The translations under genes were made by a program, and so were the position numbers. From Solimonas flava DSM 18980 (lineage in GTDB: Bacteria; Pseudomonadota; Gammaproteobacteria; Nevskiales; Nevskiaceae): a DNA stretch of 64,000 nucleotides. The stretch is taken from contig NZ_AUFV01000002.1 of assembly GCF_000426685.1 (NCBI RefSeq), positions 310,001 through 374,000 of the forward strand, read 5' to 3'. The notes below the pieces were generated by a model, which saw only the letters and a list, made by a program, of their open reading frames with translations, was not told where the DNA came from and made no database searches. Numbering within the stretch: the stretch's first letter is position 1; each line of letters begins with the position of its first letter. Positions 1 through 64,000 of the stretch are shown in pieces.

Positions 1-14
1 CGCCTTGACGGCGA

Positions 15-470
15 CCTACTTTTCTTTGCGTGCCCAAAGAAAAGTAGGCAAAAGAAATGCACCCCTGGCTCACGCGCCCCGCTACGCGGGGTTCCCTGCG
101 ATGCTCGCCGGCCCGGCCGGCGCTGAAACTCGCGGTGCTGCGCACCGCTCAAACAGTCAGCGCCGGACAGCCCCGGACCGGCTGCGCTTCTCGGCGCTAC
201 GCAAAGGGGACCCAAAGGCGAACAGCAAAGCGTGCTCGCCGCGAAGCTCTGTCGTTGCTTTTGCCGTACGGGTCCCCTTGGGAGGCGGCGAGAAGCGCAG
301 GCGCGAAGGGAAACAAGCGGCCGAGTGTCTGAGCATCGCGCAGCGATGCGAGTTTCGGCCGCGCCCTTCGTGCCGAGCATCGCAGCGGACCGGCGCGCAG
401 CGCCGGCGCCGACCCAGGGGTGTGCTTTCTCTTGGTTACTTCTCTTTGCACAAGCAAAGAGAAGTGACTC
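15..470. repeat. Long imperfect palindromic repeat upstream of flgJ
   Basis: About 455 bp in which the left half reappears as an imperfect reverse complement in the right half, centred near 241-242. Matching arm pairs include the outer hairpin at 15-48 (CCTACTTTTCTTTG / CAAAGAAAAGTAGG) against that at 437-466, ACCCCTGG at 61-68 against CCAGGGGT at 414-421, a GAAACTCGC / GCGAGTTTC pair, and GGGGACCC at 206-213 against GGGTCCCC at 270-277. Left and right positions sum to nearly the same value throughout, so the arms have few net indels. No convincing gene lies inside. Similar short TACTTTTCTTTGC repeats are common between genes in xanthomonads; the relation is inferred from memory, not from a search. 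Confidence 0.8.
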
Positions 471-567
471 GCGCCTCAGCGCGAAATCAAAAGCCCGATC
501 AGGCCGTACACCTGGCGCGGCGTCCACATGTGCGGCGGCTGCGGGCGAACGCGCGCGGAGTCGCCGC

Positions 568-1515
568 ATGAGCGCCCGCCCCACCGACAGCATCACCGAT
601 TTCGGCCAGTTCAACGCCCTGCGCCGCGGCGCGCGCGCCAACGACGAGGCGGCGGTGCGCAAGGCCGCGCAGCAGTTCGAGGCGCTGCTGACGCAGCAGA
701 TGCTCAAGAGTGCGCGTGCGGCTTTGCCCGGCGATCCGCTGACCGGCGGCGGACAGACCGATTTCTATCAGGACCTGTTCGACCAGCAGATGGCCGTGCA
801 CCTGTCGTCCGGCAAGGGTTTGGGCCTGGCCGATCTGCTGGTGCGCCAGCTGCGCGGCCACGACGCGGCGGCGGGCGACGATGCGCAGTCGAGCGGCTCG
901 CTGCCGTCGGCATCGACATCGACATCGACATCGAGATCGACGTCGACGTCGACGCCGGCGACGAGCGCGGCGCCGGCCGCGACCGCCGCGCCGCCGGCGA
1001 GCGGCGCCGCTTCCGGCAGCGACGCGCGCAGCGCCTTCGTGCAGGCGATCCGCCCGCACGCCGAGCGCGCGGCGCGCGAGCTGGGCGTGCCGGCACGCGT
1101 GCTGATCGCCCAGGCCGCGCTCGAGACCGGCTGGGGGCGGCACGCGATGCGCGGCGCCGACGGGCAGCCGACGTTCAACTTTTTCGGCATCAAGGCCGAT
1201 AAGCGCTGGGAGGGAGGCGAAGTGCGCACGACGACGACCGAATACGTGGACGGCCAGGCGCAGCGCCAGCGCGCCGACTTCCGCACCTACGCCTCGGCCG
1301 GCGAGGCCTTCGACAACTACGTCGATTTCCTCAAGTCGAACCCGCGCTACACGCAGGCGCTGCGTCATGGCGGCAGCGCCGCCAATTTCGTGCACGGCCT
1401 GCAGCAGGCCGGCTATGCGACCGATCCGGCCTACGCCAGCAAGATCCTGCGCATCGCCAACGGGCCGGCGATGCAGCTCGCGCTCGGCGATGCCGGCGAC
1501 ACGCTGAGCGCCTGA
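568..1515 (+). CDS. flgJ: Flagellar rod assembly protein / peptidoglycan hydrolase FlgJ
   Basis: FlgJ caps the growing flagellar rod and cuts peptidoglycan in the periplasm so the rod can pass. The 315-residue protein has the usual two parts: an N-terminal rod-binding domain (about residues 1-100, with AAQQFEALLTQQMLKS) and a C-terminal GH73 glucosaminidase domain (about 150-315) whose ALETGWG motif holds the likely catalytic Glu186. The parts are joined by a Ser/Thr/Ala linker encoded in part by a hexanucleotide repeat. The ATG at 568 is chosen because GGAG lies 7 nt upstream and the rod-binding domain follows directly; the frame stays open further upstream only through the palindromic repeat. 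flgK starts 10 nt after the stop, so flgJ-flgK-flgL form one operon. flgI would normally lie upstream, outside this window. Confidence 0.93.
   Translation: MSARPTDSITDFGQFNALRRGARANDEAAVRKAAQQFEALLTQQMLKSARAALPGDPLTGGGQTDFYQDLFDQQMAVHLSSGKGLGLADLLVRQLRGHDAAAGDDAQSSGSLPSASTSTSTSRSTSTSTPATSAAPAATAAPPASGAASGSDARSAFVQAIRPHAERAARELGVPARVLIAQAALETGWGRHAMRGADGQPTFNFFGIKADKRWEGGEVRTTTTEYVDGQAQRQRADFRTYASAGEAFDNYVDFLKSNPRYTQALRHGGSAANFVHGLQQAGYATDPAYASKILRIANGPAMQLALGDAGDTLSA
911..952 (+). repeat. In-frame hexanucleotide repeat in the flgJ linker
   Basis: Seven consecutive 6-bp units of the form (C/G)(A/G)TCGA run from 911 to 952. They encode a Ser/Thr/Arg-rich stretch between the two FlgJ domains. 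Because the unit is 6 bp, gain or loss of copies would change linker length without shifting the reading frame. Confidence 0.85.
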
Positions 1516-1525
1516 GGAGCCGCCG

Positions 1526-3394
1526 ATGAGCGATCTGCTTTCGACCGGCGTGTCGGCGCTGCTGGCCTACCAGACGGCGCTGAACACGACCAGCCACAAC
1601 ATCGCCAATGCCAATACCGAAGGCTATTCGCGCCAGCGCGTCGATCTGGTCTCGCGACTCGGCTCGGGCGCCGGCAGCGGTTATGTCGGCTCCGGCGTCA
1701 GCGTGCAGTCGGTGCAGCGCATCACCGACGCGCTGGTCAGCGCGCGGCTGCAGACCAGCAACTCGGCCTATGCGCGCATCGACGCCTACAACAGCTACGC
1801 CGCGCAGATCGACACGCTGCTGTCGGACAGCGGCACCAGTCTGACGACGCCGCTGAAGTCCTTCTTCAGCGCCGCCAGCCAGCTGGCGTCGACGCCGGCG
1901 TCCAGTGCCGCGCGGCAGACCGTGCTCGGCGCGGCGCAAAGCGTCGTCGACCGCTTCTCGACACTGCAGTCGCAGCTCGACACGCTGGACGCGCAGGTCG
2001 ACCAGTCGCTGCAGTCGACGGTCGCCGAGATCAACGACTACGGCAGCGCGCTGGCCAAGCTCAACGAGCAGATCGTCAACGCCCAGGCGCAGTACGGCGG
2101 CCAGCCGCCGAACGACCTGCTCGACCAGCGCGACGCGCTGGTGCAGAAGATCGCCAGCCGCGTCGGCATCTCGACGGTGACGCAGGACGACGGCAGCCTC
2201 AACGTCTACGTCGCCAGCGGCCAGGCGCTGGTGCTCGGCAGCAAGGCGACGGCGCTCGGCACCGCGGCCGACGCCTACGGCAGCGGCCGGCTCGACGTCA
2301 CCTACAACGGCCAGCCGGTCACCGCGCAGCTCAGCGGCGGCACGATCGGCGGCCTGCTCGATACGCGGCGCGAGCTGATCGATCCGACGCGCAACGAACT
2401 CGGCCGGCTCGCCGCCGGTTTCGCGCAGGCGGTCAACGCGCAGAACGCGGCCGGTGTCGATCTGGACGGCAATCGCGGCAGCGATCTGCTGACGATGCCG
2501 TCGGGCAAGGCGCTGCCGGCCAGCGCCAACGCCGGAAATGCCGGCCTCTCGGTCGCGATCGCCGACGCCGGCCAGCTCGGCACCTCCGATTACGTGCTGA
2601 AGTTCGACGGCAGCGCCTGGACCGCGACCGACGCGCGCAGCGGCGCCAGCGTGGCGCTGAGCGGCAGCGGCAGTGCCGCCGATCCGTTGAGGCTCGGCGG
2701 CGTGGCGATCACCGTCAGCGGCAGCGCGCAGGCCGGCGACAAGTTTCTCGTGCAGCCGACCGCCGATGCCGCCGCGCAGCTGGCGCTGACGACCGGCGAT
2801 CCGAGCCGCATCGCCGCGGCCAGCGCCGTCAGCGCCAGCGCGGCGAGCGGCAACAGCGCCGGGCTCGGCGCGATCGCGGTCAGCGACGCGTCGAATGCGG
2901 CGCTGACCGATCCGGTGACGATCCGCTTTATCGACGCCAACACCTATCAGATCAACGGCAGCGGCAGCTATGCGTACAGCGCCGGCAGCGCGATCAGCGT
3001 CAACGGCTGGTCGCTGACGCCAAGCGGTACGCCGGCGGCGGGCGACAGCTTTTCGGTGCAGCAGACCGGCGCCAACAGCAGCGACAACCGCAACGCGCAG
3101 GCGCTCGCCGCGCTCGGCGGCCGGGCCTTGTTCGGCATGGACTCGCTGAACGCGGCGCAGTCGGCGCTGACCACGCGCGCGGCGACCGCCGCCCAGCAGG
3201 CGAGCCTCGCGCTCGATGCGCAGAGCGCGGTGCAGACGCAGGCCCAGGCCGCGCGCGAGTCGGTGTCGGGCGTCAATCTCGACGAGGAAGCGGCGGACCT
3301 GATCCGCTTCCAGCAGGCCTACCAGGCGGCGGCGCAAGTGATCGCCACCGCCAACGAAACCTTCCAGGCGCTGCTGCAGGCGGCGCGCGGCTGA
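1526..3394 (+). CDS. flgK: Flagellar hook-associated protein 1 FlgK
   Basis: FlgK is the first hook-filament junction protein, exported through the flagellar type III apparatus and placed on the hook tip. The 622-residue product has the diagnostic N-terminal heptad region (STGVSALLAYQTALNTTSHN, then IANANTEGYSRQRVDL) and the matching C-terminal helix ending with GVNLDEEAADLIRFQQAYQA. The centre (about residues 330-540) is a Gly/Ala/Ser-rich beta domain with two similar stretches (PAAGDSFSVQQ-like and AQAGDKFLVQP), making it somewhat longer than the 550 or so residues of enterobacterial FlgK. It sits 10 nt after flgJ and 14 nt before flgL. Confidence 0.96.
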   Translation: MSDLLSTGVSALLAYQTALNTTSHNIANANTEGYSRQRVDLVSRLGSGAGSGYVGSGVSVQSVQRITDALVSARLQTSNSAYARIDAYNSYAAQIDTLLSDSGTSLTTPLKSFFSAASQLASTPASSAARQTVLGAAQSVVDRFSTLQSQLDTLDAQVDQSLQSTVAEINDYGSALAKLNEQIVNAQAQYGGQPPNDLLDQRDALVQKIASRVGISTVTQDDGSLNVYVASGQALVLGSKATALGTAADAYGSGRLDVTYNGQPVTAQLSGGTIGGLLDTRRELIDPTRNELGRLAAGFAQAVNAQNAAGVDLDGNRGSDLLTMPSGKALPASANAGNAGLSVAIADAGQLGTSDYVLKFDGSAWTATDARSGASVALSGSGSAADPLRLGGVAITVSGSAQAGDKFLVQPTADAAAQLALTTGDPSRIAAASAVSASAASGNSAGLGAIAVSDASNAALTDPVTIRFIDANTYQINGSGSYAYSAGSAISVNGWSLTPSGTPAAGDSFSVQQTGANSSDNRNAQALAALGGRALFGMDSLNAAQSALTTRAATAAQQASLALDAQSAVQTQAQAARESVSGVNLDEEAADLIRFQQAYQAAAQVIATANETFQALLQAARG

Positions 3395-3408
3395 GGCGGA
3401 GAACCGGC

Positions 3409-4605
3409 ATGAGAATCTCGACCGCGTGGCACTACCAGCAGGGCGTTGCCGAGATGCAGCGCCAGCAGAACGCGCTGGCCAGGACCCAGACACAGCTCAG
3501 CGCCAACCAGAAGTGGCGCACCGCCGCCGACGATCCGGCCGGCTGGGCGGCGGCGCAGAACTACGATCAGCTGCTCGCGCAGAACCAGCAGTACACGCAG
3601 GCGGCGCAGAGCGCGCAGGCGCGCCTGCAGCTCGGCGAAGACAGCCTCGCCAGCGGCATCGGCCTGCTGCAGCACGTGCGCGAGCTGGTCGTGCAGGCCA
3701 ACACCGCGTCGCAGTCCGACAGCTCGCGGCAGGCGATCGCCAAGGAGCTGGTCAGCATCCGCGACCAGCTGCTGGCGCTGGCCAATACCAGCGACGGGCA
3801 GGGCCGCTACCTGTTCGGCGGCGCCGACGACGCCGAGCTGCCGTTCAGCTGGAACGGCAGCAGCGCCGATTACGCCGGCGACCAGACCACGGTCAGCGCG
3901 CAGATCGGCAGCACGCGTTATGTTGCCCAGAACGATCCGGGCGATGCCGTCTTCATGGGCCTGAAGACCGGCAACGGCCGCTTCGCGGTCAGCGCCGCGG
4001 CCGGCAATACCGGCGGCGCGGCGCTGACGAAGGCCAGCGTCAGCGACGCCGCGGCCTGGGACGGCGGCTCGTACACGCTGCGCTTCAGCGACGCCGGCCA
4101 CTACGAGATCGTCGACGGCGGCGGTGCGGTGCTGCAGAGCGGCAGCTATGCCGACGGTGCGTCGATCGGCTTTCGCGGCACGACGCTGGGCTTCAGCGGC
4201 ACGCCGGCGGCCGGCGATCAGTTCACGCTCGGGCCGTCGACGACGCAGGACGTGTTCGCGCTGGTCGACGGTCTCGCCACGCTCGTTGCCCAGCCGCAGG
4301 ACAGCGAGGCGCAGCGCGCGCAGATCCAGACGGCGCTGCAGCAAGGCCTGACGGCGCTGCAGGGCGCCGAGGATCACTTCGGCGACGTGCGTTCCGGCAT
4401 CGGCATCCGTCTCAATGCGATCGACGACGCGCTCGACGTGTCCGCCGCGGTCGGCGAGCACGCCACCAGCGCCGCGTCCGATCTGCGCGACCTCGACTAC
4501 GCCGACGCGATCGCGCGCCTGCAGCTGCAGATGACGACGCTGGAAGCCGCGCAGCAGGTCTACACCAAGGTCCAGGGTCTGTCGCTGTTCGACTACCTGC
4601 GTTGA
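3409..4605 (+). CDS. flgL: Flagellar hook-associated protein 3 FlgL
   Basis: FlgL forms the second hook-filament junction ring, between FlgK and the flagellin filament. The 398-residue protein begins with the flagellin-like helix typical of FlgL (MRISTAWHYQQGVAEMQRQQ, then RTAADDPAGWAAA) and ends with a helix containing DLDYADAIARLQLQMTTLEA. The central region is beta-rich and repeats the AAGDQF motif also found in FlgK. A GGAG-containing ribosome site precedes the ATG. It is the last gene of the flgJKL run; the next 218 bp hold no gene and lead into an unrelated lipoprotein gene, so the flagellar order is interrupted here. Confidence 0.95.
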   Translation: MRISTAWHYQQGVAEMQRQQNALARTQTQLSANQKWRTAADDPAGWAAAQNYDQLLAQNQQYTQAAQSAQARLQLGEDSLASGIGLLQHVRELVVQANTASQSDSSRQAIAKELVSIRDQLLALANTSDGQGRYLFGGADDAELPFSWNGSSADYAGDQTTVSAQIGSTRYVAQNDPGDAVFMGLKTGNGRFAVSAAAGNTGGAALTKASVSDAAAWDGGSYTLRFSDAGHYEIVDGGGAVLQSGSYADGASIGFRGTTLGFSGTPAAGDQFTLGPSTTQDVFALVDGLATLVAQPQDSEAQRAQIQTALQQGLTALQGAEDHFGDVRSGIGIRLNAIDDALDVSAAVGEHATSAASDLRDLDYADAIARLQLQMTTLEAAQQVYTKVQGLSLFDYLR

Positions 4606-4823
4606 TGTCGCGCGCCTGACCGGATCTTCATGCGCGCCGGTCGCGCTTTCACGGCTTCGCCACGAAGCTGAAACAGCCCCCGCTTACCTTGCGCCCCGCG
4701 ATGTTCGCGCGCATGCCGTAGCGCCGCGCGACGCAACCGTTGCCGCACCGCCGCCTCGATGGTCGGCGCGCGGCGCTGCGGCTGTGCACGTCGCCACCGC
4801 CGGAACACCAGTCAGGGGCTCAC

Positions 4824-7800
4824 ATGTCACGTCGTTTGGTAGCGATAACAAGGATCGCTTGCGGATCTCTCTTGCTGTGCGGATGGCTCAGTGCCTGCAA
4901 CAAGGACACCGAGACCACGTACCGCGACCATGCCGTCCGCTATGTCGACGACCAGTCGGCCGGCGAGAACTTCGTCGCCAATGTCATCGCCGCGCCGGCC
5001 GACGCCGATGCGCAGTTCGAGGCGCCGGTCGCGCCGGTGGTCGAAGGCACGACCAGCAAGGAACCGGAGCCGACCGTCATCAGCGACCTGCAGAAGTATC
5101 AGGTCAACGACGCGCTGAGCATCACTGAAGGCAAGCTCAATCACACCCGCAACGAAGCGCTGATCGTCGCCGACTTCAAGCCCGGCGCCGGCCTGGCGAT
5201 GGTGCCGGTGCAGCGCTCCGGCGGGCAGTTCACGATGGAGCGCACGACGCGCTCGGCCGACCGCGCGATCGACGCCGGCCAGAACATCGTGCTGGCGGTC
5301 AACGCCGACCCGTACGACATGGTCAACGGCTGGAACGTCGGCCTGATCAAGACCGGCGGCGTCACCTACACGGGTTTCAGCGACCGCAACGAAGAGGCGG
5401 TGGTGGTCTATGACGACGGCCGCGTCGACATTCTGGAGCACGTGCCGAGCTTCACGCTCAAGCTCTATGTCGCCGGTGAATACGCGAGCGAAGTCGGCAG
5501 CGTCTACCGCTACGACGCTTCGCAGCAGAAGAACGTGTCGTTCTCGCGCGGCAGCTCGCCGGTCGCCGTCTACACGGCCGAGAACTACCGCGGCACGATC
5601 GACCTCAGCGGCAAGACCGGCGTGCTGGTGCGGCCGCAGGCCAACGGCGTCACCGTCATCGCGCGCAAGGACGGCAGCAACAGCGTGCAGTTCGCGCCGT
5701 TCTCCGGCGAGGTCGTCGGCCTGGTGCAGGGCGATGCCAGCTATGTGATTCCGGCCGGCCATGCGCTGATCGTCGGCGCCGACGCGATTCCGGCCGGCAG
5801 CCAGATCGCGCTGCGCTACGAGACCGACGATGCGAACTGGTCCACGGTGCGCTATGCGCTCGGCGCCGGCTTCGGCCGCGGCCTGCTGGTCGACAACGGC
5901 GAACTGGCGGCCGACGTCGACGAGAACGAGATCAGCAGCCGCACCGCCTTCGGCATTCGCGCCGACGGCAGCGCCTTCTTCCTGATCGCCGACAAGCCGG
6001 TCGGTTCGACCGGCGACGGCATCTCGCGGACCAAGCTTGGCCAGCTGATGCGCGCCTACGGCGCGGTCAAGGCGGTGAACTTCGATGGCGGCGGCTCGAC
6101 GACGCTGGTCAGCCGGTTCCCGGGCGAGCGCTACACGCATCTGCTCAACACGCCGTCAGACGGCGCCGAACGCGTGGTCGCGACCAAGTGGGCGCTGACG
6201 ATCGATCCGGAGCACGCGCCGTCGGCCAATGGTGTCGCCGTCTATCCGCGCGAGCTGACGCTGCTCGCCGGTTCGACCTACCGCCGGTTCCGCGGCGTCG
6301 GCTTCGACGCCGGGCAGTGGGAACGCGACGGCCTGCCGGTCGAGTACGGCCTCAGCGATGCGGCGCTCGGTCTGATCGATCCGGTCACCGGCGCTTTCCG
6401 CGCCGCCAGCGGTGACGCGCAGGGCTACGTCGTGGTGCGCGCCGGCGACAAGAAGGGCGTCGCCCGGGTGCGCGTGATCTCGCAGATCGACGCGATCAGC
6501 TTCGCGCGCAGCGTCTACACGCTCGACGGCGGCGCCTCGCTGCAGCTGCAGCCGGTGCTGAGCAGCGGCGGCCGTGCGGTGAGCTACGACAACAGCATCC
6601 TGCATTACAGCGTCGACAATCCGGCCGACTGCTCGCTCGATGCGGCGAGCGGCGTGCTGACCGCCGGCTTCGTGCAGGGCCGTCGCTGCACGGTGACGGT
6701 CAGCGTCGGCGAGCAGTCCGCTTCGGTGCAGGTCGACATCGGCGTGCCGCCGGTCGTGATGGAAGATTTCGAAGGCGACACCAGTCTGTACGCCGCCTCC
6801 GGTGCCCGCCACAAGAAGGTCAGCATCGAGAAGGTCGGCGAGCCGGTGTTCGCCGGGCGCTATTCGATGCAGCTGAGCTGGGAGACCGATCCGAAGCAGC
6901 CGGGCACGTTCGGCGCGTATCTGACCGATCCGTCGAAGACCAAGACGCTGCCGGGCTATCCGAAGTACCTCGGCGTCAACGTCTACATTCCGGACGAACT
7001 GGCCGGCAAGGTCTGGTGGGTGCGCGGCCTGCTCGTCGATGCCGACAACAAGCAGGTCACGATCAACTACAACAACGACGGCGAGCCGCTGCCCGAGCGC
7101 GGCTGGCACTTCATGAAGGCGCAGATCCCGGAAGGCTTCCGCGAGCCGCTGCGCTTCTCGCAGCCGTTCCGCTTCCTGGTGCTGAAGACGGCCGAGCGCA
7201 TCGACTCGCACGTGCTGCTCGACAACTTCACCGCCGTCTACAGCGACAACACCGACCTGCAGGGGCCGGGCGTGACGGTGACGCCGGCCAGCGGCACGAC
7301 CGTCGACAACGCCGCGCCGAAGATCAGCCTGCAGCTCAACGATGCGTCCGGCGTCGACTTCCACGACTTCGAGCTGCAGCTCGACGGCCAGGATGTCAGC
7401 GCCCAGGTCGTCGGCAATGGCCGCGACCGCCTCGACTACCAGACGCAGAACCTCGCCGACGGCTGGCACCGCGTCGACTATCGCGTGCATGACGTCAACG
7501 GCAACGTCTCGGCCGGCGACCTGCTGTTCAACGTCGTCACCGGCGCGTCGCGCATCTACGTCGACAGCAGCAACGTCACGTTCTACCCGGGCGGCAGCTT
7601 CGACCTGCCGATCCGCGTCGAGGGCGGCGCGCACTTCGGCACGCTGAACCTGCGCCTCGGCTACGACGCGACCAAGGCCAGCATGGAAGTGATCCCGGGC
7701 GATCTGGCGCCGGGCGGCGTGGTCGCCGGCAACGGCACCTGGAGCGGCAGCTTCACGGGCTTCGCGGCGACCACGCAGACGCTGGCGACGCTGCGCCTGA

Positions 7801-9359
7801 AGGTCAAGGACTACATCCAGAACACCGACATCTCGGTGACGGTCGGCGGCGAGCTCGACGGCCAGCCCTACTACCACCCGGTGATCCGCAAGCCGGTCGG
7901 CGGCCGCTACGTGCTGATGACCAACTGGGGCGTCGGCGGTCAGGCGGCGGACCTGCTGGTGGTCAGCGGCGACGGCCGTCCGGCGGCCGGCGTCAGTGTC
8001 GAGTCGCTGGTCTACAACAGCGCCACCGACGCGGTCAGCAACGTCACGCCGCTCGGTACCACCGACGCGCAGGGCCTGCTCAAGGTCGATCTGCCGGCGG
8101 CGAGTGCGACCAAGGAACTGATCTTCCGCGCCTATGACAGTAGCGGTTCGTCGCTGATGAGCAAGGTGCTCGCGCTCGTCGACCGCCTCGACTACGCGCC
8201 GCGCTATGCGTTCCTGACGCCGACCGGCGATCCGTCGGTGGTCAACGTCACCTGGTTCACGTCGCTCGGCGCGCAGGCCTCGCTTGTCCGCTACGGCACC
8301 AGCGGCGCGCTGTCGCGCAGCGCGCAGGGCTACTCGGAGATCGTGCCGTTCTTCTACGGCACCGAATCCGGCGCGGTGCGCGTGCATCACGCCCAGCTCA
8401 GCGGCCTGCAGCCGGGCACGACGTACTACTACAGCGTCGGCGACGGCACGCTGCAGATGAGCCCGACCTATTCGCTGCGCACCGACGACGGCGACGACGC
8501 GGTCGACATCTTCCTGTTCGGCGATACGCAGACGCTGTCCGACGAAAACATCTTCAACGGCAACGGCCTGGTCCGCGAGCTGTACCGCAAGATGCAGGCG
8601 CAGCTGCCGGGCGGCGAGCTGATCCTGCACGTCGGCGATTTCACCGACGACATCACCGACTACCGTCTGGTGCGCCTGTTCTTTGACGCGATGCAGGGCG
8701 AGGGCCAGCTGGCGTCGAAGCTGCTGGTGCCGGCGGAAGGCAACCACGAGGTGCTCAACGAGGGTGCGGTGAAGTTCGCCTCGCTGTTCCCGCTGCCGTA
8801 TGCGCAGGGCAGCAGCGTGGCGCCTTACGACCGTGCCAACTACAGCTTCGACTACGGCAACGCGCACATCGCCGTGCTCAGCAGCGAGCCGCCGGACGAG
8901 GCGGACTGGCAGGCGATGATGGCCTGGCTCGAAGCCGACATGAAGGCGAGCGGCAAGACCTGGAAGATCCTGATGCTGCACCGGCCGCCGTACAACGGCA
9001 ATCCGGCGTCCGGCAACGGGCGTTCGGCCGCCTACATTCCGCCGGTCGTCGACGCCGCCGGCATCGATCTGGTCATCAGCGGCCACGACCACATGTACTC
9101 GCGCTCGGTGCCGCTCGCGGGCGGCTCGCCGCGCGCCGGTGGCGCGACCTACCTGATCGCCGGTTCGGATTCGGCCAAGTACTACGACAGCAACGGCACC
9201 GGCATCGCCCGGCTCGCCGACGTGCTGTTCGACGACAACCTCAACACCTACACGACGCTGTCGATCCGCGGCGCGCAGATGCACGTACTGACCAAGACCC
9301 TCGACGGTCAGGTGGTCGACGACATCGTGCTGCAGCCGCGCGCGGCCGCCGCGCACTGA
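4824..9359 (+). CDS. Giant lipoprotein: phosphodiester glycosidase domain fused to purple-acid-phosphatase-like domain
   Basis: A 1511-residue predicted lipoprotein. The ATG at 4824 is preceded by AGGGG and gives a clean signal peptide with lipobox LSAC (Cys25). Domains in order: an NAGPA/DUF2233-type phosphodiester glycosidase region (about 80-455) with the hallmark NFDGGGSTT at 419; Ig-like and carbohydrate-binding-like stretches (about 470-900); a cohesin-like beta domain (about 910-1000); a fibronectin-type domain like the purple acid phosphatase N-terminus (about 1125-1220); and a metallophosphoesterase domain (about 1228-1500) with GDTQT, GDFTDD, GNHE, a conserved His in LMLHRPPYNG and GHDHMYSRS. 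Known families suggest removal of phosphodiester-linked sugars and hydrolysis of phosphate esters at the cell surface. Substrate and flagellar relevance are unknown. It lies between flgL and the pilus operon, with another lipoprotein gene 14 nt downstream. Confidence 0.8.
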   Translation: MSRRLVAITRIACGSLLLCGWLSACNKDTETTYRDHAVRYVDDQSAGENFVANVIAAPADADAQFEAPVAPVVEGTTSKEPEPTVISDLQKYQVNDALSITEGKLNHTRNEALIVADFKPGAGLAMVPVQRSGGQFTMERTTRSADRAIDAGQNIVLAVNADPYDMVNGWNVGLIKTGGVTYTGFSDRNEEAVVVYDDGRVDILEHVPSFTLKLYVAGEYASEVGSVYRYDASQQKNVSFSRGSSPVAVYTAENYRGTIDLSGKTGVLVRPQANGVTVIARKDGSNSVQFAPFSGEVVGLVQGDASYVIPAGHALIVGADAIPAGSQIALRYETDDANWSTVRYALGAGFGRGLLVDNGELAADVDENEISSRTAFGIRADGSAFFLIADKPVGSTGDGISRTKLGQLMRAYGAVKAVNFDGGGSTTLVSRFPGERYTHLLNTPSDGAERVVATKWALTIDPEHAPSANGVAVYPRELTLLAGSTYRRFRGVGFDAGQWERDGLPVEYGLSDAALGLIDPVTGAFRAASGDAQGYVVVRAGDKKGVARVRVISQIDAISFARSVYTLDGGASLQLQPVLSSGGRAVSYDNSILHYSVDNPADCSLDAASGVLTAGFVQGRRCTVTVSVGEQSASVQVDIGVPPVVMEDFEGDTSLYAASGARHKKVSIEKVGEPVFAGRYSMQLSWETDPKQPGTFGAYLTDPSKTKTLPGYPKYLGVNVYIPDELAGKVWWVRGLLVDADNKQVTINYNNDGEPLPERGWHFMKAQIPEGFREPLRFSQPFRFLVLKTAERIDSHVLLDNFTAVYSDNTDLQGPGVTVTPASGTTVDNAAPKISLQLNDASGVDFHDFELQLDGQDVSAQVVGNGRDRLDYQTQNLADGWHRVDYRVHDVNGNVSAGDLLFNVVTGASRIYVDSSNVTFYPGGSFDLPIRVEGGAHFGTLNLRLGYDATKASMEVIPGDLAPGGVVAGNGTWSGSFTGFAATTQTLATLRLKVKDYIQNTDISVTVGGELDGQPYYHPVIRKPVGGRYVLMTNWGVGGQAADLLVVSGDGRPAAGVSVESLVYNSATDAVSNVTPLGTTDAQGLLKVDLPAASATKELIFRAYDSSGSSLMSKVLALVDRLDYAPRYAFLTPTGDPSVVNVTWFTSLGAQASLVRYGTSGALSRSAQGYSEIVPFFYGTESGAVRVHHAQLSGLQPGTTYYYSVGDGTLQMSPTYSLRTDDGDDAVDIFLFGDTQTLSDENIFNGNGLVRELYRKMQAQLPGGELILHVGDFTDDITDYRLVRLFFDAMQGEGQLASKLLVPAEGNHEVLNEGAVKFASLFPLPYAQGSSVAPYDRANYSFDYGNAHIAVLSSEPPDEADWQAMMAWLEADMKASGKTWKILMLHRPPYNGNPASGNGRSAAYIPPVVDAAGIDLVISGHDHMYSRSVPLAGGSPRAGGATYLIAGSDSAKYYDSNGTGIARLADVLFDDNLNTYTTLSIRGAQMHVLTKTLDGQVVDDIVLQPRAAAAH

Positions 9360-9373
9360 ACGGAAGAACGCCC

Positions 9374-10147
9374 ATGAAGAAACTGCTGATGCCGCTGCTG
9401 GCGCTCGCCGCGCCGCTGGCCGCCTGTACCGAGACGGAGCACCAGGTGGTCGACCGCGACGTCCCGGTCGAGGTCATGCCGGTCGACGGCCACACGCTCG
9501 GCTTCTGGACCATGCAGACGCGCGCCTGCACCGATGTCGCCGCGCTCTGCGTCAACGACAACGCGCCGTACGGCAACGATCTCGTGCTCGAGGACGCCGG
9601 CCTGCAGCCGCTCGCCACGCGCGATCTCGTGCGCGGCGACAGCGCCGACACCGGCGGCCAGATCATCCAGCTCAACGCCGACGGCGAGACCGTGCCGGCG
9701 CAGCTGCGCACGGCCGACAACTCGGTGTTCGCGAATACGCCGATCGGCGATGTGTTCGCGATCCACCTGCGCTTCAAGCCGGCCGCCGGCGACGCCCTGC
9801 AGACGGTGCTGTCGCTCGGCAGCGCGGTGTTCAACGTCGAGGCCAGCGTTGACAGCGTGGTCGTCGAGTTCCCGGCGCAGGACAAGCGTCTGCTGCTGCC
9901 GCTCGACGGCCGTGGCGACTGGACGAACCTGTACGTGGCCGCCGACGGTCAGAACGTGCGCGTCGAGCTCGACTGCACGGCGGTCGCCGGCTTTGCCAAG
10001 GCCGCCGGCGCGCCGCTGCTGTCGCGCGACGCGGCCGGCCTGATGCTCGGCGCGCGGCCGGACACGCCGACCCGCGAGCATTTCAGCGGACTGCTCGAGC
10101 TGCTGCGCGTCGCCGACAGCGATGAGGCCGATCTGTTCTGCCGCTGA
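9374..10147 (+). CDS. Hypothetical lipoprotein, possible LamG-like fold
   Basis: A 257-residue protein with a short lipoprotein signal (MKKLLMPLLALAAPLAAC, lipobox LAAC, Cys18). The rest is beta-rich without catalytic motifs. Alternating hydrophobic stretches such as AVFNVEASVDSVVVEF and the near C-terminal HFSGLLELLRVAD resemble a laminin-G / concanavalin-type lectin fold, in which a region saying that an element contributes to a structural model often ends the domain; this is weak pattern matching only. The start is 14 nt after the giant lipoprotein, with AACGGAAGAACG as ribosome site, so the two are probably co-transcribed and act together at the envelope. Its last 20 codons are duplicated downstream at 10337-10396. 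Confidence 0.6.
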   Translation: MKKLLMPLLALAAPLAACTETEHQVVDRDVPVEVMPVDGHTLGFWTMQTRACTDVAALCVNDNAPYGNDLVLEDAGLQPLATRDLVRGDSADTGGQIIQLNADGETVPAQLRTADNSVFANTPIGDVFAIHLRFKPAAGDALQTVLSLGSAVFNVEASVDSVVVEFPAQDKRLLLPLDGRGDWTNLYVAADGQNVRVELDCTAVAGFAKAAGAPLLSRDAAGLMLGARPDTPTREHFSGLLELLRVADSDEADLFCR

Positions 10148-10191
10148 TCGAGCCGGCGCGCGCGGCGGCGCTCGTCCGCCGTGTGCGCCTT

Positions 10192-10281
10192 CTAGTATTC
10201 GACGGTGACGACCACCGTGTCGCTGTAGACGCCCGGCGCGGCGTTCTGTCGCCCCGGCAGGCGTCCGTAGACGGCGCAGTT
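10192..10281 (-). pseudogene. Remnant of a spore coat U (SCPU) pilin gene, copy 1
   Basis: On the minus strand the codons before the TAG at 10192-10194 read NCAVYGRLPGRQNAAPGVYS then DTVVVTVEY. This matches the C-terminus of the SCPU-domain proteins encoded nearby (VYGRVPAQ...PAGSYADTVTVTVTY). No N-terminal or middle part of such a gene precedes it, so only about 29 codons survive. It is a broken relic of an extra pilus subunit gene. Confidence 0.7.
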
Positions 10282-10440
10282 GCGCGTTACGATCAGCGCG
10301 CCGAGCAACCGGTTTACACGCAGCTGCAGGAAGTGCGGACTGCTCGAGCTGCTGCGCGTCGCCGACAGCGATGAGGCCGATCTGTTCTGCCGCTGATCGA
10401 GCCGGCGCGCGCGGCGGCGCTCGTCCGCCGTGTGCGCCTT

Positions 10441-10530
10441 CTAGTATTCGACGGTGACGACCACCGTGTCGCTGTAGACGCCCGGCGCGGCGTTCTGTCG
10501 CCCCGGCAGGCGTCCGTAGACGGCGCAGTT
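10441..10530 (-). pseudogene. Remnant of a spore coat U (SCPU) pilin gene, copy 2
   Basis: This is the second copy of the SCPU C-terminal relic, produced by the 249-bp tandem duplication. The same C-terminal residues precede a TAG at 10441-10443. Upstream on the minus strand the frame stays open to about 10761, but that sequence does not resemble an SCPU domain. Confidence 0.7.
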
Positions 10531-10583
10531 GCGCGTCACGATCAGCGCGCCGAGCAACCGGTTTACACGCAGCTGCAGGAAGT

Positions 10584-10833
10584 TTTGCTGTTCGAATATC
10601 TTCGCCACGAACGTTTCGCGCAGGCTCGCGCGACGTCGTCTTTTCCTGCGTAAGCGCGCTGTTGTACGGACTGCGATGGTTTTCTCTTTCTCGCTTCCGG
10701 GAGAGGGGATGCCGCAAGGGTCTTGCGGCCGGGATAGATGAATCGCTCTGGACTGGCCCATGCAGGCAAGCGGGAATGACGACCCCGCGGCGAATTCCGG
10801 CTGCCCCGGTCTGCGGTGCTTCCGTCTGCCGCT
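10584..10833. other. Intergenic region without a recognisable gene
   Basis: No convincing gene is visible. The stretch includes a perfect 8-bp hairpin (GCCGCAAG at 10711-10718 with CTTGCGGC at 10722-10729) and an AAGCGGGAATGACG segment of the kind common in dispersed intergenic repeats. It separates the duplicated pilin relic from the pilus operon. Confidence 0.5.
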
Positions 10834-11847
10834 TCAGTACGTGACCGTGACCTTGACGGTGTCGGCGTAGCTGCCGGCCGGCGGCGTGGTCTGCGCCGGC
10901 ACGCGGCCGTAGACGGTGAAGCTCTGATTCGTTGCGCTGCCGGTCGCGCCGACGCGGTCGACGTTGAGCGTTTCGCCCCAGCGCAGCGTGCGGCCACTGT
11001 CGCGGTACAGCTCGTAGCTCACGTAGTTGCCGGCGCTGCTGCGCTTCATGCGCCGCGTTCCGCTGCTGGCGTTGCTGCCGTCGTCGAGGCCGATCTGATA
11101 CGGCGTCGTGTTCGTGCACTTGGCGGTGATCGTCGAAGTCGCGAGCGCGTCGCTCATGAGTGGCCCCTGCGCGCCGAAATCGATGTCGGTGGCGCTGACG
11201 GTGCACTGCTTGGCGACGCTCGCGGTGGCGGTGAACGGAAACGTACCCTTGCTGGCCGTGCCGCAGCCGGGATAGGTGCCGAGGCCGAGCAGCGCCGTCG
11301 TCGACTGATAGGACAGCTTAGTCGCGCTGCCGCTGAACGCGTTGCTGTAGGCGCCGGGCACCAGCGCCGTCTGTCCGGCCGGTACGCGGCTGTAGACGGT
11401 GAGGCTGCCCGGCTGCGAAGTGTTGTTGCCGAACAGCGCGAAATTGATATCGACCTGCACGTTGGTGCCGCCGCAGCCGGAGTCGGAGCCCCAGCTGTTC
11501 GCATAGCCGGCATCCTTGTAAATCTGGAACTGCATGGCGTTGCTGCCGCTGAGCAGGCGGCGCGGATTGCAGTTGCCGCCGCCGGAGGCGCCGCTTTCGA
11601 TGTTGAAGCACATGCTGACGTAAGCGGCCGAAAGTCCGCCGACCAGGCAGTCGAGCAGACCGCTGCAGCTGTAGGTGCAGCTGTAGTTGATGGTTGTGCT
11701 CGTACTGACCGCGCCGCCGTCCGGATCGACCGCGCCGAAGCTCAGATCGGACATCGACGCGCTGCAGCTCGTCGACGCGGCGTGCAGCGGCGCAGCGACG
11801 CTGAGCATCAGGATCGCGACGGCGAGGCGGCGGGCGTTCAGCGGCAT
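10834..11847 (-). CDS. Csu-type pilus tip protein with two spore coat U domains
   Basis: A 337-residue secreted protein with signal peptide MPLNARRLAVAILMLSVAAPLHA. It carries two SCPU (PF05229) domains: a Cys-rich N-terminal one (about 25-195) with several Cys pairs, and a C-terminal one (about 200-337) containing CTVSATDIDFGAQG, MKRSSAGNYVSYELY and the closing ADTVKVTVTY. In archaic chaperone-usher systems such as Csu of Acinetobacter, the last gene encodes a two-domain tip adhesin (CsuE); length, domain number and position fit. The ATG at 11845-11847 overlaps the usher stop by 10 bp, so it is the last gene of this operon. Its ligand cannot be told from the sequence. Confidence 0.85.
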   Translation of the reverse strand: MPLNARRLAVAILMLSVAAPLHAASTSCSASMSDLSFGAVDPDGGAVSTSTTINYSCTYSCSGLLDCLVGGLSAAYVSMCFNIESGASGGGNCNPRRLLSGSNAMQFQIYKDAGYANSWGSDSGCGGTNVQVDINFALFGNNTSQPGSLTVYSRVPAGQTALVPGAYSNAFSGSATKLSYQSTTALLGLGTYPGCGTASKGTFPFTATASVAKQCTVSATDIDFGAQGPLMSDALATSTITAKCTNTTPYQIGLDDGSNASSGTRRMKRSSAGNYVSYELYRDSGRTLRWGETLNVDRVGATGSATNQSFTVYGRVPAQTTPPAGSYADTVKVTVTY

Positions 11848-14195
11848 GGCAGCGGATCGATGTACGGCAGGTCGCCATGTCCGGCGTCGAGCTCGAAATC
11901 AGCTTCGCAGCGCGCGCCGTCGGGCGTGAAGACGACGAAGGCATTGTGCATGTCGAGATCCTCAAGATAGGCCTGGCCATCGTAGCCGACGAATACCGTC
12001 TTGCCGTTGTCGTCGCGGCGCCGGATGCGGCTGCCGAGCGGCAGCGGCTGGCCGGTGGCGTCGCGCAGCACGACGAGCGCGGCGTGCCTCGCCTGCAGGC
12101 CGAAGTCGACCCGCACGCCGCGCCGTCCGGCCGGCACGGCGTCGATGCGCACTGCGTCGGCCTGCATCTGCGCCGGCAGCGCCAGCGTGTCGATCGACAG
12201 CCGGTTCGGTTGCCAGGCCTTGAGGCCGGTCAGCAGGTAGTGGCCGTGCGCGTCGGTGACGCCGATCGGCCGGTTCTCGAGCGAAACCGGCACGCCGGCG
12301 ACGCCATCGGTGCTGATCAGCGCGAAGGCGTCGTCGATACGTCGTGCCGCAAACAGATCGCTGTCCATCAAAACGAGACTGCCTTCGAGCGAGCCGTAGA
12401 GCTGCTCATTGCCGTCGAAGTGGCGCAGGCCGGCATTGAGCTGGCCCCAGCCGGCACGCCAGGCGATTTCACCTTGCGCGGCGTCGGCGCCGTCGCCTTG
12501 CTGCGCGCGCAGATTCCAGCCCAGGCCCCCGTCGGGCTGCAGGGGGCGTACCAGGCTCGCGCCGCTGCGCAGCGTGCCGTCGTGTGCCTGCATGTCGAGG
12601 CTGGCGTTGAGACGCGCGCCGAACGTGCAGCTGAGGCCGGCGAAGAGGAGGTTGTCGCGGCCCTGATCGAGATCGTGCGCGTAGCCGAGGTAGGCCGACA
12701 GGCGCTCGCCGACGTTCACGCTGTACTGCAGATTGGCTGTGCGGTAGCGGCTGTCGTCGCCGGCAACCAGGCGCGTGTAGCCGAGCGAAACACTGCCGGC
12801 GACGCCGAGACCGAGGCCGAGCAGCGCGCGTTCGCTGACGCGCGGCGGCGCGCGGCCCTCGCGGGAGGCGAGATCGCGGTAGCCGGCGCCAGCGCGCAGG
12901 CTGTCGATCGTGGCCGTGACGCGTCCGTTCGACCACCTGTAGCCGAGCAGAGTCTGCGCGCCGTGCCGGCCGTCGCCTGTGCTCCACGCGTAGGCGCCAT
13001 GGACAACTCCGAGCGTGTCGAGACGCAGGCTGAGACCGGTGCCGGCGAGTGCGAGATCGTCGCTCGCCTCGGCGTGTGCCTCGGCGGTCAGCGCGCGGCC
13101 GAGGCCGTAGCGCAGGCTGCCGCTGGCGGCCGGACGGTCGTCATAGGCGAACGAGGACAGCCCGTAGTCGCGGCGCACGGCGCCGATCTCGACCGAGTAG
13201 TCGGCGAGCCCCGGCTTGAGCAACTGCTCGGCCGCATAGAAATCGAGATCCATGACGTCGCGCCGGCCGAGCGCATCGGTGACGACGAGCTGCGCGCTGC
13301 CGGCGCCGTCGATGTGCGGAACGGCATCGATGCGGAACGGGCCCGGCTGTACCTCGCCGCTGAACTCGCGCATGCCGTTGACGTAGAGCTCGAGTGTCGA
13401 CGGCAGTGCCGCCTGACCGAAGAAAGCCGGCAGCGGAAAACTCATCAGGCCCGGCTGCAGCCCGAAATCGCGGCGCCACTGCAGGCCGCCGAGCCGCGTC
13501 GGCCGCGACCAGGCGAGCGCGCCGCTGACCACGTCGCCGACGCTCAGCGTCCACAGCGACTCCTGTGCGGACCAGCTGTAGGTGCTGTCGAGGCGGCGGT
13601 AAGCGATCGCCTCGCCGTCGCGATGCCAGCTCGACAGCGCCGTGCTGTCGATGACGCCCCAGGCGCCGAAGAGGCGTGCGTCGCTGTAGGCGGATGCGTC
13701 GCGCTGGTGGGCGCCGCCACCGCCGGCGAGCACGTAGTTGAGCAGCGCACCGTCGGCGGTGCCGGCCGGGTGGTAGTGATCGAGCTCGGTGCTGAACGTC
13801 TGCGTCGGCCGGCGCAGGCGCTCGGCCGAAGCCTGAAGTTCAAGGCGCTGCGTGAGCCGGTCGATGCGGTAGTCGACGCCGGCGAGCGTGCCGAGTTCGA
13901 CGTACTGTGCCGGCGGCAGGTCGCCGATGCCGAGCTCGCGCAGATTGTCGGACCAGGCATAGTCGCGGCCGTCGGCGCCGACCAGCACCTGCATGACGCG
14001 CGGCATCGGCGCGCCGTTGACGTCGACTTGGAGATAGAGCTCCAGCCGAGCGTCGGCAAGGCCGGGTCCACTGAGCAGGCCGAGCGCCTGCACGTCGCGC
14101 GCCGGCGCCGGCGTCATGGACCCGGCGGCGAAGCTGACGGTGACGGCGAAAACGCTAAGGAGCGCTGTCGTGCGCGCGAAGGTCGGCACGGACAC
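11838..14195 (-). CDS. Outer-membrane usher protein of an archaic chaperone-usher pilus
   Basis: About 785 residues with the organisation of a fimbrial usher (PF00577): signal peptide, N-terminal periplasmic domain (about 35-150, LYLQVDVNGAPM), a 24-strand pore region (about 150-650, with AWSRPTRLGGLQWRRDFGLQ and the plug-like ELYVNGMREFSGEVQPGPF) and C-terminal domains with SLENRPIGVTDAHGHYLLTG. It would translocate pilin-chaperone complexes across the outer membrane, as CsuD does. No ATG gives a signal peptide; GTG at 14195 (or at 14189) is proposed, yielding SVPTFARTTALLSVFAVTVS. This start overlaps the chaperone 3' end by 41 bp and has only a weak ribosome site, so translation is probably coupled. 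The frame also stays open upstream to 14414, inside the chaperone gene. Confidence 0.88.
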   Translation of the reverse strand: MSVPTFARTTALLSVFAVTVSFAAGSMTPAPARDVQALGLLSGPGLADARLELYLQVDVNGAPMPRVMQVLVGADGRDYAWSDNLRELGIGDLPPAQYVELGTLAGVDYRIDRLTQRLELQASAERLRRPTQTFSTELDHYHPAGTADGALLNYVLAGGGGAHQRDASAYSDARLFGAWGVIDSTALSSWHRDGEAIAYRRLDSTYSWSAQESLWTLSVGDVVSGALAWSRPTRLGGLQWRRDFGLQPGLMSFPLPAFFGQAALPSTLELYVNGMREFSGEVQPGPFRIDAVPHIDGAGSAQLVVTDALGRRDVMDLDFYAAEQLLKPGLADYSVEIGAVRRDYGLSSFAYDDRPAASGSLRYGLGRALTAEAHAEASDDLALAGTGLSLRLDTLGVVHGAYAWSTGDGRHGAQTLLGYRWSNGRVTATIDSLRAGAGYRDLASREGRAPPRVSERALLGLGLGVAGSVSLGYTRLVAGDDSRYRTANLQYSVNVGERLSAYLGYAHDLDQGRDNLLFAGLSCTFGARLNASLDMQAHDGTLRSGASLVRPLQPDGGLGWNLRAQQGDGADAAQGEIAWRAGWGQLNAGLRHFDGNEQLYGSLEGSLVLMDSDLFAARRIDDAFALISTDGVAGVPVSLENRPIGVTDAHGHYLLTGLKAWQPNRLSIDTLALPAQMQADAVRIDAVPAGRRGVRVDFGLQARHAALVVLRDATGQPLPLGSRIRRRDDNGKTVFVGYDGQAYLEDLDMHNAFVVFTPDGARCEADFELDAGHGDLPYIDPLPCR

Positions 14196-14886
14196 GCTCG
14201 CCGTTGAGGCGTACTTCAAGCGTCCGCACGGCGGCCAGCGCTTGCGGCGTGAGCGACAAAGGCCACTGGCGTGCCTGGCCAGCGAGCGCATAGCCGAGCA
14301 GTCCCGGTTGTTGCAGGAGGGTGCCGCCGGCCGCATCGAGCAACGTGAGTTCGGAGAGCTGCGCGCGGGTGCTGCCGCTGTTGCGCACCCCCAGCCTCGC
14401 GCCGCCGTCGGCACGCAGCGACCAGTCGAGCGCGGGCGCCCCGCGGCCGCCGACGAAGACCGGCACCGAGAATTCCATGACGAAGTTGAGGCCCTGGTGT
14501 CCGTTCTCGGCCGATGCCGGCAGCTCGTTGACGAGGATGCGGTAGGCCTGTTCGTGGTCGGGGTAAGCGCCCGTGCGGATCACGCGCACCAGCTGCTGCT
14601 GTCCTGCCTCGAGCTCCAGCATCGGCGGGCTCAGCACCAGCTCGCGCGTCGGCGTCAGGTGATCCTCGCCGCTCTCCTGGGTCCAGGCAAAAGCGCGCAG
14701 CTGGCCGCGCAGCGGCTGCGCGCCGGCGTTGCGCAGCCACAGCGCCTGCGCCGGTGAGCGTGCGTCGAATTCGAGAAGGATCGGCGAGACGCCGAGGCCG
14801 CCAGCGCCCGCACGTGCGGCGGCGAGCAGCAGCGCGACGCCGAGGAGCCGGGCCGCGAAACGTCTGTGACCCGGAGCGTCGCGCAT
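14155..14886 (-). CDS. Periplasmic pilus chaperone (CsuC-like, PapD family)
   Basis: A 243-residue PapD-type chaperone that would bind pilus subunits in the periplasm by donor-strand complementation. After a signal peptide ending near ARAGA come GLGVSPILLEFD, WLRNAGAQPLRGQLRAFAW, and QQLVRVIRTGAYPDHEQAYR, the last being the conserved Arg-rich segment before ILVNELP. The C-terminal immunoglobulin-like domain includes LRADGGARLGVRNSGSTRAQ and ends with an Arg-rich tail. It lies 7 nt after the major pilin gene and overlaps the proposed usher start, which fits the pilin-chaperone-usher-tip order of archaic systems. Confidence 0.88.
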   Translation of the reverse strand: MRDAPGHRRFAARLLGVALLLAAARAGAGGLGVSPILLEFDARSPAQALWLRNAGAQPLRGQLRAFAWTQESGEDHLTPTRELVLSPPMLELEAGQQQLVRVIRTGAYPDHEQAYRILVNELPASAENGHQGLNFVMEFSVPVFVGGRGAPALDWSLRADGGARLGVRNSGSTRAQLSELTLLDAAGGTLLQQPGLLGYALAGQARQWPLSLTPQALAAVRTLEVRLNGERVRADLRAHDSAP

Positions 14887-14893
14887 GTGCGGT

Positions 14894-15379
14894 TCAGTAA
14901 GTGACGGTGACCGTTACGGTATCCGCGTACGAGCCGGCCGGCGGTGTGGCCTGGGCGGGGACGCGGCCGTAGACGGTGACGGTCTCCGCGCTGCCGGTGC
15001 CGGTGCGCGAAACGCCCGTGGTGTTGTCCCACACCGTACCGCCCGGCGAGTCGCTGTAAAGGTTATAGCTCACGTAATCGCTCGTGCCGTGCTTCATCCG
15101 GCGCGTGTTGACGTCGCCGGCGGTCGACGGGTTGGCGCCGGCGCTGAGTTTGATCGAATACGACGCGCCCGACGTGCAGGTGACGCTGAGCGTCGAGCTC
15201 TGATCGACCGTGCTGCCGAGTACGCCCTGCGTCCCGAAGTCGAGATCGTTGGCCGACAGGGCCGTGCAGGCGTCGACGATGACGATCTTGGCCTGGAAGG
15301 TCGTCGTGATGTCGGTGGCGGCTGCCGGCAGCGACGCCGCCAGACCGGTCACCAGGAGTGCTGCCGCGATCGCTTTCAT
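14894..15379 (-). CDS. Spore coat U domain major pilin (CsuA/B-like)
   Basis: A 161-residue secreted protein with signal peptide MKAIAAALLVTGLAASLPAA. One SCPU domain fills the mature part: a conserved Cys in VDACTALSANDLDFGTQG, a second Cys in LSVTCTSGASYSIKLSAG, the MKHGTSDYVSYNLYSD stretch and the closing PAGSYADTVTVTVTY. This is the form of the main subunit of Csu-type pili. It is the promoter-proximal gene of the four-gene operon, followed 7 nt later by the chaperone. Classical csu operons have three further minor pilin genes; here only this one is intact, though a relic exists at 10192-10530. Confidence 0.85.
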   Translation of the reverse strand: MKAIAAALLVTGLAASLPAAATDITTTFQAKIVIVDACTALSANDLDFGTQGVLGSTVDQSSTLSVTCTSGASYSIKLSAGANPSTAGDVNTRRMKHGTSDYVSYNLYSDSPGGTVWDNTTGVSRTGTGSAETVTVYGRVPAQATPPAGSYADTVTVTVTY

Positions 15380-15562
15380 GTGTCCGCCTATTTGTGCCCC
15401 GATATGGGCGAGCCATGCTCGCAGTGCCGCCGCATGCCGCGGGCATTCTGCCTCCCGGCGGTGGATACGGAAAGACGAATGGCTCCAGCGACAAAGTGCG
15501 GCTCGTTACCGCTGCCGCTGGTCGTTTTCGCGCTGCCGCTCATCCCGTGTAGGACGATTCGC

Positions 15563-15589
15563 TCAAGTTTCTCGGGAGCCTTCCGATAA
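15563..15589 (+). promoter_or_regulatory. Sigma-28 (FliA) promoter of fliC
   Basis: TCAAGTTT at 15563-15570 and TCCGATAA at 15582-15589 are separated by exactly 11 bp. The FliA consensus is TAAAGTTT-N11-GCCGATAA, so each box differs at one position and the spacing is exact. It lies about 105 bp before the flagellin start. The rest of the 314-bp gap between the pilin and fliC shows no gene. Confidence 0.85.
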
Positions 15590-15693
15590 GCACTTCAGCA
15601 ACGGCAATCCGCTCACGGATCTGCTGAGGCAGGACCGAAAGCCGCAGTGGCCGCCGGCCCGGACTTCAACCCTTCCTCATCAGGAGTGCATTC

Positions 15694-16848
15694 ATGCAAG
15701 GCATTAATACCAACGTGATGTCGCTGAACGCGCAGCGCAATCTGCAGTCGTCGCAGTCGTCACTGGCCACCTCGATCCAGCGCCTGTCGTCGGGCTTGCG
15801 CATCAACAGCGCGAAGGACGACGCCGCGGGCCTGGCGATCTCGAGCCGCTTCTCCAGCCAGATCACCGGCATCAATCAGGCGCAGCGCAACGCCAACGAC
15901 GGCATCTCGCTGGCGCAGACCGCCGACGGCGCGCTGAGCTCGATCTCCGACTCGCTGCAGCGCGTGCGCGAGCTGGCCGTGCAGTCGGCCAACGCCACCA
16001 ATTCCTCGACCGACCGTGCCGCGCTGCAGACCGAAGCCACGCAGCTGCTGCAGGAAATCGACCGCGTCGCCAACCAGACCAAGTTCAACGGCGTCGCGCT
16101 GATCGACGGCAGCTTCACCTCGTCGGTGTTCCAGGTCGGCGCCAACGCCGGCGAGACGATCACCGTCTCGGGTCTGGTCGACGCCAACACCGCGGCGCTC
16201 GGGTCGGTGACCTCCGCCTCGGGCCAGTCGAGCGCGGTCTCCGGCATCTCCGCGCTCGGCGCGGTCGGCGCCGGCGCGCTGGTCATCAACGGCGTCGACG
16301 TCGGCGCCAGCATCGGCGCCGCGGGCACCTCGCAGCAGCGCGTCGGTCAGGTCGTCGATGCGATCAACAACTACGCGACGACGACCGGCGTCAACGCCGC
16401 GTTCGACAGCGCCACCGGTCGCATCGTGCTCAGCTCGGCCGCCGACATCGCCGTCACCGGCACCGACGACGGCACCGCGACCGGCTTCAACATCGCCGGC
16501 GGCGACGGCTCGGCGACGGCGGCCACCACGACCGGCCTGACCTCGCTGGATCTCAGCTCGTTCTCGGGCGCTTCGCTGGCGATCCAGCAGGCCGACAGCG
16601 CGCTGTCGCAGATCAACTCGGCGCGCGCCACGCTCGGTGCGGTGCAGAACCGCTTCGAGTCGGTGGTGTCCAACCTCGCGACTACGTCGGAGAACCTGTC
16701 GTCCGCCCGCTCGCGCATCCAGGACGCCGACTTCGCGGTCGAAACGGCGAACATGACGCGCTCGCAGATCCTGCAGCAGGCCGGCACCTCGATGCTGGCG
16801 CAGGCCAACTCGGTGCCGCAGAACGTTCTCAGCCTGCTGAAGGGCTGA
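15694..16848 (+). CDS. fliC: Flagellin FliC
   Basis: The filament subunit, 384 residues. The N-terminal D0/D1 region is highly conserved (GINTNVMSLNAQRNLQ, LSSGLRINSAKDDAAGLAIS) and so is the C-terminal D1/D0 (SENLSSARSRIQDADFAVET, ending VPQNVLSLLKG). The central variable domain, about residues 170-290, is short and Ala/Gly/Thr-rich, giving a compact flagellin. AGGAG at 15682-15686 marks the start. A FliA promoter lies upstream and a strong hairpin follows the stop, so it is probably transcribed alone at high level, with flaG and fliD read less. Only one flagellin gene is visible in the window. Confidence 0.97.
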   Translation: MQGINTNVMSLNAQRNLQSSQSSLATSIQRLSSGLRINSAKDDAAGLAISSRFSSQITGINQAQRNANDGISLAQTADGALSSISDSLQRVRELAVQSANATNSSTDRAALQTEATQLLQEIDRVANQTKFNGVALIDGSFTSSVFQVGANAGETITVSGLVDANTAALGSVTSASGQSSAVSGISALGAVGAGALVINGVDVGASIGAAGTSQQRVGQVVDAINNYATTTGVNAAFDSATGRIVLSSAADIAVTGTDDGTATGFNIAGGDGSATAATTTGLTSLDLSSFSGASLAIQQADSALSQINSARATLGAVQNRFESVVSNLATTSENLSSARSRIQDADFAVETANMTRSQILQQAGTSMLAQANSVPQNVLSLLKG

Positions 16849-16864
16849 GGCGGTTCCGGGGTGA

Positions 16865-16893
16865 GGCCCTCCGGCGCGATGCGCCGGAGGGCC
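16865..16893 (+). terminator. Hairpin after fliC
   Basis: A perfect 13-bp stem (GGCCCTCCGGCGC at 16865-16877 with its complement at 16881-16893) closes a 3-nt loop just after the fliC stop. There is no T-run after it, so it may act as a partial terminator or an mRNA-stabilising structure between the highly expressed flagellin and flaG-fliD. Confidence 0.6.
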
Positions 16894-16986
16894 GCCTCGC
16901 GAACGGATTCGCGGCGTGACGAACGGCCCGGCGGAGGACGCGCGGCCAGCGTGGTTCGAGGCGGGCCATGACCGGAGCATCCGGTG

Positions 16987-17328
16987 ATGAGCGACACGAT
17001 CAAGGCAATCGAAGCGGTGGCCGCGCCGGCTGGCAGCGGCCGTTTCGGCGTTTCCGTCGCGCGCGAACAAACGACGGCCGACGCGTCACACGCGCGCGCG
17101 GTCGATGTCGACGAACTGCGTCAGGCGCTTGGCGACGTGCGCGACATGCTGGCCGGTGCCGGCGTCGATCTGACCTACCGCGTCGACAGGGAACTGAATC
17201 GCGTCATCGTCGAGGTCGTCGACCGTCAGGACGGCACCGTGCTGCGGCAGATTCCGGGCGAGGAAGTGCTGCGCCTGGCGCGGCTGATGAAAGACGGCAA
17301 CGGTGGCCTGCTGCAGGCCGAGGCATGA
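16987..17328 (+). CDS. flaG: Flagellar protein FlaG
   Basis: A 113-residue FlaG-family protein, of uncertain molecular role but linked to filament length. The conserved C-terminal domain is clear: DVDELRQALGDVRDML, LTYRVDRELNRVIVEVVDRQDGTVLRQIPGEEVLRLA in sequence. The N-terminal 40 residues are variable and charged. The ATG at 16987 has GGAG 9 nt upstream; an in-frame GTG directly before it is possible. It lies between fliC and fliD, its usual place, with fliD starting 13 nt after the stop. Confidence 0.9.
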   Translation: MSDTIKAIEAVAAPAGSGRFGVSVAREQTTADASHARAVDVDELRQALGDVRDMLAGAGVDLTYRVDRELNRVIVEVVDRQDGTVLRQIPGEEVLRLARLMKDGNGGLLQAEA

Positions 17329-17341
17329 GGAGAGACTGAAG

Positions 17342-18688
17342 ATGGCCATCACTTCCGCCGGCGTCGGCTCCGGGCTCGATATCGAGTCGCTGATCACCAA
17401 GCTGGTCACGGCCGAGCGCAGCCCGACCGAGACGCGCCTGACGACCAAGCAGAGCGTGCTCAATACGCAGCTGTCGGCGGTCGGCACCTTCAAGTCGGTG
17501 CTGTCGACGCTGCAGACCAAGCTCGCCGCGCTCAAGTCCGACGGCGATCTGATGACGCTGTCGGCGACTTCGTCCGACACCGACATCCTCGGCGTCTCGA
17601 CCAGCAGCGCGGCGACGCGCGGCAATTACCAGGTCGAGGTGCTGAGTCTGGCCAAGGCGCACAAGCTCGCCAGCACGGCGCTCGCCGGCGCCGACACGTC
17701 GCTCGGCGCGGGCGACGTGACGATCGGCGTGGCCGGCAAGAGCTTCACCGTCACGCTCGGCGATACGCAGAACACGCTCGCCGATCTCAAGAACGCGATC
17801 AACAAGGCTTCGGACAACACCGGTGTGACGGCGACGCTGATCAGCGAGAGCGGCGGCACGCGCCTGGTGCTGAGCAGCAACGAAACCGGCGCCGACAATA
17901 CCGTTACCGTGTCCTCGTCGCTGCTCGGTTTCACCGAGCAGCAGGCCGCGCAGGACGCGCACGTGCGCGTCGACGGCTACGACGTCTACTCGGCTTCGAA
18001 CAGCGTCAGCGACGCCATCGACGGCGTCACGCTCAAGCTGCAGAAGGCCGAGCCGGGCACGACGCTGTCGCTCGACGTCGCGCTCGATACCGACGCGGCG
18101 GCCAAGACCGTGCAGAGCTTCGTCAGCGCCTACAACTCGGCGATCGGCACGATGGCCTCGCTGACCAAATACGACGCCGGCACCAAGACCGCCGCGGTGC
18201 TCAACGGCGACGCCATGGTGCGCGGTGCGGCAAGCACGCTGCGCGGCATTCTCGCCGGCGCCGGCGCGTCCGGCGGCAGCTACCAGTACCTGGCGCAGAT
18301 CGGCATCACTGCCAAGGCCGACGGCACGCTGGAGCTGGACAGCGAGAAGCTTTCGGACGCGCTCGCCAACGACAGCGCCGCGGTGCAGAAACTGTTCGCC
18401 GGCGACACCGGCTACGCGACGCAGCTCGACGCGGCGATCGAGAAGATCGTCGGCGACGACGGCCAGGTCGAGGCGCGCAACGACGCGCTGCAGGCGCGGC
18501 TCGATACGATCTCCGGGCAGCTCGACGATCTCGACGCGCGCATGGTCAAGGTCGAGGCACGCTACCGACAGCAGTACACCTCGCTCGATACGCTGCTCGC
18601 CAGTATGCAGAGCACCAGCACCTATCTGACCCAGCAGCTCAGCGCGCTGTCGAAGCTGAGCTCCTCGTCTTCATCCTCGTCCGGCTGA
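17342..18688 (+). CDS. fliD: Flagellar filament cap protein FliD
   Basis: FliD (HAP2) caps the filament and folds incoming flagellin. The 448-residue product has the FliD N-terminus (ITSAGVGSGLDIESLITKLV), a central variable part, and the C-terminal region with AKTVQSFVSAYNSAIGTMAS, QIGITAKADGTLELDSEKLS, LFAGDTGYATQLD and a coiled coil before a Ser-rich end. The ATG at 17342 follows a GAGGAGAG ribosome site; the frame is open for 13 codons upstream, overlapping flaG. fliS, often next, is absent: the following gene is folD on the opposite strand, so the flagellar block ends here. Confidence 0.95.
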   Translation: MAITSAGVGSGLDIESLITKLVTAERSPTETRLTTKQSVLNTQLSAVGTFKSVLSTLQTKLAALKSDGDLMTLSATSSDTDILGVSTSSAATRGNYQVEVLSLAKAHKLASTALAGADTSLGAGDVTIGVAGKSFTVTLGDTQNTLADLKNAINKASDNTGVTATLISESGGTRLVLSSNETGADNTVTVSSSLLGFTEQQAAQDAHVRVDGYDVYSASNSVSDAIDGVTLKLQKAEPGTTLSLDVALDTDAAAKTVQSFVSAYNSAIGTMASLTKYDAGTKTAAVLNGDAMVRGAASTLRGILAGAGASGGSYQYLAQIGITAKADGTLELDSEKLSDALANDSAAVQKLFAGDTGYATQLDAAIEKIVGDDGQVEARNDALQARLDTISGQLDDLDARMVKVEARYRQQYTSLDTLLASMQSTSTYLTQQLSALSKLSSSSSSSSG

Positions 18689-18783
18689 GCGCCCGCCGCG
18701 CGCGTCGCGCGCTTCGATGTGCGTTGCCGGCCGCCGCCGATCCGGCGTGGCGGCGAACGGGCGGCGCGCGCGGTGCGCCGGGC

Positions 18784-19650
18784 TCAATCGACGGCGCGGC
18801 CTTCGCGCGCCGCGCAGGCGGCGAGGGTGTTGTGCATCAGCATCGCCACCGTCATCGGGCCGACGCCGCCCGGCACCGGCGTGATCCATGCGGCGCGCTC
18901 GCGGGCAGCCTCGAATTCCACGTCGCCGACGATCTTGCCGTCGGCGAGGCGGTTGATGCCGACGTCGATGACCGTCGCGCCGGGCTTGATCCAGGCGCCC
19001 TTGACCAGCCCCGGTTTGCCGACTGCGGCGACCAGGATGTCGGCGCGCGCGACTTCGCCGGCGACGTCGGCGGTGAAGCGGTGGCAGCAGGTCGCGGTGG
19101 CGCCGGCCAGCATCAGTTCCAGCATCATCGGCCGGCCGACGTGGTTGCTGGCACCGACGACCACGGCGCGCTTGCCTTTGAAGGTCTCGCCGGTCGAGCG
19201 CAGCAGCTCCATCACGCCGAACGGCGTGCACGGCCGCAGCGCCGGCAGGCGCTGGGCGAGGCGGCCGATGTTGTACGGATGGAAACCGTCGACGTCCTTG
19301 TCGGCGCGGATGCGCTCGGTGATGCGCGTGGCGTCGAGCTGCGCCGGCAGCGGCAGCTGCACGAGGATGCCGTCGATGTCGTCGTCGGCGTTGAGGCGGT
19401 CGATCGCGCCGAGCAGTTCGGCCTCGGTGATCGTCGCGTCGAAGTGCATCGGCACTGAGCGCACGCCGACCTTTTCGCAGGTCAGGCGCTTGTTGCGCAC
19501 GTAAATCTCAGAGGCCGGGTCGGCGCCGACCAGGACCGTGGCCAGGGCCGGCCGGCGCTGGCCGGCGGCAACGCGCGCGGCGATCGCGCTGCGGACACGT
19601 TCGTGGACGGCGGCGGCGACGGCCTTGCCGTCGATCAGTTGGGCGCTCAT
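18784..19650 (-). CDS. folD: Bifunctional methylenetetrahydrofolate dehydrogenase/cyclohydrolase FolD
   Basis: A cytosolic enzyme interconverting 5,10-methylene-, 5,10-methenyl- and 10-formyl-tetrahydrofolate with NADP. At 288 residues it has the usual length. Motifs include [14 protein letters not shown] (folate site region with the catalytic Lys), [34 protein letters not shown], the dinucleotide site [13 protein letters not shown] and the C-terminal [19 protein letters not shown]. In most FolD proteins the nucleotide motif reads GRSNIVGKPM; here ASNHVGRPM is a mild variant. It stands alone, convergent with fliD across a 95-bp gap. Confidence 0.95.
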
Positions 19651-19750
19651 GGGAATCCGGGTCTCGGCGGGGCGCGTATTGTAGGAAAAGCGCGCCCGCG
19701 CGGTGCGGCCGGAATGCCCTTGCGCACCCCGGCGAGACTGCCGCGGATGG

Positions 19751-20959
19751 CTAGCCCGGCGCGATGCCGGGCCGGCGCTCGCCGCGCCGGCGCAGCGGCG
19801 CGACGATCAGGCGCTTGAGCGGCGGCAGGTGCTCGGTCAGCTGCAGCGCGGCGCGGCGCGCCAGGCGCGCCGGCAGCCGCTCGTCGGTATACAGGCCGAC
19901 GAGTGCGTTGGTCAGTTCGTAGAGCGGCCGCGCCGCGCGCCGGTGCTCGGCCTCATAGCCGCGCAGCAGCGCCAGCGCGCCGATGTCGGCGCCGCGCCGC
20001 TGCGCCGCGCGTACCGCGTTGGCGAGCGTCGCCACGCTGCGCAGGCCGAGGTTGTAGCCGTGTGCGGTGACCGGGTGCATGCCGACCGCGGCGTCGCCGA
20101 TCAGGGCGTAGCGTTCCTTGCAGAACTGTTCGGCCCAGACCGCGACCAGCGGATAGACGTGGCGGCTGCTGGCGAGGCTCAGGCGGCCGAGGTGGTGGCC
20201 GGTCCAGTCGCCGATGCGCGCTGCGAAATCCTCGGGCGCGGCCTGCGCCAGCGCGGCGATCTGGCGATGCGGCTGGGTCAGCACCAGCGAACTGCGCGAT
20301 CCGTTCAGCGGCAGCAGCGCGAGGGTCGCGCCGTAGACGAACCATTCCTCAGCGGTCTGCCGGTGCGGCAGTTCGTGTTCGAGCCGGCAGACCAGCATGC
20401 TCTTGCCGAAGTCGCGCATGCGCGCGGCGATGCCCATCGCCCGCCGCGTCTCGGAGAAACGGCTGTCGGCGGCCACCACCAGCCGCGCGCGTAGCCGGCG
20501 GCCGTCGTCGAGCTGGACTTCGGCGTGGCCGGGCGCGGTCTGCAGCGCGGTGACGCGGGCGGTGTACCAGCTGAGCTGCGCGGCGTCGGCCAGGCTGGCG
20601 TAGCTGGCGCGGCGCAGCTGGTAGTTCGGCACCAGCCAGCCGAGCTCGCCGGCGCCGTCGGCCTGCAGATGCAGCGCGCTGCGCGTGCCACCATCGAGCA
20701 CGCGTGCGTCGCGCAGGCGCGAGATGTCTTCATCGGGGATGTACGGCCAGATGCCGTAGTCGCGCAGGTGCGCCACCGAATCCGTGCTCAGCGCGATCTC
20801 GCGGCCGTCGAACGGCGCCTCGGCCAGCGCCTCGCGCGGCGTCGGGTCGACGATCGCGACGTTCAGCTCGTCCTCGCCGAGCGCGCGGGCCAGGGCCAGT
20901 CCGGCCGGTCCCGCGCCGATGATGACGAGATCATGGATTGCGCTGGGCTGGTCGTTCAT
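19751..20959 (-). CDS. ubiM: FAD-dependent ubiquinone hydroxylase, UbiM-like
   Basis: A flavin monooxygenase of the UbiH/UbiF/COQ6 family, 402 residues from the ATG at 20959, which has AAGG 8 nt upstream (a GTG three codons earlier is less likely). Seen: the FAD-binding [15 protein letters not shown] at the N-terminus, the second FAD motif around [20 protein letters not shown], and internal DGREIALS and [13 protein letters not shown], which resemble UbiM, the 5-demethoxyubiquinol hydroxylase found in some proteobacteria in place of UbiF. Assignment to UbiM rather than UbiH or UbiI rests on remembered motif similarity. It is divergent from the ccm operon with about 190 bp between. Confidence 0.75.
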
Positions 20960-21150
20960 GGCCGGCACCTTAGGCAGGCGCCGGCCGGCGGGAACTGATC
21001 GCGGTCAAGGACACTGCGGCCGGCATCGGCTACGGGCCGGCCGGCGCGCCGGGTGTTCCCGTACACTAGGCGACCTTTTTCGAAACAGGGTGGCGTGACC
21101 GGCGGCGGGCCGGGCGCCAGCCGCCGCAAACTGCAGCCGACGAGCTTCGC

Positions 21151-21735
21151 GTGCCCCTGCTGAGCGCCGACCAACTGACGATCCAGCGCGGAGACCGCGC
21201 GCTGCTGCGCGATTTCGATCTGCGTCTGGCGGCCGGCGAGCTGCTGCACCTGCGCGGCGCCAACGGCATCGGCAAGACCTCGCTGCTGGAGACGCTGGCC
21301 GGCCTGCGCCGGCCGGCGGCCGGGCAGTGCCGGCTCGCCGACGAAGCCGCCGGCCTGCACTGGCTCGGTCACCGCAACGGTCTGAACCTGCAGCTCAGCG
21401 CGATCGACAACCTGCGCTTCTGGTGCGGCATCAACGGCGCGTCGCCGGCCGGCATCGACGCCGCGCTGGCCGGCGTCGAGCTGCCGGCCCGCGCGCGCCG
21501 CCGCGCCTGCCGCAGCCTGTCGGCCGGCCAGAAGCGGCGCAGCGCGCTGGCCCGCCTGCTGCTGCAGCCGCGACCGGTCTGGCTGCTCGACGAGCCGCTC
21601 GACGGTCTCGACGCCGGCGGTCTCGCCCTGTTCGCGGCGCTGACGCAGGCGCATCTGGCGCAGGGCGGGGCGGTGCTGATGACCAGCCACCAGACGCTGC
21701 CGGCGCCGCTGGCGGCGCGCGAGCTGATCCTGTGA
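21151..21735 (+). CDS. ccmA: Heme exporter ATP-binding subunit CcmA
   Basis: The ATPase of the CcmABCD complex of cytochrome c maturation system I, which uses ATP to release holo-CcmE. It is 194 residues, a minimal ABC domain. Walker A is LRGANGIGKTSLL, the signature is RSLSAGQKRRSALARLLL, Walker B is VWLLDEPLDGLD, and a switch His lies in MTSHQTLP. It begins with GTG at 21151, giving PLLSADQLTIQRGDRALLRD. It is the first gene of a nine-gene ccm operon; its stop overlaps the ccmB start. Confidence 0.95.
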   Translation: MPLLSADQLTIQRGDRALLRDFDLRLAAGELLHLRGANGIGKTSLLETLAGLRRPAAGQCRLADEAAGLHWLGHRNGLNLQLSAIDNLRFWCGINGASPAGIDAALAGVELPARARRRACRSLSAGQKRRSALARLLLQPRPVWLLDEPLDGLDAGGLALFAALTQAHLAQGGAVLMTSHQTLPAPLAARELIL

Positions 21736-22397
21736 AGGCGCTGGCCGCGATCTTCGCGCGCGAGCTGCGGCTGGCGGCGCGCGCCAAGGCCGAGTGGCTG
21801 ATGCCGCCGCTGTTCTTCGTCATCGTCGTCACCGTGTTCAGCTTCGGCACCAGGCCCAACGATCCGCAGCTCGCGGCGTTCGCGCCGGCGGTGCTCTGGG
21901 TCGGCGCGCTGCTGGCGGCGCTGCTGTCGCTGGAACGCCTGTATCGCACCGATCAGGAAGACGGCACGCTCGAACAGCTGCTCGTCAGCCGCACGGCGCT
22001 GAGCTTCGCGGTGTTCGTGAAGGGGCTGGCGCACTGGCTGCTGAGCGGCCTGCCGATCGTGCTGCTGGCGGCGCCGCTGGGCCTGATGCTCGGGCTGGCG
22101 CCGCCGCATCTCGGCCCGCTGGTGCTGGGACTGGCGCTCGGCACGCCGTGCCTGAGCTTCATCGGCGGCTTCGTCGCGGCGCTGACGGTGGGCTTGCCGC
22201 GTGGTGGCGCGCTGCTGCCGGTGCTGGTACTGCCGCTGATCGTGCCGGTCGTGATCTTCGGCGCCGGCAGCGTGCGGGCTGCCCAGCAAGGCCTCGATGC
22301 AGGGGCTCCGCTATACTTCCTGGCCGCCATTTTGACGTTGACGCTGACCCTCCTGCCCTGGCTCGCCGCCGCGGCGCTGCGCAATGCCTTCGAATAG
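21732..22397 (+). CDS. ccmB: Heme exporter membrane subunit CcmB
   Basis: An integral inner-membrane protein of CcmABCD. The GTG at 21732 sits inside the 3' end of ccmA (GTGA overlap), giving a 221-residue protein starting VKALAAIFARELRLAARAKAEW. About six hydrophobic segments are visible, including MPPLFFVIVVTVFSFG, VLWVGALLAALLSLERLY and ILTLTLTLLPWLAAAAL. The DQEDGTLEQLL stretch between the second and third segments is typical of CcmB. Confidence 0.95.
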   Translation: MKALAAIFARELRLAARAKAEWLMPPLFFVIVVTVFSFGTRPNDPQLAAFAPAVLWVGALLAALLSLERLYRTDQEDGTLEQLLVSRTALSFAVFVKGLAHWLLSGLPIVLLAAPLGLMLGLAPPHLGPLVLGLALGTPCLSFIGGFVAALTVGLPRGGALLPVLVLPLIVPVVIFGAGSVRAAQQGLDAGAPLYFLAAILTLTLTLLPWLAAAALRNAFE

Positions 22398-22415
22398 CTC
22401 CGGACATTCCGGCCC

Positions 22416-23177
22416 ATGAACTGGACGTGGTTCCACCGCCTCGGCTCGCCGCCGAGCTTCTACCGCTTCGCCGGACGGCTCGCGCCGTGGCTGGGCGGCC
22501 TCGGTCTGCTGCTGCTGGCCTACGGCTGGTATGCGGGCCTGGTGCTGGCGCCGCCGGATTACCAGCAGAAGGACGCGTTCCGCATCATTTACGTCCACGT
22601 GCCGGCCGCCGCCGTGTCGCTGTCGCTTTATGTGCTGATGGCGCTGGCCGGCGCGGTCGCGCTGATCTGGCGGATGAAGCTGGCCGAGGCGGTGATGGTG
22701 GCGACTGCGCCGGTCGGTGCCAGCTTCACGGCGCTGGCGCTGGTCACCGGCATGCTCTGGGGCAAGCCGATGTGGGGTGCGTACTGGGTCTGGGACGCGC
22801 GCCTGACCGCCGAGCTGGTGCTGCTGTTCCTTTATTGCGGCGTGATCGGCCTCAACGCGGCCTTCGACGACGCCCGCGCCGGCGCCCGTGCCTGTGCGCT
22901 GCTGGCGATCGTCGGCCTGGTCAACGTGCCGATCGTGCATTTCTCGGTCGAGTGGTGGAACAGCCTGCACCAGGGCTCGACGATCCTGAAATTCGGCAAG
23001 CCGGCGATCAGCGCCGACATGGCCTGGCCGCTCTATGCCGGCCTGCTGGCCACCTACTGCCTCTGCGGTCACGCGATCCTGCGCCGCGCCCAGAACGAGC
23101 TGCTGCTGCGCGAGCGCAACACGCGCTGGGTACGTGAGCTGGCGACGGAACTTGGCGGAGGCGCGCGTGTCTCCTGA
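22416..23177 (+). CDS. ccmC: Heme-handling protein CcmC
   Basis: A six-helix inner-membrane protein of the HemeHandling family that loads heme onto CcmE. It has 253 residues. The Trp-rich heme motif (WGKPMWGAYWVWDARLTAEL) lies at about residues 115-134, and flanking His ligands are seen at FRIIYVHVPAA and VHFSVEWWNSLHQG. The start ATG is 18 nt after ccmB. The last codons overlap the ccmD start by 11 nt. Confidence 0.96.
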   Translation: MNWTWFHRLGSPPSFYRFAGRLAPWLGGLGLLLLAYGWYAGLVLAPPDYQQKDAFRIIYVHVPAAAVSLSLYVLMALAGAVALIWRMKLAEAVMVATAPVGASFTALALVTGMLWGKPMWGAYWVWDARLTAELVLLFLYCGVIGLNAAFDDARAGARACALLAIVGLVNVPIVHFSVEWWNSLHQGSTILKFGKPAISADMAWPLYAGLLATYCLCGHAILRRAQNELLLRERNTRWVRELATELGGGARVS

Positions 23178-23313
23178 GTTCTGGAAGATGGGCGGGTATG
23201 CGCTGTATGTCTGGGGCAGCTTCGGCATCGCCGCCGGCATTTACCTGTGGAACCTGATCGCACCGCGGCTGCGCCGCCGCGCGATCCTCGAGACGCTGCT
23301 CGACGACGAATGA
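23167..23313 (+). CDS. ccmD: Heme exporter small subunit CcmD
   Basis: A 48-residue single-span membrane protein that helps release holo-CcmE from CcmABC. The GTG at 23167 lies within the ccmC 3' end. The product has SPEFWKMGGYALYVWGSFGI, a transmembrane segment continuing AAGIYLWNLIAP, then a basic tail LRRRAILETLL, all typical of CcmD. Its stop overlaps the ccmE ATG (ATGA). Confidence 0.9.
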   Translation: MSPEFWKMGGYALYVWGSFGIAAGIYLWNLIAPRLRRRAILETLLDDE

Positions 23314-23774
23314 CCAAACGGCAGAAACGCATGGCGGCGGTGGCCGCGCTGGTCGCGGGCCTCGCGCTCGCGGCGGTGTTCGGCTTCACGGCCTTCCGCA
23401 AGAACATGATGTATTTCTACACGCCGACCGACATCGTCGAGCACAAGGTCGCCGACAACGCGCGGCTGCGCCTCGGCGGCCTCGTCACCGTCGGCAGTCT
23501 CAAGCGCGGCGACGGCCTGAACGTCGAGTTCACGCTCGCCGACTGCGAGAAGTCGCTGCCGGTGCGCTACGACGGCATCCTGCCGGACCTGTTCCGCGAG
23601 GGGCAGGGCATCGTCGCCACCGGACAGATGAAGGACGGCGTGTTCGTCGCCGATGAAGTGCTCGCCAAGCACGACGAGAACTACATGCCGCCGGAACTGG
23701 CGAAATCACTGAAGACCGCCGACGGCCGGCATTCCTGCGCACCGTTCAAGTCGGTGATGCAGGCCGCCAACTGA
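23310..23774 (+). CDS. ccmE: Cytochrome c maturation heme chaperone CcmE
   Basis: A periplasmic membrane-anchored heme chaperone that binds heme covalently and passes it to CcmF. It has 154 residues: a basic N-terminus (TKRQKRMAAV), one transmembrane helix, then the OB-fold domain with YFYTPTDIV and RLGGLVTVGSLKRG. The heme-binding His is in VLAKHDENYMPPEL, with the following Tyr conserved (HxxxY). The C-terminal tail is moderately long. Start and stop overlap or nearly abut the neighbouring genes. Confidence 0.96.
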   Translation: MTKRQKRMAAVAALVAGLALAAVFGFTAFRKNMMYFYTPTDIVEHKVADNARLRLGGLVTVGSLKRGDGLNVEFTLADCEKSLPVRYDGILPDLFREGQGIVATGQMKDGVFVADEVLAKHDENYMPPELAKSLKTADGRHSCAPFKSVMQAAN

Positions 23775-23797
23775 ACGCCCCTGTGCCAGAGGCCAGC

Positions 23798-25780
23798 ATG
23801 ATTCCGGAACTCGGTCACTTCGCGCTGGTCGCGGCCCTGCTCGTGGCGCTGCTGCAGGTTGCGCTGCCGGCGTTCGGCGTGTGGCGCCGCGACCGGCGCC
23901 TGATGGCGGTCGCCAGCTCGGCGGCGCAGACGCAGTTCCTGCTGATCCTGTTCGCGTACCTGTGCCTGAGCTGGGCCTTCGTGACGCGCGACTGGTCGGT
24001 CGCCTATGTCGCCGCCAACAGCCATTCGGACCTGCCGCTGGCCTACCGGATCAGCGCGGTCTGGGGCGCGCACGAGGGTTCGATGCTGCTGTGGGTGCTG
24101 ATGCTGAGCGGCTGGGCGGCGGCGGTGTCGGTCTTCAACCGTCGCCTGCCGCCGGATCTGGCGGCCACCACGCTGGCGGTGCTCGGCGCGGTCGGCGTCG
24201 GCTTTTTGCTGTTCATCCTGCTGACCTCGAATCCGTTCGAGCGCAGCTTCCCGGTGCCGGCGGACGGCCGCGACCTGAATCCGCTGCTGCAAGACCCCGG
24301 CCTGGTCATCCATCCGCCGATGCTCTACATGGGCTACGTCGGCTTCTCGGTGGCGTTCGCGTTCGCGCTCGCGGCGCTGATCTCGGGCCGGCTCGACGCC
24401 GCCTGGGCGCGCTGGACGCGGCCGTGGACGACGACCGCCTGGCTGTTCCTGACCTGCGGCATCACGCTCGGCTCGTGGTGGGCCTACAACGAGCTCGGCT
24501 GGGGCGGCTGGTGGTTCTGGGACCCGGTCGAGAACGCCTCGTTCATGCCGTGGCTGGTCGGCACCGCGCTGATCCATTCGCTGGCGGTCACCGAGAAGCG
24601 CGGCCAGCTCAAGGCCTGGACCGTGCTGCTGGCGATCCTGGCGTTCGCGCTGTCGCTGCTCGGTACTTTCCTCGTGCGTTCCGGCGTGCTGGTGTCGGTG
24701 CACGCCTTCGCCACCGATCCGGCGCGCGGCGTGTTCATTCTGACGTTCCTGGCGATCGTGCTCGGCATCGCTTTCACGCTGTATGCCTGGCGCGCGCCGA
24801 AGTTCGTCTCGCAGGCCGACTTCGCGCTGTTCTCGCGCGAGGGCCTGCTGCTGCTCAACAACGTGTTCCTCGTCGTCGCCGCGTTCGCGGTGCTGCTCGG
24901 CACGCTGTATCCGCTGCTCGCCGAGGCGCTGAACCTCGGCAAGGTCTCGGTCGGACCGCCGTACTTCAATGCCGTGTTCCTGCCGCTGACCGCGCCGCTG
25001 GCGGTGCTCGTCGGTCTGGCGGCAGCAGTCGGCTGGAAGCGCGCCAAGCCGGCCGAGGTCTGGAAGCGCGTGCGCGTGCCGGCGGCGCTCGCCGTCGTCG
25101 CCGGTCTGGCGCTGCCGTGGGCGCTCGGCCATCGCACGCTGCTGGCGGCGATCGCCGGCGGCATGCTCGCGATCTGGGTGCTGCTGACGGCGGCGCAGGA
25201 GATCGGACGCCGCGTGCTCGCCAAGCGCGATCGCGTGCAGGGTCTGCTGCAGGTGCCGCGTGCGGTCTGGGGCATGACGCTGGCCCACGCCGGGCTCGGC
25301 ATCTGGGTGCTCGGCGTCAGCTTCGTCAGCCTCTACAGCGTCGAGAAGGATGTGCGCCTCGGTCCGGGACAGGCCGCCGAGCTGTCCGGCTACGCGTTCC
25401 GCTTCGACGGCGTCGAAGGCCGCGCCGGCCCGAACTACGACGCCGACCACGGCCGCGTCGAGGTCTCGCGCGGCGGCCGCGTGATCGCCGAACTCGAGCC
25501 CGAGAAGCGGCGCTATCGCGCCAGCGGCCAGGTCATGACCGAGTCGGCCGTTGACCACAATGCGCTGCGCGATCTCTACGTTGCCCTCGGCGAGCCGATC
25601 GACAAGGCGCGGGCCGACGGCGACTGGGCACTGCGCCTGTACTACAAGCCGATGATGCGTCTGGTCTGGTGGGGCGGCTTCATCATGGCGCTCGGCGGCC
25701 TGATCGCCGCGTCCGACCGCCGCTACCGGCTCGCGCAGGCGCGCGAGACCGTCGCCGTGCGCGCCGAGGCGCTCGCCTGA
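23798..25780 (+). CDS. ccmF: Cytochrome c heme lyase subunit CcmF
   Basis: The large inner-membrane component of the heme lyase, 660 residues with about 15 hydrophobic segments. The heme motif reads WGGWWFWDPVENASFMPWLV (about residues 230-250), and conserved periplasmic His positions are visible in WGAHEGSMLLWVLML and LLQDPGLVIHPPMLYMGYVG. The C-terminal soluble part ends with a last helix in VWWGGFIMALGGLIA. ATG at 23798 is preferred over an in-frame GTG at 23783 because family members begin MIPELGHFAL. The stop shares one base with ccmG (TGATG). Confidence 0.96.
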   Translation: MIPELGHFALVAALLVALLQVALPAFGVWRRDRRLMAVASSAAQTQFLLILFAYLCLSWAFVTRDWSVAYVAANSHSDLPLAYRISAVWGAHEGSMLLWVLMLSGWAAAVSVFNRRLPPDLAATTLAVLGAVGVGFLLFILLTSNPFERSFPVPADGRDLNPLLQDPGLVIHPPMLYMGYVGFSVAFAFALAALISGRLDAAWARWTRPWTTTAWLFLTCGITLGSWWAYNELGWGGWWFWDPVENASFMPWLVGTALIHSLAVTEKRGQLKAWTVLLAILAFALSLLGTFLVRSGVLVSVHAFATDPARGVFILTFLAIVLGIAFTLYAWRAPKFVSQADFALFSREGLLLLNNVFLVVAAFAVLLGTLYPLLAEALNLGKVSVGPPYFNAVFLPLTAPLAVLVGLAAAVGWKRAKPAEVWKRVRVPAALAVVAGLALPWALGHRTLLAAIAGGMLAIWVLLTAAQEIGRRVLAKRDRVQGLLQVPRAVWGMTLAHAGLGIWVLGVSFVSLYSVEKDVRLGPGQAAELSGYAFRFDGVEGRAGPNYDADHGRVEVSRGGRVIAELEPEKRRYRASGQVMTESAVDHNALRDLYVALGEPIDKARADGDWALRLYYKPMMRLVWWGGFIMALGGLIAASDRRYRLAQARETVAVRAEALA

Positions 25781-26304
25781 TGCGCCTGCGCTACCTGGTT
25801 CCCGCGCTGGTCCTGATCGGCCTGGTCGTGCTGTTCGCGGTCGGCCTGCGCCACGATCCGCGCGAAGTGCCGAGCCCGCTGATCGGCAAGCCGGCGCCGG
25901 CGTTCTCGCTGGCGGTGCTCGGGGCGCCGCAGCAGACCTACACGCTCGCCGACCTCAAGGGCCGGCCGGTGCTCGTCAATTTCTTCGCCAGCTGGTGCGC
26001 GGCCTGCCGCGTCGAGCATCCGTTCCTGATGCAGCTGGCGGCGCAGGGCGTCGAGATCGTCGGCGTCGACTACAAGGACACCGACGCCGACGGCGCCGAC
26101 TGGCTGGCCCGGCACGGCAATCCGTACCGCACCGTGATCGCCGATCCGCAGGGCGCGATGGGCCTCGACTGGGGTGTCTACGGCGCGCCGGAGACCTTCG
26201 TGCTCGATACGGCGGGGACTATCGTCTACAAGCAGATCGGTCCGCTGTCGGAAGCGGTCTGGCGCGAGCGCGTCGCGCCGCTGCTGCAGGGAGCCAAGCC
26301 GTGA
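25780..26304 (+). CDS. ccmG: Thiol:disulfide interchange protein CcmG/DsbE
   Basis: A membrane-anchored periplasmic thioredoxin that reduces apocytochrome c or CcmH. It has 174 residues, an N-terminal helix (RYLVPALVLIGLVVLFAVGL), and the redox motif WCAAC inside VNFFASWCAACRVEHP, where many homologues have WCPTC or WCVPC. GVYGAPETFVLDTAG holds the cis-Pro region. The start overlaps the ccmF stop and the stop overlaps the ccmH GTG. Confidence 0.95.
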   Translation: MRLRYLVPALVLIGLVVLFAVGLRHDPREVPSPLIGKPAPAFSLAVLGAPQQTYTLADLKGRPVLVNFFASWCAACRVEHPFLMQLAAQGVEIVGVDYKDTDADGADWLARHGNPYRTVIADPQGAMGLDWGVYGAPETFVLDTAGTIVYKQIGPLSEAVWRERVAPLLQGAKP

Positions 26305-26804
26305 AGCGCGGGACGCTGAAATCCCGGCTCGCACCGGTGGCGCTGCTCGCCGGCCTGCTGCTGGCGCTGCCCGGCGCGCCGCTGCGCGCCGCCGAGCTCG
26401 ACGCCGAGCAGCAGGCGCGCTACCAGACGCTGATCAACGAGCTGCGCTGCCTGGTCTGCCAGAACCAGACGATCGCCGATTCCAACGCGCCGCTCGCCGC
26501 CGACCTGCGCCAGCAGGTCGAGACGCAGATCCGCGCCGGGCGCAGCGATGCCGAAATCAAGCGTTACCTCACCGACCGCTACGGCGACTTCGTGCTGTAC
26601 CGGCCGCCGTTCAAGGCCAAGACCTGGCTGCTGTGGGGCGGGCCGTTCGTCGTGCTGCTGATCGCGCTCGGGGTCGCGCTGCGCTTCGTGCGCGCGCGCC
26701 GCGCCGCGCCGGCCGCGACCGCGGTCGACGCCGCCGCGCTGCGCCAGGTGCTCGCCGACGAGGCGGGCGACGACGCGCGCCGACCACCGGAAAACCGTTC
26801 GTGA
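26301..26804 (+). CDS. ccmH: Cytochrome c-type biogenesis protein CcmH
   Basis: A periplasmic thiol oxidoreductase that handles the apocytochrome CXXCH motif. It has 167 residues: signal peptide ending near GAPLRAAEL, the diagnostic LRCLVCQNQTIADSNAPLA, DAEIKRYLTDRYGDFVLYRP, then a membrane anchor (WLLWGGPFVVLLIALGVALR). Translation starts at GTG 26301 with GGAG 8 nt upstream. This is the short, N-domain-only form; the TPR part is a separate gene (ccmI). Confidence 0.95.
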   Translation: MKRGTLKSRLAPVALLAGLLLALPGAPLRAAELDAEQQARYQTLINELRCLVCQNQTIADSNAPLAADLRQQVETQIRAGRSDAEIKRYLTDRYGDFVLYRPPFKAKTWLLWGGPFVVLLIALGVALRFVRARRAAPAATAVDAAALRQVLADEAGDDARRPPENRS

Positions 26805-28021
26805 CTCTGCTCATCGTCGTGATGGTGGCCATCGCCGTGGCCGCCGGGCTGTGGCTGACCCGGCCGCTGTGGGCGCGGGCGACCGCCGCCACGCTGCGCC
26901 GCAAGCGCGCCAATGTGATCGCCTACGAAACGCGCGTCGCCGAGATCGACGCCGACGTCGCCGCCGGCACGCTCGACGCCGAATCGGCGCAGCAGCTGCG
27001 CGACGAGGCCGGCGCGCGCCTGCTCGATGACGCCGGCGCCGCCGCCGAGACCGGCGAGTCGGCACCGCGGCGGCGTGGGCTGGCGCTCGCGCTGGTGCTG
27101 CTGCTCGGCGCCTTGGCCGGCCTTGGCTACTGGCTCGAAGGCAGCTGGCGGACGCGGGCGCTGATCGAGCTGGCGCAGCGCGATCCGCAGGCCGCCGAGC
27201 AGCAGATGATCGACGGCATGGTCGCGCAGCTCGAGCGACGCCTGAAGTCGGCGCCGGACGACGCGCAGGGCTGGGCGATGCTCGGCCGCGCCTATCTGGT
27301 GCTGCAGCGTTACTCCGACGCGGCGCAGGCCTACAGCCGCGCCAACGCCCTCAGCGTCGCCCAGCCGCAGGCCGAGTGGCTGATCGCGGCCGGCGCGGCG
27401 CAGGGCATGGCCAATCCGCAGCGCGACCTGCGCCCGGCGCGCCCGCTGTTCGAGCAGGCGCTGACGCTCGATCCGGGCAATGTCGAGGCGCTCTGGTACG
27501 CCGGCCTCGCCGCGCTGCAGGCCGACGACGCGGCGGCGGCCTACGCGCACTGGCTCAAGCTGCGCGAGCTGTCGCCGCCGGAGGATCTGGCCGCGATCCT
27601 CGACCAGCAGCTGCCGGCGCTCGCCGCCAAGACCGGCCAGACCCTGCCGCCGAAGCCGGCGGCCGCGCCGTCCGGCGTGCAGCTGACGGTGCATGTGCGC
27701 CTGGCCGACGCGCTGCGCGCGCAGCTCAAGCCGGGCATGACGCTGATGGTGTTCGCCAAGGCCGAGAACGGCCCGCCGATGCCGCTGGCGGTGCAGCGCA
27801 TCGAGTCGCCGCAGCTGCCATTGAGCGTCACGCTCGACGACAGCCAGGCGATGATGCCGGCAATGAAGCTGTCGGCCTTCGAGCGCTGGGTCGTCACGGC
27901 CCGCCTGACGAGCGGCGCTGGCGCGCAGGCGCTGTCCGGCGATCTCGAGGGCAGCCATCCTGCCAGCCGCGCCGAGGCCGGCTCACCGCTCGAACTGGTG
28001 ATCGACCGGCAAGTGCCCTGA
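26801..28021 (+). CDS. ccmI: Cytochrome c biogenesis protein CcmI (TPR)
   Basis: An apocytochrome c chaperone with a membrane-bound N-terminus and periplasmic TPR domain. The 406-residue product begins at GTG 26801, overlapping the ccmH stop. It has two transmembrane helices (about 2-20 and 93-110), TPR-like repeats at about 140-270 (QGWAMLGRAYLVLQRYSDAA, NVEALWYAGLAALQADDAAA) and a C-terminal beta domain (about 285-400) with VHVRLADALRAQLKPGMTLM. It is the last gene of the ccm operon; 71 nt separate it from the next gene. Confidence 0.93.
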   Translation: MTLLIVVMVAIAVAAGLWLTRPLWARATAATLRRKRANVIAYETRVAEIDADVAAGTLDAESAQQLRDEAGARLLDDAGAAAETGESAPRRRGLALALVLLLGALAGLGYWLEGSWRTRALIELAQRDPQAAEQQMIDGMVAQLERRLKSAPDDAQGWAMLGRAYLVLQRYSDAAQAYSRANALSVAQPQAEWLIAAGAAQGMANPQRDLRPARPLFEQALTLDPGNVEALWYAGLAALQADDAAAAYAHWLKLRELSPPEDLAAILDQQLPALAAKTGQTLPPKPAAAPSGVQLTVHVRLADALRAQLKPGMTLMVFAKAENGPPMPLAVQRIESPQLPLSVTLDDSQAMMPAMKLSAFERWVVTARLTSGAGAQALSGDLEGSHPASRAEAGSPLELVIDRQVP

Positions 28022-28092
28022 GTGGCATCCTGCGAAGCTTGCGGCCGGCGCATCGAACCAACAGCATTTAATTGAAAAACAAGGGGATTTTG

Positions 28093-28959
28093 ATGAACGC
28101 GACGCTCGCCCGGCTGCCCTCGGCGGAAGGCCTCTATCTGAAGGCGGCGACCACCGTGCTGCGCCGGCCCAAGGGCAAGCCGCGCATTCCGCAGTACGGC
28201 GTGCAGGTCAAGGGCGTGCGCGTCTCGGCGCAGCAGCTGTCCGACTACCGCCAGGTCTGCGGCTTCGCCGACAGCCACACGCTGCCGATCACCTTCCCGC
28301 ACGTGATGGCCGCGGCCCTGCATCTGCACCTGATGACGCAGCCGCAGTTCCCGCTGCCGCTGCTCGGCCTCGTGCACGTGCGCAACCGCATCGAGCAGCT
28401 GCGCGGTCTCGGCACCGGCGAGAGCTACGATTTCGACGTGCGCCTGGCCGAGGCGCGCGAAGTCCGCCAGGGCCTGGAGTTCGACATCGTCTCCAGCGTC
28501 ACGGTCGACGGCGCCGAGGTCTGGAACGAGGTGATGACCACGCTCTACCGCATCCCGGGCCCGAAGAAGCCGGCCGCCAAGCCGGCGCCGGTGCCGGCCA
28601 GCCTGTCGGACTACATCGCCGTCGACGCGCCGGCCGACATCGGCCGCCGCTACGCCAAGGTCGGCAAGGATTTCAACCCGATCCACCTCGCGCCGCTGCC
28701 GGCCCGGCTGTTCGGTTTCAAGCGCCACATCGCCCACGGCATGTGGTCGGCGGCGCACTGCGCGGCCCTGCTCGCTGACCACCTCGAAGGCGAGCCGCGA
28801 ATGCTCGACGTGCAGTTCCGCCAGCCGCTGTTCCTGCCGGGCCGGGCGGCGCTGAAGTTCGCCCACGGCATCGGCGAGCACGGCAGCGGGAACGGTATCG
28901 AATTCGCGCTGCTGGCGCGCAACTCGGACAAGGTCCATTTGACCGGCCTACTGCGCTAA
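28093..28959 (+). CDS. MaoC-like hydratase/dehydratase family protein
   Basis: A 288-residue hotdog-fold protein. The second half carries the MaoC pattern: GRRYAKVGKDFNPIHLAPLP has the catalytic Asp-Asn-His arrangement (DFNPIH), followed by FKRHIAHGMWSAAHCAALLA. The first half (about 30-150) resembles a second, degenerate hotdog. The family acts on enoyl- or hydroxyacyl-CoA or related thioesters; the substrate here is unknown. ATG at 28093 is favoured by AAGGGG at 28081-28086; a TTG seven codons upstream also opens the frame. An AT-rich stretch just upstream could hold a promoter. galU follows after 25 nt. Confidence 0.8.
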   Translation: MNATLARLPSAEGLYLKAATTVLRRPKGKPRIPQYGVQVKGVRVSAQQLSDYRQVCGFADSHTLPITFPHVMAAALHLHLMTQPQFPLPLLGLVHVRNRIEQLRGLGTGESYDFDVRLAEAREVRQGLEFDIVSSVTVDGAEVWNEVMTTLYRIPGPKKPAAKPAPVPASLSDYIAVDAPADIGRRYAKVGKDFNPIHLAPLPARLFGFKRHIAHGMWSAAHCAALLADHLEGEPRMLDVQFRQPLFLPGRAALKFAHGIGEHGSGNGIEFALLARNSDKVHLTGLLR

Positions 28960-28984
28960 AATCGTCAGGCTTAAAGGAGCTCTC

Positions 28985-29890
28985 ATGCGCATTCGCAAAG
29001 CGGTCTTCCCGGTCGCCGGTCTCGGCACCCGCTTCCTGCCGGCCACCAAGGCCAGCGCCAAGGAAATGTTGCCGGTCGTCGACAAGCCGCTGATCCAGTA
29101 TGCGGTCCAGGAAGCGATCAGCGCCGGCGCTCAGGAGCTGATCTTCATCACCGGCCGTTCGAAGAATTCCATCATGGATCACTTCGACAAGGCCTACGAG
29201 CTCGAAGCCGAGCTCGCCGCCCGCGGCAAGAACAAGCTGCTCGAGACCGTGCAGGACATCGTGCCGCCGGGCGTCACCTGCATCTACATCCGCCAGGCCG
29301 AGGCGCTCGGCCTCGGCCACGCCGTGCTGCAGGCCTGGCCGGCAGTCGGCGACGAGGACTTCTACGTGATCCTCGCCGACGACCTCATCGACGGCCGTCT
29401 GCAGCCCTGCCTGTCGCAGATGCACCGCGTCTACCAGCAGTACGGCACCAGCGTGCTGGCGACCCAGCGCGTGCCGCAGGCGGACGTGTCGAGCTACGGC
29501 ATCGTCGACGTGCAGCCGATCGGCCCGGGACTGTCCGAGATCCGCAAGATGGTCGAGAAGCCGAAGCCGGAGAACGCGCCGAGCAATCTCGCCGTGGTCG
29601 GCCGCTACATCCTGACGCCGCGCATCTTCAAGCTGCTGGAGCGCACGCAGCGCGGCGCCGGCGGCGAAATCCAGCTGACCGACGCGATCAGCCTGATGCT
29701 CAACGAGCAGACCGTGCTCGCCTACGAATTCGAAGGCGTGCGCCACGATTGCGGCTCGAAGCTCGGCTATCTGCGGGCGAACGTCGAGTTCGGCCTCAAG
29801 CATCCGGAACTGGCCGACGACTTCCGCGCCTACCTGAGCGAACTCACCGCCGGCTGGCACGAGCAGGACAAGAAGAGGGCCAAGGCGTAG
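28985..29890 (+). CDS. galU: UTP-glucose-1-phosphate uridylyltransferase GalU
   Basis: This cytosolic enzyme makes UDP-glucose for surface polysaccharides. The 301-residue protein is of normal length, with the nucleotide-binding GLGTRFLPATKASAKEMLP at about 11-29, KPLIQYAVQEA, the IRQAEALGLGHAVL segment, ILADDLIDG, and EKPKPENAPSNLAVVGRYIL in two pieces around the active site. The start is fixed by AAGGAG shortly before the ATG. Confidence 0.96.
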   Translation: MRIRKAVFPVAGLGTRFLPATKASAKEMLPVVDKPLIQYAVQEAISAGAQELIFITGRSKNSIMDHFDKAYELEAELAARGKNKLLETVQDIVPPGVTCIYIRQAEALGLGHAVLQAWPAVGDEDFYVILADDLIDGRLQPCLSQMHRVYQQYGTSVLATQRVPQADVSSYGIVDVQPIGPGLSEIRKMVEKPKPENAPSNLAVVGRYILTPRIFKLLERTQRGAGGEIQLTDAISLMLNEQTVLAYEFEGVRHDCGSKLGYLRANVEFGLKHPELADDFRAYLSELTAGWHEQDKKRAKA

Positions 29891-29986
29891 CACGGCGGCG
29901 GATCCACAAACGACTCGATGGGGGAAGCCGCCCAAGCTTGGGGACGCCGGGGTGACACGAACACACAGACGAGAGCAGTAACAGAC

Positions 29987-32839
29987 ATGGCGACCAGCAA
30001 GTACCAGAACTTCATTGAGTCGTCTTCGATCAACGGTGCCAACGCACCCTACGTCGAAGCGTTCTACGAGCAGTTCCTCGAAGACCCGGAATCGGTCGAT
30101 CCGAGCTGGCGGGCGTACTTCCGCCTGATCCAGGATCAGAGCGCGCCGCGCGAGACGCCGCACAGCGGGGTGATCGCGCGCTTCGAGCGCCTGGCGCGCG
30201 AGCCGCGCCGCGTGGTCGCCGCCGAAGCCGGCTTCGACGCCAAGGCCGCCGAGAAGCAGGCCGGCGTGCTGCGGCTGATCAACTACTACCGCGTGCGCGG
30301 CCATCAGGCCGCCAAGCTCGACCCGCTCGGTCTCGCGCCGGTCGACATCATTCCGGACCTCGATCCGGCCTTCCACGGCCTCGGTCCCGAGGACATGGAA
30401 ACGGTCTTCAACACCGGCACGCTGGCGGCCAACGCCGACCGCCTGCCGCTCAAGGAGATCATCCGCATCCTCAAGAGCGTGTACACGGACACCATCGGTG
30501 CCGAGTACATGTACCTGACCGAGACCTCCGAGAAGCGCTGGATCCAGAAGCGCCTCGAATCGGTCGCGTTCCAGCCGAAGATCGGCATCGAGCGCAAGCG
30601 TGACGTCCTCAAGCAGCTGGTCGCCGCCGAAGGTCTCGAGCGCTATCTGCACAACAAGTACGTCGGCCAGAAGCGCTTCTCGCTGGAAGGCGGCGATTCG
30701 CTGATCCCGGCGATGGACGAGATCCTGCGTGCCTGCGCGGCGCGCGACGTCGAGGAAATCGTCATCGGCATGGCCCACCGCGGCCGCCTCAACGTGCTGA
30801 TCAACACCCTCGGCAAGTCGCCGAAGGATCTGTTCGCCGAGTTCGAGGGCAAGTACTCGGTCGAGGCGCTGTCGCGCGCCGGCGACGTCAAGTACCACAT
30901 GGGCTTTTCGACCGACGTCGAGGTCGACGGCAAGCGCGTGCATCTGGTGCTGGCCTTCAATCCTTCGCACCTGGAGATCGTCAATCCGGTCGTCGAAGGC
31001 TCGGTCAAGGCCCGCCAGACGCGGCGCAGCGACGAGGCCGGACAGAAGATCGTGCCGGTGCTGATCCACGGCGACGCGGCGTTCGCCGGTCAGGGCGTGG
31101 TGATGGAAACGCTGCAGCTGTCGCAATCGAAGGGCTACGCGACCGGCGGCACGATGCACATCATCGTCAACAACCAGATCGGCTTCACCACGCCGGACCC
31201 GATCGAGGCGCAGCGGCTCAAGGAAGCGCGCACCTCGCGCTACTGCACGGACCTGGCCAAGATGCTCGAAGCGCCGGTGTTCCACGTCAACGGCGACGAT
31301 CCGGAGGCGGTGACCTTCGTGACGCGTCTGGCGATGGACTTCCGCAACGAGTTCCACAAGGACGTCATCGTCGACATCTGCTGCTACCGCCGCCTCGGCC
31401 ATAACGAGGCCGACGAGCCGAGCGTCACCAGCCCGGTGATGTACGAAGTCATCAAGAAGCAGCCGACGACGCTGACGCTGTACGCCAAGAAGCTCGAGGA
31501 AGAAGGCACGATCGCCAAGGGCGACGCCGAGTCTCTGGTCAAGGAATACCGCGAAGGTCTCGACAAGGGCGAGAATCCGGCGCGCGTGACGCTGGGTCTG
31601 GTCGGCAACAAGCACACCGTCAACTGGGCCAAGTACAAGGAAGGCACCTGGGACACGCCGGTCGACACGACGATCACCCAGAAGTCGCTGCAGGCGCTGT
31701 CCGAGCAGCTGCTGAAGACGCCGGAAGGCTTCACGCTGCACCCGCGCGTCATCAAGATCTGGGAAGACCGCACCAAGATGGCGGCCGGCGATCTGCCGAT
31801 GGACTGGGGCTTCGCCGAGACCATGGCCTACGCCTCGCTGATCAAGGACGGCTTCCACGTCCGCCTGTGCGGTCAGGATGCGCGCCGCGGCACCTTCTTC
31901 CACCGCCACGCGACGATCCACGACTACAAGAACGGCCAGCGCTACACGCCGCTGCGCCATCTGGTCGACGACAAGTACGGCTTCGTCGTCAACGACACGC
32001 TGCTCTCGGAAGAGGGCGTGCTCGGCTTCGAATACGGCTACTCGACGACCGATCCGGATTCGCTGGTGATCTGGGAAGCGCAGTTCGGCGACTTCGCCAA
32101 CGGCGCGCAGGTGCTGTTCGACCAGTTCATTTCCTCGGGGCAGGCCAAGTGGGGCCGCCTCTGCGGTCTGGCGGTGTTCCTGCCGCACGGCTACGAAGGC
32201 CAGGGCCCGGAGCACTCGTCGGCGCGCATCGAGCGCTACCTGCAGCTCTGCGCCGAGAACAACCAGCAGGTCTGCGTGCCGTCGACGCCGGCGCAGATGT
32301 TCCACATGCTGCGTCGCCAGATGAAGCGTTCGCTGCGTCTGCCGCTGATCGTCGCCACGCCGAAGTCGCTGCTGCGCCACCCGCTGTCGGTGTCGACGCT
32401 CGACGACCTCACCAAGGGCGGTTTCCAGACCGTGATCCCGGAAGTCGAGGCGCTCGACGCGAAGAAGGTGAACCGCATCGTGTTCTGCTCGGGCAAGGTC
32501 TACTTCGACCTGCTCCAGGCGCGCCAGAAGGACAAGCTCGACAACGTGGCGCTGGTGCGCATCGAACAGCTCTATCCGTTCCCGCGCGCCGGCTACGAGC
32601 AGGTGCTGGCGAGCTACCCGAACGCCAAGGACGTCGTCTGGTGCCAGGAAGAGCCGGAAAACCAGGGCGCCTGGTACCAGATCAAGCACCGCCTCGCCGC
32701 GTACCTGCAGCCGCAGCATCAGCTGCTGTACTCGACGCGCAAGGGCGCCTCGACCACCGCGGTCGGCTACCTGAAGGTCCACCAGAAGGAGCAGGCCGAG
32801 GTCGTGCAGGAAGCGCTGACCGGCGGCAAGCGGATTTGA
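29987..32839 (+). CDS. sucA: 2-oxoglutarate dehydrogenase E1 component SucA
   Basis: The thiamine-diphosphate-dependent decarboxylase of the TCA-cycle 2-oxoglutarate dehydrogenase complex. It has 950 residues. The E2-binding N-terminus (YVEAFYEQFLEDPESVDPSW) is present, then IGMAHRGRLNVLINTLGK at about 260, FNPSHLEIVNPVVEGSVKAR, HGDAAFAGQGVVMETLQLSQ at about 360, NNQIGFTT, and the C-terminal transketolase-like VWCQEEPENQGAW. The ATG at 29987 gives the canonical short N-terminus. sucB follows after 91 nt containing a small hairpin. Confidence 0.97.
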   Translation: MATSKYQNFIESSSINGANAPYVEAFYEQFLEDPESVDPSWRAYFRLIQDQSAPRETPHSGVIARFERLAREPRRVVAAEAGFDAKAAEKQAGVLRLINYYRVRGHQAAKLDPLGLAPVDIIPDLDPAFHGLGPEDMETVFNTGTLAANADRLPLKEIIRILKSVYTDTIGAEYMYLTETSEKRWIQKRLESVAFQPKIGIERKRDVLKQLVAAEGLERYLHNKYVGQKRFSLEGGDSLIPAMDEILRACAARDVEEIVIGMAHRGRLNVLINTLGKSPKDLFAEFEGKYSVEALSRAGDVKYHMGFSTDVEVDGKRVHLVLAFNPSHLEIVNPVVEGSVKARQTRRSDEAGQKIVPVLIHGDAAFAGQGVVMETLQLSQSKGYATGGTMHIIVNNQIGFTTPDPIEAQRLKEARTSRYCTDLAKMLEAPVFHVNGDDPEAVTFVTRLAMDFRNEFHKDVIVDICCYRRLGHNEADEPSVTSPVMYEVIKKQPTTLTLYAKKLEEEGTIAKGDAESLVKEYREGLDKGENPARVTLGLVGNKHTVNWAKYKEGTWDTPVDTTITQKSLQALSEQLLKTPEGFTLHPRVIKIWEDRTKMAAGDLPMDWGFAETMAYASLIKDGFHVRLCGQDARRGTFFHRHATIHDYKNGQRYTPLRHLVDDKYGFVVNDTLLSEEGVLGFEYGYSTTDPDSLVIWEAQFGDFANGAQVLFDQFISSGQAKWGRLCGLAVFLPHGYEGQGPEHSSARIERYLQLCAENNQQVCVPSTPAQMFHMLRRQMKRSLRLPLIVATPKSLLRHPLSVSTLDDLTKGGFQTVIPEVEALDAKKVNRIVFCSGKVYFDLLQARQKDKLDNVALVRIEQLYPFPRAGYEQVLASYPNAKDVVWCQEEPENQGAWYQIKHRLAAYLQPQHQLLYSTRKGASTTAVGYLKVHQKEQAEVVQEALTGGKRI

Positions 32840-32863
32840 CCAAGGCCCGCGAGGGCAGCACGG

Positions 32864-32881
32864 AGCCGGCGCAAGCCGGCT
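32864..32881 (+). other. Hairpin between sucA and sucB
   Basis: A perfect 7-bp stem (AGCCGGC at 32864-32870, GCCGGCT at 32875-32881) with a GCAA tetraloop, and no T-run. It may stabilise or process the sucAB transcript rather than end it. Confidence 0.5.
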
Positions 32882-32930
32882 TCGCGTACTAAGAGACAGT
32901 TAGAAAAGAACGGACAGGAACCCCCAAACA

Positions 32931-34157
32931 ATGGCCATCGAAATCAAAGTCCCCAATCTTCCGGAATCGGTCTCCTCGGCGACCGTCGCGAGCTGGCACG
33001 TCAAGGCCGGCGACGCCGTGTCGCGCGAGCAGAACCTGCTCGACCTCGAAACGGACAAGGTCATGCTGGAAGTGCCGGCGACGGCCGACGGCGTGATCAA
33101 GGAAATCCGCATCGAGGCCGGCGCCACGGTGCAGGCCGGCGACATCCTCGGCATCCTCGAGGAAGGCGCGGCAGCCGCGCCGAAGGCGGAGGCCAAGAGC
33201 GAGCCGGCCAAGAACGAGTCGGTGCCGGCCAAGGCGGTGGCGAGCGAAGCGGCGATGTCGTCGGAAGACGGCCAGAGCCCGGCCGTGCGCAAGCTGCTTT
33301 CGGAGCTGGGTCTGTCGGCGAGCCAGATTGCCGGCACCGGCAAGGGCGGCCGCCTGACGGTCGAGGACGTCAAGGCCTACGCTGCCGCGCCGAAGGCGGC
33401 TGTGCCGGCCAAGGCCCCGGCGGCCGCGGCCCCGGCCGCGCCGAAGGCGCTGGGCGCCCGCGAGGAGCAGCGCGTGCCGATGACGCGCATTCGCGCGCGT
33501 ATCGCCGAGCGCCTGCTCGAAGCCAAGAACACGACGGCGATGCTGACGACCTTCAACGAGGTCGACCTCAAGGCCGTGATGGACCTGCGCGCCAAGTACA
33601 AGACCGAGTTCGAGAAGGCGCACGGCGTCAAGCTCGGCTTCATGAGCTTCTTCGTGCGCGCGGCGGTCGAGGCGCTGAAGAAGTTCCCGGTCGTCAATGC
33701 GTCGATCGACGGCAGCGACATCATCTATCACGGCTACTACGACATCGGCATTGCCGTTTCGTCGGAGCGCGGTCTGGTGGTGCCGATCCTGCGTGACGCC
33801 GACCAGCTGTCGCTGGCCGGCGTCGAGAAGGCGATTGTCGACTTCGGCGTGCGCGCCAAGGCCAACAAGCTGACGATGGAAGACCTCACCGGCGGCACGT
33901 TCTCGATCACCAACGGCGGCATCTTCGGCTCGATGATGTCGACGCCGATCCTCAACCCACCGCAGTCGGCGATCCTCGGCATGCACGGCATCACCGAGCG
34001 CCCGGTCGTCGTCAACGGCGAGATCGTCATCCGTCCGATGATGTATCTGGCGATGTCCTACGATCACCGCATCATCGACGGCAAGGAAGCCGTGCTGGCG
34101 CTGCGCACGATCAAGGAGTGCCTCGAGGATCCGGCCAAGCTGCTGCTGCAGCTGTAA
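32931..34157 (+). CDS. sucB: Dihydrolipoyllysine succinyltransferase E2 component SucB
   Basis: The core of the 2-oxoglutarate dehydrogenase complex. It has 408 residues with one N-terminal lipoyl domain (1-78, lipoylated Lys in [12 protein letters not shown]), an Ala/Lys linker, an E1/E3-binding domain (about 115-150, [20 protein letters not shown]), a second linker, and the catalytic acyltransferase domain (about 175-408) with the active-site SYDHRIIDG near residue 378. The final [11 protein letters not shown] is typical. A strong hairpin follows. Confidence 0.97.
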
Positions 34158-34228
34158 AGCGGCCGCGCGCTGCAGCCGGCAGGCCGTCGCCCGCGACGCC
34201 TGCCGGCCGCAGCGCTTCCGTCGTAGGC

Positions 34229-34256
34229 CATCGGGCCCGCTGATGCGGGCCCGATG
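34229..34256 (+). terminator. Rho-independent-type terminator after sucB
   Basis: A 12-bp perfect stem (CATCGGGCCCGC at 34229-34240 with GCGGGCCCGATG at 34245-34256) and a TGAT loop, followed by CGTTTG. It lies 72 nt after the sucB stop and probably ends the galU/sucAB transcript. Confidence 0.65.
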
Positions 34257-34325
34257 CGTTTGCGGCAGTCGTGCGGGTTCTTGCGTGCCCGCTGCCGGCG
34301 CGGGCGTCCGGCATACTGCGGGGCC

Positions 34326-35357
34326 ATGAACCGCGCGCCGCTGCACGAGGAACCGATTCCGTTCATCACCCTGCCGAACTGGGTGAAGGCGGCGGCGCTG
34401 TGCGGCTTCAACATCCAGCCGGTGTTCGACGAACTCGGCATCGAGACCGACCTGATTCATCTCGAAGACGCGACCGTCAGCCGGCCGCTGCTGGAGCGGG
34501 CGATGGTCGCCTGTGTCGAACGCGCGCGCAGCCAGCACTTTCCGTTCGTGCTCGGCGAGACGTTCGCGTTCGACTATCTGCCGGACATCGGCACCTTCCT
34601 GGCGACCAGTCCGACGCTGCGCGACGCAGCGCGCGTGTTCGACTGGGTGCGCACGCTGATCAATCCGCTGATCGACGTGCAGCTCGAGGAGGACGGCGAT
34701 CTGGCGCGGCTGACGCTGCGCGGCGACGGCGAGCCGCGCGGCGGCGGGCCGGCCGGGGTTTACTTCATCGAATCGATCTTCGCCGCGATCGCCCGATTCG
34801 GACGCATGCTGAACGGCGACGTCGAGCGCTTCAGCCGCCTGCGCTTCCGTTATCCGGCGCCGGCGTACGCGCTCGCGTATGAAAGCCATTTCCGCATTCC
34901 GGTGGCCTTCGGGCAGCCGTACAACGCGATCGAACTGCCGCGCGCCCAGCTCGACGTGCCGCTCGACGGCGGCTTTCCGGCACTGCACGGCCAGGCCGAG
35001 GTGCGCGTCGAACAGCGCCTCGCGCGCCTGCCGCGGCGCAGTGGCCTGATCGCCGCGGTCGAAGCGCAGTTCGAGCGCGAGCCGCATCTGCTCGGCCTCG
35101 GCATCGCGCAAATGGCGCGGCGGCTCGAACTGCACGAGCGCACGCTGCAGCGCCGGCTGCGCGAGGAGGGCGAGGTCTACGGCGAGCTGCAGGACCGCGT
35201 GCGCTACCGGCTGGCGCTGCGCGATCTCGACGATCCGCGGCTCGATCTCGAAACGATCAGCGAGCGCCTGGGCTTCTCGGACCGGCGCAGCTTCACGCGC
35301 GCGTTCGCGCGCTGGGCCGGCGTGACGCCGAGCCGCTACCGGCTGCGCGGCCGCTAA
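34326..35357 (+). CDS. AraC-family transcriptional regulator
   Basis: A 343-residue regulator. The N-terminal part (about 20-200) fits the PF12625 arabinose-binding-like domain found in regulators of lipid or aromatic catabolism. The C-terminal 100 residues form the AraC double helix-turn-helix: MARRLELHERTLQRRLREEG is the first unit and ISERLGFSDRRSFTRAFARW, followed by AGVTPSRYR, is the second. The ATG at 34326 is the first with the domain start in phase. Its ligand is unknown; the PF10118 protein gene 203 nt downstream on the same strand is a plausible target. Confidence 0.88.
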   Translation: MNRAPLHEEPIPFITLPNWVKAAALCGFNIQPVFDELGIETDLIHLEDATVSRPLLERAMVACVERARSQHFPFVLGETFAFDYLPDIGTFLATSPTLRDAARVFDWVRTLINPLIDVQLEEDGDLARLTLRGDGEPRGGGPAGVYFIESIFAAIARFGRMLNGDVERFSRLRFRYPAPAYALAYESHFRIPVAFGQPYNAIELPRAQLDVPLDGGFPALHGQAEVRVEQRLARLPRRSGLIAAVEAQFEREPHLLGLGIAQMARRLELHERTLQRRLREEGEVYGELQDRVRYRLALRDLDDPRLDLETISERLGFSDRRSFTRAFARWAGVTPSRYRLRGR

Positions 35358-35560
35358 GCGCGCGTCGGCGCGAACGGCGTCGCCGCGGGGCTTCCGGCGA
35401 GCCCAGAAGCTGGTGCGTCGCGGTCGTCCTCGCGTGACGACTGGCGGAAGGTACAGGCCGGATTGTCGTCAAATGTTCCCTGCAGGTCGTCGCCAGTCAT
35501 AGGCGGCGCCGGCGCTACTGCCTACAGTGCGGGCATCGGCGCAGATCGAGGAGAGGGAAC

Positions 35561-36433
35561 ATGGATGGAGGCAGTCCGCAGGCGATCGTGCCGCGCAAGG
35601 GGCCGGAGTTCGCGTGGCAGGATCTGCCGCGCTGGTGGTTCGGCGGCGACCCGTTCCGTACCCGTTTCTTCGACGCCATGTCGCTGCTGTTTCCCGAAGG
35701 CGAGAAGTTCTTCATCGCCTGCGTGCGCGATTACCGCGACAGCATTGCCGATCCGGAGCTGCGCGCGGCGGTCAAGGATTTCATGTACCAGGAAGGCCAG
35801 CACGGGGTCGTCCATACCTCGTTCAACAACCACCTGAAGTCGCAGGGCATCGCGGTCGATGAAGTGCTGACGCGGCAGCGGCAGATCATGTTCGACGTCT
35901 TCCGCCGGCGCCTGCCGAAGGTTTACACGCTCGGCCAGACCGCCGCGGCCGAGCACATGACGGCGCTGATGGCGCATGGGTTCTTCTCGACCGGCATGTT
36001 CGACGACGCCGATCCGCGCGTGCGGGCGATGTACGCCTGGCACGCGGTCGAGGAGATCGAGCACAAGGCGGTCGCCTTCGATGTTTTCCAGAAAGTCGCG
36101 CACGGCGGTTACTTCACACGCGTGCTCAGCATGCTGCAGGTCTCGCTGACGTTTCCGCTGCACGTCTTCGCGATCATGCGGCACATGTTCGAGGTCGACG
36201 GCGTGCGCGACCGCTTTCGCGTCTGGACCAAGGGGCTGTGGTGGCTGTACGGCCCCGGCGGCCTGTATCCGCGGCTGATGCGCCATTACCTTGCGTACTT
36301 CAAGCCGGGTTTTCATCCCTGGCAGCAGGGCGAGCTGGACACCTACCGGCTCTGGCGCGAAAGCTACGAGCGCAGTGGCAGCAATGCGCTCGCCGCCGCC
36401 GACGCGGTGATGGCGGCGACGCGCGCGGCCTGA
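35561..36433 (+). CDS. PF10118 metal-dependent hydrolase-like protein
   Basis: A 290-residue all-helical protein of the PF10118 family, annotated as a predicted metal-dependent hydrolase. Seen are ferritin-like pairs: FMYQEGQH, AAAEHMTALMAHG and AWHAVEEIEHKAVAFD, which place Glu and His residues as in di-iron proteins. Hydrophobic segments near 190-205 suggest membrane association. A strong GAGGAGAGG ribosome site fixes the ATG. It follows an AraC-type regulator and converges with a methyltransferase gene 9 nt away. The reaction is unknown. Confidence 0.8.
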   Translation: MDGGSPQAIVPRKGPEFAWQDLPRWWFGGDPFRTRFFDAMSLLFPEGEKFFIACVRDYRDSIADPELRAAVKDFMYQEGQHGVVHTSFNNHLKSQGIAVDEVLTRQRQIMFDVFRRRLPKVYTLGQTAAAEHMTALMAHGFFSTGMFDDADPRVRAMYAWHAVEEIEHKAVAFDVFQKVAHGGYFTRVLSMLQVSLTFPLHVFAIMRHMFEVDGVRDRFRVWTKGLWWLYGPGGLYPRLMRHYLAYFKPGFHPWQQGELDTYRLWRESYERSGSNALAAADAVMAATRAA

Positions 36434-36442
36434 ACGGCGCCG

Positions 36443-37315
36443 CTATCCGCCGCGCCGTTCGGCGACGATCAGCCGCGCCGGAAACAGCGTGCGTTCCTCG
36501 ATCAGCGTGAAGCCGGCGGTGTCGAGCCAGGCCGGCACGTCAGTGCGGTGCCAGGCGCGGATGAACGGTTCGTTGACGAAGCGCGCCAGCCCCCAGAAGT
36601 AGAGTCCGCGCCAGCCGTGTGCGCGCCACAGCGCATACGGCGGGCCGATGAACTGTTCCGGCGCCGGCTCGAGGATCGCCAGCCGCCCGCCGGCGCGCAG
36701 CAGGCGCCGGGCTTCGTCGAGCGCGGCCCGCGCGTAGCGCGGCGGCAGCTCGTGGAACAAAAAGCACGCAGCGACGCCGTCGAAACTTGCATCCGCCAGT
36801 TCGGTGCGCTCGGCGAGTCCCTGCACGAAGCGCGGCTGCGGGAACTGCCGCGCCGCGTGCTGCAGCAGGTACGGCGAGGCATCCAGACCCCAGACCTCGG
36901 GCACGCCCGCGGCGACCAGCGCCTGCGACGAATAGCCTGCGCCGCAGCCCAGGTCGAGCACGCGCCGGCTGCCGGTGAAGCAAGCGGCGAGGGCGGCGCG
37001 CGCCCGGCGCATCTCGCCAAGCATGACGCGGTCGAAGCCGGTGCTGTAGCCGTGCGTGATGCGCTTCGAGTAATTGCCGTTCGGCAGGTTGTGGAATTCG
37101 AGCAGCAGGTACTTCGGCAGCGCGACGCGCAGCGGCAGCGCCGGCGGCAGCTCGACGCGGCCGACGCGGCGCAGGACGAGCTTGCGCAGCAGCTGCCAGA
37201 GATCGCGCGGCCGCCGCCAGCGCAGGCGGTCCGGCCAGGCGTCGGGCAGGTCGAGGTCACGCCACGCGGGGCCGGGCTCGCGCGGCGCCGGAGTAGGGTC
37301 GGCAGCCGGGTTCAT
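36443..37315 (-). CDS. Class I SAM-dependent methyltransferase
   Basis: A 290-residue protein with the SAM-binding motif VLDLGCGAGYSSQALVAAGV at about 118-137, an acidic residue ending the second strand in VWGLDASPYLL, and DGVAACFLFHELPPRYAR as motif III, followed by LRAGGRLAILEPA. The N-terminal 100 residues are basic and contain LPNGNYSKRITHGYSTGFDR, possibly substrate binding. The methyl acceptor cannot be told. It is divergent from lpdA. Confidence 0.85.
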   Translation of the reverse strand: MNPAADPTPAPREPGPAWRDLDLPDAWPDRLRWRRPRDLWQLLRKLVLRRVGRVELPPALPLRVALPKYLLLEFHNLPNGNYSKRITHGYSTGFDRVMLGEMRRARAALAACFTGSRRVLDLGCGAGYSSQALVAAGVPEVWGLDASPYLLQHAARQFPQPRFVQGLAERTELADASFDGVAACFLFHELPPRYARAALDEARRLLRAGGRLAILEPAPEQFIGPPYALWRAHGWRGLYFWGLARFVNEPFIRAWHRTDVPAWLDTAGFTLIEERTLFPARLIVAERRGG

Positions 37316-37467
37316 GGTCCATCACAAGAATGCATCGCGAAGCGGCCGATTCGCATCGTGCGCGCCGTGCGGGGCCGGGGGCGCCGTCCGCAAATGAAAA
37401 TTGTAGCGAATGCCGTGCGATGACGAACCGCCGGGGCTAAAATGCGCGCAAACAGAGAAGGAGCATC

Positions 37468-38913
37468 ATGACTGACCAATACGACGTCGTGGTCGTCGGC
37501 GGTGGCCCCGCCGGTTACCCGGCCGCGATCCGCGCCGCGCAGCTCGGTTTCAAGACCGCCTGCATCGACGCCTGGCTCAACAAGGACAACACCGCCGCGT
37601 TCGGCGGCACCTGCCTGAACGCCGGCTGCATTCCCTCCAAGGCCCTGCTCGAATCGTCGGAGCTGTGGCACCGCATGCAGCACGAGGCCTCGGCGCACGG
37701 CATCGGCGTCGGCGAGCTGAAGCTCGATCTGGCCAAGATGCAGGCGCGCAAGACCGCGGTCTCGCGCGGCCTCACCGGGGGCATCAAGCAGCTGTTCGCC
37801 GCCAACAAGGTCACCGGCCTCGAAGGCTTCGGCAAGCTGCTCGGCGACGGCAAGGTCGAGTTCACCTCGCACAAGGGCGAGAAGCAGGTCCTGTCGGCCA
37901 AGACCATCGTCATCGCCACCGGCTCGTCGCCGGTGAATCTCAAGATCGCGCCGTTCGACAACGAGTCGATCGTCGATTCCTGGGGCGCGCTCGACTTCAC
38001 CGAAGTGCCGCAGCGTCTCGGCATCATCGGCGCCGGCGTGATCGGCGTCGAGCTCGGCAGCGTCTGGAGCCGCCTTGGCGCCAAGACCGTCATTCTCGAA
38101 GCGCTGCCGAACTTCCTGCCGATGGTCGACGCGCAGATCGCCAAGGAAGCGCTGCGCCACCTGACCAAGCAGGGGCTCGACATCCGCCTCGGCGCCAAGG
38201 TCAGCACCGCCAAGGTCACCGGCACGAAGACCAAGGCCGTCGAAGTCGAGTACGAGATGGGCGGCGAGAAGAAGACCGAAGTCTTCGACAAGCTGATCGT
38301 CGCCGTCGGCCGCCGTCCGAACACCGACGGCCTCAATGCCAAGGAAATCGGCGTGGCGTTCGACGAGCGCGGCTTCGTCAAGGTCGACGCCAACTACAAG
38401 ACCAACGTTCCGGGCATCTACGCGATCGGCGATGTGATCGGCGGCGCGATGCTCGCGCACAAGGCGATCGAGGAAGGCGTGGCGCTGGCCGAGCAGCTGC
38501 ACGGCGAGCACACCCAGGTCAACTACAACGCGGTGCCGAGTGTGGTCTACACCGCCCCGGAGATCGCCTGGACCGGCCTGTCGGAAGAGCAGGCCAAGGC
38601 CAAGGGCTACGAGGTCAAGATCGGCACCGGCCCGTTCGCCGCCAACGGCCGCGCCAAGGCCATGGAAGCGGCGCAGGGCACGATCAAGATCATCGCCGAC
38701 GCCAAGACCGACCGCATCCTCGGCGTGCACATGGTCGGTCCGTACGTCTCGGAGCTGCTCGCCGAGGCGGTGCTGGCGCTCGAGTTCGCGGCGACCTGCG
38801 AGGACATCGCGCTGACGATGCACGGCCATCCGACGCTGTCGGAGAACTTCCACGAGGCCGTGCTCGCGGTCGACGGCCGCGCGATCCACGCGGTCAACAA
38901 GGTCAAGAAGTAA
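37468..38913 (+). CDS. lpdA: Dihydrolipoyl dehydrogenase LpdA (E3)
   Basis: The FAD enzyme that reoxidises lipoyl groups of 2-oxo acid dehydrogenase complexes. It has 481 residues: FAD-binding VVVGGGPAGYPAAIRAA, redox disulfide in GGTCLNAGCIPSKALLESSE (Cys49/Cys54), NAD-binding IIGAGVIGVELGSVW, second FAD site YAIGDVIGGAMLAHKA, and the catalytic His-Glu dyad in HGHPTLSENFHEAVL. AGAAGGAG precedes the ATG, and a TAAAAT at 37438-37443 could be a -10 box, though no good -35 is seen. It serves SucAB although about 3.3 kb away behind an unrelated trio of genes. Confidence 0.96.
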   Translation: MTDQYDVVVVGGGPAGYPAAIRAAQLGFKTACIDAWLNKDNTAAFGGTCLNAGCIPSKALLESSELWHRMQHEASAHGIGVGELKLDLAKMQARKTAVSRGLTGGIKQLFAANKVTGLEGFGKLLGDGKVEFTSHKGEKQVLSAKTIVIATGSSPVNLKIAPFDNESIVDSWGALDFTEVPQRLGIIGAGVIGVELGSVWSRLGAKTVILEALPNFLPMVDAQIAKEALRHLTKQGLDIRLGAKVSTAKVTGTKTKAVEVEYEMGGEKKTEVFDKLIVAVGRRPNTDGLNAKEIGVAFDERGFVKVDANYKTNVPGIYAIGDVIGGAMLAHKAIEEGVALAEQLHGEHTQVNYNAVPSVVYTAPEIAWTGLSEEQAKAKGYEVKIGTGPFAANGRAKAMEAAQGTIKIIADAKTDRILGVHMVGPYVSELLAEAVLALEFAATCEDIALTMHGHPTLSENFHEAVLAVDGRAIHAVNKVKK

Positions 38914-38922
38914 ACGGCCGGC

Positions 38923-38946
38923 GGCGCCCCGCGCAAGCGGGGCGCC
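38923..38946 (+). terminator. Terminator-like hairpin after lpdA
   Basis: A 10-bp GC stem (GGCGCCCCGC at 38923-38932 with GCGGGGCGCC at 38937-38946) and GCAA loop, followed by GTTCGCGTTT. It is placed 10 nt after the lpdA stop. Confidence 0.65.
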
Positions 38947-38988
38947 GTTCGCGTTTCTCCGCGCCCACACTTTCAGGAGTTCTCCGGC

Positions 38989-39591
38989 ATGATGTTCCCG
39001 GTATCGCAGTCCTTTCGCCGGCTTGCCCGCATTTCCGCCGCTGGCCTGGTCCTGACGGCGGGTGCCGCACAGGCCGAGACGGTCGATTTCGGCCTGTCGA
39101 ACGATTCGTTCCGCTTCGGCCTGACCGGTCCGCTGTCGCGCCTGATCGGCGGCGCGCAGGGCCAGTACGACCTCGGCTATCTGCAGCACCGCGATCACGG
39201 CGACGACAGCTACGCCGTGCACGCGGGCTTCCTGGTCAGCGGCGACGCCGGCCTGCGCGATCTCAATCTCACCATCGGCGCCGGCCTGCGCGGCGTCTAT
39301 GTCGGCGGCGACGGCGACAACGGCGGGGCGATCGCGCCGGGCCTCCGCTTCGACGCGCGCCTGCCGGGCTACGAGCGCCTCGGCCTCGGCGGCTACGCGT
39401 ACTACGCGCCGAGCGTGGTCAGCTTCGGCGACATCGACGATTATCGTGACATCGGCGTGGTGCTGAGCTACGAGCTGAACCGCAATGCGGCGGTCTATGT
39501 CGGCGCCCGCAACGTCAAGTTCGGCGTCGAACACGGCCGCGACGTGACGCTCGACACCGGCCTCTATGGCGGCATCGCACTGACGTTCTAA
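38989..39591 (+). CDS. YfaZ-family outer-membrane protein
   Basis: A 200-residue predicted outer-membrane beta-barrel protein. A signal peptide ends at GAAQAE; the mature part alternates polar and hydrophobic residues in short strands (VDFGLSNDSFRFGLTGPLSR, YAVHAGFLVSGDAG, IGAGLRGVYVGG, LGGYAYYAPSVVSFGD) and ends with an aromatic residue (YGGIALTF), as barrel proteins do. The overall pattern matches the YfaZ family, whose role is unknown. A TTTCAGGAG ribosome site lies upstream. yebC begins 33 nt later. Confidence 0.75.
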   Translation: MMFPVSQSFRRLARISAAGLVLTAGAAQAETVDFGLSNDSFRFGLTGPLSRLIGGAQGQYDLGYLQHRDHGDDSYAVHAGFLVSGDAGLRDLNLTIGAGLRGVYVGGDGDNGGAIAPGLRFDARLPGYERLGLGGYAYYAPSVVSFGDIDDYRDIGVVLSYELNRNAAVYVGARNVKFGVEHGRDVTLDTGLYGGIALTF

Positions 39592-39624
39592 GATCGCGCC
39601 TGGTTTCCGGGCAGACGAGGGTAT

Positions 39625-40344
39625 ATGGGTCGAGGTCCGAGTATTGCGGCGCGCAAGGGTGTCGAGGACGCCAAGCGCGGCAAGCTGTTCACGAAGTTCA
39701 TCCGCGAGATCACGGTCGCCGCGCGTGCCGGCGGCGGCGATCCGAAGACCAACGCGCGCCTGCGCCTGGTCCTCGACAAGGCGTTCGCCGCCAACATGAC
39801 GAAGGACACCGCCGAGCGCGCGATCAAGCGCGGCACCGGCGAGGGCGGCAGCGATCAGTTCGAGGAAATCCGCTACGAAGGCTACGGCCCGGGCGGCGTC
39901 GCGATCATCGTCGACTGCATGACCGACAACCCGGTCCGCACCGTCGCTGAGGTCCGCCACGCCTTCTCGAAGCACGGCGGCAATCTCGGCACGTCCGGGG
40001 CGGTGGCGTATATGTTCGCGCGCGTCGGCCAGATCTTCTTCGAGACCGGCGGCGATGCCGCGCTCGAGGAGAAGATCCTCGAGGCGGCGCTCGAAGCGGG
40101 CGCCGACGACGTTCTCAGCGAGGATGGCTGGACCGAAGTGCTCTGCGCGACGGACAGCTTCGAGGCGGTCAAGCAGGCGCTGGAGGCCAAGGGTCTCAAG
40201 CCGGTGCAGGCCGACGTCACGCTGCGTCCGGGCACCATGGTCGACGTCGCCGGCGACGCGCGCGAGTCGGTGCAGAAGCTGATCGACATGCTCGAAGACC
40301 TCGACGACGTGCAGAAGGTCTATTCGAACGCCGACCTCGGCTGA
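39625..40344 (+). CDS. yebC: YebC/PmpR-family regulatory protein
   Basis: A 239-residue TACO1/YebC-family protein. Older work calls it a DNA-binding regulator (PmpR); newer work implicates it in translation of difficult peptides. Seen: [59 protein letters not shown], and [20 protein letters not shown]. Homologues usually begin GRGPSIEARK after a few more residues, so it is nearly full length. Its place just before ruvC is conserved in many proteobacteria. Confidence 0.95.
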
Positions 40345-40494
40345 TCCGGGGCGGTCACGGCGGGCCCGGCGACGGGCCGCCACGCAGGCGACGGGGAGAG
40401 CGAGGGTGCTCGACGGACTTGAGCGGGAGACGGGACGGCAGGCGCGGCATCGCGCGCCGCGCTCGCGCCGCGGCTGGCCGGCCGGGCCCGCGTC

Positions 40495-41019
40495 GTGATC
40501 CGCATCATCGGCATCGACCCCGGCTCGCGGCATACGGGCTACGGCATCATCGAGTCGGATCGCGGCCGCGCCCGCATGATCGCGGCCGGTCGCATCAGTA
40601 CCGCCGCCGGCACGATGCCGCAGCGACTGCTGCAGATCCAGCGCGAGCTGGCCGCGCTGCTCGTCGAGTTCGGTCCGGCGGAAGCGGCGATCGAGGAAGT
40701 GTTCGTCAACAAGAATGTGCAGACCGCGCTGGTGCTCGGGCAGGCGCGCGGCGTGGCGCTCTGCGCGCTGGCGCAGGTCGGGCTCGACATCGCCGAATAC
40801 GCGCCCGCCCAGGTCAAGCAGGCGCTGACCGGCAGCGGCCGCGCCGAGAAACTGCAGGTCCAACACATGGTGAAAGTGCTGCTGAACCTGCAGGGCCGCA
40901 TGGCGGTCGACGCTTCCGATGCGCTGGCGATCGCGCTGACGCACGCGCAGGTGCGCGGCGTGCGCGAGCGCACCGGTGTCGTCGTCGGCGCGCGCAGCCG
41001 CAGCTGGAGCCGCGCATGA
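40495..41019 (+). CDS. ruvC: Holliday junction endonuclease RuvC
   Basis: The resolvase that nicks Holliday junctions symmetrically. It has 174 residues from GTG 40495. Catalytic acidic residues lie in IGIDPGSRHTGYG (first Asp), AAIEEVFVNKNVQTALVLGQ (Glu) and VDASDALAIALTHA (two Asp). ruvA overlaps its last four bases (ATGA). Confidence 0.96.
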   Translation: MIRIIGIDPGSRHTGYGIIESDRGRARMIAAGRISTAAGTMPQRLLQIQRELAALLVEFGPAEAAIEEVFVNKNVQTALVLGQARGVALCALAQVGLDIAEYAPAQVKQALTGSGRAEKLQVQHMVKVLLNLQGRMAVDASDALAIALTHAQVRGVRERTGVVVGARSRSWSRA

Positions 41020-41603
41020 TCGGGCGCATCACCGGCAAGCTCGTACTCAAGCAGCCGCCGCTGCTGCTGGTCGACGTCGGCGGCGTCGGCTACGAGATCG
41101 AAGCGCCGATGTCGACCTTCTACAAGCTGCCGCCGCTCGGCGAGACCGTCAGCCTGCAGACGCATCTGACGGTGCGCGAGGACGCGCACCTGCTGTTCGG
41201 CTTCGCGAGCAGTACCGAGAAGAACCTGTTCCGCGAGCTGATCAAGATCTCCGGCGTCGGTCCCAAGCTGGCGTTGACCGTGCTGTCCGGCGTCAGCGTC
41301 GAGGATTTCTGGAACACGGTGCGTGCCGGCGACGTCGCGCGGCTCACCAAGCTGCCCGGCGTCGGCCGCAAGACCGCGGAGCGTCTGGTCGTCGAGATGC
41401 GCGACAAGGCTGGCGCCGAAGGCGAAAGCGGCACGGGCATCAAGCTGGCTGCCGATGCCTCGGCGCTCGGTGAGGCCAAGAGCGCGCTCGCCGCGCTCGG
41501 CTACAAGCCGGCCGAGATCCAGCGCTTCACCGAAGCCGTGTATAAGGACGGCATGACGACCGAGCAGATCATCCAGGAAGCGCTCAAGCGCGCCGTGAAA
41601 TGA
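41016..41603 (+). CDS. ruvA: Holliday junction DNA-binding protein RuvA
   Basis: A tetrameric junction-binding protein that recruits RuvB. It has 195 residues: the OB-fold N-terminus ([20 protein letters not shown]), two helix-hairpin-helix motifs ([31 protein letters not shown]) and the C-terminal RuvB-contact domain ([16 protein letters not shown]). The start overlaps ruvC. About 130 bp with a repeat-like palindrome separates it from ruvB. Confidence 0.96.
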
Positions 41604-41615
41604 GCGTGCGCATCC

Positions 41616-41727
41616 CGTCATTGCGAGGCGGCCTTCGGCCGACGAAGCAACCCGGCTGCGCGTCCCGATCCGGCCGTGTCGCTGGATCGGTTCGTTGCTG
41701 CGTTCCTCGCAAGGATGCTGCGAGGTT
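41616..41727. repeat. REP-like inverted repeat between ruvA and ruvB
   Basis: The segment CGTCATTGCGAGG...CGAAGCAACC from about 41616 recurs inverted near 41691-41727, where the plus strand reads GGATCGGTTCGTTGCTGCG then TTCCTCGCAAGGATG. This resembles the dispersed CGTCATTGCGAGCGAAGCGAAGCAA palindromic elements known between genes in many proteobacteria. The right edge lies within 10 nt of the ruvB start and supplies its ribosome site region. Confidence 0.65.
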
Positions 41728-41733
41728 TTGCAG

Positions 41734-42765
41734 GTGAGCGAGGAACGCATCGTCTCGGCGAAAGCCGGCGGCGACGAGGAGCGCGTCGAGCGTGCGATCC
41801 GTCCGCACCGGCTCGCCGACTACGTCGGCCAGCCGGCGGTTCGCGAACAGATGGGCATCGCCATCGAGGCGGCCCGCCGCCGTGGCGACGCGCTCGACCA
41901 CGTGCTGATCTTCGGTCCGCCGGGCCTCGGCAAGACCACGCTCGCGCACATCCTCGCCGAGGAAATGGGTGTCCATCTGCGCCAGACCTCCGGTCCGGTG
42001 CTGGAGCGGCCGGGCGATCTCGCCGCGCTGCTGACCAATCTGGAGCCGCGCGATCTGCTGTTCGTCGACGAAATCCATCGCCTGTCGCCGATCGTCGAGG
42101 AAGTGCTGTATCCGGCGATGGAGGACTACCAGCTCGACATCGTCATCGGCGAGGGGCCGGCGGCGCGCTCGATCCGCCTCGACCTGCCGCCGTTCACGCT
42201 GGTCGGCGCCACCACGCGCGCCGGCAGCCTGACCAGTCCGCTGCGCGACCGCTTCGGCCTCGTGCAGCGCCTCGAATTCTATTCGGTGCCCGATCTGACG
42301 CACATCGTCCTGCGCTCGGCCGGCATCCTCGGTGCGCCGATCGACGCCGAAGGCGCCGGCGAGATTGCGCGTCGCTCGCGTGGCACGCCGCGCATCGCCA
42401 ATCGCCTGCTGCGCCGTGCCCGTGATTACGCCGAGGTGCGCGGCGACGGCCGCATCACCGCGGCGCTCGCCGGCGAGGCGATGCAGCTGCTGGCGGTCGA
42501 CAGCCAGGGGTTCGATCTCATGGATCGCAAGCTCCTGATGGCCCTGATCGAGCGTTTCGACGGCGGGCCGGCCGGCGTCGACAACCTCGCCGCGGCGATC
42601 GGCGAGGCGCGCGACACGATCGAGGACGTCATCGAGCCCTACCTGATCCAGCAGGGTTATCTGATGCGCACGCCGCGCGGCCGCATTGCCGGCAAGCTGG
42701 CGTACCAGCACTACGGACTGAAGATGCCGGATCGGCTCGGCACGCCGGACCTGTTCGCCGAATGA
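41734..42765 (+). CDS. ruvB: Holliday junction branch migration ATPase RuvB
   Basis: A hexameric AAA+ motor that drives branch migration with RuvA. It has 343 residues from the GTG at 41734 ([15 protein letters not shown] follows); an ATG 13 codons upstream lies inside the repeat and is unlikely. Motifs: [12 protein letters not shown], Walker [14 protein letters not shown], Walker [13 protein letters not shown], sensor 1 LVGATTRAG, arginine finger [14 protein letters not shown], and the C-terminal winged helix. ybgC overlaps its stop. Confidence 0.96.
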
Positions 42766-43205
42766 GCCGCTTCGTCCTGCCGCTACGGGTCTACTACGAG
42801 GACACCGACGCCAGCGGCGTGGTCTACCACGCCAACTACCTGCGCTTCTTCGAGCGCGCCCGCACCGAATGGCTGCGCGCGCTCGGCCTCGGCCAGGAGC
42901 GGCTGATGCGCGATCTCGGCATCGCCTTCACGGTCGCCAATCTGGAGATCGACTTCCGCGCGCCGGCGCGGCTCGACGACGCGCTGGAGATCCGCACCGA
43001 GGTCCAGCAGATCCGCCGCGCCAGCATCGTCTTCGAGCAGACCCTGTTCCGGGCCGGCGAGCCGACCCTGCTGGCGCGCGCCCGTGTGCGCATCGGCTGC
43101 GTCGGCAGCGCCGACTTCCGGCCGGCGCCGCTGCCGGAGCCGCTGGAGCAGGCGATCGCGCGCTGGCGCGACGCCGCGCAAATCCAGCCCAACGGCATTG
43201 GATGA
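42762..43205 (+). CDS. ybgC: Tol-Pal system-associated acyl-CoA thioesterase YbgC
   Basis: A 147-residue 4-hydroxybenzoyl-CoA-thioesterase-like hotdog protein. The active-site loop [20 protein letters not shown] has the catalytic Asp, followed by [12 protein letters not shown]. It hydrolyses short acyl-CoAs and is linked in other bacteria to the acyl carrier protein and phospholipid synthesis machinery. ATGA overlap with ruvB and position before tolQ match the conserved order. Confidence 0.93.
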
Positions 43206-43280
43206 CATGATCTGCCAGACGGGGAATGTTAAGGTTCGCCCGCTATTTTCCGTATCCGCTTTCCAGGCCATACGCTTTCC

Positions 43281-43961
43281 ATGAATGCCAATCTTTCGCT
43301 GACTCACCTGATCCTGCAGGCCAGCGCGCTCGCGCAGATCGTGCTGCTGCTGCTCGTCATCGCCTCGGTGCTGTCCTGGGCGGTGATCCTCGGCAAGCGC
43401 GCGCTGCTGTCGCGCACCGTCAAGGAAGCCAGCCAGTTCGAAGAGCGCTTCTGGAGCGGCGGCAATCTCGCCGATCTCTACGAATCGGTGCGCCGCGACG
43501 AGGATACGCGCGGCACGGCGGCGATCTTCAAGGCGGGCTACGAGGAATTCGTCCGCCAGCAGACGACCGGGCGGGCCGATCCGGACGACGTCCTGGCCGC
43601 CGTGCAGCGGCAGATGCGCGTGACGCAGACCCGCGAACTGGAGAAGCTCGAAGGCGGACTGGCGACGCTGGCCACGATCGGCTCGACCAGCCCCTACGTC
43701 GGCCTGTTCGGCACGGTGTGGGGCATCATGAGCGCCTTCATCTCGATCGGTAACGTCAAGCAGGCTTCGCTCGCCACCGTCGCGCCGGGCATCGCCGAGG
43801 CGCTGATCGCCACCGCGATGGGCCTGTTCGCGGCGATCCCGGCGGTCATCGCCTACAACTTCTTCACGCGCGGCGTCGAGAAGCTCGACACCCGCTTCCA
43901 GGTATTCGCCGACGAGCTGACCGGCATCATCGAGCGCGGCCTGCGCAGCGGGAAGCACTGA
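43281..43961 (+). CDS. tolQ: Tol-Pal inner-membrane protein TolQ
   Basis: A proton-channel subunit of the TolQRA motor that constricts the outer membrane at division. It has 226 residues with three transmembrane segments (about 15-37, 130-155, 165-190), including IGSTSPYVGLFGTVWGIMSA and ATAMGLFAAIPAVIAYNFF. The loop between helices 1 and 2 is cytoplasmic and charged. tolR follows one base after the stop. Confidence 0.96.
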   Translation: MNANLSLTHLILQASALAQIVLLLLVIASVLSWAVILGKRALLSRTVKEASQFEERFWSGGNLADLYESVRRDEDTRGTAAIFKAGYEEFVRQQTTGRADPDDVLAAVQRQMRVTQTRELEKLEGGLATLATIGSTSPYVGLFGTVWGIMSAFISIGNVKQASLATVAPGIAEALIATAMGLFAAIPAVIAYNFFTRGVEKLDTRFQVFADELTGIIERGLRSGKH

Positions 43962-43962
43962 G

Positions 43963-44406
43963 ATGGGTGCGCCGGTGCAGGGTCGCGGCGGCAAGAAACG
44001 GCGCATGAACGCCGAGATCAACGTCGTGCCGTACATCGACGTGATGCTGGTGCTGCTGATCATTTTCATGGTGACCGCGCCGCTGATGACGCAGGGCATC
44101 GATGTCGACCTGCCGGACGCCAACGCCGAGTCGATGACGGTGCCGGAGGACCCGCCAACGTTGCAGATCCTCGCCGACGGCCGCTACAAGCTGAACGGCG
44201 AGGTGCTCGACGAATCGGCGCTCGGCGCCAAGGTGCAGGAGCTGATGGCAGCCAAGCCGGACCAGATGGTACTGGTCAACGGCGACAAGAAGGTGCCGTA
44301 CGAGTACGTCGCGCGCGGCATGGCGATCCTGCGCAGCGCCGGCGCCACCAAGATCGGTTTCGTCACTGAATCCGCCGACGAGGCGACTCCCCGCAAGCGG
44401 CCCTAA
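43963..44406 (+). CDS. tolR: Tol-Pal protein TolR
   Basis: An ExbD-family partner of TolQ, 147 residues. A single N-terminal helix carries the functional Asp (INVVPYIDVMLVLLIIFMVT), followed by the periplasmic domain with IDVDLPDANAES and LVNGDKKVPYEYVARGMAIL. The start codon follows tolQ immediately and the stop overlaps tolA (TAATG). Confidence 0.96.
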   Translation: MGAPVQGRGGKKRRMNAEINVVPYIDVMLVLLIIFMVTAPLMTQGIDVDLPDANAESMTVPEDPPTLQILADGRYKLNGEVLDESALGAKVQELMAAKPDQMVLVNGDKKVPYEYVARGMAILRSAGATKIGFVTESADEATPRKRP

Positions 44407-45362
44407 TGATCTTCGAGCGTCGCTATCTGATTGCGGCCTTCGCGCTGCACCTCGTCCTCTTCGCACTGCTGTTCGTCGGCGCGATCTTCCATCGCAAGAT
44501 CCAGGCACCGCCGCCGATCGAGGCGGTGCTGATCGCCCAGGACCCGCGCGAGGCGCGCGCCGAGCAGGTCCGTCGCCAGCAGGAGATCGAGCGGCAGCGC
44601 CAGCTTGAGCAGCAGAAGCAGCAGGAAGCGCTCGAGCAGCAGCAGGAACAGGCGCGCCAGCAGCAGGCCCTCGCGCGCCAGCAGGAGCAGGAAAAGGCCA
44701 AGCAGGCCGACGTCGAACGGCAGAAGAAGGCGCAGCAGGACGAAGAGCGCAAGCGCGTCGAAGCCGAGCAGCGCAAGCAGAAGGAAGCCGAGCTCAAGGC
44801 CGAGGCCGAGCGCAAGCGTCAGGATCAGCTGCAGAAGAAGGCCGAGGCCGAGAAGCAGCGTCAGGACGAGCTGCGCAAGAAGCAGGAAGAGGCCGAGCAG
44901 AAGCGCCAGGAAGAGCAGCGCCGCAAGGAGGCCGAGGCCGAGCTCAAGCGCCAGGCCGAAGCCGAGCGTCAGGAACTCGAGCGCCAGAAGCGCGAGCGCG
45001 AGGCGGCCGAGGCCAAGCGCCGCAAGGAAGAAATGGAGGCGGCGATGGCCGCCGAGGTCCAGGGCCGCATCCAGCAGGCGCAGGCCGACTGGGGGCAGGT
45101 GATGGCCGCGCGCATCCGCAAGTTCTGGATCCGTCCGCCGGCGTCGCCGGACAGCTTCCGCTGCGTGGTGGCGATGCAGCTGGCGACCAACGGCGAGGTG
45201 CAGAATGCGCGCGTGGTCTCGAGCTGCGGCAGCGCGCCGCTCGACCGCTCGGTCGAGGCCGCGGTGCTCAAGGCCAGCCCGATGCCGCTGCCGCCCGATC
45301 CGCGCGCTTTCGTGCCGAACGTGACGATCAACTTCTGCCCGTCGGCGAGCGGTTGCCAGTGA
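44406..45362 (+). CDS. tolA: Tol-Pal protein TolA
   Basis: The periplasm-spanning link between TolQR and Pal/TolB. It has 318 residues: an N-terminal membrane anchor (about 8-28), a long charged coiled coil made of Gln/Glu/Lys/Arg/Ala repeats (about 45-218), and a C-terminal globular domain (about 225-318) with VMAARIRKFWIRPPASPDSF, CVVAMQLATNGEVQNARVVS and paired Cys. The Gln-rich first third of the coil is unusually uniform but in line with TolA. Confidence 0.95.
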   Translation: MIFERRYLIAAFALHLVLFALLFVGAIFHRKIQAPPPIEAVLIAQDPREARAEQVRRQQEIERQRQLEQQKQQEALEQQQEQARQQQALARQQEQEKAKQADVERQKKAQQDEERKRVEAEQRKQKEAELKAEAERKRQDQLQKKAEAEKQRQDELRKKQEEAEQKRQEEQRRKEAEAELKRQAEAERQELERQKREREAAEAKRRKEEMEAAMAAEVQGRIQQAQADWGQVMAARIRKFWIRPPASPDSFRCVVAMQLATNGEVQNARVVSSCGSAPLDRSVEAAVLKASPMPLPPDPRAFVPNVTINFCPSASGCQ

Positions 45363-45414
45363 GTCAGGTGCCGTTCATCGTGGGCTCATTCTCCCGTCTC
45401 ATCCTTCAGCGTCT

Positions 45415-46710
45415 ATGAACGTCTATCAACGCATCCTGGCCCTGCTCGTCGTCGTCTGCGCACTGGCGGCGGCACCGGCCCGGGCTCAGCTCGAAATTAC
45501 CGTCACCGGCGGCGACATCGGCGCGCTGCCGATCGCCATTGTGCCGTTCGCGCAGGTGCCGGGCCTGCCGACCGATCTCGCTCAGGTCATCGACAACGAT
45601 CTGGCGCGCAGCGGCCGCTTCCGCACCATGCCGCGCGCCGAAATGCGCCAGCGTCCGAGCGAGCTGGCGTCGTTCGACGCTGCGCCGTGGCGCGCGCAGG
45701 GCTTCGACAACGTCGTCATCGGCAAGGTCTGGGACGATGGCAAGGGCGGCTTTGTCGTGCGCTTCTTCCTGCTCGACTCGTTGTCCGGCAAGCAGGTCAT
45801 CGCCTACGACTATCCGATCAAGAGCGCCTCGCAGGCGCGCTACGCCGCGCACTGGATTGCCGACAAGATTTACGAGCAGCTGCTCGGCATCCCGGGCTAC
45901 TTCAATACCAAGATCGCCTACGTGGCGGCCAAGGGGCTCGGCTTCCAGCGCACCTACCAGCTGGTGATCGCCGACTCCGACGGCGAGAACCCGCAGTACC
46001 CGATCAACTCGCGCGAGACCATCATGTCGCCGGCCTGGTCGCCGGACCGCAAGCAGATCGCGCTGGTCGGCTACGAGCGCGGCCGTTCGGCGATCTACCT
46101 CTATTCGACCGAAACCGGCCGCGTGCAGAAGCTGATCAGCGAGAAGGGCATCAACGGTTCGCCGGCGTGGTCGCCGGACGGTACCAAGCTGGCGTTCGTG
46201 CTGTCGTTCGAGATCAATCCGGATATTTACGTGATGGACCTGGCGACCAAGCAGCGCAAGCGCCTGACCGATCACTACGCGATCGATACCGAGCCGGCCT
46301 GGTCGCCGGACGGCAGCAAGATCCTCTTCACCTCGGACCGCGGCGGCAAGCCGCAGGTCTACGAGATGAGCGCCAATGGCGGCGAGCCGCGGCGGCTCAC
46401 GTTTCAGGGTTCGCAGAACTCGCGTCCGAGCTATTCGCCGGACGGCAAGTCGATCCTGTACGTGACGACAGATGGCGGTCAGCGTATCGCCGTTCAGGAT
46501 CTAGCAAGCGGCGCTGTGCGCTACCTCAGCAGCGGTCCTCTTGACGAAGGTCCGTCGTTCGCTCCGGGTGGCGCCGTGATAATCTATTCGTCGCAAGGTC
46601 CCCGAGGGCGACAACTCGAAACCGTGTCAGTCGACGGACGCGTGCGTCTGACGATGAGGCAGGCCGGTGGCGACGTCCAGGAGCCTTCGTGGTCCCCCTT
46701 GATGCGTTAG
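45415..46710 (+). CDS. tolB: Tol-Pal beta-propeller protein TolB
   Basis: A periplasmic protein that binds Pal and TolA. It has 431 residues: a signal peptide (LLVVVCALAAAPARAQL), an N-terminal domain (about 25-160) and a six-bladed propeller built of repeats such as SPAWSPDGTKLAFVLS, EPAWSPDGSKILFTSD and RPSYSPDGKSILYVTT. Spacing to tolA is 52 nt and to pal 60 nt. Confidence 0.96.
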   Translation: MNVYQRILALLVVVCALAAAPARAQLEITVTGGDIGALPIAIVPFAQVPGLPTDLAQVIDNDLARSGRFRTMPRAEMRQRPSELASFDAAPWRAQGFDNVVIGKVWDDGKGGFVVRFFLLDSLSGKQVIAYDYPIKSASQARYAAHWIADKIYEQLLGIPGYFNTKIAYVAAKGLGFQRTYQLVIADSDGENPQYPINSRETIMSPAWSPDRKQIALVGYERGRSAIYLYSTETGRVQKLISEKGINGSPAWSPDGTKLAFVLSFEINPDIYVMDLATKQRKRLTDHYAIDTEPAWSPDGSKILFTSDRGGKPQVYEMSANGGEPRRLTFQGSQNSRPSYSPDGKSILYVTTDGGQRIAVQDLASGAVRYLSSGPLDEGPSFAPGGAVIIYSSQGPRGRQLETVSVDGRVRLTMRQAGGDVQEPSWSPLMR

Positions 46711-46770
46711 CTGTTCAAAATCCCTCTCTCAACACCCGACCCAAGTTGTTCTCCGTAGTAGGAGTTCAAG

Positions 46771-47289
46771 ATGATCAAGAATAAATTGCTGTTGTCGCTG
46801 ACCGTTGCTTCCATGCTCACGCTCGGTGCCTGCGCCTCCAAGGGCGACAAGACCGCGAGCACGCCCCCGCCGTCGACGCCCAGCTCGGCCTACAGCGACA
46901 CCTCCGGCACCGGCAATCAGCTCGGCGACGAAGATGCCCGTACCGCCGCGGAACGCGCCCTCAGCAACAACCTCGTGTACTTCGACTACGATTCCAGCGC
47001 GATCAAGCCGGAATACGCTTCGGTCGTCGGCGCGTACGCCAAGTACCTGACCGCCAACCCGGTCGCCAAGGTCCGCATCGAAGGCCACACCGACGAGCGC
47101 GGCACCCGCGAGTACAACATCGGCCTCGGCGAGCGCCGTGCCAATGCCGTCAAGGACGCGCTGACCGCCCAGGGCGTGACCTCGGCGCAGATCTCGGTGA
47201 TCAGCTACGGTGAAGAGCGCCCGGTTGCCGAAGGCCACGACGAATCGGCCTGGTCGCAGAACCGTCGCGCGCAGATCATCCGTCAGTAA
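46771..47289 (+). CDS. pal: Peptidoglycan-associated lipoprotein Pal
   Basis: An outer-membrane lipoprotein that binds peptidoglycan through an OmpA-like domain. It has 172 residues: lipobox LGAC (Cys22), a Thr/Ser/Pro linker, then VYFDYDSSAIKPEY and the diaminopimelate-binding GHTDERGTREYNIGLGERRA. AGTAGGAG lies before the ATG. It is the usual companion of tolB. Confidence 0.96.
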   Translation: MIKNKLLLSLTVASMLTLGACASKGDKTASTPPPSTPSSAYSDTSGTGNQLGDEDARTAAERALSNNLVYFDYDSSAIKPEYASVVGAYAKYLTANPVAKVRIEGHTDERGTREYNIGLGERRANAVKDALTAQGVTSAQISVISYGEERPVAEGHDESAWSQNRRAQIIRQ

Positions 47290-47335
47290 GCCGTTACGGC
47301 AGACCTGACCCGCCGCCACCTCCGGAGCAGCCTTC

Positions 47336-48232
47336 ATGCGCCAATCCCGACTTGCCCTCATCGCGATCGTTGCGAGCCTCGCGGCCTGCGCGTCCGACTA
47401 TGGCGGCAGGGTTTCGGGCGGCAATGACGTGCTGTCTCCGGAGGAGCGGCGCCTGCAGGCGGTGGAAGGCCGCGTCGCCGTGCTGCAGCGGCGGCTCGAC
47501 GCGGCCAACCTCGCGGGCGCCGACGAGCAGAACCAGCATCTTCGCGACGACGTGCGCTCACTGCGCGGCGACGTCGAGAAGCTGCGTTACGATTTCGACC
47601 AGTCGCAGCAGCGCAGCCGTGATCTCGAGGCGCGCGTCGCGCGTCTGGAGGCAGGTGGCGCTGCCGCAGCGGCCGTCGGTGGCGAGGCGGGCGTGACGCC
47701 GGCACTGCCGTCGACGATGCCGGCGCCGGCGACCGCGCCGGTCACGGCACCGGCCAGCGCTGCCGCGGGCAGCACCAGCATTCCCGTCGCCACGCCGCCG
47801 CCTGCTGTCACGGCGTCGGCTGCGACCACGCTTTCGCAGGGCAGCGCGCCCTCGCCGGACGAGGAAGCGGCCTATCTCGCCGCCTTCGACCAGCTCAAGA
47901 ACGGCAAGTACGACGACGCGCTCAAGGGCTTCCGCGCCCAGCTCGAAAAGTGGCCGCAGGGCCGCTACGCGGACAATGCGCTCTACTGGAGCGGCGAAGC
48001 CTATTACGTGAAGCGCGACTACAAGTCGGCGCTCGCGGCCTTCCAGGCCGTCGGCCAGCGCTTTCCGCAGAGCGGCAAGAGCGCCGACGCGCTGCTCAAG
48101 TCCGGTCTCGTGCAGATGGACCTCGGGCAGGATGCGCAGGGCCGCGCCACGCTGCAGCGCGTGATCAAGACCTACCCGAACTCGAACGCCGCCCGTCTGG
48201 CCCAGCAGCGCCTCGAGCCGGCCAAGAAGTAA
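47336..48232 (+). CDS. cpoB: Cell division coordinator CpoB (YbgF)
   Basis: A periplasmic protein linking Tol-Pal to peptidoglycan synthesis at the septum. It has 298 residues: a signal region with a Cys (VASLAACASDYGG; might be lipidated), an N-terminal coiled coil (about 38-105), a low-complexity Ala/Pro/Thr linker (about 105-175), and three TPR-like repeats (EAAYLAAFDQLKNGKYDDAL, ADNALYWSGEAYYVKRDYKS, AARLAQQRLEP). Position after pal is standard. Confidence 0.92.
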   Translation: MRQSRLALIAIVASLAACASDYGGRVSGGNDVLSPEERRLQAVEGRVAVLQRRLDAANLAGADEQNQHLRDDVRSLRGDVEKLRYDFDQSQQRSRDLEARVARLEAGGAAAAAVGGEAGVTPALPSTMPAPATAPVTAPASAAAGSTSIPVATPPPAVTASAATTLSQGSAPSPDEEAAYLAAFDQLKNGKYDDALKGFRAQLEKWPQGRYADNALYWSGEAYYVKRDYKSALAAFQAVGQRFPQSGKSADALLKSGLVQMDLGQDAQGRATLQRVIKTYPNSNAARLAQQRLEPAKK

Positions 48233-48251
48233 GCGGGCTGCGGGAGCTGCG

Positions 48252-48920
48252 TTGGACCTCACGCCGTCGCCGGCCACGCCGCCTCGTCTCAAGATCACCG
48301 AGATCTTCCTTTCGCTGCAGGGCGAATCCTCGTCGGTTGGCTGGCCGACGGTCTTCGTGCGCCTGACCGGCTGTCCGCTGCGCTGCCAGTACTGCGACAC
48401 CGCCTATGCGTTCCACGGCGGCCAATGGATGAGCCTCGATGCGATCGTCGACGAAGTGCAGCGCCTCGGCGCGCGCCATGTCTGCGTGACCGGCGGCGAG
48501 CCGCTGGCGCAGAAGAACGCACTGCCATTGCTGGCACGCCTGTGCGACGCCGGCCATCGCGTCTCGCTGGAGACCAGCGGCGCGATCGACATCTCCGGCG
48601 TCGACCCGCGTGTGATCCGCGTACTCGACATCAAGACGCCGGGCTCCGCGGAAGTGGCGCGCAACCGCTGGGAGAACCTGGCGCTGCTGCAGCCGCACGA
48701 CGAGATCAAGTTCGTGCTCTGCGGCCGCGAGGACTACGAATGGGCCAGGGCCTGCGTCGCCGAGCACGGCCTCGCCGAACGCTGTGCGGTGCTGTTCTCG
48801 CCGAGCCAGGGTCAGCTCGACGCCACGCAGCTCGCCGACTGGATTGTCGCCGACCGCTTGCCGGTCCGCTTCCAGATGCAGTTGCACAAGGTGCTGTGGG
48901 GTAACGCGCCGGGCCGCTAG
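48252..48920 (+). CDS. queE: 7-carboxy-7-deazaguanine synthase QueE
   Basis: A radical-SAM enzyme of queuosine synthesis. It has 222 residues. The cluster-binding Cys residues lie in [33 protein letters not shown] and [16 protein letters not shown] are the other family motifs. The start is TTG at 48252, with GGGAG upstream; no ATG gives the N-terminal [11 protein letters not shown]. queC follows after 128 nt. Confidence 0.92.
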
Positions 48921-49048
48921 CGCCGCATCTGGTGCGCATCTTGCTGCCCCGGTTGCGGACGCCGGGCGCCACGCCCGCACGGCGTATCCTTTTCGCTTTC
49001 GTTCGCGCGGCCGAAAGCCGGTCGCGTGCTGAATCCCTGGTATCGCGC

Positions 49049-49723
49049 ATGAAAAAGAAAGCCGTCATCCTGCTGTCCGGAGGCCTCGACTCGACGACCG
49101 TACTGGCGCTCGCCCGCAGCCAGGGCTATGAGTGCTACGCGCTCGCCGTGTCGTACGGCCAGCGCCACGTCGCCGAACTGGCCGCCGCGCAACGCGTCGC
49201 CGCCGCGCTCGGTGCCGCACGCCTGCAGCAGATGCAGGTCAACCTCGACGCGGTCGGCGGTTCGGCGCTGACCGATCGCAACATCGCCGTGCCGGAAGCG
49301 CCGGTCGACGGCATTCCGGTCACCTACGTGCCGGCGCGCAACACGCTGTTCCTGTCGCTGGCGCTCGGCTGGGCCGAGGTGCTCGGCGCCCGGGATCTGT
49401 TCATCGGCGTCAACGCCGTCGACTATTCCGGTTACCCGGACTGCCGGCCGGCGTTCATCGAGGCCTTCGAGGCGCTCGCCAATGTCGCGACCAAGGCGGG
49501 CGTCGAAGGCGCGCGCTTCAAGATCCATGCGCCGCTGCTGACGATGAGCAAGGCCGACATCATTCGCGAAGGCGCGCGGCTCGGCGTCGACTACGGGCTG
49601 ACCGTGTCCTGCTATCAGGCCGACGAGCAGGGCCGCGCCTGCGGCCGCTGCGATTCCTGCCGCCTGCGCGCCGCCGGCTTCGCCGAGGCCGGCGTGCCGG
49701 ACCCGACGCCTTATCGCGGCTAG
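49049..49723 (+). CDS. queC: 7-cyano-7-deazaguanine synthase QueC
   Basis: An ATP-dependent enzyme converting 7-carboxy-7-deazaguanine to preQ0. It has 224 residues. The PP-loop is [15 protein letters not shown] at about 9-23; [18 protein letters not shown] and the C-terminal Zn motif [17 protein letters not shown] confirm the family. ATG 49049 directly precedes the basic KKK; an open frame extends upstream but has no sensible start. Confidence 0.95.
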
Positions 49724-49772
49724 AGCGCCATTCGTTTATCATGCGCGCCCTCATGACGTATCGACGGTCGCC

Positions 49773-49848
49773 GGGTCGTTAGCTCAGTCGGTAGAGCAGC
49801 TGGCTTTTAACCAGTTGGTCGCTGGTTCGAATCCAGCACGACCCACCA
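49773..49848 (+). tRNA. tRNA-Lys (anticodon TTT)
   Basis: 76 nt with encoded CCA. The acceptor stem GGGTCGT pairs with ACGACCC; the anticodon loop CTTTTAA sits between GCTGG and CCAGT and gives anticodon TTT. GGTTCGAATCC is the T arm. It follows the queC gene by 49 nt, and tRNA-Pro begins 29 nt later. Confidence 0.97.
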
Positions 49849-49877
49849 TCCTCGCCGCGATGCGTCCGCAGTCCCGT

Positions 49878-49954
49878 CGGGGCGTAGCGCAGTCTGGTAG
49901 CGCATCTGCTTTGGGAGCAGAGGGTCGCTGGTTCGAATCCAGTCGCCCCGACCA
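49878..49954 (+). tRNA. tRNA-Pro (anticodon TGG)
   Basis: 77 nt with encoded CCA. CGGGGCG pairs with CGCCCCG; the anticodon arm TCTGC-TTTGGGA-GCAGA gives TGG. D arm and T arm (GGTTCGAATCC) are normal. Probably co-transcribed with tRNA-Lys. Confidence 0.97.
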
Positions 49955-50037
49955 TTCCTTCCGCCGCTGCCGTTGCGCGGTGCGTCCGGGCTCGGAATAC
50001 GAGCCTCGCGCCCGGCATACTGCGCGCCAGTCCGACG

Positions 50038-52782
50038 ATGCCGATCCTGCCGATGCTCGACTCTCTCGCTGCCTGTCCGGCGGACGAGCTGCACGCCCGC
50101 CTCGCCGCGGCCGCGCCGCCGGCGGCCGTGCTGGTCTGCGCCAGTCACCGCCAGGCGCAGGCGCTGCACGAAGCCCACGCGCGCTGGCGCGTCGCCGCCG
50201 GCTTTGCGGTCTGGGACACGCCGCAGATCCTCAGCTTCGACGCCTTCGTCGAGCACCTGTACACGCAGGCGCGGCCGGCGCTGGCGCTGGCCGACGCGGC
50301 GCTGCCGCCGTGCATCGCCGCCGCCGAGGCGCGCGTGCTGTGGCGCCTGTGCATCGACGAAAGCCGCGAGCCCTTGCCCCTGCTGCGCGCCGGCGATGCC
50401 GCCGCGCTGGCCGCGGAAGCCTGGGCGCTGTGCCACGAGTACCGCCTGCCGCTGCCACTGGAGGCCGGCGGCTTCGCTGACGTCGAGCGCTTCAACGGCT
50501 GGGCGCAGTCGTATCGCCGGCGCCTCGATCGGCTCGGCGTGATCGACGCCGCGCTGTTCGACCGCGCGCTGCTCGGATGCGTCCGCGATGGCGTGCTCGC
50601 CGTGCCGGAGGCGATCGTGCTGGCCGGTTTCGAGGAGACCACGCCGCGCCTCGACGACTGGCTGGCGGCGCTCGCGGCGCGTGGCGCGACGCTGTCACGG
50701 CTGGCCGACGCGGGCGCGCCGCTGACGCCGCGTCTGGTTGCGGCCGCCGACGAGGAACTGGAGCTGCGCGCCGCCGCGGCCTGGGCGCGGACCCAGCTGC
50801 AGGCCGAGCCGCCTCGCCGCGTCGCCGTCGTCGTGCCCGATCTCGGCGCGCGCCGCGCCGCCGTGCAGCGCATCTTCGACGAGCAGCTGTGCCCGCCGCT
50901 CGACGCGCCCGGTGCGCACAGCGTGGCGCGTCCGTACGACCTCACGCTCGGCGTGCCGCTGTCGGCATGCGGTCCGGTGCAGACGGCGTTGCAGCTGCTG
51001 CAGTTCGCCGCGCTCGGCTGCGACGCGGCGACGCGCGGCGCGCTGTTCGCATCTCCCTACTGGGGCGATGAGGCCGCGCGCCTGCAGCGCGCCGCGTTCG
51101 ACGCGACGCTCGCCGCCGAAGGCTGGCTCGACGCCGAGCTGGCGACGTTGCTGGCGCTGGCGCCGGCGCCGCTGCGCGAGGACTGGCGCGCGTACGCCGC
51201 CGCCCTGCCGCCGCGTCGCCAGACGCCGGGCGAGTGGGCGGAGCTGTTCACCGCCGCGCTCGCCGCCGCACGCTGGCCCGGTACGCGTGCGGTCGACAGC
51301 GAGGAATTCCAGATGCTGTCGCGCTGGCGCGAGGTGCTGCTGCAGTTCGCCGCGCTCGATCGCGTGCTCGGCCGCATTCCGCTGTCGGCGGCGGTGTCGG
51401 CGCTGCGCGAGCTGGCCGAGCGCACGCTGTTCCAGCCCCAGGCCGGCGACGTCCGTCTGCTCGTGATGGGGGTGCTGGAAGCGCAGGGCCTGACGTTCGC
51501 CGCGCTGTGGGTCTGCGGCGTCGACGACGAGCGTTGGCCGGCGGCGAGCCGGCCGCATCCGTTCATTCCGCACCGTCTGCAGCGCCGGCACGGCTTGCCG
51601 CACGCCTCGGCGCAGCGCGAGCTGGCCTACGCGCAGGCGCAGTTCGACGGCTGGCGCCGCCGCAGCGGCGAGCTGGTCCTGAGCTACGCACGCAGCGGCG
51701 ACGGTCGCGAGCGCGCGCCGAGTCCGCTGCTGAGCGAGCTGGCGTTACCCGCCGAGATGCTGGCGGTGGACGCGCTGCCGCAGGCCTGGCGCGACAGCGC
51801 CGCGGCGGCGCGCATCGAGACGCTCGACGACGCGCATGCGCCGCCGCCGGCCGACGGCGCGGTGCTCGGCGGCGGCACCCGCGTACTCGGCGATCAGGCG
51901 CGCTGTCCGTTTCGCGGCTATGCCGTGCATCGGCTCGGCGCGCGACCGCTCGAGGCGGCCGGCTACGGCATCACCGCGATCGATCGCGGCGTGCTCGTGC
52001 ACCGCGTGCTCGAACACCTGTGGAGCGACTGGCGCGAGCAGCGTGCGTTGCTCGCGCTCGACGACGCGAGCGCCGGCACCCAGGTCGCGAGCGCCGTCGA
52101 GGCGGCGCTCGATGAGCTGCAGCGCCGCGCGCCGCAGCGCCTGCGGCCGGTGCTGCGCGCGCTGGAGTCGCAGCGCCTGACGGCGCTGATCCGGGCCTGG
52201 CTCGACGTCGAGCGCGCGCGCGCGCCGTTTCGCGTGCTCAGCGTCGAGAATCGCGCGCTCGACGGCGAGGCCGGCGAGGGCGTCGCCGCCGAAGCCACGA
52301 CCGAATTCGAAGGCTTGCGCCTGCGCCTGCGGCCGGACCGCGTCGACGTCGACGCGCACGGCCGGCGCATCGTGCTCGACTACAAGACCGGCGCGCGCAA
52401 GACGCCGCCGTGGGCCGACGGCCGGCCCGAGGACCCGCAGCTGCTGCTCTATGCGCTGACCGAAGCCGACATCGGTGCGCTGGCTTTCGCGCGCCTTGCC
52501 GCCGGCGACATCGGTCTGCAGGGCATCGGCTGCGACGAGCGCTTCGCGCCGGGCATCGCCGACTATGCCGCCGATCCGGCGACGCGCGAGGCGGCGAGCT
52601 GGGCGGCGCTGCACGGCCAGTGGCGCGGGGAGCTTGCGACGCTCGCCCGGGAGATCCGCGACGGCTGGGCGGCGGTCGCGCCCAAGCATCCACGCCAGAG
52701 CTGCCGCGACTGCGGCCTGCATGCGCTGTGCCGCATCCGCGAGGACGTCTCGCTCGACGAGGGCGAGGAGGTCGCGACATGA
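50038..52782 (+). CDS. PD-(D/E)XK nuclease family protein, AddB-like
   Basis: A 914-residue protein of the AddB-like / probable DNA repair family. The N-terminal half is a degenerate helicase (VLVCASHRQAQALHEAHARW and TLGVPLSACGPVQTALQLLQ, without a proper Walker A). The C-terminal nuclease has LRPDRVDVDAHGRRIVLDYK then TG, and DPQLLLYAL. Four Cys, one at 623 (ARCPFRGY) and three at 889, 892 and 898 (CRDCGLHALC), match the Fe-S staple of AddB. It probably forms a complex with the adjacent helicase to resect DNA ends for recombination. The gene lies 83 nt after tRNA-Pro. Confidence 0.85.
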   Translation: MPILPMLDSLAACPADELHARLAAAAPPAAVLVCASHRQAQALHEAHARWRVAAGFAVWDTPQILSFDAFVEHLYTQARPALALADAALPPCIAAAEARVLWRLCIDESREPLPLLRAGDAAALAAEAWALCHEYRLPLPLEAGGFADVERFNGWAQSYRRRLDRLGVIDAALFDRALLGCVRDGVLAVPEAIVLAGFEETTPRLDDWLAALAARGATLSRLADAGAPLTPRLVAAADEELELRAAAAWARTQLQAEPPRRVAVVVPDLGARRAAVQRIFDEQLCPPLDAPGAHSVARPYDLTLGVPLSACGPVQTALQLLQFAALGCDAATRGALFASPYWGDEAARLQRAAFDATLAAEGWLDAELATLLALAPAPLREDWRAYAAALPPRRQTPGEWAELFTAALAAARWPGTRAVDSEEFQMLSRWREVLLQFAALDRVLGRIPLSAAVSALRELAERTLFQPQAGDVRLLVMGVLEAQGLTFAALWVCGVDDERWPAASRPHPFIPHRLQRRHGLPHASAQRELAYAQAQFDGWRRRSGELVLSYARSGDGRERAPSPLLSELALPAEMLAVDALPQAWRDSAAAARIETLDDAHAPPPADGAVLGGGTRVLGDQARCPFRGYAVHRLGARPLEAAGYGITAIDRGVLVHRVLEHLWSDWREQRALLALDDASAGTQVASAVEAALDELQRRAPQRLRPVLRALESQRLTALIRAWLDVERARAPFRVLSVENRALDGEAGEGVAAEATTEFEGLRLRLRPDRVDVDAHGRRIVLDYKTGARKTPPWADGRPEDPQLLLYALTEADIGALAFARLAAGDIGLQGIGCDERFAPGIADYAADPATREAASWAALHGQWRGELATLAREIRDGWAAVAPKHPRQSCRDCGLHALCRIREDVSLDEGEEVAT

Positions 52783-52849
52783 GCGGCCGCCATCAAGAGG
52801 GGCAGGGCGCGACGCTGACGCGCGCGCAGGCGCTGCGGGGGGCGACGCG

Positions 52850-55800
52850 ATGAGCGTGATCGACGCTGCCGCGCGCGCCCGCGCGCTCGACCCGCAGACC
52901 AGCTTCATCGTCCAGGCGCCGGCCGGCTCCGGCAAGACCGAGCTGCTGACGCAGCGCCTGCTGGTGCTGCTGGCCGGCGTCGACGAGCCGGAGGAGATCG
53001 TCGCGATCACCTTCACGCGCAAGGCTGCCGCGGAAATGCGCGCGCGCGTGTTCCGCGCGATCCGCGACGCGGCGACGATGACCGAGCCGGACGACGCGCA
53101 TCGCGCGCAGACCTGGCGGCTGGCGCGCGCCGCACTCGAACGCTCGCGGCAGCGCGGCTGGCGGCTGGAGGACAATCCGCAGCGCCTGCGGGTGATGACG
53201 ATCGACGCGCTGTGCATGCACATCACGCAGCAGATGCCGCTGACCGCCGGCTTCGGCGGCCGCGTGCAGATCGCCGCCGAAGCCGAGCCGCTGTACCGCG
53301 AGGCGGCGCGCGCGACGCTGGCGATGCTCGAGGCCGAGACGCCGTATCGCGAACCGCTGGCGCGCGTGCTGCGCCATTTCGACAACCGCACCGTCCTGCT
53401 CGAGGAACAGCTGGTCGCGCTGCTCGGCCGTCGCGACCAGTGGCTGCACTTCGCGACCGAGGGCGGCCGCGCCGCACGCGTCGAACTCGAAGCCGCGCTG
53501 GAGGCGATCGTCCGCGCCGCGCTCGGCGCGGCCGACGCGGCGATCGCCGCGCCACAGCGCGAGATCTGGCTGGCCTCCGCCGCGCACGCCTCATCGCAGC
53601 TCTACGCCGCGCAGCCGGAGCTGGCGCTGCACGCGCTGCGCGACGGCACATGGCCGCCGGTCGCGCCGGCACAGCTGCCGCGCTGGCTCGCGCTGGTCGA
53701 GCTGGTGCTGAAGAAGGATGGCGACTGGCGGCAGAAGATCGACGCGCGCTGTGGTTTCCCCGCCGGCAAGAGCAAGGCCGAGAAGGAGCAGCTCGGCCCG
53801 CCGCGCGACGCGCACCTGCAGCTGATCGCCGATCTCGCCGCGCAGGACGGCCTGCTCGACCTGCTGCAGCGTTTGCGCAACCTGCCGGCGCCGGCCTACG
53901 ACGATGCGCAGTGGGAGGTACTGCAGGCGCTGCTCGACGTGCTCAAGCTCGCTGCCGCGCAGCTGCGTGTCGTGTTCGCGGCGCATGGCGCAGTCGATTT
54001 CGCCGAAGTCGCCGCGCAGGCGGTCGCCGCGCTCGGCAGCGACGAAGCCCCGACCGATCTGGCGCTGGCCTTCGATTACCGCATCCATCATCTGCTGGTC
54101 GACGAATTCCAGGACACCTCGGCGACGCAATACCGCCTGCTGACGCGGCTCACCGCCGGCTGGCAGGACGGCGACGGCCGCACGCTGTTCGTGGTCGGCG
54201 ATCCGATGCAGAGCATTTACCGTTTTCGCGAAGCCGACGTCGGCCTGTACCTGCGCGCGCGCCGCGACGGCGTCGCCGCGCTGCCGCTGGAGGCGCTGCG
54301 CCTGCAATGCAATTTCCGCTCGCGCGCCGGCATCGTCGACTGGGTCAACGCCGCGTTCGCGCAGGTGCTGCCGCCGCGCGAGGACGTCGGGCGCAGCGCC
54401 GTGCCGTACAGCGCGGCGACTGCGACGCGCGCGGCCGAGGTGGGCCCGGCGGTCGTCGTCCATCCGCAGTTCGCCGGGCCATCGGGCGAGGACGACGCGC
54501 GCAGCGAAGCACGCCGCATCGTCGAGCTGGTGCGCGAGGCGCGCGCCACCGACGCCGACGGCAGCATCGCCGTGCTGGTGCGCAGCCGCACGCATCTCGA
54601 CGAGCTGATGCCGGCGCTGCGTGCGGCCGGGCTGCGCTACCAGGCGGTCGATCTCGAAAGTCTCGCCAGCCGTGCGGTGATCGAAGACCTGCGCGCCCTG
54701 ACGCGCGCGCTGCTGCTGCCGATGGATCGCGTCGCCTGGCTGGCGATCCTGCGCGCGCCGTGGTGCGGCCTGCGCCTCGCCGATCTTCATGCGCTCGCCG
54801 ACGGCGTGCCGCCGCGTCAGCCGCTGCTGACGGCGCTGCGCGATCCGCAGCGCCTTGCGCGGCTCGGCGCCGATGGTCGCGGCCGGCTGGCCCGCGCGCT
54901 CGACGTGCTCGAGGCGGCGCTCGCGCAGCAGGGACGCAAGCCCCTGCGGCGCTGGGTCGAGGGCGTCTGGCTCGCCCTCGGCGGTCCGGCCGCGGTGCGC
55001 GAGACGCGCGATCTCAACGATGCGCAGCAGTTCTTCGCGCGGCTCGAAACGCTCGCGCAGGGACCGGCGCTGGCGGATCTCGACGCGCTCGATCTGGCGC
55101 TCGCCAATCTCAAGGCGACGCCCGATCCGCTCGCCGACGGGCGCCTGAGCCTGATGACGATCCACAAGTCCAAGGGCCTGGAGTTCGACACCGTGATCGT
55201 GCCCGGCCTCGGCCGCACGACGCGCAGCGATACGCCGCCGCCGATCGTCTTCGATCGCCGCATCGACGCCGACGGACGCGCGCAGCTGGTGCTCGCGCCG
55301 ATCCACGCGCGCGGCGACGAGAGCGATGCGACCTACGCCTATATCCGCAGCCTGGCCGCCGACAAGCAGCTGCACGAGGACGGGCGCTTGCTGTATGTCG
55401 CGGCGACGCGCGCGCGGCGCCGCCTGCATCTGCTCGGCAGCGTCGCGCGCGATGCCGACGGCGCGCCCAAGGCGCCGCCGCCGAGCAGCCTGCTGGCGCG
55501 GCTGTGGCCGGCCGTCGCCGCCGATTACGTCGCTGCGGCCGCCGGCGCACCGCCACCGGCGCCGGCCGCAGCGGCCACGTTCGACGCCCTCGGGGCCGCG
55601 CCGCCGCCGCCGCTGCGCCGCCTCGTCGCCGGTTGGCAGGCGCCGCCGTTGCCGGCCTGGTCGCTGTCCGCCGCTGAAGCGCCGGTGCCGGCGCTGACGC
55701 CGGCCTTCGAATGGGCCGGTGAAGTTGCGCGCCTGATCGGCGTCGTCTTCCACCGCTGGGCCGAGCGGCTCGCCATGGGCGATCTGGCGCAATGGGACGC

Positions 55801-56257
55801 GGTGCGGCTGGCGGCGCTCGCGCACGGTCTGCCGCAGGAGCTGGCCGAGGCCGGCGTGCCGGCGGCGAGCCTGGGCGGCGCGGCGCAGCTCGTGCAGCGT
55901 GCGCTGCAGGCGCTGCTCGACGATCCGCGCGGGCGCTGGCTGTTCGATCCGGCCCATCGCGAGGCGCGCAGCGAATGGGCGCTGACGGCCTGGCTCGACG
56001 GCCGCGCGCAGCGTTTCGTGATCGACCGCAGCTTCATCGACGCCGACGGCGTGCGCTGGATCGTCGACTTCAAGACCAGCCGCCACGAGGGCGGCGAACT
56101 CGACGCCTTCGTCGCCGAGGAACGGCGCCGCTATCAGCGCCAGCTGCAGACCTACGCCGACCTGCTGCGTCGCCACGGACCGCAGCCGGTGCGCGCGGCG
56201 CTGTACCTGCCGCTGCTCGACGAGCCGGCGCTGCGCTGGCAGCCGATCGAGGTCTGA
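52850..56257 (+). CDS. UvrD/AddA-like helicase-nuclease
   Basis: A 1135-residue superfamily 1 helicase. Walker A is VQAPAGSGKTELLTQRLL at about 25-41; ITFTRKAAAEMRARVF is motif Ia; LLVDEFQDTSATQYRLL is motif II; VVGDPMQSIYRFREADVGL is motif III; LMTIHKSKGLEFDTVIVPGL is motif V; LLYVAATRARRRLHLLG is motif VI. The C-terminus has a RecB-type nuclease signature (IVDFKTSRHEGG, RYQRQLQTYADLLRR). ATG 52850 follows a GGGGGG run; the upstream frame overlaps the AddB-like gene without a good start. Together the pair resembles AddAB rather than RecBCD. Confidence 0.88.
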   Translation: MSVIDAAARARALDPQTSFIVQAPAGSGKTELLTQRLLVLLAGVDEPEEIVAITFTRKAAAEMRARVFRAIRDAATMTEPDDAHRAQTWRLARAALERSRQRGWRLEDNPQRLRVMTIDALCMHITQQMPLTAGFGGRVQIAAEAEPLYREAARATLAMLEAETPYREPLARVLRHFDNRTVLLEEQLVALLGRRDQWLHFATEGGRAARVELEAALEAIVRAALGAADAAIAAPQREIWLASAAHASSQLYAAQPELALHALRDGTWPPVAPAQLPRWLALVELVLKKDGDWRQKIDARCGFPAGKSKAEKEQLGPPRDAHLQLIADLAAQDGLLDLLQRLRNLPAPAYDDAQWEVLQALLDVLKLAAAQLRVVFAAHGAVDFAEVAAQAVAALGSDEAPTDLALAFDYRIHHLLVDEFQDTSATQYRLLTRLTAGWQDGDGRTLFVVGDPMQSIYRFREADVGLYLRARRDGVAALPLEALRLQCNFRSRAGIVDWVNAAFAQVLPPREDVGRSAVPYSAATATRAAEVGPAVVVHPQFAGPSGEDDARSEARRIVELVREARATDADGSIAVLVRSRTHLDELMPALRAAGLRYQAVDLESLASRAVIEDLRALTRALLLPMDRVAWLAILRAPWCGLRLADLHALADGVPPRQPLLTALRDPQRLARLGADGRGRLARALDVLEAALAQQGRKPLRRWVEGVWLALGGPAAVRETRDLNDAQQFFARLETLAQGPALADLDALDLALANLKATPDPLADGRLSLMTIHKSKGLEFDTVIVPGLGRTTRSDTPPPIVFDRRIDADGRAQLVLAPIHARGDESDATYAYIRSLAADKQLHEDGRLLYVAATRARRRLHLLGSVARDADGAPKAPPPSSLLARLWPAVAADYVAAAAGAPPPAPAAAATFDALGAAPPPPLRRLVAGWQAPPLPAWSLSAAEAPVPALTPAFEWAGEVARLIGVVFHRWAERLAMGDLAQWDAVRLAALAHGLPQELAEAGVPAASLGGAAQLVQRALQALLDDPRGRWLFDPAHREARSEWALTAWLDGRAQRFVIDRSFIDADGVRWIVDFKTSRHEGGELDAFVAEERRRYQRQLQTYADLLRRHGPQPVRAALYLPLLDEPALRWQPIEV

Positions 56258-56304
56258 ACGGCGCCGGCGCGCGCCGCGTCTGGCGGGGCGGCGGGCAAAA
56301 GAAA

Positions 56305-56334
56305 AGCGCGGCAGGCTGCTCGGCCTGCCGCGCT
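56305..56334 (-). terminator. Rho-independent terminator of fdxA
   Basis: A 12-bp perfect stem (AGCGCGGCAGGC at 56305-56316 with its complement at 56323-56334) around a 6-nt loop. Read on the minus strand it is followed by TTTTCTTTT, a canonical T-run, so it ends fdxA transcription; it can also slow plus-strand readthrough. Confidence 0.88.
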
Positions 56335-56356
56335 TCGGGCACCGCGCGAGCGGTGC

Positions 56357-56680
56357 TCAGGTTTCGAGCAGGTCGCGCTTACCCGGCTTGCCGTCCCATT
56401 CCTTGGCATCCGGCGCCATGTCCTTCTTCTCGGTGATGACCGGCCATTTCTTGGCGAGATCGGCATTGAGCGCCTTGAAGTCGGCCTGATCCGCCGGCAG
56501 ATCGTCTTCCGCGAAGATCGCGTTGGCCGGGCACTCCGGCTCGCACAGCGTGCAGTCGATACACTCTTCGGGATCGATCACGAGAAAGTTCGGGCCTTCA
56601 TGGAAGCAGTCGACCGGGCAGACTTCCACGCAGTCGGTGTACTTGCACTTGATGCAGTTCTCGGTAACGACGAAGGTCAT
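56357..56680 (-). CDS. fdxA: 7Fe ferredoxin FdxA
   Basis: A 107-residue ferredoxin with one 3Fe-4S and one 4Fe-4S cluster, an electron carrier in the cytoplasm. Cluster ligands are in [20 protein letters not shown] and [20 protein letters not shown]-terminal helix region ([11 protein letters not shown]-like, here [18 protein letters not shown]) and LLET end match this type. ATG 56680 gives the standard MTFVVTENC start; the open frame upstream is not expected to be translated. Confidence 0.95.
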
Positions 56681-56790
56681 GATGCGCTCGCGGCTTGAAG
56701 CGGTCGGTTCTACGGGGCGCATAGTTTAAACCATTGCCGTGGCGTGACGTCGGCAGAACGGGGGAGGCGTCCCCCGTTCCGCCGCCGTCG

Positions 56791-57930
56791 TCAGCGCGCG
56801 CCGAGGCCGGCGGCGAGGTACAGGCCGGCGAGGCCGTAGCCGGCGCAGGGCGCCGCGGCGGCGAGCGCCTGCGCGTAGTCGAAGGTCTCGCTCTGTCCGT
56901 CCGAGCCGTCGACCGTGACGGTGCCGTCGGCGTTGAACGTCACCTTCGCGGTCTTGCCGCCACTGGCGAACGTCAGCTTGCCGCCGGCGAACGGGCTGGC
57001 GATCTGGCCGTCGCTGTCGACGAGCGGCGTTTCGGTGGCGACGTCGACGGCGCCGCTCGGGCAGGTCTGCGCCTGCACACCGGTCATGCGAAAGCCGTAC
57101 TGGCCGGCGATCACGGTGCCGTCGGCGTCGGACTTCGCCGTGAACGGCGCATCGTGCGTGCCGATGTAGTACGTGAAGTCGCCGCTGTTGCTGCCGCTCT
57201 GGCCGTTGGCGGACGCGCGGGCTGTGTAGTCGCCGTCCATCGCCAGCGCGAAGCGGTCTTCGTTGTCGCTGGCGCCTTCGCGATAGTCGTCGCGGTAGTC
57301 GACGCCAATGCCCAGATCGAGATCGGCGCTGATGCTGTACCCCTGCTGCGAGCTGCTGGTCTTGATCCTGTAGTCGAAGCTGAACGGCTGCGAGCTGCTG
57401 CCGACGCGCGTGTACTCGACGTACTGGCCGGCGTCCTCGACGCTGCCACCCTCGAGGCTGCCGTTGACGAGCAGCGTCAGATCGACGTTGGTGCCGTCCT
57501 CGCTGTAGGTCTCGTGGTAGCGGCAGTCGCTGGCCTGCGAGCCGCTTACCGACATCGCCTGGTTGGTGAACGGCGAGCCGACGTTCTTGCTGGTCGGGCC
57601 GCTCGACGCGATGGTGCCGCCGTCGGGGCAGGCTTCGCTGGACTTGGCGGGCACGCGCGCGGCTTTGGCGAGCGGGCGCACGCGTACCGTCGCCGGTGCC
57701 GGCGCCTCCAGCGCATCGAGTGCGCCGAGCGCCTGGATCATTTGTGCGAAGGTGCCGACCTGGGCCTTGGTGCCGGCGGCGCTGAGATCGGCGGTGCCGA
57801 CGTCGGCGGCGCCACCGCCGCCATTGCCGTTGTCGTCGCCACCGCAGGCACCGAGCAGCGTGCCGGCCAGCAGCGTGAGGGCGAAGCCGGCCGAGCGCAG
57901 CGGCCGGCCGGAAGTAATCGTGTATGGCAT
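56791..57930 (-). CDS. Hypothetical lipoprotein
   Basis: A 379-residue predicted lipoprotein with lipobox LGAC (Cys29) followed by Gly/Asn/Asp-rich residues. I recognise no domain. Most of the mature part is beta-rich and polar, with Tyr/Asp/Ser-rich strands (DCRYHETYSEDGTNVDLTL, YVEYTRVGSSSQPFSFDYRI, DFTYYIGTHDAPFTAKSD), paired Cys near 100, 160 and 290, and an Ala-rich C-terminal tail. AGGGGACC lies before the ATG. It lies downstream of and parallel to the NUDIX gene, with 110 bp between its stop and fdxA. Confidence 0.6.
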   Translation of the reverse strand: MPYTITSGRPLRSAGFALTLLAGTLLGACGGDDNGNGGGGAADVGTADLSAAGTKAQVGTFAQMIQALGALDALEAPAPATVRVRPLAKAARVPAKSSEACPDGGTIASSGPTSKNVGSPFTNQAMSVSGSQASDCRYHETYSEDGTNVDLTLLVNGSLEGGSVEDAGQYVEYTRVGSSSQPFSFDYRIKTSSSQQGYSISADLDLGIGVDYRDDYREGASDNEDRFALAMDGDYTARASANGQSGSNSGDFTYYIGTHDAPFTAKSDADGTVIAGQYGFRMTGVQAQTCPSGAVDVATETPLVDSDGQIASPFAGGKLTFASGGKTAKVTFNADGTVTVDGSDGQSETFDYAQALAAAAPCAGYGLAGLYLAAGLGAR

Positions 57931-58057
57931 CGAGGTCCCCGGTGACGTAGGCCCGCAGATCGGGCGGCGCCAAGCTTGGCGGTCGGGAACCGGGCTGTCC
58001 GCTCCCTATACGGGGATACCCGTTCTGGGGGCGGAGCGCGCGTCGTGCCCGCTGCGC

Positions 58058-58657
58058 TCAGGGCGTCAGCGGATCGTCGCCGGCGACTTCGGCGCGCTGC
58101 GGCGGCTTGGGGCGGTAGGCGAGGTCGAGGCTGTGCGTCGCATAGGCGCCGGCGCGACGGTCCGCGAAGAACTGCTTGAGGCTGTGCCAGATCGTCGGGA
58201 AGGCGATGTCGTCCCAGGGGATCTCGTCCTCGCGCATCAGCCGCACCTCGGAGCTCTCGAAAGTCGGGCCGTAGTGTTCGGTGCGCAGCGTGCCGCGATG
58301 GATCATGTAGACCTGACTGACGTACGGGACGTTGATGACCATCAGCAGGTCATCGATCTCGACGTCGGCCTGCGCTTCCTCCAGCGCCTCGCGTGCGGCG
58401 CCCTGACCGCTGGTCTCGCCGAGTTCCATGAAGCCGGCCGGGAAAGTCCACAGGCCGAGCCGCGGCTCGATGTTGCGCCGGCACATCAGCACGCGGCCGT
58501 CCGCATTCTCCGGAATGACGCCGACGATGACCTTCGGGTTGCGGTACTGGATGTGTCCGCAGTTCGGGCAGACGTGCCGCGGCAGGTGATCGCCGTCCGG
58601 CACGCGGAACTCGATTTCGTGGCCGCAGGCGTTGCAGTAGCGGGTCTCGGCGTACAT
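58058..58657 (-). CDS. NUDIX hydrolase with zinc ribbon
   Basis: A 199-residue pyrophosphohydrolase. An N-terminal zinc ribbon (CNACGHE...CPNCGH) precedes the NUDIX fold; the box reads GFMELGETSGQGAAREALEE, with Gln where most have Gly in EEXG. LWTFPAGFME and VLMCRRNIEPRLGLW surround it. NADH pyrophosphatase-like proteins have the same layout, but the substrate is unknown. No clear ribosome site precedes the ATG. Confidence 0.85.
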   Translation of the reverse strand: MYAETRYCNACGHEIEFRVPDGDHLPRHVCPNCGHIQYRNPKVIVGVIPENADGRVLMCRRNIEPRLGLWTFPAGFMELGETSGQGAAREALEEAQADVEIDDLLMVINVPYVSQVYMIHRGTLRTEHYGPTFESSEVRLMREDEIPWDDIAFPTIWHSLKQFFADRRAGAYATHSLDLAYRPKPPQRAEVAGDDPLTP

Positions 58658-58881
58658 GGGGAAGGTCAGCGGATGAAGCCCGCACTATAGAGAATGCGCC
58701 GGCCGATTGCGCTCGTCCGCTCTGCGTAGCGCGGGCGCGCGCCGGGGCTCGGGCATCCTGCATGCCCAGGGCGACGGGCCGCCGCTTTACTGGATTTGAG
58801 GGGGGAAATCGACGAACATTCCGGGCGCAATTCAAACGAACCGGCGAAAAGCCGGGCCATGGAATGGGAAGGGGATAGCTC

Positions 58882-59643
58882 ATGAATTATCGTCGTTATT
58901 GGCCTGTCGGCGCTGCGCTGCTGGCCGCAGGTTTCATCGTCCCGGCTTATGCGCAGGAATCGGCTGCGCCGGCTGACGAAAGCGCGCCGGTCGAAGCCGC
59001 GCCGGCCGAAGCCGTCGCCGATCCGCTCGCGACCGACAGCGGCGCTGCCGGCGCCGAGGCGACGGGCAGCGAAACGGGCAGCGAAGCGGTCGAAACCTCG
59101 GCGTCCGAAGACAGCGGCAGCGACGAGACCGCCAGCGCACCGCGCCGCGAATCGCTCTACGTCTACGGCGGCATCGACTACGCGGCGCTGAGCACCTCGC
59201 TGTCGAAGGACAGCCTCAAGAACTCGCTCGGCGGCGACGACTTCGATTCCGACTTCTACCGCCTGCGCGTCGGCACGCGTCTGCTGCCGTCGATCGGTAT
59301 CGAAGCGCAGTTCGGCATCAAGAACGAGGATGGCAAGTCCGCGGGCAAGGTCGAGACCAGCCAGATGTACGGCCTCTACGTCGTGCCGACGGGCAATCTG
59401 TTCCGCTTCCTCGAAGTGTCGGCGCCGATCGGCTATTCGCATCTGCGCCTCGAAAACAGCAACGGCAAGGTCGACTTCGACTCGCTGAGCTTCGGCCTGA
59501 ATCTCGAAGTGCCGGTCTACGTGAACCCGGACAGCCGCTGGCCGGACGTCCGCATCGGCGGCGGCGGCACGGTGTTCTACGCCGAGCGTGAAGCGCGCAC
59601 CTACGGCTACCACGCCGGCGTGCGGCTCGACTTCAAGATCTGA
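58882..59643 (+). CDS. Outer-membrane beta-barrel protein
   Basis: A 253-residue predicted outer-membrane protein. A signal peptide ends at VPAYAQ; residues 25-90 are an Ala/Glu/Ser/Thr low-complexity, acidic stretch; the rest alternates in strand-like pattern (SLYVYGGIDYAALSTSL, FYRLRVGTRLLPSIGIEAQF, GTVFYAEREARTYGYHAGVR) and ends LDFKI. This matches the OMP beta-barrel class (OmpA-like transmembrane or porin-family annotation). GGAAGGGG lies before the ATG. Its function is unknown. Confidence 0.7.
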   Translation: MNYRRYWPVGAALLAAGFIVPAYAQESAAPADESAPVEAAPAEAVADPLATDSGAAGAEATGSETGSEAVETSASEDSGSDETASAPRRESLYVYGGIDYAALSTSLSKDSLKNSLGGDDFDSDFYRLRVGTRLLPSIGIEAQFGIKNEDGKSAGKVETSQMYGLYVVPTGNLFRFLEVSAPIGYSHLRLENSNGKVDFDSLSFGLNLEVPVYVNPDSRWPDVRIGGGGTVFYAEREARTYGYHAGVRLDFKI

Positions 59644-59664
59644 AGTTGTCGCGGCGGTGATGCG

Positions 59665-59690
59665 CGAAAGCGGCCTGCGGGCCGCTTTCG
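59665..59690 (+). terminator. Terminator after the beta-barrel gene
   Basis: An 11-bp stem (CGAAAGCGGCC at 59665-59675 with GGCCGCTTTCG at 59680-59690) and TGCG loop, followed by TGTTT. It lies 21 nt after the stop. Confidence 0.75.
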
Positions 59691-59858
59691 TGTTTCCGGG
59701 CGCCGTTCGCGGGCGCAAGTTACCGAGTGAAACAATTCGGTGCGCGTCGGTGACGGCGCAGCGGCCGGCGCGGGCCTAGTATCGATACCGGATCGACGCT
59801 TCGCGCGCTCGACCCAGCCGTCCGGGGTCACCCCTGAAGATGCCGGACGGTCACCCCC

Positions 59859-59883
59859 CGAGCCCCAGTCCCCCTGGGGCTCG
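59859..59883. other. Perfect hairpin upstream of tRNA-Leu
   Basis: A 10-bp stem (CGAGCCCCAG at 59859-59868 with CTGGGGCTCG at 59874-59883) around a 5-nt loop. GGTCACCCC occurs twice just before it (near 59826 and 59850). The 320-bp gap from the beta-barrel gene to tRNA-Leu holds no gene; it consists of the terminator, this hairpin and the tRNA promoter. Confidence 0.55.
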
Positions 59884-59924
59884 CCTATTTGCGGCGCCGG
59901 CGATCGATTGCGACGGTCCGCGCA

Positions 59925-59954
59925 TTGGTCGTGGCGCCGCGACGCCCCTATAAT
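59925..59954 (+). promoter_or_regulatory. Promoter of tRNA-Leu
   Basis: TTGGTC at 59925-59930 and a perfect TATAAT at 59949-59954 are separated by 18 bp. The tRNA begins 11 nt after the -10 box. GC-rich sequence with GCGCC follows, as in stringently controlled promoters. Confidence 0.75.
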
Positions 59955-59964
59955 CGCCGGCCGC

Positions 59965-60051
59965 GCCGAAGTGGCGGAATCGGTAGACGCAGCGGACTCA
60001 AAATCCGCCGCCCTGAAAAGCGTGTGGGTTCGAGTCCCACCTTCGGCACCA
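59965..60051 (+). tRNA. tRNA-Leu (anticodon CAA)
   Basis: 87 nt with encoded CCA. GCCGAAG pairs with CTTCGGC; the anticodon arm GCGGA-CTCAAAA-TCCGC gives CAA; a long variable arm (GCCCTGAAAAGCGTGTG region) marks it as a class II tRNA. T arm is GGGTTCGAGTCCC. Confidence 0.97.
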
Positions 60052-60331
60052 GCCCCGCGCCGTTCCGGCGCGGTCGGCGATGGCATCTGCGATGCCCGTT
60101 CCCGCTCTTCTCATGCGGTTCGCGACAAGCCCGTCTCCGAGATGGCGCCGGCGCGCCCGCGCCCGGGCGCCCCGCCGATCCCGGCTTCGCACGGCGCCGC
60201 CGACGCGGATCACGCGACGCCGGCGCGCGGCGCGGCGATCCGGCCGGACCGCGGCCGTGCCGCGAAACGCTCGGCAGCAATTCGATGTCCGCCCGCGTTG
60301 CCGTAAGCTCGCCGCGTTCTCACGTGTTTTC

Positions 60332-61279
60332 ATGTCCGGAGCGCAATCGTCCGCGATGACCCTTGCTCTGCTGATCTGTGCGCTGCTGCCGATGCTCGTC
60401 GCCCTGCCGCTGCATGCGCGCGAGTCGCGCCTGTTGCGCGCGCAGACCGCGCGCGCAACAGCGCTCGTGGCGACCTACCGGCGGCGCGCGCAGCGCTGGC
60501 GGGCCGAGGCTTTAATGGCCAGCGGTGCGGCGCTGGCCTGGCTGGCGCCAGCCTCGCTGTACGGGCCGGGATGGCGGCCCTGGGCGGGTGCGGCGTTCGC
60601 CCTCGCGGGCTTCGCGCTCGTGCAGTGGGGGCTGCCGCGATGGCTGTTCGGTGTCCCGGAACGCGGGCCGCTGCGGCCCGGCGCCGCGCACCGGCGCGCG
60701 TTGCCGGCGGAGACCGCGGCGATGCTCGACGCGCTGGCGCAGCGCTGCGGCTGTGCCGGCGCGCGCTTCGTCGCCATCGACGACGGCGGCGATCGCCGCA
60801 ATGCGCGCGCCTTGCCGGCGCGCGGTGGCACCGAGGTCTTTCTCTGGCAGGGCCTGCTCGACGCGCTCGATCGCGACGGCTTGCGGGCAGTCGTCGCGCA
60901 CGAGCTGGCACATGGGCGGCTGCACCATCATCGCCGTCGTCGCGTGATGCTGGCGCTGCTCGCGGTTCCGCTCGTGGCGATGCTCGCCGCGGCCGGCCTC
61001 GGGACCTGGCCGCCGGCGACGCTCGCGCTGCTGCCGGTGCTGGGTTTCGTCGCGCGCGGCGTGCTCGCGGCGCAGCAGCGCCGCTTCGAGCACGAGGCCG
61101 ACGCCTTCGCGGTCGCGCAGGTCGGCGCCGCGCCGCTGCATGCGGCTCTGTGCGCGCTTTACGGCGAGGCGGCGGCGATCGTCACCGATCGCTGGCTCGG
61201 CGCCTGCTGCGACACTCATCCGGCGCCGCAGTCGCGGCTGCGTCGCCTGCGTCCGTCGCAAACCGTCACGACGACGTGA
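60332..61279 (+). CDS. M48-family zinc metalloprotease
   Basis: A 315-residue membrane protease. The zinc motif HELAHGRLHHH (about 195-205) has HExxH, and FEHEADAFAVAQ (about 256) supplies the third ligand Glu. Hydrophobic segments lie at about 9-27, 63-80, 83-100 and 212-250. The family includes HtpX and Oma1-like peptidases, which clip membrane proteins. ATG 60332 is proposed; ATG 60356 is possible, and neither has a good ribosome site. It follows tRNA-Leu by 280 nt. Confidence 0.75.
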   Translation: MSGAQSSAMTLALLICALLPMLVALPLHARESRLLRAQTARATALVATYRRRAQRWRAEALMASGAALAWLAPASLYGPGWRPWAGAAFALAGFALVQWGLPRWLFGVPERGPLRPGAAHRRALPAETAAMLDALAQRCGCAGARFVAIDDGGDRRNARALPARGGTEVFLWQGLLDALDRDGLRAVVAHELAHGRLHHHRRRRVMLALLAVPLVAMLAAAGLGTWPPATLALLPVLGFVARGVLAAQQRRFEHEADAFAVAQVGAAPLHAALCALYGEAAAIVTDRWLGACCDTHPAPQSRLRRLRPSQTVTTT

Positions 61280-61403
61280 CACTGTGTCACGCGCGGCGCA
61301 GGCGTCCGCAGCCAAGTCGCTGATTCCGCGTCGCCTCATCGGTGGCACCTGTCTTGCGCGTCCGCTTCCACAAGCGGCACACGACAAGAACCGGAGGAGA
61401 GAG

Positions 61404-61721
61404 ATGATCCGCGTATCCGCGCTGTATGCGAACCGGGCCGGCGCCCGTTTCGACCATGCCTATTACGCGCTGCGCCATATCGCGCTGGTGCGCGAGCAGC
61501 TGACGCCGCACGGGCTGCTGCGTGTCGAGGCCGATCGCGGCCTCGCCGGCGGCGGTGGCGGCGAAGCGCCGTTCGTCGCTGCCGCGCATCTGTATTTCGC
61601 ATCGGTGGAGCGTTTCGAGGCGGCGTTCGCGGCGGCTGGTGCCGCCGTGCTCGCCGACGTGCCGAACTACACCGATCTGCAGCCGCAGCTGCAGATTTCC
61701 ACCATCGTCGTCGAGGCCTGA
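61404..61721 (+). CDS. EthD-family protein
   Basis: A 105-residue ferredoxin-like-fold protein. The EthD pattern is visible: MIRVSALYANRAGARFDHAY, ALRHIALVREQLTPHGLLRV, and AAAHLYFASVERFEAAFAAA with the usual FxxxxPHY-like region changed. GGAGGAGAG directly before the ATG gives a firm start. Its role is unknown; some relatives act in catabolism. A broken transporter gene follows 4 nt later. Confidence 0.85.
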   Translation: MIRVSALYANRAGARFDHAYYALRHIALVREQLTPHGLLRVEADRGLAGGGGGEAPFVAAAHLYFASVERFEAAFAAAGAAVLADVPNYTDLQPQLQISTIVVEA

Positions 61722-61725
61722 GACG

Positions 61726-61987
61726 ATGCGGTGCGCGCCGCGCGCGCTGCGCCGCGCCATCGGCCTGTGGCTGGCGCTCGCCGCTGCGGGCGTCGGCCGC
61801 CGAGCCGGTGCGCGTCGCCGCACTCAGCTTTGGCGCCGTCGCCTGGGAACTCGACACGCTGCAGCGTAGGGGGCTCGACGCCGCGACGCGGCGTTGCATG
61901 AGTGCATGCCACGGCGACCAGATCGGAAAAGCGGAAACGGTTGCCAGGTGCATGGCGGCGGCGTTCGGCCTTTGGTCGGAAAGGTGA
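61726..61987 (+). pseudogene. Frameshifted 5' fragment of an ABC transporter substrate-binding protein gene
   Basis: An ATG at 61726 begins a signal-peptide-like frame (AIGLWLALAAAGVG). Near 61790 the homology moves to the +1 frame: ASAAEPVRVAALSFGAVAWE then LDTLQRRGLDAA. This matches the N-terminus of periplasmic binding proteins of the nitrate/taurine type (PVRIGVLxFGTVxWELDxIRxHGLDAA in family memory). From about 61890 the similarity stops and GC drops, and the frame closes at 61985-61987. So the gene has both a 1-base shift and a large 3' loss. Confidence 0.6.
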
Positions 61988-62077
61988 GCAGCAGGCCAAA
62001 AGTCGCCGGTCATGGGCTGTTCGGTAACGCCCCGTCGGTGCGGCGAACGAGCGATGCACATCGCTGAACGTGTGTGC

Positions 62078-62704
62078 TTACCTCTCCAAAGCACCCTTGC
62101 CGGCGAGGATATGATTCCGATATTTGGCTAGACGCAAAATCCGGGTTTCAGGTTTCTTCGCGGAATTGAGATTGATCAGGTAGCTTTTTTGTCGGCCCGG
62201 CGTCAGATTGTGAAAGGCCTCCGCCAACTCCGGATCGGAATCGAGCGCATCAGCCAGCTCTTCCGGCCATTCGATAGCTGCCTCATTTCTGGGAGGTTTG
62301 ATTCCCTTCTCGGCATACGCCATTGCCTCTTTCAGGTAAGCATGAATCGTAGAGGCTAAGGAGTCGACTGCTGCGTTATCGGCGAAGCGAATCATGTCAG
62401 CGTGCCGAGTATTGGGCCCCTGTTTCTCAAGCACGTTGTCAGGGTCTCGCATCAGCGCGGCATTGAAGAAGATGATTCGATAATCGCCTCGGAACGCACT
62501 GATAAGCGCGATGTTGCGTTCTGCGTGCAGGTAGCAGGGGTGTGCCCACTTGACCGTTTCGATCAGGCCGGCTGCGGTGCAAATCGCACGAAGCCGCTTC
62601 AAGCCGTCGTTCCATTTGCGGACGGAGCAGTCCGGAGTGGAGAACCGTTCACAACGGCCGCATCCCTGTGCGAAAAAATCTTCGACGTCCGTGATCATCG
62701 TCAT
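62078..62704 (-). CDS. YdeI/OmdA-like family protein
   Basis: A 208-residue protein. Residues about 30-115 fit the DUF1801/YdhG-like fold (WNDGLKRLRAICTAAGLIET, VKWAHPCYLHAERNIALISA, FFNAALMRDPDN); residues about 120-205 fit the bacteriocin-protection YdeI/OmdA domain (IKPPRNEAAIEWPEELADAL, AFHNLTPGRQKSYLINLNSA, KKPETRILRLAKYRNHILAG). Its function is not established. ATG 62704 has GGGG 7 nt upstream; ATG 62698 is possible, and the frame opens to 62767. Its GC content is visibly lower than neighbours', suggesting transfer. Confidence 0.8.
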   Translation of the reverse strand: MTMITDVEDFFAQGCGRCERFSTPDCSVRKWNDGLKRLRAICTAAGLIETVKWAHPCYLHAERNIALISAFRGDYRIIFFNAALMRDPDNVLEKQGPNTRHADMIRFADNAAVDSLASTIHAYLKEAMAYAEKGIKPPRNEAAIEWPEELADALDSDPELAEAFHNLTPGRQKSYLINLNSAKKPETRILRLAKYRNHILAGKGALER

Positions 62705-63195
62705 GCTCAACCCCACTGCGTCCGACGAATGACCATACATGAACTTTGCGGGTTCGAGGTTGTGCATTGCTCACAGTGTTCCCTGAACTGACTGTTTTGC
62801 CCAACGCCTGCCGATGGAGTCGCCGCTGCTGCAGCCGCTCCTGCAACAGGCAGTGCTCCTGCGATGCAGGGCGGTTGCCGGCGCTTGCGATTTCCTCCGC
62901 CGGTGAAACAGGTGAAGCTCCAAAAAATGCCGTCGCAATAAGTAAGACTGCTGCCAGAGCAACGACGCCGAGTGAAAACAGTGATGCCTTAAGTTCTGAG
63001 GCTCGCCTTCTGCTGCGGATTTGACGACGCGAGGTGCCGGGTTGCTGGCCTGGCGCGCAAAGAAAATGGCCCGTGACGGCGGGCCGAATCCTGATACGAA
63101 GAGGCAGCGCTTGCAGGATCGGCGCCGCGGTGGGCGGGTGTCCCGGGACTTTGTCCTGTCGTGCGCGCCGGGCCGACGCTTGTGCGGGCGGGCGT
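62705..63195. other. Gene-poor, lower-GC stretch with one possible short hydrophobic coding frame
   Basis: On the minus strand, around 62930-63010, a frame encodes SELKASLFSLGVVALAAVLL then IATAFFGASPVSPAEE, which looks like a signal or membrane helix; no ATG, GTG or ribosome site precedes it, and it may be decayed. No other gene or RNA is supported here. Confidence 0.35.
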
Positions 63196-64000
63196 TCAGG
63201 CGCCGTAGCGGTAGCGCAGGCCGAGCACCCAGGTGCGAGGCGCGCCGGGCGCGACGAAACGTGCCGGCGCGGCGTCCCCGGCAGCGAGATGGGGTTGCAG
63301 CAGCTCGCCGTTCGGAAACAGGTCGGCGGCGATCGCGCCGAAGGTCTCGTAGCGGCGGTCGAACAGGTTGTCGATGCGCGTGTACAGCTCCACGGCCGGA
63401 TGCGGCTGCCAGTGCGCGCGCAGGTCAACGAGCGCGTAGCCGGCGGTGCGCCAGTCGTGGCGGGTATCGTCCTCGTTGTCGATGCGCCCGTCCTCGTTGC
63501 CGCTGCTGCGCTGCGAGGAGAAGGCGAGCAGATCGGCGCCGACGCCGAGGTTCTCGCGCAACGTCCAGTCGAGGCCGAGGCGCGCGCTGTGTTCCGGCAG
63601 GCCGGCGATGCGCGTGCCGCTGCGCACGGCGACGTCGCGTTCGCCGGAGGCCAGCGTGGTCGCCGCCTGGTAGCGGGCATCGAGCCAGCTGTAGCCGAGG
63701 CGCAGTGCCAGCGCGCCGAGTGTGGCGCGCAGCGAGAGGTCGGCGCCCTGGTGGCGCGTGCGCGGGACATTGGCGAAGTAGCCCTGCTGGGTGCTGGCGG
63801 CGCGCAGGAACAGGATGTCGTCGCGGTTGTCGGTGCGGTACAGCGCGAGCGACGCGCGCCAACGCTCGCCCGGCTGCCAGCGTGCGCCGAGCTCGGTGGT
63901 GCGGGAGACGACCTGATCGAGATAAGGATCGGCCTGCAGGCCGGTCGGCAGGCGGCACGGCCGCGCGGGATCGGCGCAGCCGAGTTCGATCGCGGTCGGG
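63196..64000 (-). CDS. TonB-dependent receptor, C-terminal part (gene runs off the window)
   Basis: The frame is open from the window edge to the stop at 63196-63198, about 267 codons. Seen are the late barrel strands of a TonB-dependent receptor: ELGCADPARPCRLP, VVSRTTELGARWQPGERWRA, FLRAASTQQGYFANVPRTRH, QGADLSLRATLGALALRLGY and VELYTRIDNLFDRRYETFG, the last being the conserved near-terminal NLFDRRYE motif. The plug domain and TonB box would lie outside. Substrate unknown. It converges on the broken substrate-binding gene and the YdeI-like gene. Confidence 0.88.
   Translation of the reverse strand, partial: PTAIELGCADPARPCRLPTGLQADPYLDQVVSRTTELGARWQPGERWRASLALYRTDNRDDILFLRAASTQQGYFANVPRTRHQGADLSLRATLGALALRLGYSWLDARYQAATTLASGERDVAVRSGTRIAGLPEHSARLGLDWTLRENLGVGADLLAFSSQRSSGNEDGRIDNEDDTRHDWRTAGYALVDLRAHWQPHPAVELYTRIDNLFDRRYETFGAIAADLFPNGELLQPHLAAGDAAPARFVAPGAPRTWVLGLRYRYGA

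Follow-up and report, generated by a model that had tools for sequence, protein, structure and literature searches.

The mannose 6-phosphate uncovering enzyme removes GlcNAc from GlcNAc-alpha-1-P-6-mannose, the known substrate of NAGPA domains, and its own NAGPA domain is not known to be joined to any phosphoesterase. For bacterial NAGPA domains, the literature that we examined leaves the natural substrate unsettled. Among bacterial proteins, the surface calcineurin-like phosphoesterases of the ShfP radiation may be fused to NAGPA (PMC11488536, section 7). Bacillus subtilis ShfP and its relatives resemble the Solimonas lipoprotein described here in being secreted, rich in Ig domains and equipped with a calcineurin-like domain (PMC11488536). 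ShfP differs in that it lacks NAGPA and contains a lamin-tail domain, for which the Solimonas protein gave no match up to E 0.1. Certain Bacillota proteins with a TelC-NAGPA two-enzyme core are likewise large, Ig-rich and extracellular, with NAGPA as one of the two enzymes, but their partner enzyme is TelC rather than a phosphoesterase (PMC12419801, excerpt).

Two plasmid-encoded proteins carry NAGPA, Pur_ac_phosph_N (PAP_N) and Metallophos in the same order as the Solimonas protein. WP_243551320.1 of Metabacillus dongyingensis (pBY2G20, L035:7470-11588), annotated as a 'phosphodiester glycosidase family protein', also has alignable middle modules; it differs in its 26% identity, its Gram-positive host, the absence by eye of a lipobox and the absence of a stretch that is inserted within the Solimonas NAGPA domain. 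WP_151625912.1 of Pseudobutyrivibrio xylanivorans (pNP95, L036:5338-11550) differs in its length of 2070 aa, in a C-terminal match to choline-binding repeats and in having other residues at R373 and N419.

We analysed a window of 64,000 nucleotides from Solimonas flava DSM 18980, in which the following features were identified:

4824..9359, + strand: lipoprotein gene, 1511 aa, NAGPA-Ig-module-Ig-cohesin-PAP_N-Metallophos (ORF call and Pfam scans)
4824..4898, + strand: signal peptide with lipobox LSAC, residues 22-25 (sequence)
5079..6227, + strand: phosphodiester glycosidase (NAGPA/DUF2233) domain, residues 86-468 (Pfam match 321-457, alignments)
6228..6719, + strand: two Ig/Big-like stretches, read by eye without a Pfam match, boundaries inferred
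6690..7247, + strand: unassigned module, probably a carbohydrate-binding jelly roll (32% identity to a module of a Paenibacillus SpoIID-GHL10 protein)
7239..7544, + strand: Ig-like module (CopC over its cut-off when scanned alone, Big_13 under it)
7545..7889, + strand: cohesin-like module (PF00963, scanned alone)
7881..8195, + strand: further Ig/macroglobulin-like stretch, nothing over cut-off
8211..8483, + strand: Pur_ac_phosph_N (fibronectin III-like) domain, residues 1130-1220 (Pfam)
8508..9098, + strand: calcineurin-like phosphoesterase (Metallophos, residues 1229-1425) with five metal-binding motifs (Pfam, motifs)
9374..10147, + strand: second cassette lipoprotein, 257 aa, LAAC lipobox, 14 bp downstream of the 1511-aa gene

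The reading frame and the lipoprotein signal given in a preliminary description of this DNA were borne out, with an ATG at 4824, a stop codon ending at 9359, a product of 1511 residues and a signal peptide that ends in the lipobox. The program-made ORF list starts the same frame upstream, at a TTG at 4740. The residue at position +2 past the lipobox cysteine is N, not D, and since lipoproteins with a residue other than D at this position go to the outer membrane by the usual rule, the outer membrane would be the destination of this protein. It may face outward there, as the word 'surface' in the preliminary description implies. The dN/dS between the window and the S. variicoloris copy is 0.08 over the whole gene, indicating a maintained gene under purifying selection, and its base composition (GC 0.677, GC3 0.92) resembles that of its neighbours.

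The second cassette gene was found in the same two of 58 family genomes as the 1511-aa gene and is also under purifying selection (dN/dS 0.11 between the two carriers). Its product gave nothing over a Pfam cut-off, no PHROG match and no plasmid match; there was a weak Laminin_G_3 hint (E 0.18), and SodCCaul lay far under its cut-off. The 3' end of this gene and a pilin-like stub lie in a near-perfect 249-bp tandem duplication (10086-10583). One and the same stretch of S. variicoloris aligns with either copy, so that this species has a single copy; the duplication may reflect past recombination or an artefact of assembly. Control by phosphate starvation was rejected: the sole Pho-box-like match in the window (49062, 3 mismatches) is below the 4.6 expected by chance, and there was none near the 1511-aa gene.

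Both enzyme domains exceeded their Pfam cut-offs in the scan of the full-length protein. PF09992 (NAGPA) matches residues 321-457 with 84.6 bits against a cut-off of 25, and the NFDGGGSTT motif from which the domain had been recognised occupies residues 419-427. By fold, the domain belongs with the solved NAGPA/DUF2233 members of the uncovering-enzyme type (3ohg, 6pku), with which it shares most of the conserved core. At the other end, Pur_ac_phosph_N (65.9 bits against 30) precedes Metallophos (49 bits against 21.5), and the full set of phosphoesterase motifs is present (GDTQ 1233, GDF 1271, GNHE 1306, LH 1385-1386 and GHDH 1420). The comparison with purple acid phosphatases holds for the fibronectin III-like N-terminal domain, the calcineurin-like domain and the five motifs, but not for the word 'purple'. 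The tyrosine of GDxxY, which we take to be a metal ligand of purple acid phosphatases, is present in the phosphatase 2qfp (GDLSY) and absent from Solimonas (GDFTD) and two relatives (GDLID and GDYVD), and the Solimonas domain is therefore phosphatase-like without being a true purple enzyme.

Between the enzymes lies a series of beta-sandwich modules. The cohesin-like module claimed earlier stands narrowly, since residues 908-1022 scanned alone reach 24.4 bits against a cut-off of 24.1 (Cohesin PF00963, E 3.6e-5) and the model does not match in the full-length scan; the counterpart modules of the Metabacillus and Pseudobutyrivibrio proteins gave no cohesin match. Its suggested role in binding partners gained no support, as a Dockerin_1 search of the S. 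flava genome found no match while the same search was positive in two of 14 control genomes; a cellulosome-like scaffold was rejected on the same ground. Residues 806-907 alone match CopC (28.1 bits against 23.3), with Big_13 under its cut-off. A single-sequence structure model of the middle modules had a mean pLDDT of 39, and the middle segment gave only chance matches, to uridine phosphorylases, among PDB sequences. Residues 623-808 match a module of an 1895-aa Paenibacillus guangzhouensis protein (32% identity, E 2e-12) and probably form a carbohydrate-binding jelly roll. This Paenibacillus plasmid protein (L062:2979-8666) has SpoIID, GHL10, Big_2 and cohesin over cut-off and Dockerin_1 under it (19.3 against 22.9 bits), and it is possibly an extracellular peptidoglycan degrader. 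Near its gene are those for a PIG-L deacetylase, a DUF1343 protein and a BadF/BcrA-type ATPase together with nagA and nagB, a neighbourhood that may serve peptidoglycan amino-sugar recycling. DUF1343 proteins are presumably exo-muramidases; a literature search on this point found nothing.

The full-length protein occurs in S. flava and S. variicoloris DSM 15731 (98% identity) among the 58 family genomes, and a contig search returned S. variicoloris only. Among 369 gammaproteobacterial genomes, 24 including S. flava matched the full protein at E <= 1e-15, and all 26 match rows from the other 23 start at residue 1083 or later, that is, at the phosphoesterase end. A 441-aa N-terminal query found nothing besides S. 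flava in 249 genomes of the phylum at E <= 1e-6. The more sensitive profile search detected PF09992 in 41 of the 369 genomes; outside S. flava, where the frame is 1545 aa, the open frames around it span 143-802 aa, with 240-321 aa in 32 of 44 match rows. Twenty-four plasmid records matched the 1511-aa protein. Three of the plasmid proteins were scanned, and the Metabacillus and Pseudobutyrivibrio proteins share all three Pfam domains in the same order, while that of Streptomyces clavuligerus has NAGPA and Metallophos without Pur_ac_phosph_N. The Metabacillus protein aligns to residues 342-1503 as one piece (E 2e-78) and follows the Solimonas protein module by module in the multiple alignment. 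The layout is thus of a known kind, contrary to the preliminary description, which knew of no system with this layout next to flagellar genes; fusions to NAGPA are also named in PMC11488536. This distribution and the collinear relatives in Bacillota suggest that Solimonas acquired the gene horizontally from Gram-positive bacteria.

NAGPA domains also occur on viral contigs. In a homology search, neither the full protein nor its NAGPA domain had a viral relative. Pattern scans of viral sequences gave 25 stretches, of which 15 were read as NAGPA by eye and the other 10 were dropped, also by eye, as chance matches. One of the 15 (L088, which looks identical to L077 at the match) was left out of the Pfam scan, and all 14 scanned matched PF09992; leaving the short L081 out of the alignment gave 13 viral rows. 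Seven of the 14 proteins carry domains counted as wall-directed, among which we count the Rv2525c-like domain by assumption, and the wall-directed domains found beside NAGPA come from viral and Gram-positive proteins and not from Solimonas. Four CHAP-NAGPA-SH3_3 endolysins are listed in an excerpt of PMC13284279, and NAGPA-like prophage depolymerases have been modelled, with removal of receptor modifications suggested (PMC9862828, excerpt). An Erwinia phage MIF8 protein (L063:1754-4330), annotated as hypothetical, matches tail-spike families at its N-terminus and, by tblastn, the Solimonas NAGPA region near its C-terminal end. It is a candidate depolymerase and a pointer to NAGPA substrates among Gram-negative surface glycans as well. 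A scaffold deposited as a gut phage is probably bacterial DNA. It encodes a protein of 1133 aa (L067:4050-7451) that looks actinobacterial and in which NAGPA and phosphoesterase motifs were recognised by eye.

We tentatively favour the reading that the protein, gained by horizontal transfer and lipid-anchored, is a glycan hydrolase whose two enzymes act in succession. The middle modules would bind a glycan from the wall or surface of bacteria. Hydrolysis of a sugar-1-phosphodiester by the NAGPA domain would free the side that bears the sugar, while the acceptor sugar would keep a phosphate monoester; the calcineurin-like domain would then strip the phosphate from that sugar. Sugar release followed by phosphate release, as first proposed from the sequence, would be chemically reasonable. 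To our knowledge, no activity has been described for the Solimonas protein or its collinear relatives.

A phosphodiester often links wall glycopolymers to the C6-OH of MurNAc; in the conventional murein linkage unit, MurNAc carries ManNAc-beta-1,4-GlcNAc-alpha-1-P, and the arabinogalactan linkage is Rha-GlcNAc-alpha-1-P (PMC7831098, excerpt). This is the same alpha-GlcNAc-1-P-6-sugar bond type as in the known NAGPA substrate, and GlcNAc-alpha-1-P-6-MurNAc, the anchor of wall teichoic acid or arabinogalactan to peptidoglycan in Gram-positive bacteria and actinobacteria, is in our view the likeliest single substrate, although it is quite unlikely to be the right one. With this substrate, the protein would let Solimonas draw sugar and phosphate from the wall debris of other bacteria. 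The hypothesis makes a considerable demand on the NAGPA domain, which would have to be endo-acting and tolerate a GlcNAc that is substituted; endo-cleavage would leave muramyl-6-phosphate, which the phosphoesterase could clear. That one lipoprotein does both, as a 'linkage-unit hydrolase' of Bacillota and Actinomycetota captured by a Gram-negative bacterium to dismantle foreign walls, is less probable again. Among the matches listed in our literature search, no paper assigned NAGPA to the wall linkage unit.

An LCP ligase search found no match in the S. flava genome, and the same search was positive in seven of 14 control genomes. The host itself is therefore unlikely to make the proposed bond, and teichoic-type ligation of its own was rejected. 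LCP was present in five of six control genomes with NAGPA and two of eight without, a sample of 14 that is too small and too unevenly related to carry weight. NAGPA occurs in various Gammaproteobacteria, bacteria for which no teichoic acid synthesis is known, and the domain must therefore have other substrates. This spread, the loss of G391 described below, the phage tail-spike match, the lack of a Pho box near the gene and the origin of the wall-directed domains outside Solimonas all count against the two-step and linkage-unit readings.

A somewhat unlikely alternative is that the two enzymes act independently, making the protein a scavenger of nutrients in general. Its phosphoesterase would obtain phosphate from nucleotides, extracellular DNA, lipid heads or teichoic acids, a role that has been proposed for ShfP, and NAGPA would obtain sugars from unrelated phosphodiesters or glycosides. 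Each half does occur by itself: of the 369 genomes, 23 besides S. flava have relatives of only the C-terminal half and 40 besides it have NAGPA, and ShfP-type phosphoesterases without NAGPA form a vast radiation (PMC11488536, section 7). On the other hand, the order of the enzymes and similar middle modules are kept between Bacillota and Solimonas at about 26% identity, which is more easily understood if both enzymes work on one substrate, as the two-step reading holds.

More improbable still, the NAGPA half may be a non-catalytic carbohydrate-binding part, leaving the phosphoesterase to work alone. We defined 15 invariant columns from the 13 viral rows, with the Solimonas sequence left out, and 13 of them are kept in Solimonas. 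The exceptions are L420, which is F, and G391, which is K, so that the DGR motif (DGQ in guinea pig NAGPA) reads DKP. All 13 viral domains retain the glycine lost here after D390, as do the proteins of Metabacillus, Pseudobutyrivibrio and Streptomyces and the solved chains with listed alignments, Slr0280 excepted, and this difference from the DG[RQ] of the uncovering-enzyme type is what speaks for a binding role. Against it, N160, G359, R373, D390, G399, D421 and R450 are all kept, and the dN/dS is 0.08, a value for the whole gene.

The gene lies after flgK and flgL and before a spore-coat-U pilus operon, with flagellin further downstream, and the preliminary description had pointed to the flagellar genes. 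Among Solimonas genomes, flgL is present in 11 of 11 and the 1511-aa gene, beside it, in only two of 11. In the other nine, gene kinds other than the pilus operon being assigned by eye, flgL is followed by almost nothing in one (G037, about 0.3 kb to fliC), directly by the pilus operon in three (G044; G039, with additional genes before fliC; and G045, with no fliC inside the 20 kb examined) and by envelope-like genes in three (OmpW-like and esterase-like genes in G040; a single FadL-like or OmpA-like gene and then the pilus operon in G041 and G043, respectively). The last two are not readable, as G042 has a 5.7-kb gap with no ORF in the GC3-filtered list and in G038 fliC was not found inside the 20 kb examined. 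Across the genus, the flgL-fliC interval (4605-15694; L053-L061) is a site at which the set of envelope genes varies. The pilus operon (10297-15557) shares 33-42% amino acid identity with that of S. variicoloris while the flanking flgL and fliC exceed 99% protein identity; by sequence comparison this is an operon swap. Trimming of phosphate-linked glycans on the cell's own flagella or pili, which the gene's position and the existence of phosphate-linked flagellin glycans in other bacteria might suggest, is very improbable given this occurrence, the varying content after flgL, the differing pilus operon and the small chance that a lipoprotein meets a distal filament. A flagellar function was rejected on the first three of these, and the flagellar setting looks incidental.

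In conclusion, the joining of NAGPA to a phosphoesterase, together with a module common to a peptidoglycan-degrader-like protein, suggests the wall-linkage bond as a testable substrate. If this is wrong, the Solimonas protein remains instructive, as a secreted protein of Bacillota type with two enzymes that occurs in a Gram-negative genus. If it is right, it would represent a new enzyme class for the clean release of wall polymers, and it would provide a natural substrate for bacterial NAGPA and explain the NAGPA domains in phage endolysins.
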